A stretch of 64,000 nt of DNA from Buchnera aphidicola (Astegopteryx bambusae) (GTDB taxonomy: Bacteria > Pseudomonadota > Gammaproteobacteria > Enterobacterales > Enterobacteriaceae): contig NZ_CP134985.1 in the NCBI RefSeq assembly GCF_039365365.1, positions 62,001 to 126,000 on the forward strand, written 5' to 3'. Position numbers and translations under genes: made by a program. Of this stretch, positions 1 to 64,000 are shown one piece after another (the first letter of the stretch is position 1; every line of letters begins with the position of its first letter). The notes under the pieces were generated by a model. The model did not search any database. It was not told the DNA's origin and saw only the letters and a list, made by a program, of their open reading frames with translations.

Positions 1-1
1 T

Positions 2-241
2 TATGTATTAAATAATATAAAATTTGTTATGTCTGCATTTTTACAAAATTTTTATATTAGTTTATTTAATTTATATAATTTAAGAAATAATTGTGTTATA
101 AAAATATATAATCCGAATGATGTATATGTATTTATAGGTAAAAAATTATTTTTTTTAGGAAAAAATATAATTTTTAAAAATAATAATTCTGTTCTAATAA
201 AAAAAAGAATATATTTAAAATATTCAAATTATGGTGAAAAT
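2..241 (+). CDS. fliM: Flagellar motor switch protein FliM, C-terminal part (5' end outside window)
   Basis: The frame is already open at the window edge and covers the last roughly 80 residues of FliM, the surface-presentation (SPOA) domain by which FliM joins the C-ring of the flagellar basal body. The stretch resembles the end of enterobacterial FliM (a SLFNLYNLR core, then a Phe-Ile-Gly-Lys-Lys-Leu turn and a Lys-Lys-Arg-Ile end). The assignment also rests on position directly upstream of fliN, as in the fliLMNOPQR operon. There is no stop codon at the expected end: the frame runs on in phase into the fliN start at 242. Buchnera is known to keep a basal-body and export subset of flagellar genes without filament or motility. 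Confidence 0.75.
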
Positions 242-616
242 ATGAATGATGAATTAAAAAAATTTAATAAATATTTTTCAGATAGTAAGAAATTTTCAGA
301 TAATAAAGAAAATAAAATTTTTTCTAACAGTAATAATAAAGATATTTTAGAAAAAGATGATTTAAATAATAAAATTAATTTTATAGGAGATGTAGAAGTA
401 AAAATGTCTGTTAGATTAGGAAGTATAAATATAAAGACAAAAAAATTACTTTCTATAAAAAATGGCTCTATTCTACAATTAGATCAATTAGCTGGAGAGC
501 CTTTAGATATTTTAGCAAATGGTTGTTTAATAGCAAAAGGTGAGATAGTAGTTATAAAAAATAAATATGGTATAAGAATAGTTAATATATTAAATAATAT
601 GAATAATTTAAAATAA
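242..616 (+). CDS. fliN: Flagellar motor switch protein FliN
   Basis: FliN forms the lower C-ring of the flagellar basal body and helps dock export substrates. The C-terminal SPOA domain is clear (SVRLGS, then LDQLAGEPLDI, then GEIVVI and GIRIVNI). The N-terminal third is a low-complexity Lys/Asn/Ser/Asp linker. From the ATG at 242 the protein is 124 residues, against 137 in E. coli. A short ribosome-binding site (GGTGA) lies just before this ATG, so independent initiation is possible although the frame is continuous with fliM upstream. The next gene is fliP, and the fliO that normally lies between them is absent. Confidence 0.9.
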   Translation: MNDELKKFNKYFSDSKKFSDNKENKIFSNSNNKDILEKDDLNNKINFIGDVEVKMSVRLGSINIKTKKLLSIKNGSILQLDQLAGEPLDILANGCLIAKGEIVVIKNKYGIRIVNILNNMNNLK

Positions 617-754
617 AACATAATTTTATTCTTTTAATTTTATTTTATTTTTTTATGTTTTAATATTTACATTTTTTAAAATTTTGTAATAAAATTATAT
701 TATTTTTTAAAATTTTTATGTTTTATTATATAAATTTAATATTTGGATATTGTA

Positions 755-1495
755 ATGAAATATATTAAAATTTTGTTGTTTTTTTTTTCATTAGTTTCTA
801 CTTCTGTTTATGCTTTTAATTTAAATGATATTAATAATTTATTTTTAAATAAAGGAAGTGATCTTTCTATTCCTATAGATATTTTAATAGTAATGGGTTC
901 TTTAAGTTTTTTACCTGCTATAATTTTGTTAATGACAAGTTTTACTAGAATAATCATTGTGTTAAGTTTATTGAGAAATGCTTTAGGAATGACATATTCT
1001 CCTCCAAATCAAATATTAATTGGTTTGAGTTTGTTTATTACTTTTTTTACGATGTCTTCAGTGTTTGGATCAGTTTATAAAGACTCATATTTACCATTTA
1101 TAAATAATAAAATTAATTCTGAAGTTGCAATAAAAAATGCTGTATTTCCTTTTAAGAAATTTATGTTAAATCAGATAAAAGATTCAGAATTATCATTTTT
1201 TTTAAAATTATCTAAAGAAAAAAATGTAAAATTTAAAAATAAATATGATATACCCATTTATATTGTAATACCAGCATTTGTGTCTAATGAGTTAAAAATA
1301 GCTTTTCAAATAGGTTTTATGATATTTATACCTTTTATAGTAATAGATTTGATTGTATCAAGTGTTTTAATGGCTTTAGGTATGATGATGGTTCCACCTT
1401 CTAGTATATCTTTACCATTTAAATTAATATTATTTGTGTTATCTGATGGATGGAATTTGTTAATAAATTCTTTAATAAAAAGTTTTTATTTTTAA
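755..1495 (+). CDS. fliP: Flagellar export-gate protein FliP
   Basis: FliP is a core membrane protein of the flagellar type III export gate, forming a pore complex with FliQ and FliR. The protein begins with a cleavable-type signal peptide ending near VYA, as FliP does, and contains the signature LMTSFTRIIIVLSLLRNALG and later an MMMVPPSSISLPFKL segment. An in-frame ATG at 743 would add four residues. The ATG at 755 gives 246 residues, close to the 245 of E. coli, and places the signal peptide at the very N terminus, so it is preferred. fliQ follows after 33 bases. Confidence 0.93.
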   Translation: MKYIKILLFFFSLVSTSVYAFNLNDINNLFLNKGSDLSIPIDILIVMGSLSFLPAIILLMTSFTRIIIVLSLLRNALGMTYSPPNQILIGLSLFITFFTMSSVFGSVYKDSYLPFINNKINSEVAIKNAVFPFKKFMLNQIKDSELSFFLKLSKEKNVKFKNKYDIPIYIVIPAFVSNELKIAFQIGFMIFIPFIVIDLIVSSVLMALGMMMVPPSSISLPFKLILFVLSDGWNLLINSLIKSFYF

Positions 1496-1528
1496 TTTTT
1501 TATAAAATTTTTAATTTTAGGTAAAAAT

Positions 1529-1801
1529 ATGACTTTAGAAACCGTAGATAGTTTATTAGGGCAATCTATAAAAATGATTTTAATATTATCAATGCCTTTA
1601 TTAATTGTTGTATTACTTATAGGATTAATTATAAGTATATTACAATCAATAACTCAAATTAATGAACAAACTTTATCTTTTGTACCTAAAATATTTTCCA
1701 TATTAAGTATATTAATATTATTAGGACCCTGGATGTTGAGTACAATAATAAATTATATTAGAGATTTAATTAAAATTTTACCTATTTTAGTAAATATATG
1801 A
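1529..1801 (+). CDS. fliQ: Flagellar export-gate protein FliQ
   Basis: Small export-gate membrane protein of 90 residues, about the usual length (89). Two long hydrophobic segments flank a central polar turn with the family pattern SILQSITQINEQTLSFVPK. A good ribosome-binding region (TTTAGGT) precedes the ATG. Its stop codon overlaps the fliR start (ATGA at 1798-1801), the tight coupling typical of the fliPQR block. It acts with FliP and FliR in the inner membrane at the centre of the basal body. Confidence 0.93.
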   Translation: MTLETVDSLLGQSIKMILILSMPLLIVVLLIGLIISILQSITQINEQTLSFVPKIFSILSILILLGPWMLSTIINYIRDLIKILPILVNI

Positions 1802-2568
1802 TAAATATAAATTTTTATGAAATTTTTGAAATGTTTAATAAAATAATTTTTGTATTTTCTAGAATATTACCAGTAATTATTTTAGTTCCTATCTTTGGAG
1901 AAAATATTGTAAATAAAAGAATAAAAATATTATTTTCATTATTTTTAAGTTTTTTATATATAAATATTTACATTATTAATTATAGTATAAAATTATTTTC
2001 TTTAACAGGATTTATTATTTTATTTGAACAGATATGTATTGGAATTGTTTTAGGGTATATTATACAATTAGTTTTTTCAATATCAATAATAATTGGAGAA
2101 ATTATTAGTTTACAAATAGGGTTATCATTTTCTACTATTTTTGATGTATCTCAAAAATGGAATTCTTCTATATTTTCTTATTTTATAAAAATATTTATTT
2201 TAATGACATTCTTGTCAATGAATGGTCATATTTGGATAATTAATACTATATTTAATAGTTTTTTATTAATTCCAATTTCAAATCTTAATTTTTCTAGAAA
2301 TATTTTTTTTTTAATACTATATTTTTTTTCTAAAGTTTTTGTTAACGGAATAACAATAGTATTGCCTATTATTATGCCAATTTTTGCTATAAACATTATG
2401 ATGGCTATGTTGAATAGAACAATTCCTCAATTTTCTATTTTTTCAGTTTTTTTACCTATTCTTTTGCTAATTAGTTTTTTAATTTTTTATTTTTATATAC
2501 CTATAAATATAAAAAATTTTGTTTATTTTTTAACGAATATGTTTGAAAGAATAAATAGTATTAAATAA
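1798..2568 (+). CDS. fliR: Flagellar export-gate protein FliR
   Basis: Third export-gate membrane protein: 256 residues, mostly hydrophobic, with about six membrane segments. FliR family features are visible in FSRILPVIILVPIFGENIVNKR near the N terminus and GLSFSTIFD around residue 110. It starts within the stop codon of fliQ. A hairpin at 2619-2671 lies between it and the convergent rpmG gene, so the flagellar transcription unit probably ends there. No flhB, which often follows fliR elsewhere, is present. Confidence 0.93.
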   Translation: MININFYEIFEMFNKIIFVFSRILPVIILVPIFGENIVNKRIKILFSLFLSFLYINIYIINYSIKLFSLTGFIILFEQICIGIVLGYIIQLVFSISIIIGEIISLQIGLSFSTIFDVSQKWNSSIFSYFIKIFILMTFLSMNGHIWIINTIFNSFLLIPISNLNFSRNIFFLILYFFSKVFVNGITIVLPIIMPIFAINIMMAMLNRTIPQFSIFSVFLPILLLISFLIFYFYIPINIKNFVYFLTNMFERINSIK

Positions 2569-2618
2569 AATTTAATTTATTTTTAAAAACATTATTTTTT
2601 TTATTAATTATTTTTTAA

Positions 2619-2671
2619 TTAAACGAATTGATTTTTATTTTATATTTTTTTATTATTTTCAATTCGTTTAA
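2619..2671. terminator. Bidirectional terminator between fliR and rpmG
   Basis: A perfect 13-bp inverted repeat (arms 2619-2631 and 2659-2671, core AAACGAATTGA) with a 27-base AT loop sits between two convergent genes and is flanked by T-rich and A-rich sequence. This fits an intrinsic terminator used from both sides. The loop is longer than usual. Confidence 0.6.
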
Positions 2672-2695
2672 CAACTTATCATAAAATAAATTTTT

Positions 2696-2863
2696 TTATT
2701 TTATATTGTGTTCTTTATACCAAACATGCTTTCTAACTATTGGATCATATTTTTTTAATTTTAATTTTTCTGGTTTGTTTGTTTTATTTTTGCTAGTAGT
2801 GTAAAAATGTCCGTTGTTTGAAGTTGATAATAGTTTTATTTTTTTTCTTGATTTTTTAGCCAT
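2696..2863 (-). CDS. rpmG: 50S ribosomal protein L33
   Basis: Short reading frame of 55 codons plus stop, exactly the E. coli L33 length. The translation begins [15 protein letters not shown], continues [10 protein letters not shown] and [11 protein letters not shown], and ends HNIK; this matches L33 throughout. L33 sits near the tRNA exit site of the large ribosomal subunit. It lies 24 bases downstream of rpmB on the same strand, the conserved rpmB-rpmG operon. The four-cysteine zinc motif of some L33 proteins is absent, as in E. coli. Confidence 0.95.
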
Positions 2864-2887
2864 ATTTTTTCCGAAATTGATATATTT

Positions 2888-3106
2888 TTAAAAATATTTT
2901 TTGAATATTTTTTCTATTCCTTTTTTATTTATTTCTCTAATTCCTTTAGTACTTATTTTTATTCTAACAAATTTTTTTATATTAGGAATCCAAAACTTAT
3001 GTTTTTTTATATTTGCTTTAAATTTTCTTCTTTTTGAATTCATAGCATGAGATCTTTTATTACCAAAAATAGTTTTTTTTTTAGTTATTTTACATATTTT
3101 AGACAT
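2888..3106 (-). CDS. rpmB: 50S ribosomal protein L28
   Basis: L28 of the large subunit, 72 residues (78 in E. coli). The signature GNKRSHAMN and RRKFKANI, followed by KHKFWIP and VRIKIS, identifies it. It is the first gene of the rpmB-rpmG pair. Its start codon overlaps the end of ppa by eight bases (3099-3106), so it is probably translated from a ppa-rpmB-rpmG message. Confidence 0.95.
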   Translation of the reverse strand: MSKICKITKKKTIFGNKRSHAMNSKRRKFKANIKKHKFWIPNIKKFVRIKISTKGIREINKKGIEKIFKKYF

Positions 3107-3671
3107 TTTTTTTCAACTTTTTTTTATTTTTATTTTTATATACATTTTTTTTATAATTTTTTATAGACTTAGAAATTTCATTATGAGCTTCTTTTTTATT
3201 TCCCCATCCTATTATTTTTATCCATTTATTTTTTTCTAATTTTTTATAATTATAAAAAAAATTTTGTATTTTATCTTTAATATTATTTTTTAAATCTTGT
3301 ATATCTTTAATAGAATTATATTCTTCGGTTATTTTTTTGTTTGGTATACAAATTATTTTATTATCTTTTCCAGATTCATCTATAATTTTTAGTATTCCTA
3401 TAGGAACACATCTAATTACAGATTTTGGTATTATAGAATATGGAGTTATAACTAATGAGTCTAAACAATCACCATCTTCTGATAATGTTTTATTTATATA
3501 TCCATAGTTATACGGATAAAACATTGCTACTGGAATAAATCTATCTACAAATATATTTCCACAATTTTTGTTTATTTCATATTTCACTGGTGTTGAATAG
3601 GATGATATTTCTATTACAGTAAAAATGTCATTAGGAGGATTTCTCCCCGTTTGTATTTCTGTTATATTCAT
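3099..3671 (-). CDS. ppa: Inorganic pyrophosphatase
   Basis: Soluble family I pyrophosphatase, hydrolysing pyrophosphate to phosphate and so driving nucleotide and aminoacyl-tRNA synthesis forward. The metal-binding signature DGDCLD is at residues 66-71, with a further conserved Asp at 103, matching the Asp65, Asp70 and Asp102 pattern of the E. coli enzyme. The YPYNYGYI stretch at 52-59 is also conserved. Length 190 includes a lysine-rich tail of about 12 residues beyond the usual end. It overlaps rpmB by eight bases and lies downstream of rnpB. Confidence 0.95.
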   Translation of the reverse strand: MNITEIQTGRNPPNDIFTVIEISSYSTPVKYEINKNCGNIFVDRFIPVAMFYPYNYGYINKTLSEDGDCLDSLVITPYSIIPKSVIRCVPIGILKIIDESGKDNKIICIPNKKITEEYNSIKDIQDLKNNIKDKIQNFFYNYKKLEKNKWIKIIGWGNKKEAHNEISKSIKNYKKNVYKNKNKKKLKKNV

Positions 3672-3810
3672 ATGAAAATTTATAAAATATTATATTTTTA
3701 TATATATGTATTATATATTATTTTTTATAATTATAAAAAATATTTTAACAAAATTTATTTTTATATGTATGTTATATAAAAATTGTTATATGTTTTAAGA
3801 CAAAATTAAT

Positions 3811-4183
3811 GTTGAAGTTAGATTATAAGCCGGATTCTGTGTTAAACAGTCATTCATCTAGATTAATAATTTCTTATTAATTCATGCAACCTACCCAGAC
3901 TATTTTATAACGGGTGTTTTAGTCTTGTTTGGTCTTGCTCTAAGTGGAGTTTACACTGCCATAATTTGTTACCAATTTATGCGGTATGCTTTTACCACAC
4001 CTTTTCACCCTTTCCTAAATATTTTTAATTTAGGAGGTTATTTTCTGTTGCACTTTTCGTAAGTTTTCACTTCCCAGGAATTACCTGGCACTTTTACCCG
4101 TATAGAGTCCGGACTTTCCTCTTTTTATATTTTTATTTAAAATAAATTACTTAATAAAAAGCGACTGTATATCTAACTTCAAC
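3811..4183 (-). ncRNA. rnpB: RNase P RNA (M1 RNA)
   Basis: Catalytic RNA that trims tRNA 5' ends. On the minus strand the gene begins and ends with a perfect 13-bp complementary pair (4171-4183 with 3811-3823), the P1 helix. The universally conserved GAGGAAAGTCCGG is at 4109-4121, and the 3' region (AGATGAATGACTG, then CCGGCTTAT) matches the end of bacterial A-type RNase P RNA. Total length about 373 nt against 377 in E. coli. It lies between rsmI and ppa on the same strand; in E. coli rnpB also sits near rsmI (yraL). The ends are set from the P1 helix and may be off by a base or two. Confidence 0.95.
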
Positions 4184-4217
4184 AATATAAATATATTATA
4201 TATATTTTTTTATGTCA

Positions 4218-5066
4218 TCATTTTTTTAAAATATATTTATATAGAATATTTTTGTTTAAATCGTGTATTTTTGAAGTTATTTTTATAGCAGTACTTGTTG
4301 GTAGAAAGTTTTTTACAATTTTAAATGTTTTTAATATTTTTTTATATATTTTTTTTTTTTTTAGTTTTTTGTTTCTATCTATTATTAAAATTATTTCTCC
4401 TTTAGTTCTTGATTTTTTTGATTTTAACCATTTTATTAATTTTTTTAATTTTGTTTTTTTAATAGTTTCCCAAATTTTTGTTATTTCTTTTGCGAATGTT
4501 ATTTTTTTATTCTTTCCAAATATTTTTGACATAATTTTTAATGTTTTTATTATTCTATTAGAAGTTTCATATATTATTATAGTTCTATCTTCTAAATATA
4601 ATTTTTCTAACATTTTTTTAATTTTTTTTTTTTTTTTTGGGACAAAACCTTCATAACAAAATTTTTTTGTTTGTATTCCAGAGCTACTTATTGCTGCAAT
4701 TGCAGCGCATGGACCTGGTATAGGAGTTACTTTTATATTTTTTTTATGACATTTTTTAACTATTAAATAACCTGGATCATTTATTAAAGGTGTTCCAGCA
4801 TTAGATACTATTCCTACATGTTTTTTGTTTAATAATATTTTTAATATTTTTTCATTTTTTTTTTTTTCATTATTTTTGTTAAAAGATATTATTTTATTTT
4901 TTATTTTATAGAAATTAAGTAGTTTTTTTGTATGGTTTATGTTTTCTGCTGCTATTATATCAACGTTTTTTAATGTTTCTATAGATCTGTATGTTATATC
5001 TTTAATGTTTCCTATTGGTGTAGAAATTATATATAAATTTCCAGTATTTATATTTTTTTTGTGCAT
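4218..5066 (-). CDS. rsmI: 16S rRNA (cytidine-1402-2'-O)-methyltransferase RsmI
   Basis: Tetrapyrrole-methylase-fold SAM enzyme that methylates the ribose of C1402 in 16S rRNA. Conserved motifs: STPIGN at residues 15-20, SNAGTPLINDPG at 88-99 and PGPCAA at 117-122. Length 282, close to the E. coli 286. Codons 143-149 contain a run of 17 adenines on the coding strand (4622-4638) encoding a lysine string. The frame is intact, but the tract should be slippery for polymerase. Confidence 0.93.
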   Translation of the reverse strand: MHKKNINTGNLYIISTPIGNIKDITYRSIETLKNVDIIAAENINHTKKLLNFYKIKNKIISFNKNNEKKKNEKILKILLNKKHVGIVSNAGTPLINDPGYLIVKKCHKKNIKVTPIPGPCAAIAAISSSGIQTKKFCYEGFVPKKKKKIKKMLEKLYLEDRTIIIYETSNRIIKTLKIMSKIFGKNKKITFAKEITKIWETIKKTKLKKLIKWLKSKKSRTKGEIILIIDRNKKLKKKKIYKKILKTFKIVKNFLPTSTAIKITSKIHDLNKNILYKYILKK

Positions 5067-5207
5067 AAAATTTTTATTTTTAATATTTTTTTATATTATA
5101 ATGAATTTTATATAAAAATTTTATTTTTTTAATAAAATTTATATAACTATAATGTTATTGTAAATTCTTTTATAAATTTTATAAAAAATTTTTATTTTGG
5201 GTTTTAT

Positions 5208-6416
5208 ATGAAAAGAGTTGTAGTTACTGGTATTGGAATAATTTCTAGTATAGGTAATAATAAAATAGATGTTTTAAATGCATTGAAGTTTGGAAAATCT
5301 GGTATTTCATTTTCTAAAAAAATGTATAATTTAGGTATGTATAGTAATGTGGTTGGTGATATAGACATTAGAAATTTTAAAAAAATTGATAGAAAAATTC
5401 TTAGATTTATGAATATGTCTTCCATATATTCTTATTTTTCTTTTTTAGATGCTGTTAATGATGCTAAATTAAGTATAGATGTATATCAAAAAAATTATAG
5501 AGTAGGTCTTATATCTGGTTCTGGAAATATGTCTTACACAAGTTGTAATTTTTTTAATAAAACATTAAAAAAAAATAAAAAATTTGATCCATATTTTGCA
5601 GTAAAATCTTTAACATCAAATATTACAGCTTGTTTATCTACATATTTTAAGATATATGGATTCACTTATTCTGTAAGTTCTGCATGTACTACTTCTTCAA
5701 ATTGTATATGTAATGCATTTGATCTTATAAAATATGGTAAGCAAGATATAGTTTTTGCAGGTGGAGGAGAAGAAATAAATTTAGATTTAGCATATAGCTT
5801 TGATATTATGAAAGCGCTTTCAAGAAAGAGAAATCATTCTCCTAAAGAATCTTCTAGACCATTTGATCATGATAGAGATGGTTTTGTAATTTCTGGAGGA
5901 TCAGGGTTTTTAGTATTAGAAGAATTAAATTTTGCTATTTCTAGAAATGCTAATATATACGCAGAAATTTTTAATTATGCAAATTTTTCCAATGGAAGTA
6001 ATATGATTTTACCATCGAAAACTAGGTCTTATAAATGTATGAAGCAAGCTTTAAATGGTATTAAGAAAATAGATTATTTAAATGCTCATGCTACGTCTAC
6101 TAAAATAGGTGATTTTGTTGAGTATAATGCTATTTTAAAAGTTTTTGGAAAACATAATTTTCCAATAGTATCTTCTACAAAATCTATTACAGGTCATTCT
6201 TTAGGAGCATCTGGTGTGCATGAAATTATTTATACTATATTGATGATGAAAAATAATTTTGTAGCACCTTCTATTAACATAAAAAAATTAGATAAAAAAT
6301 TTTTAGTTAATAAAATAGTTACTAAAAAAATTAGTAAAAAAATTTATTTAGCGATGTCAAATAATTTTGGATTTGGAGGTTCAAATGTTAGTATAGTTAT
6401 TAAAAATTTTAAATAA
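5208..6416 (+). CDS. fabB: 3-oxoacyl-[acyl-carrier-protein] synthase I
   Basis: Beta-ketoacyl-ACP synthase I, the condensing enzyme of fatty-acid elongation. The Cys-His-His catalytic triad is present: Cys160 in SSACTTS, His294 in NAHATST and His330 in TGHSLGASG (E. coli 163, 298, 333). Length 402 against 406. The start has a weak GGG-containing ribosome-binding region. It is the first plus-strand gene after the rsmI divergence. Confidence 0.96.
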   Translation: MKRVVVTGIGIISSIGNNKIDVLNALKFGKSGISFSKKMYNLGMYSNVVGDIDIRNFKKIDRKILRFMNMSSIYSYFSFLDAVNDAKLSIDVYQKNYRVGLISGSGNMSYTSCNFFNKTLKKNKKFDPYFAVKSLTSNITACLSTYFKIYGFTYSVSSACTTSSNCICNAFDLIKYGKQDIVFAGGGEEINLDLAYSFDIMKALSRKRNHSPKESSRPFDHDRDGFVISGGSGFLVLEELNFAISRNANIYAEIFNYANFSNGSNMILPSKTRSYKCMKQALNGIKKIDYLNAHATSTKIGDFVEYNAILKVFGKHNFPIVSSTKSITGHSLGASGVHEIIYTILMMKNNFVAPSINIKKLDKKFLVNKIVTKKISKKIYLAMSNNFGFGGSNVSIVIKNFK

Positions 6417-6544
6417 GTTTTATATTTTTTACAAAAATTTTATATAAAATTTTTATATTTTATTTTTTTTATACATATATAATATAATAAAATTAATTAG
6501 TTTCGTGAAAATACATTTTTAAAATAATTTCAGGAGAAAAAATT

Positions 6545-7495
6545 TTGAATCAATTGGATCAATTAAAAAAGTATAGTACTATAGTTATAGATACAGGAAA
6601 TATTAATTTAATAAAAAAATTTCTTCCTCAAGATGCTACTACTAATCCTTCTTTAATATTGCATGCTATGAAACTGCCTTATTATAAAAATTTAATATCT
6701 AACGCGATTAAATGTGCTAATAAAATTAATGGTTCAATGCAAAAAAAAATTTGTTTTGCAAGTAAAAAAATTTCTGTAGATATTGGTACTGAAATTTTAA
6801 AAATTGTGCCTGGAAGAATATCAACTGAAGTAGACGCTAGAATTTCTTTTGATAAAGAATTATGTATATCTTATGCTAAAGGGATTATAGATATGTATGA
6901 AAAAAATGGAATTAAAAAAAATAGAGTATTAATAAAATTAGCTGCAACATGGGAATCTATACAAGCAGCTAAAGAATTAGAAAAAGAAAATATACACTGT
7001 AACTTAACACTATTATTTTCTTTTGCACAGGCTAGAGCTTGCGCGGAAGCTGGTGTATTTTTAATATCTCCTTTTGTTGGTAGAATATATGATTGGTATA
7101 AAAAAAATAATATTTTAAATATTAATAAATTTAAAGATGACCCGGGTGTTTGTTCTGTAAAAAAAATTTTTAATTTTTATAAGAAATATTCTTATAAAAC
7201 TATTATAATGGCTGCAAGTTTTAGAAATATTATGCAAATATTAGAGTTATCTGGTTGCGATTATTTAACAATATCTCCTGAGCTTTTGTATAAATTAAAA
7301 TTAAATTTTAAAAAAATAGAAAAAAAACTTGTTTTTCCTAATAAAAAAAATACTGCAAAAAAAAAAATTACTGAATCAGAATTTAGATTTCAACATAATG
7401 AAAATGTTATGGCTTCAGAAAAATTGTCTGAAGGTATAAGACAATTTGGATATGATCAAAAAGAAATAGAAAATATTATAATTAAAAATATTTAA
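6545..7495 (+). CDS. tal: Transaldolase
   Basis: Pentose-phosphate transaldolase, exchanging a three-carbon unit between sedoheptulose-7-phosphate and glyceraldehyde-3-phosphate and so making erythrose-4-phosphate, the aromatic precursor. The Schiff-base Lys131 lies in [10 protein letters not shown], with Asp16 in IDTGN and Glu95 in RISTEVDAR. Length 316, as in E. coli TalA/TalB (316-317). Translation starts at TTG: a strong CAGGAG (6531-6536) lies eight bases upstream and no ATG is suitably placed. It is followed by tkt. Whether it descends from talA or talB is not decided here. Confidence 0.95.
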
Positions 7496-7556
7496 TTTTA
7501 TGTATATATTTTGATAATATATGTATTTAAAATTTTTAGAAATTTTGGAGATTTTT

Positions 7557-9557
7557 ATGTATAAAGAAAAATTGTCTAATGCAATTAGAGCGTTAAGTAT
7601 AGATGCTATACAAAAGTCTAATTCTGGACATCCAGGAATGCCATTAGGTATGGCTGATATAGCTGAAGTTTTATGGAGAAAATTTTTAAAGCATAATCCA
7701 AAAAATCCTAATTGGAATGATAGAGATAGATTTATATTATCAAATGGTCATGGATCTATGTTATTATATAGTTTATTACATCTTACAGGTTATGATTTAC
7801 CTATAAAAGAAATAAAAAAATTTAGACAACTTAGTTCTAAAACCCCAGGTCATCCAGAAAAACATATAACTTCTGGAGTAGAAATAACAACAGGTCCATT
7901 GGGTCAAGGATTGTCAAATGCTGTTGGTATGGCTATATCAGAAAGTATTTTAAGAAATACTTTTAATAAAAAAGATTGTGAAATTGTAAATCATTATACG
8001 TGGGTTTTTGTAGGAGATGGTTGTTTAATGGAAGGTATCTCTCATGAATCTTGTTCTTTAGCTGGACATTTAAAGTTAAATAAATTAGTAGTTTTCTATG
8101 ATAGAAATAATATTTCTATTGATGGAAATGTTAGTGGGTGGTTTACTGAAGATACAAAGAAAAGGTTTCAAGCATATAATTGGCTTGTAATAGACAATGT
8201 AGATGGTCATTGTAGAAATAATATAATTCAATCTATTGAAAAAGCAAAACAAAGTGTAGATCAGCCAGTTTTAATAATATGTGATACTAAAATTGGATTC
8301 GGGTCTCCTAACAAAGAAAATTCTCATGAATCTCATGGAGCTCCTTTAGGTATAGAAGAAGTAAAATTAACTAAAAAAAATTTAGGTTGGAAATATAAAC
8401 CATTTTTTATTCCGAAAAAAATATATAAAAAATGGAATTTTATAAAAAATGGAAATATTTTAGAAAATTCTTGGAAAATAAAATTGTTAGAATATAAAAA
8501 GAAATATCCTATATTATATAAAGAATATATCAGGAGAATGAAACATATTCTTCCAGAAAATTTTGAAAAAAAAATTTATAATTATTTTAAAAAAGTATCT
8601 AACAATGTTTCTAATATATCTACTAGACAATCTTCTAAAAATACCATTGAAATTTTAGGAAAATTTTTACCAGAATTGTTAGGAGGTTCTGCAGATTTAT
8701 CAGCAAGTAATTTAACAAAATGGTCTACAGCAAAATCAATTAGTAAATGTAAATATGGAAATTATATAGATTATGGTGTTAGAGAATTTGGAATGACTGC
8801 TATTGCAAATGGTATTTCTAATCATGGAGGTTTTATACCATATACTTCTACATTTCTAATGTTTATGGAATATGCTAAAAATGCTGTTAGAATGGCATCT
8901 TTAATGAGAATACAACATATTTTTGTATATACTCATGATTCAGTATGGTTAGGTGAAGATGGACCAACACATCAACCTATAGAACAATTATCTAGTTTAA
9001 GAATTGTTCCAAATTTAAATGTTTGGAGACCTTGTGATGAATTAGAAACTATTGCTGCATGGAAACATTCTATAGATAGAAAAAATGGTCCTTCTGCATT
9101 AATTTTATCAAGACAAAATTTAAATTATGTTAAATCAAAAAATAAAAATAAAATAGATAATATATTTAAAGGTGGATATGTAATAAAAGATTTTTCGAAA
9201 AATCCTAATTTTTTGATAATTTCGTGTGGGTCTGAATTAAATATATCTTATAAAGTATGTAAAATTTTAAATAAAGACAAAAAATATAGAATCAGATTGG
9301 TTTCTATGCCATCTACTAATGTATTCGATTCTCAAGATATAACATATAAAAATTTTGTATTACCAAAGAATATAAAAAGTAGAGTTTCTATAGAAGCAGG
9401 AATATCTGATTTTTGGTACAAATACATAGGTAACAATAATTTATCTATTGGTATTAATAAATATTCTCATTCTGCTCCAGAAAATATTTTGTTACATAAT
9501 TTGGGTTTTACAGTAAATAAAATAGTTAAAAAAATAAAAAACTTTTTTATAAAATAG
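7557..9557 (+). CDS. tkt: Transketolase
   Basis: Thiamine-diphosphate transketolase of the non-oxidative pentose-phosphate pathway. Family motifs: SGHPGMPLGMADIAEVLW near the N terminus, SNGHGSMLLYSLLHLTGYDL, GDGCLMEGISHE (ThDP-binding) and REFGMTAIANG in the pyrimidine domain. An in-frame ATG at 7521 would add 12 residues with no homology; the ATG at 7557 follows a GGAG and gives 666 residues, near the E. coli 663. tal-tkt probably form one transcription unit. Confidence 0.96.
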   Translation: MYKEKLSNAIRALSIDAIQKSNSGHPGMPLGMADIAEVLWRKFLKHNPKNPNWNDRDRFILSNGHGSMLLYSLLHLTGYDLPIKEIKKFRQLSSKTPGHPEKHITSGVEITTGPLGQGLSNAVGMAISESILRNTFNKKDCEIVNHYTWVFVGDGCLMEGISHESCSLAGHLKLNKLVVFYDRNNISIDGNVSGWFTEDTKKRFQAYNWLVIDNVDGHCRNNIIQSIEKAKQSVDQPVLIICDTKIGFGSPNKENSHESHGAPLGIEEVKLTKKNLGWKYKPFFIPKKIYKKWNFIKNGNILENSWKIKLLEYKKKYPILYKEYIRRMKHILPENFEKKIYNYFKKVSNNVSNISTRQSSKNTIEILGKFLPELLGGSADLSASNLTKWSTAKSISKCKYGNYIDYGVREFGMTAIANGISNHGGFIPYTSTFLMFMEYAKNAVRMASLMRIQHIFVYTHDSVWLGEDGPTHQPIEQLSSLRIVPNLNVWRPCDELETIAAWKHSIDRKNGPSALILSRQNLNYVKSKNKNKIDNIFKGGYVIKDFSKNPNFLIISCGSELNISYKVCKILNKDKKYRIRLVSMPSTNVFDSQDITYKNFVLPKNIKSRVSIEAGISDFWYKYIGNNNLSIGINKYSHSAPENILLHNLGFTVNKIVKKIKNFFIK

Positions 9558-9592
9558 ATTTTTTATATTTTTTTCATAATTAGGAATTTATT

Positions 9593-10732
9593 ATGAATAG
9601 TTCTATTTTAAAATTATTAAAAAAATTAATATCAAAAGCTTCTATTAGTCCTAATGATATGGGATGTCAAAAAATTATATCTAAGGAATTATACAAACTT
9701 GGTTTTGCAATAGAAAATTTTAAAATTGAAGACACTAATAATATGTTTGCTAAAATAGGAAATAAACATGGTAAAACATTAAACTTTTTAGGTCATACTG
9801 ATGTTGTTCCTCCGGGTAATTTATTAAATTGGAAATATAATCCATTTGTTCCTACTATACATGATAATAATTTATTTGGAAGAGGAGCTGCAGATATGAA
9901 AGGATCTATATCTTCTTTTATAATATCCGTTAAAAATTTTTTAAATAAGTTTGTTCATAAAATGAAAGGAAGAATAACTATTCTTTTGACGTCTGATGAA
10001 GAAGGCAGCGCTAAAAATGGTATTAAAAAAGTTGTAAAATATCTTATTAAAAAAAAAGAAAAAATAGATTATTGTATAGTTGGAGAACCAACTAGTGAAA
10101 TTTTTTTAGGAGATACGATAAAAAATGGAAGAAGAGGATCTTTACACTTAAAATTATATTTTTTAGGAAAAGGAGGTCACATTGCATATCCTAATAGTTC
10201 TGAAAACTTAATTCATAAAGCATGTTTTTTTATACATGATTTAACAAAATTTGATTGGGGGGATAATTATGTGGATAAAGATGAAAAAACTAGTGTTCAG
10301 GTGTCAAAAATATTTTCAGAAGATGTGCCAGAAAATGTAATTTCAGAAAATTTATTTTTAAGAATTAATTTCAGATTTAGTCATAAAGTTAGTGTTAAAC
10401 AAATAAAATTTTGTGTTAGAAATTTACTAAATTATCATAATATAAAATTTTTTATGAAATGGAAACTATCAGGTAAACCATTTATTACAAAAAGAGGAAA
10501 ATTGTTAGACATAGTTAATAAAACTATTTTCTTATTAAATAAAAAAAAACCTAAAGTTTCTATTTCTGGAGGAACTTCTGATGGCAGATTTATTTCTACT
10601 ATGAAATCTGAGATAGTAGAATTAGGATTGTTAAATAATACAATTCATAAACCTAATGAATTTGTAAATATTAACGATTTAAATAAATTAAGTGCTATTT
10701 ATCAAAAAATCATTGAAGGATTATTATTATAA
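9593..10732 (+). CDS. dapE: Succinyl-diaminopimelate desuccinylase
   Basis: Zinc metallopeptidase-family (M20) enzyme removing succinate from N-succinyl-LL-diaminopimelate in lysine and peptidoglycan precursor synthesis. Metal and catalytic residues are visible: His68 and Asp70 in GHTDVVPPG, Asp101 in AADMKGS, Glu136-Glu137 in SDEEGS, and the NTIHKPNE segment near the end. Length 379 (375 in E. coli). A hairpin after the stop separates it from the convergent dapA. Confidence 0.96.
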   Translation: MNSSILKLLKKLISKASISPNDMGCQKIISKELYKLGFAIENFKIEDTNNMFAKIGNKHGKTLNFLGHTDVVPPGNLLNWKYNPFVPTIHDNNLFGRGAADMKGSISSFIISVKNFLNKFVHKMKGRITILLTSDEEGSAKNGIKKVVKYLIKKKEKIDYCIVGEPTSEIFLGDTIKNGRRGSLHLKLYFLGKGGHIAYPNSSENLIHKACFFIHDLTKFDWGDNYVDKDEKTSVQVSKIFSEDVPENVISENLFLRINFRFSHKVSVKQIKFCVRNLLNYHNIKFFMKWKLSGKPFITKRGKLLDIVNKTIFLLNKKKPKVSISGGTSDGRFISTMKSEIVELGLLNNTIHKPNEFVNINDLNKLSAIYQKIIEGLLL

Positions 10733-10778
10733 TTTTTTTATTTTTTTTGTTTTTTTAAATTTATGAATCACTTTTTAT

Positions 10779-10818
10779 AATACACGGAGTATCAATAGAC
10801 ACTCTGTGTATTTAATTT
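10779..10818. terminator. Terminator between dapE and dapA
   Basis: Stem of about 12 bp (AATACACGGAGT paired with ACTCTGTGTATT, one G-U pair) with a ten-base loop, followed by a T-rich run. It lies between two convergent genes and could serve both. Confidence 0.7.
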
Positions 10819-10846
10819 TTTTGTTTAAAAATAATTTTTTAATATT

Positions 10847-11725
10847 TTATTTTTTATAATATTTTTTTAATACTTTTTTTAATATTTTTTTATTTTTTTT
10901 TGATAATGTTGTTAAAGGCAATCTTACTATATTATTATCTATTAAACCAATTTTTTTTGCCGCCCATTTTATTGGTATTGGATTTGTTTCTATAAATAAT
11001 AATTTATTTAGTTCATGTATTTTATCATTAATTTTTCTTGCTTTTTTAAAGTTTTTGTTAATTGCAAATTTGCACATTTTGAATATTTTGTTTGGCATTA
11101 TATTTGCTGTAACAGATATTAAAGCATTTCCACCTAGTTGAATAAAATCTAATGCAGTAGTATCATCACCGCTAATTAATAGAAAATTTTTTTTTACAAA
11201 AGATTTTATGTTATTTACTCTAGACAAATTTCCACTAGCTTCTTTTATACCTATTATATTGTCTATTTTAGATAGTTTTATTGTAGTTTCAGGCAATAAA
11301 TCTGAACCTGTTCTTTGAGGTATGTTGTATAATATTTGTGGAAGTTTGGTGTTTTTAGATATTTTTTCAAAATGTTTAAACATTCCTTCTTGTGTTGGTT
11401 TATTATAATATGGAACAACATTTAAGCATGCTGAAATTCCTGATGTTTCTAATTTTTTTGTTAATTCTATAGATTCATTAGTAGAATTAGATCCTGTTCC
11501 AGCTATTATTGGTATTTTTTTTTTTGCATATTTCACTGTTTTTATTATTACATTATAATGTTCTTTTTGTGTTAGAGTGGCGGATTCTCCAGTTGTTCCT
11601 ACGGACACTATAGCATCAGTATTATTTTTTATATGATATCTAACTAATTTTTTTAAACTTTTATAACAAATATCTCCATTTACTTTCATAGGAGTGATTA
11701 AAGCCACAATACTTCCTTTAAACAT
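10847..11725 (-). CDS. dapA: 4-hydroxy-tetrahydrodipicolinate synthase
   Basis: First committed enzyme of the lysine branch, condensing pyruvate with aspartate-semialdehyde. Active-site residues fall at the same numbers as in E. coli: Thr44 and Thr45 in GTTGESATL, Tyr107, Tyr133, Arg138 and the Schiff-base Lys161 in IGIKEASG. Length 292, identical to E. coli. The start has a GAGAGAA ribosome-binding region. The gene points away from dapE and is followed on the same strand, upstream, by aroC with a 176-base AT-rich gap. Confidence 0.97.
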   Translation of the reverse strand: MFKGSIVALITPMKVNGDICYKSLKKLVRYHIKNNTDAIVSVGTTGESATLTQKEHYNVIIKTVKYAKKKIPIIAGTGSNSTNESIELTKKLETSGISACLNVVPYYNKPTQEGMFKHFEKISKNTKLPQILYNIPQRTGSDLLPETTIKLSKIDNIIGIKEASGNLSRVNNIKSFVKKNFLLISGDDTTALDFIQLGGNALISVTANIMPNKIFKMCKFAINKNFKKARKINDKIHELNKLLFIETNPIPIKWAAKKIGLIDNNIVRLPLTTLSKKNKKILKKVLKKYYKK

Positions 11726-11901
11726 ATAAATTCTCTCTTAAAATAAAACATATTTTTTATAAAAATATAAAATTTTATATTATATAAAAAATATTAATTT
11801 TTTAATATTTTTAATATTAAAAATTGTTTAGATAAAATTTTTATTATATGTTATTAAAAGATTATTTTTATTATATTTATAAAAATATTTTTATAAAAAT
11901 T

Positions 11902-12963
11902 TTATTTTTTACATTGTGCGTTGTTTCTTAAAACATGATCCATTAAAACGATTGCTATCATAGCTTCTGCTATAGGAACAGCTCTTATTCCAACACATGG
12001 ATCATGTCTTCCTCTTACTATTATTTTTTTATTTTCATTTTCTTTATTTATAGTTTTTCCTGGTATTTTTATACTGGAAGTTGGTTTTAATGATATAGTT
12101 ATAATTATTTTTTCTCCATTACTTATCCCTCCTAAAATTCCTCCTGCATGGTTTGACATAAAACCATTTTTGTCCATTTCATCTCTGTGTTCTGTTCCTT
12201 TTTGATTAGATACATTTACTCCATCTCCTATTTCAACGGATTTTACTGCATTTATACCCATAAGAGCATATGCGATTTCTGCATCTAATTTGTCAAAGAC
12301 AGGTTCTCCTAATCCAGCTGGAACATTTTTAGCAATTATTTTAATTTTAGCGCCTATTGAATTTCCTTCTTTTTTTATTTTTTTGATAAAATTTTCTATT
12401 TTTTTTATTTTATTTTCATCTCCACAAAAAAAAGGATTTTTTTTTACTATTTCCCAATTTTTCATTTTGCAAATTATTGGCCCGATTTGTTTTAAATATC
12501 CTCTAATTTTTATATTATATTTTTTAAATAAATATGTTTTTGCGAATGCTCCCGCTGCTACTCTCATACACGTTTCTCTTGCAGAAGATCTACCTCCGCC
12601 TCTATGATCTCTTATTCCATATTTTTTTTGATATGTATAATCCGCATGTCCTGGTCTATATAAATTTTTTATAGATTCATAATCTTTTTCTCTACTGTCT
12701 TGGTTTTTTATTATCAATCCTATACTTGTCCCAGTAGTTTTACCATGTAAAATTCCTGAAAGTATTTTTATTTTATCTTTTTCTTTTCTTTGAGTAGTAT
12801 ATTTGGAATTTCCAGGTTTTCTTTTGTTTAGTTCTTTTTGTATATATTTTTTTGAAATTTTTATTCCAGGTGGCATTCCATCTATTATGCATCCTAAAGA
12901 ATGTCCATGTGATTCTCCATAAGTTGTTACACAAAAAATTTTTCCTATTGTATTTCCAGACAT
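11902..12963 (-). CDS. aroC: Chorismate synthase
   Basis: Last enzyme of the shikimate pathway, converting EPSP to chorismate with reduced FMN. Signatures: TYGESHG at residues 14-20, [32 protein letters not shown], and near the C terminus [19 protein letters not shown]. Length 353 (361 in E. coli). It works with aroH in the same window, which begins the pathway. It is divergent from smrB with a 168-base shared upstream region. Confidence 0.97.
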
Positions 12964-13131
12964 TATAATATCTCAATTTTAATAGTTTAGTTTTATATTT
13001 TTAATATTATATACACAATTTGTATGTTAGTAATTTTTTATTTTTATAAAAATGTATGTTTTTTATAAAATAAATTTTATAATAATTTTATTATAAAATT
13101 TATTTTATTAGAAATTTTTAATAGGAATGTT

Positions 13132-13668
13132 ATGAAACAAAAAAGTTTTATTTCTTATAATGATTTATATCTTTTTAAAAAATCTTTTAAAAATATAGAT
13201 ATTATGGTTCAAGATAATGTTTTTTATTATAAAAAAAATGTTTGTAGTATTAAAAAAAAATATAAAAAAAAATATTTTGAAATAGATTTTCATAGATATT
13301 TTTTTTCTGAAAAAAAAATTAGTAGAAATTTATCTTATGAGCCTATTAGGTATTTTAGATCTAATTGTTTTATTAATAAATTAAAAAAACTGAGATATGG
13401 AAAATTTTTTCCAGAAATTTTTTTAGATGTTCATGGTATGAACTCTATAGAAACAAAAAAAGAAATAGCAAATTTATTTTCTATATGTTATAAAAAAAAT
13501 TTTTCTTATATAAGAATAATACATGGTCATGGAAAAGAAATTTTAAAAAGAAAAATACCTTTATGGTTATCTAATCATCCTGATATTGTTGCTTTTCATG
13601 AATCTCCTAGATTTTTAGGTAAAAGTAATTCAATTTTTGTAATAATAGACATTTCAAAAAAAATATAG
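13132..13668 (+). CDS. smrB: Smr-domain ribosome-rescue endonuclease SmrB
   Basis: 178 residues, with a degenerate N-terminal half and a clear C-terminal Smr domain: LDVHGM at about residue 101, IIHGHGKEILK at about 129, then PLWLSNHPDIVAFHE. The length and the divergent position next to aroC match E. coli YfcN/SmrB. That protein is known to cleave mRNA at collided ribosomes. The DxH and HGHG nuclease motifs are kept, so catalytic function is plausible. It is retained here although much other quality-control machinery is generally lost in such genomes. Confidence 0.88.
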   Translation: MKQKSFISYNDLYLFKKSFKNIDIMVQDNVFYYKKNVCSIKKKYKKKYFEIDFHRYFFSEKKISRNLSYEPIRYFRSNCFINKLKKLRYGKFFPEIFLDVHGMNSIETKKEIANLFSICYKKNFSYIRIIHGHGKEILKRKIPLWLSNHPDIVAFHESPRFLGKSNSIFVIIDISKKI

Positions 13669-13817
13669 TTTAATTTTAAATTAATTATTTTAATTGTATT
13701 AAAATTTTTTTATATATAGATTTTTATATAATAAATATTTTTAAAATATTTTTTCATAACTTAACATATTCAAAATATGAATGTTTTAATATTAAATTTA
13801 AAATAGAGAATTTAAAA

Positions 13818-14720
13818 ATGTATGATAAAAAATTAAAAATAGCAATACAAAAATCTGGTAGATTGAGTAAAGATTCAAGAAAATTATTACATAATTGTGA
13901 TATAAAAGTAAATTTTCAAAAAAATAAATTAATTTCTTTTTCTGAAAATATGCCTATTGATGTTATGTGTGTTAGAGATGATGATATACCAGGATTGGTT
14001 ATAGATGGTATAGTAGATTTAGGAATTGTAGGAAGAAATGTTTTAGAAGAAGAGGTTTTAAAAAGAAAATTTAAATTAGAAAAAATTTCTTTTAAAATAT
14101 TAAAACATTTAGATTTTGGAATATGTAGACTTTCTATAGGTTTGCCAACTGAAAAAAAATATTATGGAATAAATTGTTTAAATGGATTAAGAATAGCTAC
14201 ATCTTATCCATATATATTAAAAAAATATTTTAACAAAAAAAATATATCTTTTAAATTGTGTAAGTTAAACGGTTCTGTTGAAGTAGCAATTAGAGCTGGA
14301 TTAGCAGATGCTATTTTTGATTTGGTTTCTACAGGAGAGGCATTGGTATCTAATGGTTTGAAGGAAGTTAAGATTATACATAATTCTAGCGCTTGTATCA
14401 TATCAAATGATAGTAATTTAAATTTATTTAAGAAAAATATTATAAATACATTTATATCTAGAATTAATGGTGTAATCAAAGCCAGAGAATCTAAATATAT
14501 TGTTATGCATATCTCTTCTTCTAAAGTTAATAGTATAATTAATTTGTTTTCAGGATGTACAAAACCAACTATATACAAGTTAAAATTTTTAGAAAAAGAT
14601 GAAATGGTAGCTGTTCATATTGTTAGCAGGGAATCAATATTTTGGGATACTATGGAAAAATTAAAAGAGTTAGGAGCAAAATCTATTTTAATATTACCTA
14701 TTGAAAAAATGTTGGAGTAA
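13818..14720 (+). CDS. hisG: ATP phosphoribosyltransferase
   Basis: First enzyme of histidine synthesis, joining ATP and PRPP; it is hexameric and feedback inhibited by histidine in enterics. Family motifs: [10 protein letters not shown] at the N terminus, [22 protein letters not shown] and DLVSTGEAL. Length 300 (299 in E. coli). The C-terminal regulatory domain is present ([23 protein letters not shown]). It opens the hisGDCBHAFI operon. The 149 bases upstream contain no histidine-rich leader peptide and no convincing attenuator. Confidence 0.97.
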
Positions 14721-14728
14721 TTTTAAAA

Positions 14729-16054
14729 ATGAATTTTAATAAAATTATATATACTTGGAAAAATTTAACTAATTTAAAAAAAAAGAAGTTATTAATTAGA
14801 CCAATATTTTTTACTAAAAAAAAATTTATAAAAAAAGTAAAAAATATTTTATTAGATATAAAAAAATTCGGGGATAACGCAATATATAAATATAATAATT
14901 TGTTTGATAATATAAAAGAAAAACAAATAAAAATAAATTGTTTTGATATTAATATAAAGGATATTTCAGTAGATGAAAAATTTAAAAATGCTATATTGCA
15001 TGCTAAAAAAAATATAGAAAAGTTTCATTTTTTTCAAAAAAAAAATAATGATTTTGAAGCAGTAATAGATGATGGTGTATATTGTAGATATATAGAAAGA
15101 CCAATTTGTAATGTTGGTATTTATATTCCTAAAGGAATAAATTCTAATTTAGTATCTACAATGTTAATGTTATGTATTCCCGCAAATATTGTTGGTTGTG
15201 ATAACATAATTGTTTGTTCTTCTCCTAAAATTAGTAATGAGTTGTTATATACTGCAAAAATTTGTAATATAAAAAGTATTTTTCAAGTAGGTGGTGCTCA
15301 GGCTATAGGAGCTATGGCTTTCGGGACAAATACTATACCGAAAGTTGATAAAATTTTTGGTCCTGGAAATTATTATGTTACTGAAGCAAAAAATCAAATT
15401 AGTAAAATGAATATTGGGACTAGTATTGATATGCAAGCTGGACCTTCTGAACTATTAATTATTGCAGATGAACATGTCAATATTGAATTTGTATCATCTG
15501 ATATAATTGCTCAATTAGAACATGGTGAAGATTCTCATGTAATTTTTTTAACCAATTCTAAAAATATAATTAAAAAAGTTTGTAAAGAAATTAAAGTTCA
15601 ATTAAATGATTTGCCTAGAAAAAATATTGTTAAAAAAGCTTTATTACACACCAAATTTATTTTAGAAGATAGTTTAATAAACTGTGTAAAAATATCTAAT
15701 ATTTATTCTCCAGAACATCTGTCTATTTGCACGAAAAATTATAAAGATTTATTAAAATATGTGAAAAATGCTGGATCAATTTTTTTAGGTGAATGGTCCC
15801 CTGAAGTTGCAGGTGATTATGCTTCAGGAACAAATCATGTTTTGCCTACATATGGATTTTCTTCTTCTGTTTCTGGAATTGGATTGAAAGATTTTGTAAA
15901 AAATATTACAATCCAAGAACTAACATACAAAGGATTATTAAAATTGTCTAATACAATTGATACATTATCTAATTCAGAAGGATTAGAAGGTCATAGAAGA
16001 TCTGTTAGTATTAGAAAAAAATATTTAAAGGAAAAAGATAATTTTGAAATTTAA
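14729..16054 (+). CDS. hisD: Histidinol dehydrogenase
   Basis: Zinc enzyme that oxidises histidinol twice to histidine. Visible motifs: PICNVGIYIPKG, GGAQAIGAMAFGT, the zinc-binding Gln/His in AQLEHGEDS, SPEHLSI, VAGDYASGTNHVLPT and GLEGHRRSV. Length 441 (434 in E. coli). It starts eight bases after hisG, and its end overlaps hisC by 11 bases. Confidence 0.97.
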   Translation: MNFNKIIYTWKNLTNLKKKKLLIRPIFFTKKKFIKKVKNILLDIKKFGDNAIYKYNNLFDNIKEKQIKINCFDINIKDISVDEKFKNAILHAKKNIEKFHFFQKKNNDFEAVIDDGVYCRYIERPICNVGIYIPKGINSNLVSTMLMLCIPANIVGCDNIIVCSSPKISNELLYTAKICNIKSIFQVGGAQAIGAMAFGTNTIPKVDKIFGPGNYYVTEAKNQISKMNIGTSIDMQAGPSELLIIADEHVNIEFVSSDIIAQLEHGEDSHVIFLTNSKNIIKKVCKEIKVQLNDLPRKNIVKKALLHTKFILEDSLINCVKISNIYSPEHLSICTKNYKDLLKYVKNAGSIFLGEWSPEVAGDYASGTNHVLPTYGFSSSVSGIGLKDFVKNITIQELTYKGLLKLSNTIDTLSNSEGLEGHRRSVSIRKKYLKEKDNFEI

Positions 16055-17120
16055 AAAATTAGTTAAATTTGATATTAAAAATTTTAGTGCATATAAATCT
16101 GCAAGAAGCATGTGTGTACAAGGTAACATTTGGTTAAATGCAAATGAATCACCAATAAATAATAAATTTTCTATAATAAATAGAAATTTAAATAGATATC
16201 CAGAATCTCAACCAAAAAATATAATTTTAAAATATGCAGAATATTCAAAAATTAATTTTGAAAATATTTTTGTTAGTAGAGGTATAGATGAATCAATTGA
16301 ATTATTTATTAAAATTTTTTGCAAACCTAATGTAGATAAAATAATGTATTTTCCTCCTACTTATGACATGTACAGAGTAAATGCAGAAATTTTTGAAATA
16401 AAAACTATTAAAGTTTTTACAAAAAACTATAATAATTTTGATTATGATGCAATAAAGAAAAATATAAAATGTTTAAAATTAATATATATATGCAGACCAA
16501 ATAATCCAACTGGAGATATTATGCCAAAAAAAATTTTAATAAATATATTAAATATTTCTTTTGGAAAGGTTTTAGTAATAGTAGATGAAGCATATATAGA
16601 ATTTTGTTATTCTGAAAGCATAGTAAATTTAATTGAACAATATCCTAATTTGATAGTTTTAAGAACTATGTCAAAAGCATTCGGTTTGGCTGGAATAAGA
16701 TGTGGATTCTCTATAGCACACATAGAAATAATAAAAATTTTAAAAAAATTTATATCTCCTTATCCAATATCTACGTTAACATCTAATTTCATTGAAAATT
16801 TTTTAAATTCTAATTTTATAAATTTTATGAAAAAAACAGTTTCAGAAGTTTTAAAAAATAAAATTTGGTTATATAAAAAACTTCAAAAAATAAAATTTAT
16901 AAAAAAAGTTTTTGAAAGTTTTGCTAATTATATATTAATAGAATGTTTTTCATCAAAATTTGTTATAAAAAAAATGTTGTCTAAAGGAATAGTTTTAAGA
17001 AATCAAAATAATAATTTGGGATTAAAAAATTGTGTTAGAATTTCTATAGGTACAAAAATAGAATGTAAAAAGTTAGTTTATGAGTTAAAAAGACTTTCTT
17101 ATAAATTTAAATATAAATAA
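16044..17120 (+). CDS. hisC: Histidinol-phosphate aminotransferase
   Basis: PLP aminotransferase making histidinol phosphate. The PLP lysine is Lys211 in MSKAFGLAG. Also visible are WLNANESP, RYPESQP, RPNNPTGD and VDEAYIEFC. The start codon is TTG at 16044, inside the end of hisD, preceded by AAAGGA. The next ATG would remove the conserved YKSAR region, so the TTG is preferred. Length 358 (356 in E. coli). Confidence 0.95.
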   Translation: MKFKKLVKFDIKNFSAYKSARSMCVQGNIWLNANESPINNKFSIINRNLNRYPESQPKNIILKYAEYSKINFENIFVSRGIDESIELFIKIFCKPNVDKIMYFPPTYDMYRVNAEIFEIKTIKVFTKNYNNFDYDAIKKNIKCLKLIYICRPNNPTGDIMPKKILINILNISFGKVLVIVDEAYIEFCYSESIVNLIEQYPNLIVLRTMSKAFGLAGIRCGFSIAHIEIIKILKKFISPYPISTLTSNFIENFLNSNFINFMKKTVSEVLKNKIWLYKKLQKIKFIKKVFESFANYILIECFSSKFVIKKMLSKGIVLRNQNNNLGLKNCVRISIGTKIECKKLVYELKRLSYKFKYK

Positions 17121-17140
17121 TAGAGAACGTTTTTTATTTT

Positions 17141-18211
17141 ATGAAAAAAAAATTTTTGTTTATAGATAGAGATGGAACTATAATTGATGAACCTACTGAA
17201 GATTTTAAAGTAGATTCTATAAAAAAATTAAAGTTTAAAAAAAATGTTTTTATATCTTTGTTAAATTTGAAAAAAAATGATTATAATTTTGTTATGGTTA
17301 CTAATCAAGATGGATTAGGAACAAAAAATTTTACAAAAAAGAATTTTTATTTTGTTCAAAATTTTATTATTAATATTTTTTTTTCTCAAGGTATTGAATT
17401 TTATAAAATTTTTATTTGCCCGCATTATGATACAGATAATTGTGTTTGCAGAAAACCTAAAATTGGAATTTTAAAAAAATTTTTTAAAAATAATCATATG
17501 GATGTAAATAATAGTTTTGTTATAGGAGATAGAAAAACAGATATAGAATTTGCAAAAAATATTGGTATAAAAGGAATTTTATATACAGAGGAATTTGGTT
17601 GGAAAAATATTCAGAATAAAATAATTAATTATAATGATGATATAACTGTACATAGAAAAACAAAAGAGACTGATATAAAGATATTTGTTAATTTGAATAA
17701 ATTTAATATTAGTAAAATTGATACTAAAATAAATTTTTTTAATCATATGTTAAATCAATTAGCTTTTCATGCTAGAATTTATTTGTGTGTAAAAGCTATA
17801 GGAGATATACATATAGATGATCATCATACTGTAGAAGATGTTGCAATTACTTTAGGAAAAGTTTTTTTTAATGCTATAAAGAAAATGAATGGTATAAATA
17901 GATTTGGATTTGGTATAATACCAATGGATGAGAGTGTTTCTGAATGTGTTTTAGATATTTCAGGAAGACCATATATTTGTTTTAAATCTAATTTAAAAAA
18001 TACAATATTAGGAGATTTTAATTCGAATATGGTAAAACATTTTTTTTATTCTTTAAGTTATACTATGAAAAGTACAATACATATAAAAGCTTTTGGAGAA
18101 AATGATCATCATATATGTGAAAGCATATTTAAATCTTTTGGTGTAGCACTAAAAAATGCAATATCTATAAATTCTAATTATGTGCAAAGTTCTAAAGGAA
18201 TGTTATTATGA
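17141..18211 (+). CDS. hisB: Bifunctional histidinol-phosphatase / imidazoleglycerol-phosphate dehydratase
   Basis: Two fused domains as in enterics. The N-terminal HAD phosphatase has Asp9 and Asp11 in FIDRDGT and a zinc loop of the form C-P-H-x5-C-x-C. The C-terminal dehydratase starts near residue 167 and has DDHHTVEDV and GENDHHICESIFKSFG as manganese-binding repeats. Length 356 (355 in E. coli). The stop overlaps the start of hisH by four bases. Confidence 0.97.
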   Translation: MKKKFLFIDRDGTIIDEPTEDFKVDSIKKLKFKKNVFISLLNLKKNDYNFVMVTNQDGLGTKNFTKKNFYFVQNFIINIFFSQGIEFYKIFICPHYDTDNCVCRKPKIGILKKFFKNNHMDVNNSFVIGDRKTDIEFAKNIGIKGILYTEEFGWKNIQNKIINYNDDITVHRKTKETDIKIFVNLNKFNISKIDTKINFFNHMLNQLAFHARIYLCVKAIGDIHIDDHHTVEDVAITLGKVFFNAIKKMNGINRFGFGIIPMDESVSECVLDISGRPYICFKSNLKNTILGDFNSNMVKHFFYSLSYTMKSTIHIKAFGENDHHICESIFKSFGVALKNAISINSNYVQSSKGMLL

Positions 18212-18810
18212 TAAAAGATATTGTAATAGTAAATACTGGAGCGTCTAATATATCTTCTTTAAAGATTGCTATTAATAGATTAGGATATGAAGTATCAGTT
18301 TCAAAAAATTATAAAAAAATTAGAAATTCTAAAAAATTATTTTTGCCTGGTGTTGGGAATGCATCACATGTAATTAAATTTATGAAAAATAAAAATATTT
18401 TTGAAGAAATAATAAATTATAAAAATCCAATTCTTGGTATTTGTTTAGGAATGCAATTATTTTGTAAAGATAGTGAAGAAAGTAAATTAGGCGAAGTGAT
18501 AAATACTTTAAATATTATAAACAATTCATGTATATTAATAAAAGATAAAAAATTATCTGTTCCACATGTGGGATGGAATAATGTAGTACATAATAACAAT
18601 ATTTTATTTAAAAACATTTTTCAAGGAGAAAGATTTTATTTTGTACATAGTTATATAGTTCCAATTAATAAAAATACTATTTCTAGTACTTTTTATGGAG
18701 AATATTTTTCTTCATCTATAAAATACAAAAATTTTTTCGGAGTTCAATTTCATCCAGAAAAATCTGGAAAATCTGGTTCATTACTATTAAAAAACTTTTT
18801 ATTGGTGTAA
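18208..18810 (+). CDS. hisH: Imidazole glycerol phosphate synthase, glutaminase subunit
   Basis: Class I glutamine amidotransferase that supplies ammonia to HisF. The triad is visible: Cys79 in GICLGMQ, with His182 and Glu184 in QFHPEKSG. Length 200 (196 in E. coli). Start ATG in the ATGA overlap with hisB; hisA follows two bases after the stop. Confidence 0.97.
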   Translation: MIKDIVIVNTGASNISSLKIAINRLGYEVSVSKNYKKIRNSKKLFLPGVGNASHVIKFMKNKNIFEEIINYKNPILGICLGMQLFCKDSEESKLGEVINTLNIINNSCILIKDKKLSVPHVGWNNVVHNNNILFKNIFQGERFYFVHSYIVPINKNTISSTFYGEYFSSSIKYKNFFGVQFHPEKSGKSGSLLLKNFLLV

Positions 18811-18812
18811 AA

Positions 18813-19559
18813 ATGATAATTCCTGCTTTAGATATATTGAATAATAGTGTAGTTAGATTATATAAAGGTAATTATAAAAAAATAAAATTTTATGAAGACG
18901 ATCTATTTTTTTTAATAGAAAAATATAGATTAGAAGGAGCGAAAATACTTCATTTGGTGGATTTAGATGGAAGTAAAAATCCAAAAAATAGACAAAATAA
19001 TTTTATAGAAAAGATTTTAAAAAATGTGAATTTGTCTATACAAGTAGGTGGGGGAATAAGAAATATTAAAGATATAGAAAATTTATTATTATATGGAGCT
19101 AAAAGAATTGTTATAGGATCTTCCGCTATTGAAAATGTTTCAGAAACAAAAAAATGGTTTAAAAAATATGGTGATAAACTTGTTTTGGCTATAGATGTAG
19201 TGTGCGAAAAAAAAAATTTGAACATAATTAAAATAAATGGATGGACTAAATCATCAAATAAAAATATGATTGACATAATTTCTGAATATGAAAAATGTGG
19301 TTTAAAACATTTATTATGTACTGATATTAATAGAGATGGAACACTAAATGGTCCAAATTTTTCACTATACAAAAGTATAACTAAAAAGTTTAAAAATTTA
19401 TTTGTGCAAGCTTCTGGTGGTGTAAAATCTTTGAAAGATATAAAAAAAATTAAACATACAAATGTATCTGATATTATAATTGGAAGAGCTTTTTTAGAAA
19501 ATAGATTTAAAGTTTCGGAGGCTATTTCATGTTGGCAAAAAGGATCATTCCTTGTTTAG
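18813..19559 (+). CDS. hisA: ProFAR isomerase
   Basis: TIM-barrel isomerase of the fourth step of histidine synthesis. Catalytic aspartates are in IIPALDI (Asp7) and CTDINRDGTL. Phosphate-binding GGGIRN and ASGGVKS loops are present. Length 248 (245 in E. coli). The last 31 bases overlap the start of hisF, a larger overlap than elsewhere in the operon. Confidence 0.97.
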   Translation: MIIPALDILNNSVVRLYKGNYKKIKFYEDDLFFLIEKYRLEGAKILHLVDLDGSKNPKNRQNNFIEKILKNVNLSIQVGGGIRNIKDIENLLLYGAKRIVIGSSAIENVSETKKWFKKYGDKLVLAIDVVCEKKNLNIIKINGWTKSSNKNMIDIISEYEKCGLKHLLCTDINRDGTLNGPNFSLYKSITKKFKNLFVQASGGVKSLKDIKKIKHTNVSDIIIGRAFLENRFKVSEAISCWQKGSFLV

Positions 19560-20305
19560 ATATAAAAAATAATAAAATTGTTAAAGGAATAAAATTTAAA
19601 AATCATAAAATAATATCTGAAAATATATTATCTATAGTAAATAGATACATGTTAGAAGGAGCTGATGAATTGGTTTTTTATGATATTTTAGCTTATACAG
19701 AAAATAAATTAGCTAACAAAAATTTAGTGTATAAGATATCTAGAATTTTAAATATACCTTTTTGTGTTGCTGGAGGTATAAGAAGTGTAGAAGACGCTAA
19801 TAAAATACTTTCTAATGGAGCAGATAAAATTTCTATTAATTCACCAGCAATTGATAATCCAAATTTAATAAGTTTACTTGCTAATAAATTTGGAAAACAA
19901 TGTGTGGTTGTAGGAATAGATTCATTTTTTAACAAAAAGTTAAATAAGTATTTTGTTTTTAAATATACAGGAGATTCTAAAAAAATTGTTAATACAAATT
20001 TATATACATATGATTGGGTGAAAAAAGTACAAGAACTTGGAGCTGGAGAAATAGTTTTAAATGTAATTAATTTTGATGGTTTAAATTTAGGTTATGATAT
20101 AAAACAATTAAAAAAAATAAGAAAAATATGCAGAGTTCCTTTGATTGCTTCTAGTGGGGCTGGATCTTATAAACACTTTTATGATGTGTTTAAAAATGCT
20201 AATGTAGATGGAGCATTAGCAGCATCAGTTTTTCATAATAAAAAAATTCATATTAAAAAATTAAAAAATTTTTTGTTTAAAAAAGGTATAGAAGTAAGAT
20301 TATGA
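19529..20305 (+). CDS. hisF: Imidazole glycerol phosphate synthase, cyclase subunit
   Basis: TIM-barrel cyclase that uses ammonia from HisH to form imidazole glycerol phosphate and AICAR. Motifs: AKRIIPCLDI (Asp11), VAGGIRSVEDA, and SSGAGSYKHF. Length 258, as in E. coli. It begins inside hisA and ends in an ATGA overlap with hisI. Confidence 0.97.
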   Translation: MLAKRIIPCLDIKNNKIVKGIKFKNHKIISENILSIVNRYMLEGADELVFYDILAYTENKLANKNLVYKISRILNIPFCVAGGIRSVEDANKILSNGADKISINSPAIDNPNLISLLANKFGKQCVVVGIDSFFNKKLNKYFVFKYTGDSKKIVNTNLYTYDWVKKVQELGAGEIVLNVINFDGLNLGYDIKQLKKIRKICRVPLIASSGAGSYKHFYDVFKNANVDGALAASVFHNKKIHIKKLKNFLFKKGIEVRL

Positions 20306-20910
20306 CTATAGAAAAAATTTCTAGTTTAATTAACTGGGAAAAAGTAAATTATATGGTTCCAGTTATAATACAGAATAATTATTCTGGAAGAATTTTAATG
20401 TTAGGTTATATGAATAAAACAGCATTAAAAATTACTATTGATAAAAAAGTTGTAACTTTTTATTCTAGAGTAAAAGATAGATTATGGACTAAAGGGGAAA
20501 CATCTGGAAATTTTTTAAAAGTAATAGATATTGTGTTAGATTGTGATTTTGATACTGTATTAATTTTAGTAAAACCTATTGGTAATACTTGTCATCTTAA
20601 AAATAAAAGTTGTTTTAAGTATAAAAAAACTTATTTTGATTTTTTATATATATTAGAAGATATAATAGAAAATAGAAAAAAATTTTTTAAAGATTCTTAT
20701 ACACATAAATTATATAGTTCTGGAATTAAAAGAATAGCTCAAAAAGTAGGAGAAGAATCTGTAGAAACAATTTTATCTTCTTTAGAAAAAAATACTAATA
20801 AATTTGTTAATGAAGTTTCAGATTTATTATATCATTTATTAGTTTTGATACATGCAAAAAAATTAAATATGTATAAAATAATACATAATTTATTTAAAAG
20901 AAAAAAATAA
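20302..20910 (+). CDS. hisI: Bifunctional phosphoribosyl-AMP cyclohydrolase / phosphoribosyl-ATP pyrophosphatase
   Basis: HisIE fusion catalysing steps two and three of histidine synthesis. The N-terminal cyclohydrolase has FYSRVKDRLWTKGETSGN and the zinc-site GNTCH. The C-terminal MazG-like pyrophosphatase has KVGEESVE and NEVSDLLYHLLVL. Length 202 (203 in E. coli). It is the last gene of the his operon, with gnd 47 bases downstream. Confidence 0.97.
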   Translation: MTIEKISSLINWEKVNYMVPVIIQNNYSGRILMLGYMNKTALKITIDKKVVTFYSRVKDRLWTKGETSGNFLKVIDIVLDCDFDTVLILVKPIGNTCHLKNKSCFKYKKTYFDFLYILEDIIENRKKFFKDSYTHKLYSSGIKRIAQKVGEESVETILSSLEKNTNKFVNEVSDLLYHLLVLIHAKKLNMYKIIHNLFKRKK

Positions 20911-20957
20911 TTAATAAATTTGTTTTATTTTATCTATTTTTATATTGGTGAAATAAT

Positions 20958-22361
20958 ATGGAAAAAGAGCAAGTTGGAATAATTGGTATGTCCGTAATGG
21001 GAAGAAATTTGTGTTTAAATTTGGAAAGAAATGGATATTTTGTTTCTATCTTTAATAGATCTTATAAAAAGTCTAAAAAAATTGTTTTAGAACATCCTAA
21101 AAAAAATATTTTTTGTTTTAAAAAAATTAAAGACTTTATTTTTTCTATGAAAAGACCCAGAAAAATATTTTTATTAGTTCAGTCTGGTATTGTTGTAGAT
21201 AAAGTAATTAAATCTATTTTATTATATTTAAATAAATACGATATAATAATAGATTTAGGAAATTCTTTTTACAAAGATACTATAAAACGAGAAATATATT
21301 TAAATAAATTAAATATAAAATTTGTTGGAGCTGGAATTTCTGGAGGGGAAATGGGAGCGCTTTTAGGTCCTTCTATTATGCCTGGTTGTAAAAAGAGTGT
21401 TTATGATAATATAAAACATATTTTTTTTGACATATCTGCAAAATATAATAAGACACCTTGTGTTGATTATATAGGACCTGATGGTTCTGGTCATTATTTA
21501 AAAATGGTACATAATGGTATAGAATATGGAGATATGCAGATAATAGCAGAATCTTATTGTATATTAAAAAATTTATTAAAGTTGAATAATAAGGAAATAT
21601 CGAATATTTTTAGTACATGGAATAAAGGAGAATTAAATAGTTATTTAATAGAAATAACCAGTTTAATTTTTTTAAAAAAAGACACAGATAAAAAATATTT
21701 AATAGATTTAATATCTGATGCAGCAAAAAACAAAGGAACTGGAAAATGGGTTTGCAAAAGTTCTTTAGAGATAGAATCACCATTGTCTTTAATAATTGAA
21801 TCTGTAATATACAGATATATATCTTCTTTAAAACACGAAAGGAATTGTGCTTCCAAAATTTTAATAGGTCCAAAAAAACAATTTTTGTGTAAAGACAAAG
21901 ATGCATTTATAGAGGATCTTAGAAGATCTTTATATTTTAGTAAAATAATTTCTTATTCTCAAGGATTTTCACAATTGTATAAAATTTCTAAAAAAAAAAA
22001 ATGGAATTTAAATTATGTTAACATTGCTAAAATTTTTAGATCAGGTTGTATTATTAGAGCAAAATTTTTAAATAAAATAATAAATGCCTATAAAAAGAAT
22101 ATTAATTTAAAAAATTTATTATTAGACAAATACTTTTCTAAAATAATTTGTAATTATCAATTTTCTTTAAGAAAGATTGTATCTTCATCTGTTTTATATG
22201 GTATATCTATTCCTGCTTTTTCTTCTGCAATTTCTTATTATGATAGTTATAGATCTAAAAATTTGCCTTCTAATTTGATACAAGCACAACGTGATTTTTT
22301 TGGATCACATGAATATGAAAGAATAGATGTAAAAGGTAGTTTTCATACTAATTGGAAATAA
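20958..22361 (+). CDS. gnd: 6-phosphogluconate dehydrogenase
   Basis: NADP-dependent oxidative pentose-phosphate enzyme giving ribulose-5-phosphate, CO2 and NADPH. Visible: GIIGMSVMGRNL (nucleotide fold), GAGISGGEMGALLGPSIMPG (substrate loop), HYLKMVHNGIEYGDMQ (catalytic Lys) and near the end AQRDFFGSHEYER. Length 467 (468 in E. coli). gnd also lies near the his operon in enterics. An in-frame A12 run occurs near 21990-22001. Confidence 0.97.
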   Translation: MEKEQVGIIGMSVMGRNLCLNLERNGYFVSIFNRSYKKSKKIVLEHPKKNIFCFKKIKDFIFSMKRPRKIFLLVQSGIVVDKVIKSILLYLNKYDIIIDLGNSFYKDTIKREIYLNKLNIKFVGAGISGGEMGALLGPSIMPGCKKSVYDNIKHIFFDISAKYNKTPCVDYIGPDGSGHYLKMVHNGIEYGDMQIIAESYCILKNLLKLNNKEISNIFSTWNKGELNSYLIEITSLIFLKKDTDKKYLIDLISDAAKNKGTGKWVCKSSLEIESPLSLIIESVIYRYISSLKHERNCASKILIGPKKQFLCKDKDAFIEDLRRSLYFSKIISYSQGFSQLYKISKKKKWNLNYVNIAKIFRSGCIIRAKFLNKIINAYKKNINLKNLLLDKYFSKIICNYQFSLRKIVSSSVLYGISIPAFSSAISYYDSYRSKNLPSNLIQAQRDFFGSHEYERIDVKGSFHTNWK

Positions 22362-22496
22362 TTTATATAAAATTGAAAAAAATATGTTTTATTCATGTTT
22401 ATAATAAGTTAAATACAAATATTAATTTTTTTAAAAAATTATTTTATATTGTTTAAAATATTTTTTAAAATATTTTTTTAATGTGGTTAAGATAAT

Positions 22497-24128
22497 ATGA
22501 AAGATAAAATTTTAGTTACTTGTGCATTTCCTTATTCTAACGGGCCTATTCATATAGGTCATTTATTAGAACATATTCAAGCAGATATATTAGTAAGATA
22601 TAATAGAATGAAAAATAATAAAATTTGGTTTATATGTGCTGATGACGCTCATGGAACTGCAATAACATTAAAAGCTAGAAAAAATAATGTTTCAGAAAAA
22701 TTTTTAATAAAAAATATTTTAAAAGAACACAAACAAGATTTTATTAACTTTAATATATCATATGATAAATATTATTCCACACATTCTAAGGAAAATTTAT
22801 ACTTAGTAAAAAAAATATTCTATATTTTAAAAAAAAATAAATTAATTAAAAAAAAAATAATTAAACAATTTTATGACAATTATAAAAAAATATTTTTACC
22901 GGATAGATATGTATTTGGCTCTTGTCCTGTTTGTAATAGCAATAAAGAATATGGTGATAATTGTTCTTCTTGTGGAGCTTTTTATTCGGTAAATGATTTA
23001 ATTAATCCAATGTCTATTTTTTCAAAAAAGACGCCTATTTTAAAAGAAACTGAACATTTATTTTTTAATATATCATATTTTAAAAAAATTCTAAAAAAAT
23101 GGATTTTTTCAGATGTTTTTAGCAATAATGTCTATAAAAAAGTTTTAGAATGGTTTAATATTGGATTAAAAGATTGGAACATATCTAGAGATTATCCTTA
23201 TTTTGGTTTTAAAATACCTGGTTTTAAAAAAAAATATTTTTATGTTTGGTTTGACGCTTCAATTGGATATATTAGCACTTTTAAAAAATTATCTTTAGAA
23301 AAAAGTGAAATAAATTTTTCTGAATTTTGGGATAAAAATAGTAATACAAAATTATATAATTTTATAGGAAAAGATATAATTTATTTTCATAGTATATTTT
23401 GGCCTTCTATATTAAGTGCAATAAATTTTAGAAAACCTACTAAGATATATGTTCATGGTCATGTAAAATTAAATGATAAAAAGTTTTCTAAATCTAACAA
23501 CTATATTATTAGTGCAAAAAAATGGTTAAAACATTTTGATTCTGATAGTTTAAGATATTATTATGCGTCTAAAATTTCTAATAGTATAGATGATATTAAT
23601 ATTAGTGCTAATGATTTTATTAATAATGTAAATTCAGGTTTAGTAAATAAAATTGTAAATTTAGCTTCTAGAAATGCCAAATTAATAAATAAATATTTTG
23701 ATGGAATGCTTTCAAAAAAAATGAATGATTCTTATATTAAAGAATATAATAATTTTCTTAATAAGTTCAATAAAATAAATTACTTTTTTGAAAATGTTGA
23801 ATATAAAAATATAATTATAGAAATTTTAAAAATTTCTGATTTTGCTAATCTTTATATAAGCAAAAAAGCTCCGTGGAATTTTGTAAATAATAATAATTTA
23901 AGTTATGTACAAAACGTTTGTTCAATGGGGATAAATTTTTTTATAGTAATTATGACATATATTAAACCAATAATACCAGATTTGTCTAATAAAGTAGAAG
24001 ATTTTTTAAATATGTCTTTAACTTTTGAAAATATAAAATTTCCATTATTAAATCATAAAATTTCTAATGTAAAGATATTATATAAAAAAATTTTAATTAA
24101 AGATTTTGAAAAATTATTAAAAAAATAG
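22497..24128 (+). CDS. metG: Methionyl-tRNA synthetase, lacking the C-terminal dimerisation domain
   Basis: Class I synthetase charging both initiator and elongator tRNA-Met. HIGH is at residues 19-22, the zinc knuckle cysteines are at 143, 146, 156 and 159, and KFSKS stands at 329-333 in place of KMSKS. The protein stops at 543 residues. The E. coli enzyme has 677, the extra part being an EMAP-II-like tRNA-binding and dimerisation domain. The E. coli enzyme cut to about 550 residues is known to be an active monomer, so this is probably a working monomeric form. The stop lies only six bases from the convergent tilS stop. Confidence 0.95.
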   Translation: MKDKILVTCAFPYSNGPIHIGHLLEHIQADILVRYNRMKNNKIWFICADDAHGTAITLKARKNNVSEKFLIKNILKEHKQDFINFNISYDKYYSTHSKENLYLVKKIFYILKKNKLIKKKIIKQFYDNYKKIFLPDRYVFGSCPVCNSNKEYGDNCSSCGAFYSVNDLINPMSIFSKKTPILKETEHLFFNISYFKKILKKWIFSDVFSNNVYKKVLEWFNIGLKDWNISRDYPYFGFKIPGFKKKYFYVWFDASIGYISTFKKLSLEKSEINFSEFWDKNSNTKLYNFIGKDIIYFHSIFWPSILSAINFRKPTKIYVHGHVKLNDKKFSKSNNYIISAKKWLKHFDSDSLRYYYASKISNSIDDINISANDFINNVNSGLVNKIVNLASRNAKLINKYFDGMLSKKMNDSYIKEYNNFLNKFNKINYFFENVEYKNIIIEILKISDFANLYISKKAPWNFVNNNNLSYVQNVCSMGINFFIVIMTYIKPIIPDLSNKVEDFLNMSLTFENIKFPLLNHKISNVKILYKKILIKDFEKLLKK

Positions 24129-24134
24129 TACTTT

Positions 24135-25459
24135 TTATATATAATTTTTCCATGAAATTTTCCAAAAATTTTTTTTATTAATAGTTTTTTTATTTAATAC
24201 TACAAACAGACCTATTGCAGATATAAAAGTTTCATTATAAAATAATAATGGTATATCATTTCTATATATATTAGGTATTTTAAATTTTTTCCATATTTTT
24301 TTTATTTTACAAGATTTTTTATTTTTATATATTTTTATATTACCTTGAAATTGAAATCTAATGTTTATTAAATCTTTTTTGTCTGGAGCTGGAATGTTTA
24401 TGATTCCTTCTTTACTTTTTTTTATATATCCTAATTTATTTGGAAGTTTTATTTTTTTAAATGGATAATGACAAAATATTATTAAATTTTTTATATTTGT
24501 TACAATTTTTATATAGTATATAATATTTTGACATTTTTGTATTTTATAATTTTTTAATTTTATTGAAGAAAATTTATTTTTATTACATAAAATAAAATCT
24601 TTATATATTTGATGTATTATTTTGTAAGACAAAAATTTTTTTGTTAATTTTTTTAGCCAATATCTAATTATTAAAATTCCAATTTTTTTTGGAAATATTT
24701 TTATTTTATTTATTTTTATTTTTGTATTTGTTATTTTACATTTTTTTAATATAGGATATATAAAAAATCTTATTATACTTTCATTTTCTTGACATATTTT
24801 TGTAGTTCTATATAAATTTTTTTGAATAAATGGCCATCTTTTTATTAATATTGGTGAAACCTTTAATCTAATAAAATTTCTATCAATACTAGTATCAAGA
24901 TTACTTTCGTCATTTATCCATTTTATATTATTATTTTTTGCCCATTTTTCTATTTTTTTTTTTTTATATTTATAAATGGACGAATTAAAAGTTGTTTATC
25001 ATTACCAAATTTTGTTAATTTTTTCATACAAGATAAACCGTTTGGCCCACTACCTCTTTTTAAAGATAATAATAAAGTTTCACATTGATCATCTAAATGA
25101 TGTCCTGTTACGATTATTTCATTTTTTAATAATTTTTTTTTTATTATTTTATATCTATATTCTCTTAATGAATTTTCTAAATTTTTTTTAAATTTTTTAT
25201 TTATTTTTTCTGAAATAAATGTTATATTATTTTTTTTACATTCTTTATAACAATGATTTTCCCATAATTGTGAAAATTTGCTAATGTTATGATTTATGTG
25301 TATTGCTCGTATTTTTATTTTATTTAATATTTTTTTTTTTAATTTAATAAATTGATGAAGTAAAACTGTAGAATCCAACCCGCCGCTATATGCAATTAAT
25401 ATTTTTTGTGTTTTATTTAAATATTTTATAATACTTGATATTAAAAATTTTTTTTTCAT
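24135..25459 (-). CDS. tilS: tRNA(Ile)-lysidine synthetase TilS, interrupted by one frameshift in an A13 tract
   Basis: TilS converts C34 of tRNA-Ile(CAU) to lysidine, which is essential for reading AUA. The first part (25459 to 24950) has the PP-loop AYSGGLDST and HHLDDQCETLLLSLKRG, then hits a TAG at 24950-24952 right after a run of 13 adenines on the coding strand (24953-24965). The following frame continues the family without a stop (WINDESN, DRNFIRL, then a PLLFYNE end) to 24135. Together the parts give about 441 codons, near the 432 of E. coli. Adding one A, or removing two, restores the frame. Transcriptional slippage at poly(A) tracts is known to rescue such genes in Buchnera, so it may still be functional. 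The start is 27 bases after the tRNA gene. Confidence 0.85.
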
Positions 25460-25485
25460 AATAATATAACTATTATTTATAATTT

Positions 25486-25559
25486 TACGTCCGAGTGGAT
25501 TCGAACCACTGACATCCATCATGTCATAATGGCACTCTAACCTTCTGAGTTACGGACGT
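25486..25559 (-). tRNA. tRNA-Val (anticodon GAC)
   Basis: A 74-nt cloverleaf on the minus strand: acceptor ACGTCCG/CGGACGT, discriminator A, D arm ACTC-AGAAGGTTA-GAGT, anticodon stem CCATT/GATGG with loop ATGACAT, five-base variable loop, and T arm AGTGG-TTCGAAT-CCACT. The anticodon at positions 34-36 is GAC, reading GUC and GUU valine codons. The overall sequence resembles E. coli tRNA-Val(GAC). The 3' CCA is not encoded. Position 32 is A, which could pair with U38, an unusual choice. It sits directly upstream of tilS and may be transcribed with it. Confidence 0.9.
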
Positions 25560-25701
25560 ATAATAAAAGTTTTAAAAATTATAATATACAAATAGTATTT
25601 TTTCAATATATATATAGTTTTTTAATAATTAAATATTTTTATATAATTTTTTTTATTATATATTATGTATATAAATATTTTAACAAGATTTTTTTAATAA
25701 T

Positions 25702-27891
25702 ATGACTTTTATCGTAGAAATATCTCTGCCTATACCAATCAGAAAAACATTTTTTTATTTTTATAATTTTTATAAAACACCTATTATTGGTGGTAGAGTG
25801 TTAGTAAATTTTAATAATAAAAAAACTTTAGGTGTGATATTATCTTATAAATTATATAAAAATAAGGATATTAATATAAAATTGAAACAAATATCTTTTC
25901 TAGTTGACAAAGTTTCTATTTTTAATAAAAGTGTATGGAAAACTATGTTATTATGTTCTAAATATTATAAATGTTCTATGAATTTTATAGTTTTTTTTAG
26001 CATCCCTAATTTTTTTAAAACTAAAAAAATTATAAAAAAAAATTTAACATATACATGGTCTATTACCGATTATGGAAAATTTTTAAAAGAAAATTTTTTA
26101 AAAAGATGTAAAAAACAGATTTTTGCTTTAAAATTATTGAGAAAAAATGATCTTAGTTTAAAAAAATGTAAAGAATATAAATTATCTAATTATGTTTTAA
26201 ATGAATTAAAAAAAAAAAATATATGCGTGAAAAAATATGTTTTTTGTAAAAAAGTTTTTTATAAAAAATTTAAATTGCAAAATAATATTTTTTTTAAAAA
26301 AAATATTTTTTCTAAAAACAAATTATTAAAAATAATAAATAATTTAAATGTTTTTAAGGTATGGCTAATTACAAATATGTTATTTTTTGAAAAATTAAAA
26401 TTTTATGCAACGTTATTTTCAGAAATATTAAAAAAAAAATTAAAAATTTTGTTTATAGTTCCTAATATTATTTTGTTAAATAAATTTAATAATGAATTTA
26501 GAAAAAATTTTTTTTTACCTGTATTAATATATCATTCTAAATTAACAGAAAATGAAAAATTTTTTTGTTGGAAAATTTTTAATAAACAGAGTCCTTTAAT
26601 AATAATATCTACTAAAATAGGAATTTTTTTACCAATTATAAATTTAGGAATGATAGTTATTGATGAAGAACACAATTGCGAATATAGAATTATAGACAAA
26701 TGGATTTTTAATGTTAAAAATGTTTTATTATTAAGAGCATATTATGAAAATGTTCCTGTTATTTTAGAATCTTTTACTCCAGAATTGAATACTTTATATA
26801 ATGTTAATAATAAAAAAATAGAAAAAATAAAAATATTTAATAAAACAGAAAAATTATATAAAAAAATAGAAAAAATTTTTGTAGATATTAGTTCTCAAAG
26901 GTTTATGGGTGTGTTTTCAATTTATTTATTAAATAAAATGAAAAAAACATTAAAAAAAGGAAAAAATATATGTATTATATTTGATGGTATTTATAATATG
27001 TTTTTTTTTTTAAGTTGTTCTGTGTGTAAATGTGTATTAAAATGTAATTTTTGTAATCAGATTTGTGAATTTAATACATGTGAAAATAAAATTTTTTGCA
27101 GATTTTGTTTTACTGAAAAAAAAAAAATATTTTTTTGTGAAAAATGTGGAAATAAAAAATTTAATTATAAAAAATGTAATATAAAATTTTTAATAAAAAA
27201 TATAAAGGAAATTTTTTATAATATATCTGTAGTTTTTTTAAAAAATAAAATTGTTAATAGAAATATTAACATTAATTCAAAATGTATTTTTGTAGTTAGC
27301 AATAAAGATATTTATAAATATGAATTAAAAAATGTAAAATTATTAGTTTTTCCTTATATAGATGTATTTTTTTATTTTCCAAATTTTAGATCTATAGAAA
27401 AATTTAGTCAAGCATATTTTAATATAATAAAGTTTTTTTTTGATAAACTAAATTTTTCTTTTAGTGTATTTGTACAAACTAAATTATATAAAGATAATTT
27501 GTTTAAAAAATTTTTTTTTTCTGGATATTTTAATTTTTCTAAATATTTGTTAAAAAATAGAAAAAAATGTAATTTGCCTCCTTTTAGTATTCATGCAATT
27601 TTAAAATTAGAGAGTAAAAATAAAGATAAATTATTTATTTTATTAAATAAAATAATTTTTTTCTTAAAAAATTCAACTTTTTTAAATATAAAAAATTTTT
27701 TTTTTATTAATACTAATTATATTTATTTTAATAAATATAGAAAAATATTTTATTATAAAATATTAATATCTTATTCTTCAAAAAATTTTTTAAGAAAAAT
27801 TTTTGATAAATTAATTAATAATTTTAAACTTTTTTTATATGTTAATAATATAAATTTAATATTTGATATAGATAATGTAGAAAGTATTTAA
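25702..27891 (+). CDS. priA: Primosomal protein PriA with eroded helicase motifs
   Basis: PriA recognises stalled replication forks and recruits the replisome. The frame is full length, 729 residues against 732 in E. coli. Eight zinc-binding cysteines are all kept (439, 442, 448, 451, 466, 469, 479, 482), each three positions from the E. coli numbers. The DEEH box is at 321-324. The Walker A loop is not: where E. coli has GVTGSGKTE, this protein has NMLFFEKLK, with only the lysine (Lys231) in place. The NRRG, GTE, GTQM and RAGRAG helicase motifs are also unrecognisable. ATP-driven unwinding is therefore doubtful, while fork and protein binding could persist. The identification is secure from the DEEH and cysteine regions and a C-terminal LPPF segment. 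Confidence 0.85.
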   Translation: MTFIVEISLPIPIRKTFFYFYNFYKTPIIGGRVLVNFNNKKTLGVILSYKLYKNKDINIKLKQISFLVDKVSIFNKSVWKTMLLCSKYYKCSMNFIVFFSIPNFFKTKKIIKKNLTYTWSITDYGKFLKENFLKRCKKQIFALKLLRKNDLSLKKCKEYKLSNYVLNELKKKNICVKKYVFCKKVFYKKFKLQNNIFFKKNIFSKNKLLKIINNLNVFKVWLITNMLFFEKLKFYATLFSEILKKKLKILFIVPNIILLNKFNNEFRKNFFLPVLIYHSKLTENEKFFCWKIFNKQSPLIIISTKIGIFLPIINLGMIVIDEEHNCEYRIIDKWIFNVKNVLLLRAYYENVPVILESFTPELNTLYNVNNKKIEKIKIFNKTEKLYKKIEKIFVDISSQRFMGVFSIYLLNKMKKTLKKGKNICIIFDGIYNMFFFLSCSVCKCVLKCNFCNQICEFNTCENKIFCRFCFTEKKKIFFCEKCGNKKFNYKKCNIKFLIKNIKEIFYNISVVFLKNKIVNRNININSKCIFVVSNKDIYKYELKNVKLLVFPYIDVFFYFPNFRSIEKFSQAYFNIIKFFFDKLNFSFSVFVQTKLYKDNLFKKFFFSGYFNFSKYLLKNRKKCNLPPFSIHAILKLESKNKDKLFILLNKIIFFLKNSTFLNIKNFFFINTNYIYFNKYRKIFYYKILISYSSKNFLRKIFDKLINNFKLFLYVNNINLIFDIDNVESI

Positions 27892-27971
27892 ATCTTTATG
27901 TTAAAATATAATTTTGTTTGTTATATATTTTACTTTTAAAATATCAAAAATAATTATTTTAGGAATAATTT

Positions 27972-29252
27972 ATGATTAATAAAGAAATAATAAAAAAATT
28001 TAAAAAATATAGAGTAATTGATAAAATAACTAATGAACATAATTTTTTACAAGAAATAAAAAAATATAATAAAATTACATTATATTGTGGATTTGACCCT
28101 ACTTCAGATAGTTTACATATAGGACATATTTTACCTATATTATTTTTAAAAAAAATTCAAAAATATAAAAATAAAATAATTTTTTTAATAGGAGGTAGTA
28201 CAAGTTTAATAGGTGATCCGAGTTTTAAAAATAGTGAAAGAAAATTGATTTCTAAAAATGTAATATTAAAATATCAAAAAAAATTAGAATTACAAATATT
28301 ATCAATATTAAAACGAAATTTTTCTATAAAAAATACAATTATATTAAATAACAACGAATGGTTTAACAAAATTAATATTTTAGATTTTTTAAGAAACATT
28401 GGAAAACATTTTTCTGTAAACCAAATGATACATAAATCTTCTGTAAAAGATAGAATAAATAAAATAGATAAGGGAATGTCATTCACTGAATTTTCTTATA
28501 GTTTATTGCAAGCATATGATTTTTCTTATTTATATAAAAATTATAATGTAATTTTGCAAATAGGAGGATCAGATCAATGGGGTAATATTGTATCTGGTAT
28601 AAATTTAACTAAAAAATTATATAAAAAAAAAGTGTTTGGTATAACAATTCCATTGTTTACAAAAAAAAATGGTAAAAAATTTGGTAAAAGTGAAAATAAT
28701 TCTATTTGGTTAGATAGAAAAAAAACTTCTATATACGATTTTTATCAATTTTGGTTAAATATATCTGATAAAGAAGCTAAATATTTTATAAAAATATTTT
28801 ATTTTTTTAATATAATAAGTAAAAAAAAAATTAATAATACAGATTCTATAAAAAATATAATTAAAAACAAATATATCATTGCAGATGCTATTACTAAATT
28901 TGTTCATGGAAAAAATTATTTATATATAGTAAAAAAAATTACTAAAATGTTATTTAGAAAAAATTTTTTTTGTTTTAAAGAAATTGATTTTATGTATTTA
29001 ACTAAAAAATATATTGGTGTTCCAAAGATTTATATTAATAAAAAAAATAATTTATCAGAAATATTAAAAAAAACTATGTTTGCTAATTCATTGAATAAAG
29101 CTAGAAAAATTGTTGTTTCTGGTGCTGTTAGAATAAACAATATTGTTAAAAAAGATTGTAAATATGTATTAAAAGAATCTGATAAAATATTTTCTAAATA
29201 TTGTATTTTGTGTATAGGTAAAAAAAGATTTTATATATTACATTGTAAATAA
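27972..29252 (+). CDS. tyrS: Tyrosyl-tRNA synthetase
   Basis: Class I synthetase of the TyrRS short type. HIGH is at residues 49-52 (DPTSDSLHIGH), the tyrosine-binding QIGGSDQWGNI is present, and KFGKS serves as the KMSKS loop, as in E. coli. The C-terminal S4-like RNA-binding domain is complete (NKARKIVVSGAVRINN). Length 426 (424 in E. coli). An AGGAATAA precedes the ATG. The stop is four bases from the convergent sufA stop, leaving no room for a terminator between them. Confidence 0.96.
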   Translation: MINKEIIKKFKKYRVIDKITNEHNFLQEIKKYNKITLYCGFDPTSDSLHIGHILPILFLKKIQKYKNKIIFLIGGSTSLIGDPSFKNSERKLISKNVILKYQKKLELQILSILKRNFSIKNTIILNNNEWFNKINILDFLRNIGKHFSVNQMIHKSSVKDRINKIDKGMSFTEFSYSLLQAYDFSYLYKNYNVILQIGGSDQWGNIVSGINLTKKLYKKKVFGITIPLFTKKNGKKFGKSENNSIWLDRKKTSIYDFYQFWLNISDKEAKYFIKIFYFFNIISKKKINNTDSIKNIIKNKYIIADAITKFVHGKNYLYIVKKITKMLFRKNFFCFKEIDFMYLTKKYIGVPKIYINKKNNLSEILKKTMFANSLNKARKIVVSGAVRINNIVKKDCKYVLKESDKIFSKYCILCIGKKRFYILHCK

Positions 29253-29256
29253 TTTT

Positions 29257-29601
29257 TTAAGAAATGTTAAAACTTTTCCCACAACCACAAAAATTTTTTA
29301 TTTTTTTATTTGTAAATTTAAATATTTTGTTTATTCCATTTTCTATAAAATCTATTTTTGTATTTTGAAGAATTTTATAATGTTTTTTATTTATTAACAC
29401 AGATATATTGTTTTTTAAAATTATTTTTTGTTGATTTTTTTTAATTTTATTATTATTATTTACAAATTTCATTTTATACTCTAATCCAGCACATCCAGAT
29501 TTGTTGATATATATTTCTAATATTTTTTTTTTAAATTTTTTTTTTATTAAAAATTTTATTTGTTTTTCCGCTTTTTTTGTAATAAAAACTATTTTATTCA
29601 T
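29257..29601 (-). CDS. sufA: A-type iron-sulfur cluster carrier, probably SufA
   Basis: 114-residue HesB/IscA-family scaffold with the three cluster cysteines: one in SGCAGLEY and two in CGCGKSF at the C terminus. The stretch VDF-like IDFIENGINKIFKF and the SGCAG motif resemble SufA more than ErpA or IscA. The position between tyrS and ydiK also matches E. coli sufA, whose sufBCDSE partners lie on the tyrS side. Those partners are absent here. ErpA is the main alternative and would need a full alignment to exclude. Confidence 0.75.
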   Translation of the reverse strand: MNKIVFITKKAEKQIKFLIKKKFKKKILEIYINKSGCAGLEYKMKFVNNNNKIKKNQQKIILKNNISVLINKKHYKILQNTKIDFIENGINKIFKFTNKKIKNFCGCGKSFNIS

Positions 29602-29817
29602 AATTTTCGTAATTTTAAATATTTAAATATTTTTATTATTTATTATATATTATATAGATTAATGAAACATTTTTAAAGGCATTAAAATTTATATTTTTTA
29701 TTTTTCTTTAACAGAATTTTATTTAAAAAAAATTTATTTATATAAAAATATATATTGTTGTTAGTTTTTAAGTGTTATTTTGTTTTGCATTTTAGCAGAA
29801 CATTTTAGGTGATTTTT

Positions 29818-30882
29818 ATGAAGAATTCAAAATTATTTATGTATTCTAAAAAAGAAATATTTTCTTTAATTTTTATTTTTTTATTATCTTTTTTAAGTTT
29901 TTTAATTCTTAGGCCTTTTGTTCTTAGTTTTGTATGGTCATGTATGATAGTAATTTCTACTTGGCCAATTATGTTAAAAATACAAAAAATATTTTTTAAT
30001 AAACGTTATATTGCTATAATAATAATGACGATTCTAGTTTTATTTTTTATGCTATTACCGATATTATTTTTTTTAAATGTGCTAATATATAATTCTAAAT
30101 CTTTTATAATATTTTTGTTTTCTGAAGATTTTAAGTTGCCTGAACTTTTATGTTTAAAATATATACCTTTTATTGGAAAAAAAATATTTTTTAATTATCA
30201 AAAATTTAATTTTAGTAATAGTGCTAGTTTTATTAAATATTTTCAACCTTACATAATAGAATTTTTAGAATTTTTTATAAAAAAAATAGGTTATTTTAGT
30301 TATGTATTTATTCAATTAAATTTTACATTAATATTTAACATATTATTGTATTTAAATGGTGAAAAATGCGCAAATTTAGTAAAAAATTTTTCTATTCGTG
30401 TTTCGTATAAATATGGCAACTCAATAATATTATTAGTTGAAAAATCGATTAGAACAATATCTTTGGTAGTTTTAATAACTACATTTGTTCAATCTTTGTT
30501 TGGTTGGATAGGATTACTCATATCTGGTGTACCTTGTTGTTCATTTTTTTTATTTTTAGTATTTTTATGTTGTTTTTTACAATTTGGACCTCTTCCAGTA
30601 TTAGTTCCTTTATCAATTTGGTTATTTATAAGCAATAATTTTATTTTTGGTACTATTTTAGTTTTTTGGAGTGTTTTAATTTGTCTTTTAGATAATGTTT
30701 TAAAACCAGCTTTGATACAAATTGGAATAAAGTTACCATTTTTTATAATATTATTTGGGGTAATAGGTGGTTTATTAGCTTTTGGTATTATAGGAATTTT
30801 TATAGGACCTATAATTTTATTAATAATGTATAGATTAATATTATTGTGGTTAGATAAAAGATCTAAATATAATTTTTTATAA
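29818..30882 (+). CDS. ydiK: AI-2E family membrane protein YdiK
   Basis: A polytopic inner-membrane protein of about 354 residues with seven to eight hydrophobic segments. It belongs to the AI-2E (PerM-like) family, recognised by the C-terminal block around PLPVLVPLSIWL, DNVLKPALIQIG, LPFFIILFGVIGG and GIIGIFIGP. The E. coli orthologue has 370 residues and no firmly established substrate. A GTG at 29809 could add three residues, but the ATG at 29818 with TTAGGTGA upstream is better. It lies between sufA and aroH as in the enteric order. Confidence 0.88.
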   Translation: MKNSKLFMYSKKEIFSLIFIFLLSFLSFLILRPFVLSFVWSCMIVISTWPIMLKIQKIFFNKRYIAIIIMTILVLFFMLLPILFFLNVLIYNSKSFIIFLFSEDFKLPELLCLKYIPFIGKKIFFNYQKFNFSNSASFIKYFQPYIIEFLEFFIKKIGYFSYVFIQLNFTLIFNILLYLNGEKCANLVKNFSIRVSYKYGNSIILLVEKSIRTISLVVLITTFVQSLFGWIGLLISGVPCCSFFLFLVFLCCFLQFGPLPVLVPLSIWLFISNNFIFGTILVFWSVLICLLDNVLKPALIQIGIKLPFFIILFGVIGGLLAFGIIGIFIGPIILLIMYRLILLWLDKRSKYNFL

Positions 30883-31159
30883 TATTTATTTTAATAAATA
30901 TATTATTATAATTATATTTTTTATGTTTTTCAAAAAAATAAAATGTTATATGTTTTTAAATTTATAAATATTAATATAAATAATATATGTTGTATTTAAT
31001 TAATGTATTAAAATATAATTTTATAATTTATTTTATTTACATTTTTTGAAGTTAAAATTTAAACAATATTTTTTTAATTATTTTATAAAATATTTTATAA
31101 ATTTTTTTAAAAGTATTTTTTAAACTTAATTTTTTATAAAAATTTTCACAGAGATTAAA
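30883..31159. other. 277-base noncoding gap upstream of aroH
   Basis: Almost pure A/T with no open frame, tRNA or clear hairpin. It presumably holds the aroH promoter. I see no recognisable Trp-repressor operator and no gene remnant. Confidence 0.6.
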
Positions 31160-32206
31160 ATGAAAAAAATGATGAAATTTAGAATTTCCAAAGTAGAAAA
31201 CTTAATAACTCCTTCAGAAGTATATAAAAATTATAATATTAGTAAAAATGTTATAAACAATGTATTAAAAACTAGAAAAAAAATTTCTAATATAATAAGA
31301 GGTAAAGATAAAAGATTATTAGTAATAATAGGGCCATGTTCAATACATGATAAAAAATCTGCTTTTGAATATGCAGAAAAATTGTTAGAAAAAAGAAAAC
31401 AATATAAAGATAGATTAGAAATTGTTATGAGAACTTATTTTGAAAAACCTAGAACAATAGTTGGGTGGAAAGGTTTAATAATTGATCCTTATTTAGATGG
31501 GAGTTTAAAAATAAACGATGGTATAAATATTGCAAGAAAATTGTTAATAGATATAAACGAAATAGGTGTTCCTTCTTCTACAGAATTTTTAGATATGCAT
31601 ATATGTAAATTTATACATGATTTAATTAGTTGGGGTGCCATAGGAGCTAGAACTACAGAAAGTCAAATACATAGAGAAATGGCTTCTGCTCTTCCTTGTC
31701 CAATCGGTTTTAAAAATGGAACTGATGGAAACATAAATATAGCTATGGATGCCATTAAATCTTCAAGTTCTAAACATTTATTTTTAACGTCTAATTTGCA
31801 TGGAAATATTGAAGTTAATCATACTTTAGGTAATAAAAATCTACATATAATAATGCGCGGAGGTAAAAAACCAAATTATTATAAAGAAAATATAAAAGAC
31901 GCGATATTTTTACTTAAAAAAAATAATATATCTCCATATTTAATGGTAGACTTTAGTCATGCAAATTGTTTGAAAAATCATATTTTACAACTAAATGTTT
32001 CTAATTCAATTTGTAAACAAATAAAAAGTGGGAATAATTTTATTTTTGGAGTTATGATAGAAAGTTTTTTAAAAGAAGGATCTCAAAATATTAATAATAA
32101 AAGTAATTTAGAATATGGTAAGTCTGTTACTGATCCTTGTTTAAGCTGGAAGGATAGTGAAATAATATTAGAAAATTTAGCAAATGCTGTAGATAATCGT
32201 TTTTAG
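31160..32206 (+). CDS. aroH: 3-deoxy-7-phosphoheptulonate (DAHP) synthase, AroH type
   Basis: First step of the shikimate pathway, joining phosphoenolpyruvate and erythrose-4-phosphate. Conserved elements: GPCSIHD, MRTYFEKPRT, GWKGLI(I)DP, GARTTESQIHRE, GFKNGTDG, MVDFSHAN and GVMIESFLKEG. Length 348, exactly the E. coli AroH length, and placed next to ydiK and before thrS as in E. coli. The Trp-sensitive isozyme identity comes from this position and length rather than from a regulatory residue I can prove. Confidence 0.9.
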   Translation: MKKMMKFRISKVENLITPSEVYKNYNISKNVINNVLKTRKKISNIIRGKDKRLLVIIGPCSIHDKKSAFEYAEKLLEKRKQYKDRLEIVMRTYFEKPRTIVGWKGLIIDPYLDGSLKINDGINIARKLLIDINEIGVPSSTEFLDMHICKFIHDLISWGAIGARTTESQIHREMASALPCPIGFKNGTDGNINIAMDAIKSSSSKHLFLTSNLHGNIEVNHTLGNKNLHIIMRGGKKPNYYKENIKDAIFLLKKNNISPYLMVDFSHANCLKNHILQLNVSNSICKQIKSGNNFIFGVMIESFLKEGSQNINNKSNLEYGKSVTDPCLSWKDSEIILENLANAVDNRF

Positions 32207-32217
32207 TATTATTATAA

Positions 32218-32265
32218 GTACCAGTCTTATTTGTTTATTTGTGACTGGTACAATTTTATTTTTTA
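32218..32265 (+). terminator. Terminator after aroH
   Basis: Perfect nine-bp stem (GTACCAGTC, 32218-32226, with GACTGGTAC, 32243-32251) and a 16-base loop, followed by a T-rich run (AATTTTATTTTTT). It starts 11 bases after the aroH stop and separates it from thrS. Confidence 0.8.
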
Positions 32266-32357
32266 TTTACAGTGTATATTTTATTGAATTATTATTATTA
32301 TATCTTATTATAATAAGACTCTTAAATATAATTATTTATATAGAAGTAAACAATAAT

Positions 32358-34244
32358 ATGTTTAAAAATAATTTTTTTATAAATAACATTTTAAAAAAAA
32401 TAAAATTTAAAAAAGGTGAATTTTGTATTGCCTATAAAATAAATAATAAATTGTATGATACAAAGACTTTTTTAAAAAAAAATTCAGATGTATCAGTAAT
32501 AACTAATTTTGATAAAAAAGAGTTCATTAAAATAATAAAAAATTCTTGTATACAACTTTTGTGTTATGCAGTTAAAAAACTTTGGCCTGAAGTTAAATCA
32601 GCTTGTTCAGGATTTACAAAAAATGGATTTTATTGTGATTTTGAAATGAAAAAAAATTTAAATAAAAAAAAATTTAGCTTAATAACAAAAGAAATGAATA
32701 ATTTATATTCTAAAAGTTATTCGATCACTTCTAAAAAATTTTCTGTAAATAGATTAATTAAAATATTTTCTTCTTATAAAGAATATTATCAAGTTTATAT
32801 TTTAAAAAAACTTTTTATTAATAAAAATAAATTAATAAAAATTTATTTTCACAATAATTATTTAATTTTTGTTCCTGGTATACAAATTTATAATATAACA
32901 CTTTGTAAAAATTTTTTTTTAAATAAATTTTCTGGTGTATATTGGAAAGGCAAAAAAAAAAATAAAGTTTTACAAAGAATACATGTAACAATTTTTTCTA
33001 ATAAACAAGAATTATTAAGTCATATTGAAAGAAATAAAAGTTTATGTAAAATAGATCATACAAAATTGGGTGTAAAATTAGATTTGTATCATATTAATAA
33101 GCATTCTCCTGGTATGATATTTTGGCATAAAAATGGTTTTGTAATTTTTGAATTGCTAAAAAATTTTATTAGGAAATGTTTAAAAAAATATAATTATGAA
33201 GAAGTTATTACACCTATAATGATGAATGAAATTATATGGAAAAATAGTGGACATTTTAGTAGTTACAGAAAACATATTTTTAATACAGTTTCTGAAAATA
33301 AAAATTATTGTATAAAACCTATGAATTGTCCTGGTCATATTCAAATATTTAATAAACATATACGATCTTATAAAGATTTGCCTATTAGAATATCAGAATT
33401 TGGGATATGTCATAGAAATGAATATTCAGGATCTTTACATGGTTTGATGAGAATCAGATCTTTTACTCAAGATGATGCTCATATTTTTTGTAGAAAGGAT
33501 CAAATTGAAGAAGAAATAAACAATTGTATTGATATAATAATTAATATATATAAAACTTTTAATTTTAAAATTATAAAAATATATTTTTCTACTAGACCTA
33601 AAAAAAGTATAGGAGATAGTGATACTTGGAATTTTGCTCAAAATATTTTAAATAAAATTTTGTATAATAAAAATATTAAATTTAATTTTAAACATGGAGA
33701 AGGTGCTTTTTATGGACCTAAAATAGAATTCGTTTTAGAAGATCGTTTAGGAAGAAATTGGCAATGTGGTACTATTCAGTTAGATTTTTATATTGCTAAA
33801 CTTTTAAAAGTTTTTTATATTAATAAATATAATATAAAAAAAAATCCTATTATAATACATAGAGCAATTTTAGGTTCTATTGAAAGGTTTATAGGTATTT
33901 TGTTGGAAGAATACAATGGTATTTTTCCATTATGGTTAGCACCTATACAAATAGTTATAATTAGTGTATCTAAAAAACATATATTATATGTAAAGAATAT
34001 TTTTAATAAATTAATAAAAAATGATTTTCGAGTAATATATGATATTGAAAATGTTACAATAAATTATAAGATTAGAAAATATTCTTCTATTAAAATACCT
34101 TATATTTTAATATGTGGTGATAGAGAATTAAAAGAATCGAATATAACTGTTAGAAATGTAAAAGGTAAGATAAACAAAAAAATTTCTATAAAGAAATTTA
34201 TAAAAAAAATTTTTATAGAATTACACAATTATAAATTTTTTTAA
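32358..34244 (+). CDS. thrS: Threonyl-tRNA synthetase with inactivated editing domain
   Basis: Class II synthetase for threonine. The catalytic zinc residues are kept (Cys324 in MNCPGH, His375 in DDAHIF, and the later IHRAILGS His). The TGS and editing domains are open but eroded. The four E. coli editing residues His73, His77, Cys182 and His186 correspond here to Asn62, Gln66, Val172 and Gln176. Removal of mischarged Ser-tRNA-Thr is therefore unlikely. From the ATG at 32358 the protein is 628 residues (642 in E. coli). Alignment suggests the first TGS strand lies about ten codons upstream, where only ATT and ATA codons are available. A GTG at 32241 lies inside the aroH terminator and is rejected. 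Confidence 0.9.
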   Translation: MFKNNFFINNILKKIKFKKGEFCIAYKINNKLYDTKTFLKKNSDVSVITNFDKKEFIKIIKNSCIQLLCYAVKKLWPEVKSACSGFTKNGFYCDFEMKKNLNKKKFSLITKEMNNLYSKSYSITSKKFSVNRLIKIFSSYKEYYQVYILKKLFINKNKLIKIYFHNNYLIFVPGIQIYNITLCKNFFLNKFSGVYWKGKKKNKVLQRIHVTIFSNKQELLSHIERNKSLCKIDHTKLGVKLDLYHINKHSPGMIFWHKNGFVIFELLKNFIRKCLKKYNYEEVITPIMMNEIIWKNSGHFSSYRKHIFNTVSENKNYCIKPMNCPGHIQIFNKHIRSYKDLPIRISEFGICHRNEYSGSLHGLMRIRSFTQDDAHIFCRKDQIEEEINNCIDIIINIYKTFNFKIIKIYFSTRPKKSIGDSDTWNFAQNILNKILYNKNIKFNFKHGEGAFYGPKIEFVLEDRLGRNWQCGTIQLDFYIAKLLKVFYINKYNIKKNPIIIHRAILGSIERFIGILLEEYNGIFPLWLAPIQIVIISVSKKHILYVKNIFNKLIKNDFRVIYDIENVTINYKIRKYSSIKIPYILICGDRELKESNITVRNVKGKINKKISIKKFIKKIFIELHNYKFF

Positions 34245-34247
34245 CTT

Positions 34248-34264
34248 AGAGGAAATATAGTATT
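34248..34264 (+). promoter_or_regulatory. Ribosome-binding site and AUU start of infC
   Basis: AGAGGA (34248-34253) lies eight bases before an ATT codon at 34262, from which the IF3 frame runs without a break. No ATG, GTG or TTG fits. E. coli infC also starts at AUU, and IF3 discriminates against its own rare start codon, giving autogenous control. Confidence 0.85.
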
Positions 34265-34804
34265 AAATTTAAAAAAAGAAATAAATTTTCTAAACTTAAT
34301 AAAATAAATAAAGAAATAACATCAGAAAAAGTTCGTTTAATAGGAATAAAAGGAAATTTCATAGGAATTGTTAATTTAGAAAACGCTATTAAGGAAGCGA
34401 AAAAATTAAATTGCGATTTAGTTGAAATTAATCCGAATTCTATTCCTCCAGTTTGTAGAATAATGAATTATGGTAAGTTTTTATATAAAAAAAATAAAAA
34501 TTCTAAATCACAAAGTAAAAGTAATAAAAGATTTCAAATAAAAGAAATAAAATTTAGACCAGTAACTTTTGAAGGTGATTATCAAATAAAGTTAAAAAAG
34601 TTAAAAAAATTTTTATTGTCTGGAAACAAAGTAAAGATTACTGTTAGATTTCGAGGAAGAGAAATGACACATAAAGAAATAGGAATAAATGTGTTATATA
34701 GAATTAAAAAAGATCTTTCTAAAATTTCTATAGTAGATTTTTTTCCTAAAAAAATTGAAGGAAGACAAATGATTATGCTGTTATCTTCTAAGAAGAAATT
34801 TTAA
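34262..34804 (+). CDS. infC: Translation initiation factor IF-3
   Basis: IF3 binds the 30S subunit and checks start-codon pairing. Reading from ATT 34262 gives IKFKKRN at the N terminus, then [45 protein letters not shown] and the C-terminal [10 protein letters not shown]. That is 180 residues, exactly the E. coli length. A start at the ATG at 34463 would lose the whole N-terminal domain and is rejected. It is followed by rpmI and rplT, the classical operon. Confidence 0.95.
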
Positions 34805-34841
34805 TTTTTATAAATATTTTTAAATTTTAGGAAATTTTATC

Positions 34842-35039
34842 ATGCTTAAGATAAAAACATTAAAAAGTGCTTCTAAAAGATTTAAGATAACTTCTTCAGG
34901 TTTGTTTAAAAGAAAAAAAAATAATTTGCGTCATTTACTAACAAAAAAGAGAAGTAGTTATAAAAGAAATTTAAGAAAGAAAGTTGTTGTATCTAAACAT
35001 GATAGAAAAAGAATTAGGACATTTGTTCCATATATTTAA
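34842..35039 (+). CDS. rpmI: 50S ribosomal protein L35
   Basis: 65 residues, as in E. coli, strongly basic, with the family pattern [25 protein letters not shown] and the C-terminal RTFVPYI. The ATG follows AGGAAATT. In E. coli rpmI and rplT are translationally repressed by L20 binding near rpmI. Confidence 0.96.
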
Positions 35040-35071
35040 AACATTTTTGTACATTTTATAATGGAGAGTGT

Positions 35072-35425
35072 ATGACAAGAATAAAGCGTGGAATTATAGC
35101 ACGTGCTCGTCATAAAAAAGTTTTAAATAAAGCTAAAGGATATTATGGAGCTAGATCTAGGGTATATAGAGTTGCAAATCAAGCAGTAATAAAAGCAGCT
35201 CAATATGCATATAGAGATAGAAGACAAAAAAAACGTCAATTTAGAAAATTATGGATATCCAGAATAAATGCAGCAAGTAGAATTTATAACTTATCATATA
35301 GTAATTTTTGTCATGGATTAAAAATTTCAAAAATTATTATTAATAGAAAAATTCTCTCAGAACTTGCTGTTAATGATAAGAAATTATTTGAAAATTTAGT
35401 TTGTGAAGTTAAAAAAGTTATATAA
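35072..35425 (+). CDS. rplT: 50S ribosomal protein L20
   Basis: L20, needed early in large-subunit assembly. 117 residues (118 in E. coli); [28 protein letters not shown] and [16 protein letters not shown] are diagnostic. GGAGAG lies just before the ATG. Confidence 0.97.
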
Positions 35426-35456
35426 ATTATTTTTTATTTTTTTTGATTTATTTTAT

Positions 35457-35506
35457 TTTAATATTAAAAAAGCTTCCTATCTAATGGAAGCTTTTTTAAT
35501 ATTAAA
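35457..35506. terminator. 21-bp perfect hairpin between rplT and pheS
   Basis: Arms 35457-35477 and 35486-35506 pair perfectly over 21 bp around an eight-base loop; the core is AAAAAGCTTCC/GGAAGCTTTTT. The A and T runs flanking the GC-containing core give the standard intrinsic-terminator form on both strands. It ends 24 bases before pheS. It may terminate infC-rpmI-rplT or be the remnant of the pheST attenuator. No phenylalanine-rich leader peptide is visible. Confidence 0.85.
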
Positions 35507-35530
35507 CTTTTAAAAATTAAGAACTTTAAT

Positions 35531-36520
35531 ATGAATGAAAAAAAAATATTTAAATTTTTTGAATTAACAAAAATTATTATTAAAAATGTGAATAGTTTAC
35601 ATAAATTAAATATAATAAAAAAAAGATTTTTAGGAAAAGATAGTTATTTACATAATAAAATTAATAAAATAAAATTTTTTAAAAAAAAAAATAAAATAAT
35701 ATATGGAAAATTGTTTAACAAAATTTTTTTTAATGTAAAAAAAAATATTTTTGCGAGAAAAAAATATATAAACGAAAAATTAAGAAAAAGATTTTTAAAA
35801 AAAAAATTTTTTGATGTCTCTATACCTGGAAGAAGAAATTTAAGAGGTTCTATTCATCCTATAAATAAATCTATTAACAAAATAGAAAATTTTTTTTATA
35901 ATATAGGATTTAATATAGTTAGCGGAAATGAAATTGAAAATGAGTATTATAATTTTGATGCTTTAAACATATCAAAAAATCATCCTGCTAGAGATTTTAA
36001 TGATACTTTTTGGATTGATAAAAACATTCTTTTAAGAACTCAAACTTCTAATATGCAAATACATATTATGAAAAGTAAACAATTACCTATAAAAGTTGTT
36101 TCTATAGGAAAAGTTTATAGAAATGATAATGATATCACACATACTCCTATGTTTCATCAAGTTGAAGGATTAATAATTAATAAAAAAATTAATTTTTCAA
36201 ATTTAAAATGGATAATAAAAAATTTTTTAAAATATTTTTTTAAACATGATTTTTCTATAAGGTTTAGAAGTTCATATTTTCCATTTACAACGTTATCTAC
36301 AGAAGTAGATATAAAAAAGGATGATGGAAAATGGTTAGAAGTATTAGGTTGCGGAATGGTACATCCTAATGTTTTAAGAAATATGAAAATTGATTATAAG
36401 AAATATATTGGATGTGCATTTGGTATAGGAATAGAGAGATTAACAATGTTAAGATATGGAATTTCAGATGTAAGAATTTTTTTTGAGAATAATTTAAATT
36501 TTCTAAATCAATTTAAATAA
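35531..36520 (+). CDS. pheS: Phenylalanyl-tRNA synthetase alpha subunit
   Basis: Catalytic class II subunit of the alpha2-beta2 PheRS. Motif regions FDALNISKNHPARDFNDTFW, LLRTQTSNMQIH, YRNDNDITHTPMFHQVEG and the C-terminal GCAFGIGIERLTMLRYGISDVR are intact. Length 329 (327 in E. coli). pheT follows after 12 bases. Confidence 0.97.
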   Translation: MNEKKIFKFFELTKIIIKNVNSLHKLNIIKKRFLGKDSYLHNKINKIKFFKKKNKIIYGKLFNKIFFNVKKNIFARKKYINEKLRKRFLKKKFFDVSIPGRRNLRGSIHPINKSINKIENFFYNIGFNIVSGNEIENEYYNFDALNISKNHPARDFNDTFWIDKNILLRTQTSNMQIHIMKSKQLPIKVVSIGKVYRNDNDITHTPMFHQVEGLIINKKINFSNLKWIIKNFLKYFFKHDFSIRFRSSYFPFTTLSTEVDIKKDDGKWLEVLGCGMVHPNVLRNMKIDYKKYIGCAFGIGIERLTMLRYGISDVRIFFENNLNFLNQFK

Positions 36521-36532
36521 TTAGGCAAAAAT

Positions 36533-38929
36533 ATGAAAATTAGTAAAAATTGGATAATGGAATGGACAAATTTTAAATTAGGTTTTAAAAAAATTTGTAA
36601 CAGTTTAATTAAATTAGGTATCGAAATAGATATTTTAAAAAAAGTTCCTATTTGTCTTAGTAAATATATATTTATAGGAAAAGTAATTTTAAAAAAAAAA
36701 ATTTTTTTAGATAATGATTTTTTTTTTTTATATTCTATATTAATACGAGAAAATAAAATATTAAAAATATTTTCAAAATATAGTTGTAACATTGGCGAAA
36801 AGTTTATTGTTTCTATTTCTAAAAATATATTTTCTGAACAAATTTTTTTTTATATAAAAAAATATCATCATAAAAAATCTAAATGTTTTTTTTGCGCGCC
36901 ATTTTCTATAGGAATATCAAATATAATAGAAAAACCATTGAAATTATCTAATTCTAGTAATATAAATGCTAGTATTAAAAATTATATAAAAATTTATGAT
37001 AATATAATAAAATTGAATATTCCACATAATAGATTAAATGAATTAAATATAATTGGTATTTCTAGAGAAATATGTGCTTTTAATAAAATAGAGTTTTGTA
37101 ATTTATATAAAAATTATATAAAAAAAAAATATAAAAAAAATAAAATAGAGGTATTTTTAGAAAAAGATATAAAGAATTATTGTTATTTAGGAAGATGTTT
37201 TAATAATTTAAATGTTAACGTAAAAACTCCATTCTGGATTATTAATAAATTAAACATGAATGGTATAAAAAGTAAAGATATAATTTCTAATATAATAAAT
37301 TATGTTTTTATAGAAACTGGTGAAACTTTTCATTTTTTTAATAAAAATTCTTATAATAATAAGATTTTTGTAAAGATATTAAAAAATTCTAGTAAAATAT
37401 ATTTATTTAATAAAAATTTTTTTTTAAAAAAAAACAATATAGTAATTTGTAATGAAAAAAAAATATTAATTTTTGGAAATAATTTTCAAACTAAATATGT
37501 TAATTTTTCTTCGGATACGAAAAATATATTTTTAGGTTCTTTGTTTTTAAAAAATAATAGATTTAATAATTATAATAAAAATAATGTTAACAGTAATAAA
37601 ATTAATTATTTTAGCTACAGTAATAATTTTAATATGCAATTATTTTCATTAAATTATATTACTAAAATAATTTTAAGAATTTGTGGTGGCTCAGTAAATA
37701 ATATTTTAAAAATTAAAGATTTTGATAAGTACATGCAGAAAAAAATTATTTTGAATAAAAAAAAAATAAAAAAAATAATAGGATATTATATAGATGATCA
37801 CATTCTTGAAGAAAAATTAAAAATTTTAGGTTATAAATTTTTTAAAAAAGATAATATGTGGAAAGTTTTAGTACCATATTGGAGAGATGATATATTTATA
37901 GAAGAAGATATAATATCAGATATAATTAGAATTTATGATGTAAATAAAATATTTGTATGTCCGCCTTCAGAAAAATTTAATATTACTTGTGAAAATTTCT
38001 ATAAAAATAATTTTTTTAAAGAAATAAAAAATTTTTTAATTTGCAAAGGATATAATGAAGTAATAAATTATAGTTTTATTGATGAAAATAATCAAAAAAA
38101 TTTTTCTAATAATGAGAAATATATAAAAATAAAAAATCCAATTTCTAAAAATATGTCAGTTATGAGAACTTCATTACTTCCAGGATTATTTAAAAATTTT
38201 ATATATAATAACAATAGGCAAAATAGTTGTATTAAGATTTTTGAATTAGGTAAATGTTATTTTAAAAATGAAAATAATATTTTAGGAGTTAATGAAAAAA
38301 CATTTTTATCAGGATTATCATATGGTAGTTTTGATAATATATTTTTTGATACTAAAGAAAAAAAAATTGACTTTTATGATTTGAAGGGAGACGTAGAACA
38401 TATTTTAGAAATTTCTAGATCTATTTCTAATGTAAAGTTTTTTAATAAGAGTTTTTCTGGTTTTGACAACATAATTAGTTCTTCAATATATTTAGACAAA
38501 AAATATATAGGTAAAATTGGTAAGTTAGATCAAAAAATTTTAAAAAAAAATAATTATAAAAAAAATTATGATATTTTTTTGTTTGAACTGTGTTTAGAAA
38601 ATTTTTATAAAAAAGAAATATTATATGTAAAAAAAATATCAGAATATCCTAGTATAAAAAGAGACATTTCTATTATAGTTTTAAATAATGTAAAATGTTT
38701 TGATATAATATCGTTTTGTAAAAAAATATTTTCTAAAAATTTAATAGATATATATATTTTTGATTTTTATTTTGGCGTAAACATACCTTTTGGAAAAAAA
38801 AGTATTTCTATAAGATTAATTTTTCAAAGTTTAAAAAAAACGTTAAAAGACGTTTCTATTGATAAAATTATTTTTAAGAATATGGTTTTATTGGAAAAAA
38901 AATTTAATGCTGTTATAAAAAGAAAATAA
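36533..38929 (+). CDS. pheT: Phenylalanyl-tRNA synthetase beta subunit with degraded editing site
   Basis: Beta subunit, 798 residues (795 in E. coli). The C-terminal catalytic-like and anticodon-binding parts are recognisable (FYDLKGDVEHIL, KRDISIIV). In the B3/B4 editing region the loop AMGGIFGG of E. coli is replaced by LIFGNNFQT (312-320), the Glu334 position is Gly335, and the HTDASHRYERG stretch that carries Thr354 is replaced by an Asn/Lys/Ser-rich sequence; only His267 remains. The OB-fold B1 region has also lost its HPNADKL motif. Hydrolysis of mischarged Tyr-tRNA-Phe is probably lost. ihfA, which follows pheT in enterics, is missing. Confidence 0.9.
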   Translation: MKISKNWIMEWTNFKLGFKKICNSLIKLGIEIDILKKVPICLSKYIFIGKVILKKKIFLDNDFFFLYSILIRENKILKIFSKYSCNIGEKFIVSISKNIFSEQIFFYIKKYHHKKSKCFFCAPFSIGISNIIEKPLKLSNSSNINASIKNYIKIYDNIIKLNIPHNRLNELNIIGISREICAFNKIEFCNLYKNYIKKKYKKNKIEVFLEKDIKNYCYLGRCFNNLNVNVKTPFWIINKLNMNGIKSKDIISNIINYVFIETGETFHFFNKNSYNNKIFVKILKNSSKIYLFNKNFFLKKNNIVICNEKKILIFGNNFQTKYVNFSSDTKNIFLGSLFLKNNRFNNYNKNNVNSNKINYFSYSNNFNMQLFSLNYITKIILRICGGSVNNILKIKDFDKYMQKKIILNKKKIKKIIGYYIDDHILEEKLKILGYKFFKKDNMWKVLVPYWRDDIFIEEDIISDIIRIYDVNKIFVCPPSEKFNITCENFYKNNFFKEIKNFLICKGYNEVINYSFIDENNQKNFSNNEKYIKIKNPISKNMSVMRTSLLPGLFKNFIYNNNRQNSCIKIFELGKCYFKNENNILGVNEKTFLSGLSYGSFDNIFFDTKEKKIDFYDLKGDVEHILEISRSISNVKFFNKSFSGFDNIISSSIYLDKKYIGKIGKLDQKILKKNNYKKNYDIFLFELCLENFYKKEILYVKKISEYPSIKRDISIIVLNNVKCFDIISFCKKIFSKNLIDIYIFDFYFGVNIPFGKKSISIRLIFQSLKKTLKDVSIDKIIFKNMVLLEKKFNAVIKRK

Positions 38930-38953
38930 AATTTTTTAAATTTATTTTTTTAA

Positions 38954-39004
38954 ATATTTTCAAAATATGTTGTTAATTGTATTAACAACACATTTTGAAA
39001 ATAT
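38954..39004. terminator. 23-bp bidirectional terminator between pheT and glyS
   Basis: Arms 38954-38976 and 38982-39004 pair over 23 bp with one mismatch (A against C), around a five-base loop TTGTA. It is flanked by T runs on both sides and lies between convergent genes. Confidence 0.88.
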
Positions 39005-39016
39005 TTTTTTTAATTA

Positions 39017-40972
39017 TTAAAGAATATATTTTATTTTTATTATTCTATTAAATTGATTTTTTATTTCATGTAATAGTAATATTCTATTATTTCTAACTAT
39101 TTCGTTTTTGTCATTTATAAAAACTTTTTCAAAAAATAAATTTAAAACTTTGCATATTATATTTATATTTTTAAATATATTTTTATAATTATAATTTTCT
39201 AGCATTTTTTTTATATTTTTTTTAAAATCTTTTGTTAAAAGATATAACTTTTTTTCTATTTGATTTTTTTTAATTATTTTATAATTTGTTTTTAATTTTT
39301 TTATATTTCTGTTTTTTATTATGTTTTTTATTCTTTTATATGAATTTTTTATATTTTGTATTTTATCATATTTTGATACTTCTAATACGTTTTTATATAT
39401 TTTTATTGGTATAATTTTAAATATTTTTATTGAAGATAAAATTATATTTTTTTTGAAATTGTATTTTTTTAATAATGATAATATTCTTTTTTTAAAATAT
39501 TTTATAATTTTATTTTCTATTTTTTTTTTTTTATTTTTTTCTTCTATATACATTGATAAAGAAATTTTTATTAATTCTATAATATTTATTTCAATTTTTT
39601 TTTCTAATAAAATTCTAATTATTCCAATTGAATTTTTTCTTATATGAAATGGATCATTTTTACTATTTGGATTTTTTCCTATAGAAAATAGTCCTATTAT
39701 TGTATCTATTTTATCAGAAATAGATATTATACATGAAATTTTATTTTTTGGTATTTTTGAATTATATGAAACAGGGTAATATTGTTCTTTTATAGATTCA
39801 GCTACAACTTTATTTTCTCCTTGTATAATAGCATATTTCATACCTATATATCCTTGCATTTCAGGAAATTCAAATACCATATTCGTTAATAAATCACATT
39901 TTGATAATAAAGCTGCTTTTTTTATATGTGTGTTTTTTATTTTAATTTGTTTTGCAATCCAATATGATATTTTTTTTATTCTTACAGTTTTATCAAATAA
40001 TGTTCCTAATTTGTTATGAAAAATATATTTTTTTAATTTTTTTAAATTTTCTATTAATTTTTTTTTTTTATCTAATTTTAAAAAAAAATTTATATCTTTT
40101 AATTTTTCATTAATTACATTTTCGTATTCTGATATTATTCTTTTTGGATTTTTTGAACGTACATTTGAAACTATTACAAAATATTTTGTGATTTTTTTTT
40201 TTGTTGAATATATTAAAAAACATTTTTGTACTTTTTCTATTATATGTATAATTAATTTTTTATATATTTTTAAAAATTTTTTATTAAATTTTGCTATATA
40301 TATTTCAGGCCATTCTGTCATACAACTTATTTCTTCTAAAAATTCCGTATTTTTTTTTAAAGTTCCATTTATTCTTTTTATTTTCTTTTCTATTTTTTTT
40401 AATATAATATTTTTTCTATCTTCAAAATTTATTATTACTTTTCCATATTTTTTTATTTTTTTTTTATATTCATGAATACTTGTTACGTGTATTTTTTTAT
40501 TGTTTTTTATAAAAAGATTACTCAATGTATAATTAGTAGATTTTACACCTAAAATATTTATATTAATTATTTTTTTATCTAGAAGGCATAATACATTTCT
40601 AATTGGTCTTATAAATTTTATTTTTGAGTTTGACCAATGCATAAATTTTCTAATATGTATTTTTTTTATTGATTTTAATATTATTTCTTTAAAATCAGAA
40701 TATATTTTATTTTTTATTATTTTTTTTTTTGTTATATTTTTATTTTTTAAATTTGTTTTTATATAATTATTAATATATTTATCTTGGTAATGAATGTTTA
40801 TAATTTCTATTATCAATCTTCTAGATGTTAAATACCATTCAACTTTTTTGTATTTTAAAAATTTATTTTTTATTTGATGTAGTATATTTTTTTTAAAAGA
40901 TATAATAATGTCTTTTAAATGTTTAGGAGGTAGTTCTTCTGTTATGATTTCTAATAAAAATATTTTTTTCAA
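39017..40972 (-). CDS. glyS: Glycyl-tRNA synthetase beta subunit
   Basis: Beta subunit of the alpha2-beta2 bacterial GlyRS, needed for tRNA binding. It begins with FLLEIITEELPPKHLK, like E. coli (FLVEIGTEELPPKAL). Other family stretches are SSRRL-like TSRRLIIEI, HKLGTLFDKT, LSKCDLLTNMVFEFPEMQGYIGMKYA and DPFHIRK. Length 651 against 689, with the loss spread over the body. Translation starts at TTG, with AAGGA upstream; no ATG is available at the conserved N terminus. It lies 17 bases after glyQ. Confidence 0.95.
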   Translation of the reverse strand: MKKIFLLEIITEELPPKHLKDIIISFKKNILHQIKNKFLKYKKVEWYLTSRRLIIEIINIHYQDKYINNYIKTNLKNKNITKKKIIKNKIYSDFKEIILKSIKKIHIRKFMHWSNSKIKFIRPIRNVLCLLDKKIININILGVKSTNYTLSNLFIKNNKKIHVTSIHEYKKKIKKYGKVIINFEDRKNIILKKIEKKIKRINGTLKKNTEFLEEISCMTEWPEIYIAKFNKKFLKIYKKLIIHIIEKVQKCFLIYSTKKKITKYFVIVSNVRSKNPKRIISEYENVINEKLKDINFFLKLDKKKKLIENLKKLKKYIFHNKLGTLFDKTVRIKKISYWIAKQIKIKNTHIKKAALLSKCDLLTNMVFEFPEMQGYIGMKYAIIQGENKVVAESIKEQYYPVSYNSKIPKNKISCIISISDKIDTIIGLFSIGKNPNSKNDPFHIRKNSIGIIRILLEKKIEINIIELIKISLSMYIEEKNKKKKIENKIIKYFKKRILSLLKKYNFKKNIILSSIKIFKIIPIKIYKNVLEVSKYDKIQNIKNSYKRIKNIIKNRNIKKLKTNYKIIKKNQIEKKLYLLTKDFKKNIKKMLENYNYKNIFKNINIICKVLNLFFEKVFINDKNEIVRNNRILLLHEIKNQFNRIIKIKYIL

Positions 40973-40989
40973 TTTTTTTCCTTATTTTT

Positions 40990-41886
40990 TTATTTTTTTT
41001 TATATTTTATTTTATTTTTTGTGCAATATGCTATTGCAATTTCTCGTGATAAATTTCTTATTTTACTTATATGGTTATATCTTTCTACTACTGATAAACA
41101 TTTTCTTGCCTCTAACAAATTAAATTGATGTATTGATAACAACATATGTTCATAGGAAGGAAATATTAATGGATTTTTTAATGAAATTAATCGTTTTGCT
41201 TCTATTATATTTTTTTCAAGAAAATAAAATATTTCTTTTAGATTTGATTTTTTTAAATTATATATACTTTGTTCTATTTCATTTTGAAAAAACATTTCTT
41301 TATATTTTATTTTTTTATTTTTTTTTTTATCCCATATTAATTCATATATATTTTTTTTATTTTGTATATGCATAGCTATTCTTTCTAAACCGTATGTTAT
41401 TTCTACAGTAGATGGATTACATTCTAAATTTGCCATTTTTTGAAAATATGTAAATTGTGTAATTTCTAAACCATTTATTCTTACTTCCCATCCTGTTCCG
41501 GATGCCCCGATTGTTTTATTTTCCCAATTATCTTCTATAAATTTTATATCTTGTTCTTTTGTGTTTATATTAAGATCTTTTAATGAATTTATATATTTTT
41601 CTTGTATATTTTCAGGAGGTGGATTTATAATAACTTGAATTTGATGATAATATTGTAATCTATTTTTACTTTCTGTGTTTCTGCTGTCTATCGGTCTTCT
41701 GCATGCTTGTAAATATATTTTAGAAAAATTTTTTGAAGATATAGCATTAAAAAAAGTTTCTTTGTGAAATGTTCCTGCACCAATTGGTATATCTAACGAT
41801 GGGATTATGCTACATCCATTTTTTTCCCAAAAGTTTTCTAGTTTTTTAATTATATCTTGTAAAGACAAAAAGTTTTTTTTTTTCAT
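40990..41886 (-). CDS. glyQ: Glycyl-tRNA synthetase alpha subunit
   Basis: Class II catalytic subunit of GlyRS. Signatures: GCSIIPSLDIPIGAGTFHKETF, ACRRPIDSRNTESKNRLQYYHQIQVI, GWEVRINGLEITQFTYFQ and EITYGLERIAMH. Length 298 (303 in E. coli). First gene of the glyQ-glyS unit, divergent from nfo with about 90 bases between. Confidence 0.97.
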   Translation of the reverse strand: MKKKNFLSLQDIIKKLENFWEKNGCSIIPSLDIPIGAGTFHKETFFNAISSKNFSKIYLQACRRPIDSRNTESKNRLQYYHQIQVIINPPPENIQEKYINSLKDLNINTKEQDIKFIEDNWENKTIGASGTGWEVRINGLEITQFTYFQKMANLECNPSTVEITYGLERIAMHIQNKKNIYELIWDKKKNKKIKYKEMFFQNEIEQSIYNLKKSNLKEIFYFLEKNIIEAKRLISLKNPLIFPSYEHMLLSIHQFNLLEARKCLSVVERYNHISKIRNLSREIAIAYCTKNKIKYKKK

Positions 41887-41977
41887 ATTTTTATTCTTCT
41901 TATATATTTTTAATATGTTAATATATTAATACTTTTTAATATATATTTTATTTAATATTTTTTAAATTTAATTGTTT

Positions 41978-42820
41978 ATGTCTAAATATATAGGGTCACA
42001 TTTTAGCAATTTAAATGGAATAGAAAAAGTTTTTTTAGAGGCAAAAAAAATAAACGCCACAGCTATATCTTTTTTTTTAAAAAATCCACGAAAATGGTTT
42101 GAAAAAGACATTAATAAAAATGTTATAAAAAAGTTTAAGCATAATATGAAAAAATATAATTTTATATATGATCAGATATTACCGCATGCTAGTTATTTGA
42201 TTAATTTATGTAATCCTAATAAGAAAAAAAATTATTTATCCAAAAAATCTCTTTTATCAGAAATAATTATATGTAAAAAATTAGGAATAAAATATATTAA
42301 TGTTCATCCTGGAAATTATATTGAAGATAATAACTTTAAAACATGTTTTAAATTAGCTTCTAATATGATAAATGAAATTTTTTGTGAAGTTGATAATGTT
42401 TCTATAATATTAGAAAATACTTCTGGAAGCGGAACTAGTATAGGTGGTAAATTTGAATATTTATATGAAATAATAAATTTAGTAAAAGATTCTTCTAGAA
42501 TTGGTGTTTGTATTGATACTTGTCATTTATTTTCTTATGGATATGATATACGTACTTTTGAAAAAATAAAAGACGTATTTTATAAATTTAATAGTGTAAT
42601 AGGGTTTGATTATTTGAAAGGTATACATTTAAATGACTCTGTTGGTGGATTAGGAAGTAAAATAGATAGACATGAAAATTTAGGTTATGGCAAAATAGGA
42701 AATAATATTTTTTCTTTTATAATGAATAGTACAAAATTTGATAATATTCCAATTATATTAGAGACGAAAAAAAAATATCTTAGAGAAAAAGAAATTATAT
42801 GGTTAAAAAATTTATTTTAA
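41978..42820 (+). CDS. nfo: Endonuclease IV (AP endonuclease)
   Basis: Zinc-dependent AP endonuclease of base-excision repair. The TIM-barrel metal ligands are recognisable in HASYLINL, NVHPGNY, ILENTSGSG, IDTCHLFSYGYD, HLND, DRHENLGYG and LETK. Length 280 from the ATG at 41978 (E. coli 285). A TTG two codons upstream is less likely. Its retention matters because few DNA-repair genes survive in such genomes. Confidence 0.95.
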   Translation: MSKYIGSHFSNLNGIEKVFLEAKKINATAISFFLKNPRKWFEKDINKNVIKKFKHNMKKYNFIYDQILPHASYLINLCNPNKKKNYLSKKSLLSEIIICKKLGIKYINVHPGNYIEDNNFKTCFKLASNMINEIFCEVDNVSIILENTSGSGTSIGGKFEYLYEIINLVKDSSRIGVCIDTCHLFSYGYDIRTFEKIKDVFYKFNSVIGFDYLKGIHLNDSVGGLGSKIDRHENLGYGKIGNNIFSFIMNSTKFDNIPIILETKKKYLREKEIIWLKNLF

Positions 42821-42844
42821 CTTTTTTATATTATAAGGATAATT

Positions 42845-43141
42845 ATGAAAATTTTTATAAAAGCATATTTTAGAAATAAATTAGGTACTAAAAATAGTAG
42901 AAGATTAAGAAAAGAAGAAAAATGTCCTTGTATTTTGTATTCATTAAATAATAAAGAAATTCCTATTTATTTAAAATATGATGAAATATTTAAGTTAAAA
43001 AATATAAAAAATGTTTATAATAAAAAAATTATAATTATTTTTGATAAAATTAATTATTTAGTAAAAATAAATGAAATTCAAAGACATATTTTTAAAAATA
43101 ATATATTGCATATAGACTTTTTTTTAATAAAAAAAATTTGA
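42845..43141 (+). CDS. rplY: 50S ribosomal protein L25
   Basis: 5S rRNA-binding L25, 98 residues (94 in E. coli): RNKLGTKNSRRLRKEEKCPCILY near the N terminus, then the beta-rich core ending HIDFFLIKK. An AAGGATAA precedes the ATG. It follows nfo by 24 bases. Confidence 0.93.
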   Translation: MKIFIKAYFRNKLGTKNSRRLRKEEKCPCILYSLNNKEIPIYLKYDEIFKLKNIKNVYNKKIIIIFDKINYLVKINEIQRHIFKNNILHIDFFLIKKI

Positions 43142-43375
43142 TATTTTTTATTTCTTGAATATATTTATATTAGTTTTATCATTTTTTTAAAATTTTGTAT
43201 ATTTTAAAAAGTTTGTAAATATTTTTTTATATATTTTATAAATATAAAATTTTTATATTTTTAATTTAAATTCATATTTATATATATTTTTTTTTATTTA
43301 ACAACTTTATTATTTTAATATTTTGTGTATTATCAGTAAATTAATGTAATAATGAAATTTTTTAAGGATTTTATT

Positions 43376-44182
43376 ATGAATACAAACTTTTTAAAAAAAA
43401 TAAATATTAAAAAATCTCTTGGTCAAAATTTTTTAGTAGATAATGATGTTTTAAAAAAAATTGTAAAGTATATTAATCCAAAATTTAATGACAAAATTTT
43501 TGAAATAGGTGCAGGTACTGGTTGTTTAACAAAGATATTATATAATCATGTAAAAACAATGTCAATTATAGAAATTGATAGTTCCTTATATAATGTCTTA
43601 AAAAAATATTTTTTAGATAAAAATGTTATAATTTTTAATGAAAATATATTGCATTTTGATTTTAAAAAATATTTAAAAAATTATAATTTTGTAAGGATAG
43701 TAGGTAATGTTCCTTATAATATTTCTATAAATATAATTTTTTATTTTTTAAATTTTTTAGATAACATAAAAGATATGCATTTTATGCTACAATATGAAGT
43801 AGCAAAAAAAATATCAGCTAAAATAGGAAGTAAATGTTACGGAAAGCTTAGTATACTTTTACAATATTATTTTAGAATAAAAATTCTATTGGAAGTAAAT
43901 TCAAAGTCATTTTTTCCTGTTCCTAAAGTTAATTCTTGTTTTGTAAAATTTATTCCAACAAAAAGATTTTTTAAAAATAATGTTAATATAAAATATTTTA
44001 AATATATAGTTTCTACTGCATTTTCACAAAGAAGAAAAACTATAAAAAATAGTTTATCCAATATTTTTAAAAAAGATATTTTCAAAATTTTAAAAATTGA
44101 TTCTTCATTAAGAGCTCAAAATTTAACTATTTTAGAATATTGTAGATTGACAAAATATTTTGTTAAAAATATTTTTATTTAG
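43376..44182 (+). CDS. rsmA: 16S rRNA dimethyladenosine transferase (KsgA/RsmA)
   Basis: SAM-dependent dimethylation of A1518 and A1519 in 16S rRNA, a late 30S assembly check. Motifs: KSLGQNFLVD, FEIGAGTGCLT (SAM-binding), and VGNVPYNIS (the NxPY catalytic motif), plus FSQRRKTIKNSL. A start at 43352 would add eight residues, but the ATG at 43376 follows AAGGA and matches the usual N terminus; length 268 (273 in E. coli). It is followed by apaH; the apaG normally between them is missing. Confidence 0.95.
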   Translation: MNTNFLKKINIKKSLGQNFLVDNDVLKKIVKYINPKFNDKIFEIGAGTGCLTKILYNHVKTMSIIEIDSSLYNVLKKYFLDKNVIIFNENILHFDFKKYLKNYNFVRIVGNVPYNISINIIFYFLNFLDNIKDMHFMLQYEVAKKISAKIGSKCYGKLSILLQYYFRIKILLEVNSKSFFPVPKVNSCFVKFIPTKRFFKNNVNIKYFKYIVSTAFSQRRKTIKNSLSNIFKKDIFKILKIDSSLRAQNLTILEYCRLTKYFVKNIFI

Positions 44183-44244
44183 TAATTTTTTTATTTTGTT
44201 TTCATTGTTATAATTTTAATTATATTTTTTAATTTTTGAAAAAT

Positions 44245-45072
44245 ATGAATATTTATTTTATTGGAGATATACATGGATGTTTTACTCAATTACAAAATTT
44301 ATTGAATACAGTTAAATTTAATTATAACAAAGATGCTTTATGGTTAACTGGAGATTTAGTAGAAAAAGGACCTGATTCTTTTAAAGTATTAAAATTTTTA
44401 TATGAAAATAAAAATTCTGTAAAGTTAGTTTTAGGAAATCATGATCTTAATTTAATAAGATTATATTTTAAAAAAATTTTATATCCTAAAATATTTTATG
44501 AATCTAAATATTATCATTATGATTTTGATAACATGAAAAACATTATAGATTGGTTAAGAAAACAACCATTGTTTAGAGTAAATTATAAAAAAAAATTTGT
44601 AATATCACATGCTGGTATTCCTCCTAATTGGAACATTCAATTATCTCAGATTTATTCTAAAAAAATACAAAAAATTTTAAGTGGGAGTGATTATGAAAAA
44701 ATTTTTTATTTTTTAGAGATGATGTTTGTAAAAAGTTGTAAGTGGAAAAAATCATTAAAATATGATGATAAAATAAAATTTGCTATAAATGGGTTTACTA
44801 GAATGAGATATTGTTTTAAAAAAACTTATGATTTGGATTTAGTATATAAAGAATTTCCTAATAAAATTTTAAAAAATAATTTAATACCATGGTTTTCAAT
44901 AAAAAACAATATTCCAAAAGGATTTATTATAATTTTTGGACATTGGTCATCATTAAATGGTAAAGGAGTTCCGAAGAATTTTTATGCTTTAGATACGGGT
45001 TGTTATTTAGGAAATAAATTAACTTTATTAAGATGGAAAGATAAAAAAAAATTTTATGAAACGTTTTATTAA
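44245..45072 (+). CDS. apaH: Bis(5'-nucleosyl)-tetraphosphatase ApaH
   Basis: Symmetrical Ap4A hydrolase; in E. coli it also removes Np4 caps from RNA. Metallophosphatase motifs: GDIHG at residues 7-11, LTGDLVEKGP, LGNHDL and SHAGIPP; the C-terminal FGHWSSLNGKG and ALDTGC are also kept. Length 275 from the ATG (280 in E. coli). A TTG three codons upstream is possible. Confidence 0.95.
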   Translation: MNIYFIGDIHGCFTQLQNLLNTVKFNYNKDALWLTGDLVEKGPDSFKVLKFLYENKNSVKLVLGNHDLNLIRLYFKKILYPKIFYESKYYHYDFDNMKNIIDWLRKQPLFRVNYKKKFVISHAGIPPNWNIQLSQIYSKKIQKILSGSDYEKIFYFLEMMFVKSCKWKKSLKYDDKIKFAINGFTRMRYCFKKTYDLDLVYKEFPNKILKNNLIPWFSIKNNIPKGFIIIFGHWSSLNGKGVPKNFYALDTGCYLGNKLTLLRWKDKKKFYETFY

Positions 45073-45101
45073 TTTATAATTAAAATAAATAAATATATTT
45101 T

Positions 45102-45141
45102 AAAACACAAAAACTTTTTTCATAAAAAATTTTTGTGTTTT
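45102..45141. terminator. Terminator between apaH and carB
   Basis: 12-bp perfect arms (AAAACACAAAAA, 45102-45113, with TTTTTGTGTTTT, 45130-45141). The inner A and T runs can extend the stem past one mismatch. It is shared by convergent genes and is flanked by T-rich sequence. Confidence 0.7.
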
Positions 45142-45157
45142 TTATAAAATATATTTT

Positions 45158-48100
45158 TTATATAACATTTCTTGTATGCAATGTTTGCAAAGAATTTATA
45201 TTTTTATAAGGTTTATTTTTTAATGATGATGCTGTTGCATAAGATAGCCTAGTTGTAGTATCAAAATAAATATTATATTTTATTGCATTTTTTATTATTT
45301 TAAAGTATTTTTTTTCATTTTTTTTATTTCTATTTTTTGTACATATTATATAATCATATTTTTTTTCTTTTATATAATTTATAGTTTTATAAAATTTTTT
45401 GTTTACTACATTTATTTGCAACTGATTTTCTATATTATACTTTTTTAAATAAGTATTTATTTTTTTCGTTGTATATATAGCGAATCCTATTTTTTTTAGT
45501 TTTTTTAATGTTTTTATTATTTTTTTTATATCTGATTTTGTTATATATAAAAAAACTTTTTTTATTTTTGTTATATTGGTTTTTTGAGATAATATTATTT
45601 TTGAAAAAGCTTCTTTAAAGCTATTTCCTATTCCCATTATTTCTCCTGTAGATTTCATTTCAGGTCCTAATTGATAATTAGATTCATAAAATTTATTAAA
45701 TGGAAATATTGATTCTTTTATAGAGAAATATTCAGGAATTATTTCATTTTTTATATTTTGTTTTCTTAAAGATATACCGCATATTACTTTAGAAGCAATT
45801 TTTATTAATGGTAATCCTATAGCTTTAGATATAAATGGTATAGTTCTTGATGCTCTCGGATTTACTTCTAAAATATATATTTTTTTGTTTTTTATTGCAA
45901 ATTGTATGTTTATCATACCTTTTATTTTGAGATAAATAGATATTTTTTTAACTTGTTCTTTTATTTTATTTTTTATTTTATTTTCTATTGTATAAGTTGG
46001 TAAAACACATGCAGAATCTCCGGAATGAATTCCTGCTTTTTCTATATGTTCTAATATTCCTGCTATAAAAACATCTTTACCATCACAAATTGCATCTACA
46101 TCTATTTCTTTAGCATCTTCTATATAATGATCTAATAAAATTGGTGTTTTATTGTTTTCATCATAAAATGTTTTAAAATATTTTTTTAATCCATTATTGT
46201 TATATATTATTTCCATATTTTTTCCTCCTAAAACATATGATGGTCTTACTATAATAGGAAAACCTATTTTTTTTGCTTTTGATATTCCTTGTTTTAAATT
46301 TAAAATTGTAGAATTTTTTGGTTGTTTTAAATTTAATTTTTTTATTAATTTTTGAAATTGTTTTCTGTCTTCTGTCTTTTTTATGCTTTTTATGTTTGTT
46401 CCTAAAATATTAACTTTTTGTTTATGTAGTTGATTGGCTAATTTTATTGGAGTCTGACCTCCATACTGTATTAATACTCCTAATGGTTTTTCTATTCTTA
46501 CTATATTTAATATATGTTCTATTGTAATTGGTTCAAAATATAATTTATCAGAGATATTATAATCTGTTGAAACAGTTTCCGGATTACAATTTATCATAAT
46601 AGTTTCAAAGTTTATTTCTTTTAATGCTATTGATGCATGTACACAGCAATAATCAAATTCTATTCCTTGTCCTATTCTATTAGGACCACTTCCTATTATT
46701 AGTACTTTATTTTTTTTTTTAGTTGGATTAGATTCACATTGTTTATCCCATGTAGAATACATGTATGTAGTCTTAGAAGGGAATTCTGCTGAGCACATAT
46801 CTATTCTTTTATAAACTGGGTATAAGTTATATTTTTTTCTTATTTTTCTTATACTTTTTTCTTTAATTTTTGTTAAATATGATATTCTAGAATCTGAAAA
46901 ACCATTTTTTTTCATTAATTTTAAAAATTTATAACTTATATTCTTTTTTTTATTTTTTATTATTTTTTTTTCTAATTTTATTATTTGTATGATTTGATTT
47001 ATAAACCATTTATCAATGTTTGTTAAATCAAAAATTTTTTCTGCACTAAATCCAATTCTTATAGCATCTGCTAAATATAAAATTCTATTTTGTCCTGCAG
47101 TTTTTAGTTCATATTCTATTTTTGATTTATTTTTTTTTACAAATTGTGTAGAAAATCCATTTAGCCCATTTTCTAAACTACATAAACCCTTTTGAAAAGA
47201 TTCTTGAAATGTTCTTCCTATAGACATAATTTCACCAACAGATTTCATTTGTGTTGTTAATCTGTCATTACAATTTTTAAATTTTTCAAAATTAAATCTA
47301 GGTATTTTTGTAACTATATAATCTATAGATGGTTCAAAAGATGCTGATATTTTATTTTTAGTAATATCGTTTTTTAACTCGTCTAGAGTATAACCTATAG
47401 ACAATTTTGTAACGATTCTAGCTATTGGAAAACCAGTAGCTTTTGAAGCTAATGCTGATGATCTAGATACTCTAGGATTTACTTCTATTACTATAATTTT
47501 TCCATTCTTTGGATTTAATGCAAATTGTACGTTTGACCCCCCAGTTTTTATTCCTATTTTTTCTAATATTGAAATTGATGCATTTCTCATATATTGATAT
47601 TCTTTATCAGTTAGAGTTTGTGCTGGAGCTATTGTTATAGAATCTCCCGTATGTATTCCCATTGGATCTATATTTTCTATAGAACATATTACTATACAAT
47701 TTTTATTTATATCTTTTATAATTTCTATTTCAAATTCTTTCCATCCTATCAGAGATTCATCTATCTGTAATTGGTTTATAGGAGAAGATTCTAATCCTAT
47801 TTTGCAAATTTTTTCGAATTCTTGCATGTTGTATGCTATTCCACTTCCACTGCCACCCATTGTAAAAGATGATCTTATGATACATGGGAATCCAATTTTT
47901 TTTATAATTTTTTTTGCTGAACTAATATTTTTAGCGATTTTAGATTTTGCTGTAAGTAAATTTATTTCTTTCATTGCTTTTTTAAAAAGTTTTCTATTTT
48001 CGGAATTATTTATTGCTTCTGGAGTAACTCCGATTATTTCTACTTTATTTTTATGTAATATATTTTTTTTATTAAGTTTCATTACGCAATTTAATGCAGT

Positions 48101-48379
48101 TTGACCTCCCATAGTTGGTAATATTGCATTTGGTTTTTCTTTTTTTATTATTTTTTCTATTATTTTCCAATGTATTGGTTCTATATATGTTGAATCTGAT
48201 ATTTCAGGATCTGTCATAATTGTTGCAGGATTAGAATTAATTAAAATTACTTTAAAACCTTCTTCTTTTAAAGCTTTACAAGATTGCGTGCCAGAATAGT
48301 CAAATTCACAAGCTTGCCCTATTACAATGGGACCTGATCCTATTACTAAAATTTTTTTTATATCTTTTCTTTTAGGCAT
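45158..48379 (-). CDS. carB: Carbamoyl-phosphate synthase large subunit
   Basis: Makes carbamoyl phosphate for arginine and pyrimidine synthesis. 1073 residues, exactly the E. coli length. Two ATP-grasp halves are visible: [19 protein letters not shown] and [12 protein letters not shown] in the first, [15 protein letters not shown] and [11 protein letters not shown] in the second. The C-terminal allosteric region is present but lysine-rich. Its start overlaps the carA end by eight bases. Confidence 0.97.
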
Positions 48380-49505
48380 TTTTTGTATCTCTGTTTTTAT
48401 ATTTTTTTACAATTTTTAAAAAATTTTTTAATATTATTACTGCATCATTTGGCCCTGGATTTGCTTCTGGATGTCCTTGAAATCCTATTGCATTTCTTTT
48501 TTTTATTAATATTCCTTGTATTGTTTTATCTAATAATGAAATATGAGTTATTTCTATATTTTTTTGATTTTTTGATTTTAATACTGAAAAATTATGATTT
48601 TGAGATGTTATCAATATTTTGTTTGTTTTTAATTCTTTAACAGGATGATTAGATCCATGATGACCAAATTTCATTTTTTTTATTTTCATGTCGTTTGATA
48701 TTGCTAATAATTGATGTCCTAAACATATGCCTAATATTGGTATTTTTGTGTTTTTTAATATATTTTTTATTATTTTTATTTCTTCTAAATATTCATTTGG
48801 ATTTCCAGGGCCATTTGACAATAATATTCCATGAGGATAATATTTTAGAATTTTTTTTACTTTTGTATTAGATGGTACAACTATAATATTACAATTGTTT
48901 TGTGATAAAAATTTTAAAATACTATGTTTAATTCCATAGTCATAAACTATTATATTTATTTTTTTTTCTATTTTTTTTTTTAATTTTTTATCATTCCATA
49001 CATATATTTTTTTTGTAGATATTTTTTTTTTTTTTTTTTTATTTTTAAAATATATAATTTTTTTTTTAGCTAATTCATAATTTTTTTTTTTATTTTCAAA
49101 TATACATCCTATTTGAGTTCCAAAATTTCTTATTATGTTTGTTAATTCTCTAGTATCTACATCATAGATTGATATTATTTTTTTTTCTAATAAAAATTTT
49201 TCTAAAGTTTTTTGTGATTTATAGTGATTAGGATTTTTGCAAATATTTTTAAATATTAAACCACTTAAATACACAGAGTTAGATTCATTATCTTCACAAT
49301 TTATTCCTGTGTTTCCTATATTAGGAGAAGTTAACAATACTATTTGGTTAAAATATGATGGATCAGTAATTATTTCTTGATATCCAGTTATTGACGTATT
49401 GAATATTATTTCTCCTGTACAAAATTTATTAAATCCAATTAATTTGCCTTCAAAAGTTGTATTATTTTCTAACATTAATATTGCTTTTTTTTGTTTTTTT
49501 TCCAT
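48372..49505 (-). CDS. carA: Carbamoyl-phosphate synthase small (glutaminase) subunit
   Basis: Class I glutamine amidotransferase subunit supplying ammonia to CarB. The nucleophile Cys261 is in GICLGHQ, and the His-Glu pair is in QGHPEA. Length 377 (382 in E. coli). Codons 156-161 are six lysines within a 19-adenine tract on the coding strand (49022-49040), in the linker between the N-terminal domain and the glutaminase. The frame is intact but the tract is likely to slip. Confidence 0.96.
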
Positions 49506-49516
49506 AATATATTTTT

Positions 49517-50278
49517 TTATTTTCTTTTTATTATATTTTTCATACTAAACAATCCGCTTTTTCTTTTATAAGACCATATTGCAGATTGTATAGCTCCAAT
49601 TGCGAATATAGATCTATTTTTTGCTACGTGTTTTATTTTTAAAGTTTCATTTTTATTTGAAAATGAAATTGTATGATTTCCTATAATATTACCAAATCTT
49701 GTTGAAATAAAATTAATATTTTTGTTTTTTAATATTTCTTTTTTAGATGTTTTTTTTCCCAACTTTTTATTTATTATTTTTCCAAATTCTATAGATGTGC
49801 CAGAAGGAGAATCCTTTTTGTTTTTATGATGTTCTTCTTTTATTGTTATTTTTTCGTTTATTAAATTTTTTTGTATTTTTTCTAAAAAAAAATATATTAA
49901 ATTTATTCCTGTACTAAAATTTGAAGATTTTACTATACAAATTTTTTTTGAAGATAATTTTATAAATTTTTCTTGATTTTCATCAAAACCTGTAGTTCCA
50001 ATAACTATATTTTTTTTGTGTTTAATACAATATTTTATATTTTTCATTGTGTTATTTTTTTCAGAAAAATCTATCATTACATCAAAATTTTTGTTTTTAT
50101 CATTTAAACATGTATAAGTTGGAATTTTTTCCTTTATATTTTTTTTATTATTTTTTATTTCCTTTACTAACATCATTGATAAAATAATATTATTTTTTTT
50201 TAAAGCTTCTTTTATAAGTATTTTACCCATTCTTCCGTTGGCGCCTGAAATGGCTAATTTAATTTTTTTATTTTTCAT
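49517..50278 (-). CDS. dapB: 4-hydroxy-tetrahydrodipicolinate reductase
   Basis: Second enzyme of the lysine branch after DapA, using NAD(P)H. GANGRMG at residues 12-18 binds the nucleotide; EEHHKNKKDSPSGTS (148-162) holds the catalytic His and Lys. Length 253 (273 in E. coli), mostly from shortened loops. It lies 11 bases upstream of carA on the same strand. lspA, fkpB and ispH, which lie between ileS and dapB in enterics, are not present. Confidence 0.95.
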   Translation of the reverse strand: MKNKKIKLAISGANGRMGKILIKEALKKNNIILSMMLVKEIKNNKKNIKEKIPTYTCLNDKNKNFDVMIDFSEKNNTMKNIKYCIKHKKNIVIGTTGFDENQEKFIKLSSKKICIVKSSNFSTGINLIYFFLEKIQKNLINEKITIKEEHHKNKKDSPSGTSIEFGKIINKKLGKKTSKKEILKNKNINFISTRFGNIIGNHTISFSNKNETLKIKHVAKNRSIFAIGAIQSAIWSYKRKSGLFSMKNIIKRK

Positions 50279-50401
50279 AAAATTATAATTTTTGATATAA
50301 ATATTTAATATGTTAAAATATTTTTTTTATAAAATATAGTAATATATATTATTTGTTTATTTATGTTAATTTATATTTTTTAATTTTTTTAGAAATATTT
50401 T

Positions 50402-53194
50402 TTATAAAAAAATTCTTGTTTCTCCTTTTTCATATATATTTTTTAAGCATCTATTGCATAAGTTGTTATCTTTAGATTTTTTTTTATTGTTTTTTTTGAA
50501 AAAATTCCAACATCTTTCACACTTTTTTCCTAAAACTTTTTTTACATATATTTTAATTTTTTTTGATGTATTTTTTTTATGATTTTTTTTTATTTTTACT
50601 TTTGATGATATAAACATGAATTTTATTTCTTTTTTCATTATTTTTATTTTTTTTTCTATATCTTTACTTATATATATTTTTAAATAAGATTCTAAAGAAT
50701 TTTTTATAATTTTTTTTCTTATAGATTTTTCTATTTCTTTGTTTACTTTATTTTTTATTAATATTAGATTTTCCCAGTCATATAAATTTAAAATTTCATT
50801 TTTTGAAAAACTTTTTAAATTTTTAAACCATGTTTTTGTAAATATAAAATCATTTTTTTTTTTTTTTATAAAGCTCCATGATTCTTCTGATGTAAATGGT
50901 AAAATTGGAGATATCCATCTTATTATTGTGTTTAATATATTATATAAAACAGTTTGACAACTTTTTCTTTCTAAACTTTTTTTTGGTAATGTATATAATC
51001 TATCTTTTACTATGTCTAAATAAAATGAACCTAATTCTATATTAAAAAATTTTATAATAATATTTATTATTTTATGAAATTTATATTTTTCATAAAAATA
51101 TATTATTTTATCTTGTATTATTTTTGTTTTTCCTATTATCCATTTATCTATTAATATTAAATTTTTATATTTTATTTTTTCTAAATTTTCTTGAAAGTCA
51201 TATAAATTAGATAACATAAATCGAATTGTATTTCTTATTTTTCTATATATATCTGTAATATTTTTTATAACATTTTGTGAAATTACTATTTCTTTAGAAT
51301 AATCAGTAGAAGCAACCCATAATCTAAGTATATCTGCGCCAAAATTTTTTATTATTTTACTAGGTTTTATTATATTTCCCTTAGATTTTGACATTTTTTT
51401 TCCATTTTTATCTACTACAAATCCGTGCGCTATTATATTTTTATACGGAGAAATTCTTTTAGTAGCTACTGATATTATTATTGAAGACATAAACCATCCT
51501 CTGTATTGATCAGATCCTTCTATATATAGGTCTGCTTGTTTTTTACTTGATATATTCTTATATATAGATTTTACATCTATGGATCCAGAATCAAACCATA
51601 CATCTAATACATCATTACTTTTAAAAAATTTGTTTTCTTCTTCTTTTAAAAATTTTTTTTTATTTATATTGTCCCAATATTCATTTCCTAATTTATTGAT
51701 ATTTTTATAAATTTTTTTTATAAAATTTTTTGTGTTTTTGTGCATTTTATTAGTTTTTTTATTTACAAAAATTGTTATTGGTACTCCCCAATGTCTTTGT
51801 CTAGAAATACACCAATCAGGTCTATTTTTTAACATTGTAATCATTTTTTTTTGCCCCCATTTAGGATACCAATTAACTTTTTTTATTTCTTTAATTATAT
51901 TTTTTTTTAAATTGTTTTTATTTAAATTTATAAACCACTGAGGTCTAGAAATAAAAATGGTAGGATAATTGTGTCTCCAACAAAATGGATATTTATGTAA
52001 AATAATTTTTTCACACATTATTTTATTTTTTTTTTTTAATATTTTTATAATTTTTTTATTTGAATCAAACACAAAAGTATTGTCTAATAATTTGTGAACA
52101 TTTTTTTTATAAAAACCAGTTTTTTTTATTAAATTTAATAAATTTATATTATATTTTTTGCTTATTTCAAAATCTTCTTGACCGTGATCAGGAGCTATAT
52201 GTACTAATCCAGTTCCTAATTTTAAATTAACATGTTTTGATAAAATTATTGGAATATTCTTTTTCATAAAAGGATGGCAACAATGTGTAAATTCTAATTT
52301 TTTTCCTAATACACTATTAATAATTTTATATTTTGATATATTAAATTCTTTTAATACAGATATAGTTATTTTTTTTGCTATTATTAAATTAAATTTTTTA
52401 GTTTCTATAAAATTATAATTTATATTAGAATTTACAGATATAGCTTGATTTGATGGTAAACTCCATGGAGTAGTTGTCCATATAGGTGCGTAAATTTTTT
52501 TTTTATTTTTTTTTTTCAAAATTTTTTTTATATTTTCATTTTTTATTATTTTAAACAAAACAAAAATTGTATTACAGTTTTTGGTTTTATGTTTTAATTC
52601 TGCTTCAGCTAATGAAGATTGGCACTTTATACACCAATGTATTGGTTTATATGCAGAATATACATATTCTTTTTCAATTATATTTTTTAATTTTTTTATT
52701 ACATTTACTTGACTATCTATGTTCATAGTATTATATGAATTATGCCAATCAGAAAAAATTCCTAATCTTATAAATTCTTTTTTTTGTTTTTCTATTTGTT
52801 TTAATACATATTTTTTACACTTTTTTTTAAAAATTTTTTTTGATATTTTTTCTATATTTTGTTTATTTTTTTCTTCAATTTTGTGTTCTATTGGAAGCCC
52901 ATGACAATCCCAAGTAGGTGTATATAAAGTATTAAATCCAGATAAGTTTTTAGATTTTATTATTATATCTTTTAAAATTTTGTTTAAAGCGTGCCCTATA
53001 TGTATATTTCCATTTGCATATGGAGGTCCATCTTGTAGTATAAATTTTTTTTTGTTTATATTATTTTTTTTAATTATTTCTTGTATTTTTATTTTGTCCC
53101 ATTTTTTTAATATTTTTGGTTCTTTTTGTAATAAATTTGCTCTCATAGAGAATTTTGTTTTAGGTAAGTTTAATGTTTTTTTATAATTTTTCAT
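50402..53194 (-). CDS. ileS: Isoleucyl-tRNA synthetase
   Basis: Class I synthetase, 930 residues (938 in E. coli). HIGH is at 65-68 and KMSKS in KKMSKSKGN. The CP1 editing domain keeps its threonine-rich WTTTPW and the HIAPDHGQEDF loop with the His and Asp used for proofreading valine. The C-terminal zinc finger (CERC and CNRC) is intact. Unlike ThrRS and PheRS in the same window, this editing domain looks functional. Confidence 0.96.
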   Translation of the reverse strand: MKNYKKTLNLPKTKFSMRANLLQKEPKILKKWDKIKIQEIIKKNNINKKKFILQDGPPYANGNIHIGHALNKILKDIIIKSKNLSGFNTLYTPTWDCHGLPIEHKIEEKNKQNIEKISKKIFKKKCKKYVLKQIEKQKKEFIRLGIFSDWHNSYNTMNIDSQVNVIKKLKNIIEKEYVYSAYKPIHWCIKCQSSLAEAELKHKTKNCNTIFVLFKIIKNENIKKILKKKNKKKIYAPIWTTTPWSLPSNQAISVNSNINYNFIETKKFNLIIAKKITISVLKEFNISKYKIINSVLGKKLEFTHCCHPFMKKNIPIILSKHVNLKLGTGLVHIAPDHGQEDFEISKKYNINLLNLIKKTGFYKKNVHKLLDNTFVFDSNKKIIKILKKKNKIMCEKIILHKYPFCWRHNYPTIFISRPQWFINLNKNNLKKNIIKEIKKVNWYPKWGQKKMITMLKNRPDWCISRQRHWGVPITIFVNKKTNKMHKNTKNFIKKIYKNINKLGNEYWDNINKKKFLKEEENKFFKSNDVLDVWFDSGSIDVKSIYKNISSKKQADLYIEGSDQYRGWFMSSIIISVATKRISPYKNIIAHGFVVDKNGKKMSKSKGNIIKPSKIIKNFGADILRLWVASTDYSKEIVISQNVIKNITDIYRKIRNTIRFMLSNLYDFQENLEKIKYKNLILIDKWIIGKTKIIQDKIIYFYEKYKFHKIINIIIKFFNIELGSFYLDIVKDRLYTLPKKSLERKSCQTVLYNILNTIIRWISPILPFTSEESWSFIKKKKNDFIFTKTWFKNLKSFSKNEILNLYDWENLILIKNKVNKEIEKSIRKKIIKNSLESYLKIYISKDIEKKIKIMKKEIKFMFISSKVKIKKNHKKNTSKKIKIYVKKVLGKKCERCWNFFKKNNKKKSKDNNLCNRCLKNIYEKGETRIFL

Positions 53195-53483
53195 ATCATT
53201 TTTATTGTTTTAAAATATGTTATTATTTGTATATAAAAGAAATTTTTAAATATTAATTTTTTGTAATATAAGAACATGTTTTTGTATATAAAATAATTTT
53301 AATATTTATGTTTTTAAATAAAAAAATAATTATTTTTTAAAAATTATTAAAGTTATTTTTTATTTTATTAAAAATTACATATTATATGATAATATTTATA
53401 ATATTTAAAATATTATTAATTATAATATAATAAAATTTATATATTATATAATTTATATATATAAATTTTTTATAATAATCTTT
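53195..53483. other. 289-base noncoding region between divergent ileS and rpsT
   Basis: Very AT-rich with no open frame or convincing structure. In E. coli ribF lies between rpsT and ileS; no ribF remnant is recognisable here. It presumably contains promoters for both flanking genes. Confidence 0.6.
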
Positions 53484-53756
53484 ATGGCAAATATAAAATC
53501 TTCTAAAAAAGATAAAAAAAAATCTTACAAACGCAGACAACATAATATAAGTAAAAAATCTAAAATAAAAACTTTTTTAAAAAAAGTTTTATTTTATGTA
53601 CAGAAAAAAGATTTAAAAAATTGTGTATTATCTTTCAAAAATTTTCAATCTGTTGTAGACAAATGTTCTTTAAAAAAAATAATACATAAAAACAAAGCGT
53701 CTAATTACAAACATAATTTAATAAAAAAAATAAAACAAATTAATATTAAAAATTAA
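53484..53756 (+). CDS. rpsT: 30S ribosomal protein S20
   Basis: 90 residues (87 in E. coli), strongly basic. MANIKSSKKDKKKS at the N terminus and the C-terminal KKIIHKNKASNYKHNL match the S20 family. It is a monocistronic gene, ended by a hairpin at 53801-53825. Confidence 0.95.
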   Translation: MANIKSSKKDKKKSYKRRQHNISKKSKIKTFLKKVLFYVQKKDLKNCVLSFKNFQSVVDKCSLKKIIHKNKASNYKHNLIKKIKQINIKN

Positions 53757-53800
53757 ATATAAATATTCTTTTTATTTTAATATTTTTATTTATATTTTTT

Positions 53801-53832
53801 AGGAGGCATTAATGCATTGCCTCCTTATTTTC
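53801..53832. terminator. Bidirectional terminator between rpsT and dnaJ
   Basis: Perfect eight-bp GC-containing stem AGGAGGCA/TGCCTCCT (53801-53808 and 53818-53825) with a nine-base loop, T-rich on the left and TTATTTT on the right, between convergent genes. Confidence 0.8.
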
Positions 53833-53851
53833 AATTAAATTTATTAACATT

Positions 53852-54994
53852 TTATATTTTATATTTTCGTAAATTTTGAAAAAATTTTTTTACTTTATAA
53901 AAAAATCTTTCATATTTTGGACTATTTCTATTACCATTAGATTTATTTAAACTTTTTCCTAATTTATAAATTATTTTTTTTTGATTTTCATTTAAATTTA
54001 CTGGTGTTTCAACAATTATTTTACATATTAAATCACCGCGATAATTGTTATTTATTGATTTTATACCTTTTTCTCTTATTCTAAATAATTTTCCATATTG
54101 TGTTTCTTTTGGAATTTTTAGTTTTATTTTTCCATTTAATGTAGGTACTTCAACAATACCTCCAATAGCTGCTGTTGAAAAATTTATAGGTATTTTACAA
54201 TATAAATTAGATTTTTTTCTTTTAAAAATTGGGTGTTTATTTATTTTTATTTTTACATATAAATCTCCATATGGGGCGTTGTTTTTTCCTGCTTCTCCTT
54301 CTTCACTTAATTTTATTTTATCACCAGAATCTATACCTGATGGTATTTTTATAGATAATGTTCTTATTGTATTTAATCTTCCTTCTCCATTACATTTATA
54401 ACATGGATCTTTTATATATTTTCCTTTTCCATTACAAGTGTAACAGGTTTGCTGTACAGTGAAAAATCCCTTTCTAGCATGTATTTGACCGCTACCATTA
54501 CATGTATAACATTCATTATTATTTAAATTATTTTTATTTCCTGTTCCTTTACAAAAATTACATTTTTTTAATGTAGGTATTTTGATTATTTTTTTTGTTC
54601 CATTCAATACGTCTTCTAAATTAATATTTAATAAATATTCTAAATCAGAACCTTTTTCATATTTATTTCTTTTTTCATCACCAAAAATATCTCCGAATAC
54701 TTCTCCAAATATATCACCAAAGTCGTTTGTACTTGAAAAACTGTTATTAAAATTGTTATTACCAGATTGATCAAAAGCTTGATGACCATATTTGTCATAT
54801 GCTGATCTTTTTTCTGTATTTGATAAAATTTCATAAGCTTCTTTTACTTCTTTAAATTTTTCTTCATAACTTTTGTTACCTTGGTTTCTATCTGGATGAT
54901 ATTTTATTGCTAACTTTTTATAAGCTTTTTTTATTTCTAAATCTGTTGCTGACTGAGATATTCCTAAAATTTTATAGTAATCTTTTTTAGACAT
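53852..54994 (-). CDS. dnaJ: Chaperone protein DnaJ
   Basis: Hsp40 partner of DnaK. J domain with HPD at residues 33-35; a short Gly/Phe/Asn segment with FGDIFGEVFGDIFG; four zinc-binding repeats (CNFCKGTG, CYTCNGSG, CYTCNGKG, CYKCNGEG); and the C-terminal substrate domain. Length 380 (376 in E. coli). It lies downstream of dnaK, separated by a 117-base gap containing a terminator-like hairpin. Confidence 0.97.
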   Translation of the reverse strand: MSKKDYYKILGISQSATDLEIKKAYKKLAIKYHPDRNQGNKSYEEKFKEVKEAYEILSNTEKRSAYDKYGHQAFDQSGNNNFNNSFSSTNDFGDIFGEVFGDIFGDEKRNKYEKGSDLEYLLNINLEDVLNGTKKIIKIPTLKKCNFCKGTGNKNNLNNNECYTCNGSGQIHARKGFFTVQQTCYTCNGKGKYIKDPCYKCNGEGRLNTIRTLSIKIPSGIDSGDKIKLSEEGEAGKNNAPYGDLYVKIKINKHPIFKRKKSNLYCKIPINFSTAAIGGIVEVPTLNGKIKLKIPKETQYGKLFRIREKGIKSINNNYRGDLICKIIVETPVNLNENQKKIIYKLGKSLNKSNGNRNSPKYERFFYKVKKFFQNLRKYKI

Positions 54995-55013
54995 TCTCTA
55001 TTTTCCTAAATTT

Positions 55014-55053
55014 GATATATAAAAATCACGGGTTCAGAAATATCTGCCCCGTG
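55014..55053 (-). terminator. Attenuating hairpin between dnaK and dnaJ
   Basis: On the minus strand CACGGG and CAGA pair with TCTG and CCCGTG across a small internal loop (55027-55053), followed by ATTTTTAT. The form is that of an intrinsic terminator in the direction dnaK to dnaJ, so it probably lowers dnaJ expression relative to dnaK or marks a processing site. Confidence 0.7.
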
Positions 55054-55111
55054 TAAATTTTTAGAAGCGTAAAAAAAATAAAAATACATTTTTAAATAAA
55101 TTTTTTATTTT

Positions 55112-57019
55112 TTATTTTTTAGAATTTTTTACTTCTTCAAATTCAGCGTCTACTACGTTTTTTTCTTTTTTTTTTGTATTTTCACTATTTTTTGTATTTT
55201 CAGATTTATTATTATTATAAAATTGCATAATTTCAGAGGATGTTTTTATTACTAATTGTATATTTTTTTCTATTTTTTCTTTATTCTCACCTTTTAATGA
55301 AATATCTAATTCTTTTAAAACTTTTTCTATTTTTTCTTTGTTTTCTTTACTAATTTTATTATTGTTTAATAATTGTTTTTTTGTGCTATGAGAAATTTGG
55401 TCACCATGATTTTTTATTTTCATCAATTCTTCAAATTTTCTATCATTTTCAGAATTTTTTTCTGCATCATTTATCATATTTTTTATTTCTGTTTCACTTA
55501 ATCCAGAAGATGCTTTAATAATTATTTTTTGTTCTTTATTTGTTTTTTTATCTTTTGCTGAAACATGTAATATGCCATCTGCATCTATATCAAATGTAAC
55601 TTCTATTTGAGGCATTCCTCTAGGTGATGGTTGTATACCATCTAAATTAAATTGTCCTAATGATTTGTTATTTATAGCTCTTTTTCTTTCACCTTGTAAA
55701 ACGTGTATTGTTACTGCTGATTGATTATCTTCTGCTGTAGAAAATATTTGACTATGTTTTGTAGGTACAGTAGTATTTTTATTTATTAGAGTAGTCATTA
55801 CCCCGCCCATTGTTTCTATTCCTAATGATAATGGAGTCACATCTAATAATAATACGTCTTTTACAGAACCTGATAATACTCCCCCTTGTACAGCTGCACC
55901 TAATGCTACTGCTTCATCTGGATTAACATCTTTTCTAGGTTTTTTTCCGAAGAATTCAGTTACTTCTTTTTGTACCATAGGCATTCTTGTTTGACCACCA
56001 ACCAAAATTATTTCATTTATATCAGATTTTGATAATTTTGCATCTTTTAATGCTACTTTTAGCGGGTTGATAGATTTTTTTATTAAATCTTCTACTAATG
56101 ATTCTAATTTTGATCTAGTTAATTTTATATTAAAATGCTTAGGACCATTTGCATCTGCTGTTATATAAGGTAAGTTTATATCAGTTTGATTTGCTGTTGA
56201 TAGTTCAATTTTTGCTTTTTCTGAAGATTCTTTTAATCTTTGCATAGCTAGAGAATCTTTTCGTAAATCTATTCCTTGTTCGTTTTTGAATTCTTTTACT
56301 AAATAATTTATTATTCTACTATCAAAATCTTCTCCCCCTAAATGTGTATCTCCGTTAGTGGATAATACTTCAAATGTTTTTTCTTTATCTACTTCATCTA
56401 TTTCTATTATTGATATATCAAATGTACCTCCTCCTAAATCATATACTGCTATAGTTCTGTTTCCTTTATTTTTATCTAAACCATATGCTAAAGCAGCTGC
56501 AGTAGGTTCGTTTATTATTCTTTTAACTTCTAATCCAGCTATTTTCCCAGCATCTTTTGTTGCTTGTCTTTGTGCATCATTGAAATATGCTGGAACAGTT
56601 ATTACAGCTTTATTTATTTTTTCTCCTGTATATTCTTCAGCTGTTTTTTTCATTTTTTTTAATATTTCAGCTGAAATTTGAGGGGGAGCTATTTTTTTAT
56701 CTTTTATTTTTATCCATGCATCTCCATTGTTAGAATTTATTATTTTATATGGCATAATTTTTATATCTTTTTGAACTTCTTTATCTGTAAATTTTCTACC
56801 TATTAATCTTTTTATTGCGAATAGAGTATTGTTTGGATTAGTTATTGCTTGTCTTTTAGCTGGTTTCCCTACTAAAATTTCTTTTTCTTTAGTATATGCT
56901 ATAACTGATGGTGTTGTTCTATCACCTTCTGAGTTTTCTAATACTTTAGTTTTATTGTTGTCTATTATTGCTACACAAGAATTTGTAGTTCCTAAATCTA
57001 TTCCTATAATTTTACTCAT
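55112..57019 (-). CDS. dnaK: Chaperone protein DnaK (Hsp70)
   Basis: ATP-dependent chaperone. [14 protein letters not shown] at the N terminus, [12 protein letters not shown] (written [12 protein letters not shown] here), GGQTRMP and the substrate-domain [16 protein letters not shown] are conserved. An in-frame TTG at 57034 adds five residues without homology; the ATG at 57019 gives 635 residues (638 in E. coli). The C-terminal tail keeps an acidic end (VDAEFEEV). A sigma-32-like promoter lies at 57080-57106. Confidence 0.97.
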
Positions 57020-57079
57020 ATTTTTTATTTCCAATTTTAAATTTTATATTGTTATAAAATTTTTCTCATAATATTTATC

Positions 57080-57106
57080 ATGGGGTCTATTTTGTTATCA
57101 ATCAAG
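57080..57106 (-). promoter_or_regulatory. Heat-shock (sigma-32) promoter of dnaK
   Basis: On the minus strand CTTGAT (57106-57101) and CCCCAT (57085-57080) are separated by 15 bases. This matches the sigma-32 -35 and -10 consensus closely and stands out as one of the few GC-bearing stretches in the intergenic region. It lies about 60 bases upstream of the dnaK start. Confidence 0.8.
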
Positions 57107-57227
57107 TGTAAATACATTAAAAAAATTGATTTTTATATATAATTATATCAATATAAAAAATAAGTGTTATATGATAATATTTTATTATGTAATTTATAAA
57201 AGTTTTATTTTGTTTATTTCTAAAAAT

Positions 57228-57587
57228 ATGAAAGATTATTATATGTTAATTTGTTTATTTTCTTCAATAATATTTTGTACAATAATATTGTTAATAAGTA
57301 ATTTTTTAGGTAATAAATCTGTGTCAAAAAATAAAAATTTACCATTTGAATCTGGGATATATTCTTACAGAAATACTAATTTAAGATTTTTTGTACAATT
57401 TTATTTGATAGTTTTATTTTTTGTAATCTTTGATACAGAATCTTTATATTTATATACTTGGTCTGTGAGTGTTAGATGTCTTTCTTGGAAAGGTTTTTTT
57501 GAATCTTTATTTTTTGTTTTTACATTGATGATTAGTTTTTTTTATATAATCAGATTAAACAGTTTTGAGATAAATAAAAAACATTAA
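57228..57587 (+). CDS. nuoA: NADH-quinone oxidoreductase subunit A
   Basis: Membrane subunit of respiratory complex I with three membrane segments. NLPFESGI, RFFVQFYLIVLFFVIFDTESLYLY and the later ISFFYIIRL match NuoA. The ATG at 57228 gives a 119-residue protein beginning where the conserved first helix begins. In-frame starts at 57171 or 57126 would add 19 or 34 poorly conserved residues; E. coli NuoA is 147, so the 57171 start is a real alternative. First gene of the nuo operon, divergent from dnaK. Confidence 0.88.
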   Translation: MKDYYMLICLFSSIIFCTIILLISNFLGNKSVSKNKNLPFESGIYSYRNTNLRFFVQFYLIVLFFVIFDTESLYLYTWSVSVRCLSWKGFFESLFFVFTLMISFFYIIRLNSFEINKKH

Positions 57588-57614
57588 AATTTTATATTTT
57601 TTTATAAGGATTTT

Positions 57615-58268
57615 ATGAAATATATATTTACTAAAATAAGAAACAATAATTTAAAAAAAAAGAAAAAAAATATTTTTAAAAAAAATAGTCTAAAAAATAT
57701 TTTTTTTGGAAGTTTAAAAAATATTATGAACAAAGTTGTAAATTGGGGAAGAAAAAATTCAATCTGGCCTTATAATTTTGGTTTATCTTGTTGTTATGTT
57801 GAAATGGCTACTAGTTTTACTTCTATTAGTGATGTTTCTAGATTTGGATCTGAAGTGATTAGAACTTCTCCTAGACAATCTGATTTAATGGTAATATCTG
57901 GTACTCCTTTTATCAAAATGGCCCCAATAATAAAATTGTTATATAATCAAATGTTAGAACCAAAATGGGTAATTTCTATGGGATCATGTGCTAATTCAGG
58001 GGGAATGTATGACATATATTCTGTTGTGCAAGGTGTTGACAAAATAATACCAGTTGATATTTATATTCCTGGCTGTCCTCCAAGACCTGAAGCATATATA
58101 TACGCTTTAACATTATTACAAAAATCTATATCTAAAGAAAAAAGACCATTATCTTGGACAATAGATGATAATAAAAAATGTTATAAAAAAAATATTATTT
58201 CACAAAAATTTTTAAAAAGAGAAATTAGAAATAAGAAAATAAAATATAAAGATCAAAAAACTATTTAA
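57615..58268 (+). CDS. nuoB: NADH-quinone oxidoreductase subunit B
   Basis: Carries the N2 iron-sulfur cluster next to the quinone site of complex I. The four cluster cysteines are present: Cys59 and Cys60 in LSCCYVEM, Cys125 in GSCANSGG and Cys154 in PGCPPRPE. Length 217 (220 in E. coli). AAGGA precedes the ATG. Confidence 0.97.
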
Positions 58269-58289
58269 TAACTTTTTTTTAATAAAACT

Positions 58290-60074
58290 ATGAAAACAAA
58301 AATAGAAAATTTTGAAAAAAAAAATAATTATTATGATTTTTTTACTATAAAAAAATTAATTAAAACATTCAATAAAAATATATTACATATACAACGTACT
58401 AAAATTGAGTGTGATGTAATTTGGATAAATAAAAATGTTTTAATAGATGTTTTAATTTTTTTAAAAAATATTAAAAAACCTTATATTTTTTTATATGATC
58501 TACATGGAATTGACGAAAGAACTAGAATTCATAAAATGAAATTACCAAAATCAGATTTTTCTGTATTTTATCATTTAATTTCTATTGAAAGGAATAAAGA
58601 TATTTTAATAAAAGTACCAATAAATAAAAGTGACATGAGTGTAAAGAGTGTAACTAATATATTCATAAATGCTAATTGGTATGAATGTGAAACTTGGGAA
58701 ATGTTTGGAATAAAATTTACAGGTCATCCTTTTTTAAGAAGAATTATTATGCCTAAAAATTGGAATGGATATCCATTAAGAAAAGATTATTTGGCTAGAG
58801 CAACAGAAAGAGAAGAATATAATTTAACTGAAGATTTAGAAAATTTAGAAATGGAATCTTTAAAATTTAATCCGAAAGATTGGGGGATGAAAAATGATAA
58901 AAAAAATTCTGATTTTATGTTTTTAAATTTAGGACCAAATCATCCTTCAGTGCATGGAGTTTTTAGAATAATTTTAAAATTATATGGTGAAAAAATTATA
59001 GATTGTGTTCCAGAAATAGGTTTTCATCATAGAGGTGCAGAAAAAATGTCAGAAAGACAGTCTTGGCATAGTTATATACCTTATACTGATAGAATAGAGT
59101 ATTTAGGAGGTTGTATAAATGAAATGCCTTATATTCTTTCTATAGAAAAATTAGCTAATATAGTAGTTTCTGATAGAATAAAATTTATACGAGTAATGTT
59201 ATCAGAACTATTTAGAATTAATAGTCATTTGTTATATATAGCTACGTTTGTACAAGACATAGGAGCTATGACACCAATATTTTTAATATTTACAGATCGT
59301 CAAAAAATTTATGACATAATAGAAGCCATTACTGGGTCAAGAATGCACCCTGCTTGGTTTAGAATAGGAGGAGTTTCTCAGGATTTGCCTATAGGATGGA
59401 ACAAGTTATTAAAAAATTTTTTAGATTGGATACCTAATAGATTAAATAAATATTATTCAACTATTTTAAAAAATAGTATATTTATTAGTAGATCAAAAAA
59501 TATAGCTGTTTATAATAAAGATGAAGCATTATCATGGGGTGTAACAGGTGCCGGATTAAGAGCTACAGGAATAAATTTTGACATACGTAAGTCTAGACCG
59601 TATTCTGGATATGAGAACTTTGATTTTAAAATACCTTTAGGAGAAAATAATAGTGATTGTTATACTAGAGTAATATTAAAGTTTGAAGAAATTTTTCAAA
59701 GTTTATGTATTTTAAAACAATGTATGAATAATATGCCAGAAGGACCTTTTAAATCTGATCATCCTTTGACTACAACTCCTCCTAAAGAATTAGTTTTAAA
59801 TGACATTGATAGTATGATATCTCATTTTTTGCAAGTTTCTTGGGGTACAATAATGCCTATAAATGAATCTTTCCAAATGATAGAAGGAACTAAAGGAATA
59901 AATAGTTATTATATAATTAGTGATGGAAGTAATATGAGTTACAGAACTAGAATAAGAACGCCTAGTTTTCCTCATTTACAGCAAATTCCTTCAGTAATAA
60001 ATGGTTATAATATTTCTGATTTAATATCATACTTAGGAAGTATAGATTTTGTAATGTCTGATGTAGATAGATAA
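58290..60074 (+). CDS. nuoCD: NADH-quinone oxidoreductase fused subunit C/D
   Basis: The C (30 kDa) and D (49 kDa) subunits are joined in one protein, as in E. coli; 594 residues against 600. The C part ends near [12 protein letters not shown] and GHPFLRRI; the D part has [30 protein letters not shown] and the C-terminal [12 protein letters not shown]. It forms the quinone-reduction module with NuoB. Confidence 0.97.
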
Positions 60075-60111
60075 ATAATTAACTTAAAAATTTAATATAT
60101 ACAAAAACAAT

Positions 60112-60585
60112 ATGAAAAAAATATTGAGTAAAGAAGAAAAAACATTTATTTTAAAAGAATTAAATAAATATAAAAATCCTGATGCTGTTATTATAGAAAT
60201 TCTTAAATTTGTACAAAAAAGATTGAGATGGATTTCTTTAGATACTATAAAAGAAATTTCAAAAATTATTTCTGTTCCAGCCTCTAAAATAGATAGTATA
60301 GCTACTTTTTATAATCAAATATTTAGAAGGCCTGTAGGAAAAAATATTATAAAATATTGTGATGGTGTGGTGTGTTATATAAATGGATACGAAAAAATAG
60401 AAGCAGAACTTTCTAATTATTTAAAAATTCAACCTGGTAATACTACAAAAGATAAAAAATTTACTTTAATACCAATTTGTTGCTTAGGAAATTGTCATAA
60501 TAGTCCTACTATTATGATAAATGAAAATTTGTTTTCTAATGTTACTAAAAAATCAATAATAACTATATTAGATAATATTATATGA
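60112..60585 (+). CDS. nuoE: NADH-quinone oxidoreductase subunit E
   Basis: 24-kDa subunit with the N1a [2Fe-2S] cluster. The cysteines are Cys83 and Cys88 (CDGVVC) and Cys124 and Cys128 (CLGNC). Length 157 (166 in E. coli). The stop overlaps the nuoF start by four bases. Confidence 0.97.
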
Positions 60586-61919
60586 AAAATTTTTTTAATA
60601 AAAATGAAGAAACTCATCCATTAACATGGAGAATAAAAGATTTAAATAGTTCTATTTTTATAGATGAATATGAGAATAAAAAAGGTTATTTTGCTTTAAA
60701 GTTCGCTTTAAAAAATTTATCACCTGATGAAGTTATTTCAATTATAAAAAGCTCTAAATTAAAAGGAAGAGGTGGTGCAGGATTTTTTACTGGAAAAAAA
60801 TGGGATTTAATGCCTAAAAAAAAAAATATTTTAGAAGATAGATATTTGATTTGTAATGCAGATGAGATGGAACCTGGAACATATAAAGATAGATTTTTGA
60901 TAGAAAAATTACCTCATCTTTTATTAGAAGGAATAATATTAAGTGCATATGCTATAGGAGCTTCTGTTAGTTATATATTTTTAAGAGAAGAATATGTACT
61001 GTCAAAAATTTTATTAGAAAAATCTATATTAGAAGCTAAAAATAAAAATTATATAGGAAAAAATATATTAAATAGTGGATTTAATTTAAAAATTTTTATA
61101 CATACAGGTGCAGGTAGGTACATTTGTGGTGAAGAAACAGCTTTAATAAATTCTATAGAAGGGAAAAGACCCAATCCTAGATATAAACCTCCATTTCCTT
61201 CTCATTTTGGTTTATGGGGTAAACCAACATGTGTAAACAATGTAGAAACTTTAGCAAATGTTCCAGCAATAGTTTTAAATGGTTCAAGTTGGTATAAAAA
61301 TATTTCTAATAACGATGATACTGGAACTAAGTTAATGGGATTTTCAGGCAAAGTTAAAAATCCAGGTTTATGGGAAGTTCCATTTGGATTAACAGCTAGA
61401 GAATTATTAGAAGATTATGCTTGCGGTATGAAAGATGGATATAGCTTGAAGGCCTGGCTACCGGGAGGTTCTAGTACCGGTATTTTAACAGAATCTTATT
61501 TAGATGTATCTATGGATTTCAATAGTATTAATATAATTGGTAGTAGATTAGGAACTGCTATATCTATCGCAGTTGATAATAGTATTAATATTGTTTCTTT
61601 ATTATTAAATATAGAAATGTTTTTCTCTAGAGAATCCTGTGGTTGGTGTACACCATGTAGAGAAGGTTTACCATGGTCTATAAAAATATTAAAAGATCTT
61701 GTTAATAAAAATGGAAGATTAGGTGATGTTGAAATGTTAGAAAAAATATGTAAAAATTTAGGTATAGGCAAGACTTTTTGTTCTTTTGCTCCTGGAGCTG
61801 TTAGCCCACTGTATAATGGTATTAAATATTTTAGAGAAGAATTTGACAATGGTATAGATACTAATTTACCAATTTATGAAAAAAAAGTTTGTGGTATTCA
61901 ATCAAATATTTTTTCTTAA
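60582..61919 (+). CDS. nuoF: NADH-quinone oxidoreductase subunit F
   Basis: 51-kDa NADH- and FMN-binding subunit. GRGGAGF at residues 62-67 is the NADH loop; the FMN region includes [19 protein letters not shown]; the N3 [4Fe-4S] cysteines are in SCGWCTPC (353, 356, 359) and near 400 (KTFCSFAPG). Length 445, as in E. coli. Confidence 0.97.
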
Positions 61920-61965
61920 TATATAAATTTAATTTTTTAGTAATTTTTTTTTTGGATACAATATT

Positions 61966-64000
61966 ATGGCTATAATGTTAATAGATAAAGAAAAGTATAG
62001 AATTGATCTTTCAAAAAATATATTACAAAATTGTCTTTTAAATAATATTAATTTGCCATATTTTTGTTGGCATCCAATTTTGGGTAGTGTTGGTTCATGC
62101 AGACAATGCGCTGTAAAACATGTTTTTTTAGATGATAATGGTGTCATGCAAAGTAGAATAATTATGTCTTGTATGACAAAACCAGAAAATAATATGAAAA
62201 TTTTTGTAAACGATTATGAAGTTTATAAATTCAGAAAAAGTATTATAGAATTTTTAATGTTAAATCATCCGCATGATTGTCCAATATGTTCTGAAGGTGG
62301 TAGTTGTCATTTACAGGATATGACTGTTATTGCTGGTCACAACATGAGAAAGTATAGATATAAAAAAAGGGTATATAAAAATCAATATTTAGGTAAATTT
62401 ATATCTCATAAAATGAATAGATGTATTTCCTGTTATAGATGTGTAAGATTTTATAAAGATTATGCTGATGGTAAAGATTTTGATGTATATGGTATTTCTA
62501 ATAATCTTTATTTTGGAAGAGTTGAAGATGGAGATTTGGAAAGTGAACATTCTGGAAATTTAGTAGAAATTTGTCCTACCGGAGTTTTTACTGATAAGTT
62601 GTATAATAATAATTACAGTAGAAAATGGGATATGCAGAATGCACCTAGTGTTTGTAATTTTTGTAGTATAGGTTGTAATATAATTGGTAGTGAAAGACTT
62701 GGAACATTAAGAAAAATAGAAAATAGATATCATGGTGATATAAATAGATATTTTATTTGTGATTTAGGAAGATTTGGTAATAATTTTATAAATAAAGATA
62801 ATATTCCATTATATCCATTTTTTTTTAAAAAAAATAAAAAATTTAAATTGACTGTAGATAAAGCAATTGAAAAAGCAAAAAATATTTTAGTTAATTCAAA
62901 TAAAATATTAGGAATAGGTTCTGTAAGATCTAGCATAGAAAATAATTTTTCTTTATTAAATTTAGTAGGAAAAAAAAATTTTTCTAATGGAATGATTAAA
63001 GAAGAAAGTGATTGTATAAATGTAATGTTAAATTTTTTAAAAAAAAATTCTATAAAAATTCCTTCTTTAAGAGAAATTGAAAATTGTGATTTAGCTATAA
63101 TTATAGGTCAAGATATTACTATAACAGCACCTAGAATGTCTTTGTCAATAAGACAATCTGTAAAAAATCAAATTAAGAAAAATTATTTTAATTTTAAACA
63201 AGTTTGTAAATCTATGAAAATTTCTTATAAAAATAAAATTTTTAATAATAAAGATAATAGTTCTATTTTTATATTGAGTAATGATTTTACAAAATTAGAT
63301 GATATTTCAAAATTGAATTATTATAGTGATTATGAAGATCAAGCAAAATTTTTATTTTTTTTAAAAAATATTATAAATGGAAAAAAAATTGAAAAATGTG
63401 ATTTTTTTATTTCCATTGAAAAAAAGTTATTATATATATCTGAAATGTTGTTGAAGTCTAAAAATCCTGTTTTCATACTAAGTTTAAATGATAATAATTT
63501 AAATTTGACAAAATCTTTTATTAATTTTATTAGTGTTTTACAAAAAATTAATATAAATGTTGGAATTGTGTTTTTAACTCAGAGTGCTAATAGTATTAGT
63601 AATGCTATTATGAGTAAAATTTCTTTAAATGAAATTTTAAAAGTAGCTTGTATAAAAGATAATATTGCCATTATTCTTATGGAAACAGACTTATATAGAT
63701 TGATACCAGAAAAAATTATTAGAAATATTTTTAAAAGAAGAAATAAAATAATAGTATTAGATCATTTAAATACTAATAGTATGAATAAATTTACTTTATC
63801 ATTACCATCTAAAAGTTTTCTTGAAAGCTCAGGAACAATAATAAATTATGAAATTAGGTCTCAAAAATATTTTAAGATATTTGATAAAAAAGTTCATAAT
63901 GAGTTTTGTTTTAGAATGGAAAGTTGGAAATGGTTGAAAAAAATATATTATAAAATAAATAAAAAAGTATCAAAATGTAATAATTTAAAAAATATATTAA
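61966..64000 (+). CDS. nuoG: NADH-quinone oxidoreductase subunit G (3' end outside window)
   Basis: 75-kDa iron-sulfur subunit of the NADH dehydrogenase module, open to the window edge with 678 codons visible (E. coli has 908). It starts MAIMLIDKEKYRIDLS at the ATG at 61966. Cluster cysteines are in YFCWHP, GSCRQCAV and MSCMT (N1b), HDCPICSEGGSCH (N5), CISCYRC with CPTG (N4), and CNFCSIGC with FICD (N7). The C-terminal molybdopterin-like domain is more diverged, with patches such as GIGSVRSSIENNF and SLREIENCDLAIIIGQD. Confidence 0.96.
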   Translation, partial: MAIMLIDKEKYRIDLSKNILQNCLLNNINLPYFCWHPILGSVGSCRQCAVKHVFLDDNGVMQSRIIMSCMTKPENNMKIFVNDYEVYKFRKSIIEFLMLNHPHDCPICSEGGSCHLQDMTVIAGHNMRKYRYKKRVYKNQYLGKFISHKMNRCISCYRCVRFYKDYADGKDFDVYGISNNLYFGRVEDGDLESEHSGNLVEICPTGVFTDKLYNNNYSRKWDMQNAPSVCNFCSIGCNIIGSERLGTLRKIENRYHGDINRYFICDLGRFGNNFINKDNIPLYPFFFKKNKKFKLTVDKAIEKAKNILVNSNKILGIGSVRSSIENNFSLLNLVGKKNFSNGMIKEESDCINVMLNFLKKNSIKIPSLREIENCDLAIIIGQDITITAPRMSLSIRQSVKNQIKKNYFNFKQVCKSMKISYKNKIFNNKDNSSIFILSNDFTKLDDISKLNYYSDYEDQAKFLFFLKNIINGKKIEKCDFFISIEKKLLYISEMLLKSKNPVFILSLNDNNLNLTKSFINFISVLQKININVGIVFLTQSANSISNAIMSKISLNEILKVACIKDNIAIILMETDLYRLIPEKIIRNIFKRRNKIIVLDHLNTNSMNKFTLSLPSKSFLESSGTIINYEIRSQKYFKIFDKKVHNEFCFRMESWKWLKKIYYKINKKVSKCNNLKNIL

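Follow-up and report, generated by a model that had tools for sequence, protein, structure and literature searches.

The thrS locus and its genome context

The window, a 64,000-nucleotide stretch of the chromosome of Buchnera aphidicola (Astegopteryx bambusae), carries the gene for threonyl-tRNA synthetase (ThrRS), thrS, which was the one ThrRS match in a genome-wide search of this genome (G000). The gene is preceded by aroH and followed by frames for infC-rpmI-rplT-pheS-pheT (aroH and pheT assigned by profile, the others by eye), and its frame stays open upstream of the ATG as far as a GTG at 32241. A phmmer comparison with E. coli ThrRS (1qf6) gave an E-value of 2.9e-186. Besides the 411,372-bp chromosome, the genome comprises contigs of 7,058 and 2,199 bp; the former is 99.8% identical over its length to a leu plasmid of Buchnera aphidicola from Astegopteryx bambusae, and the latter (L091) had no match in a search of plasmid records. 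The gene and its N-terminal domains are as follows:

32358..34244, + strand: thrS, threonyl-tRNA synthetase, 628 aa from the ATG at 32358 (TIGR00418, 600 bits against a cut-off of 383.65)
32358..32504, + strand: N1 (TGS) domain, a poorly conserved remnant (alignment; pairwise identity)
32505..32999, + strand: N2 editing domain of the SAD type, with an open frame and without its catalytic residues (aligned to E. coli residues 62-224)

The original prediction placed the feature at 32358..32890, an interval that stops within N2; by alignment to E. coli residue 224, the domain reaches about 32999. In keeping with its statement that the rest of the editing domain is still translated, the N2 frame is open. 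The SAD profile PF07973 scores the protein at 16.3 bits, under its 24-bit cut-off, and an AlphaFold2 model of ThrRS alone had a mean pLDDT of 36.3; no conclusion rests on that model.

Replacement of the editing residues

The central claim, that all four editing residues have been lost, was confirmed by phmmer against 1qf6 and by MAFFT, in columns that are gap-free in the window ThrRS. Three further replacements in N2, at Asp180, Lys156 and Tyr104, had not been reported earlier, and the three zinc ligands of the catalytic domain are intact, as had been proposed:

32541..32543, + strand: Asn62 (AAT) for E. coli His73 (phmmer and MAFFT)
32553..32555, + strand: Gln66 (CAA) for E. coli His77 (phmmer and MAFFT)
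32634..32636, + strand: Cys93 for E. coli Tyr104 (alignment)
32790..32792, + strand: Gln145 for E. coli Lys156 (alignment)
32865..32867, + strand: Ile170 (ATT) for E. coli Asp180 (alignment)
32871..32873, + strand: Val172 (GTT) for E. coli Cys182 (phmmer and MAFFT)
32883..32885, + strand: Gln176 (CAA) for E. coli His186 (phmmer and MAFFT)
33327..33329, + strand: Cys324, zinc ligand Cys334 retained (alignment)
33480..33482, + strand: His375, zinc ligand His385 retained (alignment)
33858..33860, + strand: His501, zinc ligand His511 retained (alignment)

Thus, where editing-competent N2 domains have HxxxH and CxxxH motifs, the window ThrRS has N, Q, V and Q.

Spread of the loss among reduced genomes

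The census aligned a single ThrRS per genome for 153 genomes, of which 149 came from a family search and four more belong to the window's genus; genome sizes were rounded, and the second ThrRS copy of one genome (G138) was set aside. Genomes of 2 Mb or more keep all four editing residues in 95 of 97 cases, those of 1-2 Mb in 9 of 13, and those below 1 Mb in 4 of 43. One of the two large exceptions has Gln77; the other (G033) is 49% complete with broken frames, and its ThrRS was scored as not intact. Among the 43 smallest genomes, 14 retain the N2 domain with none of the four residues (in one case through a gap at 182), and 12 have a ThrRS frame of only 409-447 aa that is without N1 and N2 (L045-L056). 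Chance or misalignment as the source of the pattern was ruled out, because all six sampled genomes of the window's genus have lost all four residues and 95 of the 97 large family genomes keep them.

Taking the aroH-thrS gene order as a marker of Buchnera, we obtained 18 genomes in 13 genera, hereafter Buchnera-like. The alignment across Buchnera strains that the original prediction had called for found His73 or His186 in none of the 18, and in one of them (G124) the entire ThrRS N-terminus is gone. A strain-specific loss was ruled out, as the editing residues are partly or wholly lost across the 13 genera. In E. coli ThrRS, kcat reportedly falls 7000-fold with H73A, 70-fold with H186A and more than 500-fold with C182A/S (PMC4041444, citing earlier work). 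Given the effect of H73A alone, post-transfer editing is probably dead throughout the Buchnera-like group; for the window enzyme, we infer the size of the effect from these mutants, because its own residues are Asn, Gln and Val, unlike theirs.

An early, single loss of ThrRS editing in the Buchnera-like group is the simplest reading. Parallel losses, including of H73 and H186 within the group, are possible because the deep nodes of the ThrRS tree are weak. A sequence search for pieces of N2 near the 12 truncated ThrRS genes gave weak, scattered matches in five and none in six. There are 13 weak matches in G120. The strongest three are directly upstream of the truncated frame (best E 0.003, 21% identity) and may be a decayed remnant.

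Constraint on the N2 domain

Within the window's genus, N1 has a mean pairwise identity of 0.43 (E. coli 33-61, leaving out G003), compared with 0.63 in N2, 0.64 in the anticodon-binding domain and 0.80 in the catalytic domain. N1 is broken in two of the six genomes, by stops in G003 and a frameshift in G001 (L006 and L007, upstream of about 1700; by eye), and the N2 frame is open in all six. In N2, amino-acid identity would reach at most 0.41 under a simple simulation of neutral change matched on third positions, against the 0.63 observed, and about seven stops would be expected per lineage, against none in six lineages; furthermore, p2 is lower than p3. The N2 domain of this genus is still under constraint. 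Part of this lack of stops would be seen in any case, since a stop codon ahead of an essential domain would be lethal unless translation restarts.

These observations bear on whether the pattern is pure neutral decay, in which N2 would be debris awaiting deletion and the order in which editors are lost would be luck. The broken N1 domains, the 12 small genomes without N2, and the variation of LeuRS and ProRS states between Buchnera-like genera (see below) are all in keeping with decay, as are G120, G124 and G092, in which read-through matches extend into a stop-containing N2, as if recently decayed. However, the identity of N2 and its p2 below p3 indicate constraint in the window's genus, and the AlaRS, IleRS and ValRS motifs are retained in 18 of 18 Buchnera-like genomes (bar one ValRS Asp) in which the ThrRS and PheRS sites are damaged. 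We therefore regard purely neutral decay as quite unlikely.

A constrained N2 would also be expected if the domain had kept or regained some hydrolysis through a remodelled site built on a recurrent Gln77/Gln186 pair. Of the 12 Buchnera-like genera with N2, 8 have Gln at position 186 and 7 have it at 77, and replacement of His by Tyr or Asn accounts for none of 16 replacements at 186 compared with 16 of 25 at 73 (39 genomes, kinship ignored). Such a site would have to do without Cys182, Asp180 and Lys156, which are likewise gone from the window ThrRS; moreover, column 182 ranks lowest in N2 conservation, columns 77 and 186 are middling (0.55 and 0.64), and 12 genomes dispense with the domain altogether. 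Remodelled hydrolysis is, in our judgement, highly unlikely. Most likely, N2 would have been retained for a role in the structure of ThrRS and in binding the tRNA acceptor. Deleting the N-terminal editing domain is reported to reduce tRNA charging (PMC4267643, citing earlier work), which would give a reason to retain it.

Selective loss among editing synthetases

Six further editing synthetases were compared across 26 genomes selected from the searched set (18 Buchnera-like, 5 other reduced and 3 large). For LeuRS, PheRS, IleRS, ValRS and AlaRS, the residue numbers and roles are taken as background and were checked by alignment alone. Three of the genes concerned in the window's genome are:

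36533..38929, + strand: pheT, PheRS beta (TIGR00472), about 2.3 kb downstream of thrS
50402..53194, - strand: ileS, IleRS (TIGR00392), with T241-T243, N250, H333 and D342 retained
Genome 180616-182184 (L078:616-2184), - strand: ProRS, INS editing domain unrecognisable (profile and alignment)

Three enzymes retain their motifs throughout the Buchnera-like genomes: AlaRS has H564, H568, C666 and H670 in 18 of 18; IleRS has T241-T243, H333 and D342 in 18 of 18, with N250 in 11; and ValRS has TTRPET in all 18, with the Asp of TP(A/G)HD in 17. In PheRS beta, by contrast, E334 is missing from 17 of 18, and H265 is missing from the remaining one. In the window's pheT the editing site is degenerate, with E334 replaced by G, G315 by N, G318 by Q and A356 by K, and H265 retained. 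T252 or D345 is missing from LeuRS in 13 of 18 genomes, and five genomes retain both, one of them from the window's genus; the LeuRS of the window's own genome keeps T252 and has Glu for D345. ProRS frames are shortened to 402-436 aa in four of 18 (G131, G023, G124 and G114), and in some Buchnera-like genera the INS domain is near the references (retention in editing domain/rest 0.47/0.62 in G049 and 0.47/0.66 in G077). Within the window's genus, editing by both LeuRS and ProRS would be lost, one LeuRS being doubtful.

As a measure of retention, we used positions invariant in two to three large reference genomes and compared the editing domain with the rest of each protein; G121 was omitted from the ValRS and IleRS references because its ValRS aligned badly. 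In the window's genome, editing domain and rest gave 0.42/0.59 for ThrRS (ratio 0.71), 0.30/0.51 for LeuRS (0.58), 0.26/0.33 for PheT (0.79) and 0.11/0.50 for ProRS (0.22), versus 0.45/0.41 for AlaRS (1.10), 0.44/0.47 for IleRS (0.93) and 0.49/0.49 for ValRS (1.00). For ThrRS with N2, the ratio is 0.61-0.77. It fails to give a clean split in every genome, because in other Buchnera-like genomes IleRS goes down to 0.75 (G124) and PheT up to 0.95 (G023). Judged by sequence, ThrRS, PheRS and ProRS editing is decayed in the window's genome and the AlaRS, IleRS and ValRS motifs are retained; LeuRS editing has probably decayed as well.

Fidelity after a probable loss of post-transfer editing

The original prediction held that this enzyme cannot clear Ser-tRNA-Thr, and the residue losses, read with the published mutant kinetics (PMC4041444), support a loss of post-transfer editing. 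It also held that a trans-editing protein encoded elsewhere would overturn the claim. Profile searches of the genome found no free-standing protein of the PF07973 (SAD), PF04073 (INS/YbaK), PF02580 (DTD) or PF08915 (ThrRS-ed) families, and ThrRS is single-copy; PF07973 matched only AlaRS and, below its cut-off, the window ThrRS, and the other three profiles matched nothing. In 14 control genomes, the same searches gave SAD matches in 14, INS/YbaK in 12, DTD in 10 and ThrRS-ed in 5, above cut-off in 14, 12, 8 and 3, respectively. Clearance in trans by a host protein or an unrecognised symbiont protein would call for an editor beyond the reach of this four-family search, such as the PheRS-related CtdA family or a diverged or host-supplied protein. 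Families of free-standing deacylases akin to AlaRS, ThrRS, ProRS and PheRS do exist (PMC11415595), but with none of the four families present in free-standing form, we consider such clearance most improbable.

A different way to limit serine misincorporation, despite the loss of post-transfer editing, would be for the synthetic site to hold fidelity, through sharper rejection of serine or pre-transfer editing. Among 26 positions taken to represent the synthetic pocket region, 24 match E. coli and the remaining two vary among the other compared sequences too, which argues against a sharpened site. Editing-domain loss can accompany raised specificity (PMC11415595), and the yeast mitochondrial ThrRS, which has no N2 domain, does perform pre-transfer editing. 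That enzyme still hydrolyses Ser-AMP, although too little to prevent mischarging in vitro, and its pre-transfer editing is called insufficient (PMC4267643). In the Anabaena enzyme T2, discrimination is not improved (PMC4787780). We find compensation at the synthetic site fairly unlikely.

It is very likely, instead, that the sole, housekeeping ThrRS of Buchnera has a normal synthetic site and no post-transfer proofreading, a reading that takes in the selective shedding described above and the causes proposed below. Serine that passes the synthetic site would then stay on tRNA-Thr and enter proteins at Thr codons, with an error rate of the order of one in several hundred, scaled by [Ser]/[Thr]. 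Two Anabaena ThrRSs show synthetic-site preferences for Thr of 314 and 436 (PMC4787780), from which we estimate, by analogy, that about 0.2-0.3% of Thr codons would receive Ser if the two amino acids were equally concentrated. Both tRNA-Thr genes were found in the genome; by eye, they have G1-C72 and C2-G71. The genome also has thrA, thrB and thrC, and the presence of these genes makes a high Thr pool possible. High Ser at Thr codons harms E. coli, in which Cys-to-Ala abolishes proofreading only partially (PMC6918089); tolerance would therefore be limited to low error rates. PMC4787780 makes the case that selection acts against a ThrRS that misacylates when it serves as the housekeeping enzyme.

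Possible causes of the pattern

What is of more interest than the locus itself is the loss across the Buchnera-like group together with the selective retention of AlaRS, IleRS and ValRS editing. The editing domains of AlaRS and ThrRS are homologous and both clear serine, so one genome holds two homologous domains for the same wrong amino acid, with the ThrRS site lost and the AlaRS site retained. Selection on the ThrRS site may have been relaxed because low-level Thr-to-Ser errors would be cheap, because purging of mild defects would be inefficient in small symbiont populations, and perhaps because the cell, as a supplier of Thr to its host, is rich in Thr. The AlaRS site, on the other hand, would have been retained because Ala-to-Ser errors are costly. 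In E. coli, growth of the ThrRS C182A mutant equals that of wild type and growth of the AlaRS C666A mutant does not (PMC6918089); by analogy, the ranking of these mutants would be the ranking that evolution has fixed in the window's genome.

It is tempting to speculate further that Buchnera offers a natural ranking of affordable translation errors, with ThrRS and PheRS editing lost in all Buchnera-like genomes sampled, LeuRS and ProRS editing lost in many, and AlaRS, IleRS and ValRS editing retained under selection, and that the dead ThrRS domain has been reused, for acceptor binding or stability, with conserved residues of its own. We put this forward tentatively, as possible rather than probable.

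Comparison with known systems

Melnikov et al. reportedly described, in PNAS in 2018, editing loss in host-restricted organisms, tied to small genome size, a phenomenon of the same general kind as that of the window ThrRS. Degenerate editing is frequent in small-genome, host-restricted bacteria (PMC7373986, PMC10057733, PMC4014445, PMC11020763, PMC11415595), many of which have lost it in many synthetases (PMC10057733). Editing loss in such bacteria is, therefore, already known in print, and the Buchnera ThrRS is a further case. Among the top results of the literature searches there was no paper titled on Buchnera ThrRS editing, and we make no claim that the case is unpublished; nor did we meet the contrast between AlaRS and ThrRS within one genome in the part of the literature surveyed.

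The window ThrRS, as a sole ThrRS with replaced editing residues in a genome where the four free-standing editor families are absent, resembles the host-restricted, editing-deficient type. The original prediction had cited Mycoplasma and microsporidian ThrRS as precedents; the former stands, whereas the microsporidian case in the review PMC7373986 is LeuRS. Mycoplasma has degenerate editing in ThrRS, LeuRS and PheRS (Li et al. 2011, as reported in PMC7373986, PMC10057733 and PMC4014445), and it shares with Buchnera a host-restricted lifestyle, a reduced genome, editing residues replaced or deleted and, reportedly, no YbaK, ProX or AlaX. It belongs, however, to an unrelated lineage, and PMC7373986 knows of no Mycoplasma that has lost at least three editors; in the Buchnera genome of the window, editing by ThrRS and by PheRS appears dead, and that by LeuRS probably is. 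ProRS was left out of this comparison because Mollicute ProRS is also without a cis-editing domain (PMC4014445).

Two other kinds of ThrRS fit less well. The yeast mitochondrial enzyme (PMC4267643) is likewise a functional ThrRS without post-transfer editing, but its N2 is wholly absent; this minimalist type resembles the 12 endosymbiont-size genomes with frames of 409-447 aa, and the window ThrRS, in which N2 is there and open, does not fit it. Anabaena T2 (PMC4787780) is, like the window ThrRS, full-length with a degenerate N2, but it retains catalytic motifs and residual editing and is aided by T1; in the window's genome the catalytic motifs are gone and a second ThrRS is absent, so this low-zinc duplicate type does not fit either.

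A second ThrRS does occur in another genome of the census, G138, at L355:8241-10229 (+ strand; 662 aa), with R, L, F and L at the editing residues. It adjoins genes for a zinc-uptake ABC transporter and delta-aminolevulinate dehydratase, surroundings reminiscent of the low-zinc ThrRS duplicate in PMC4787780.
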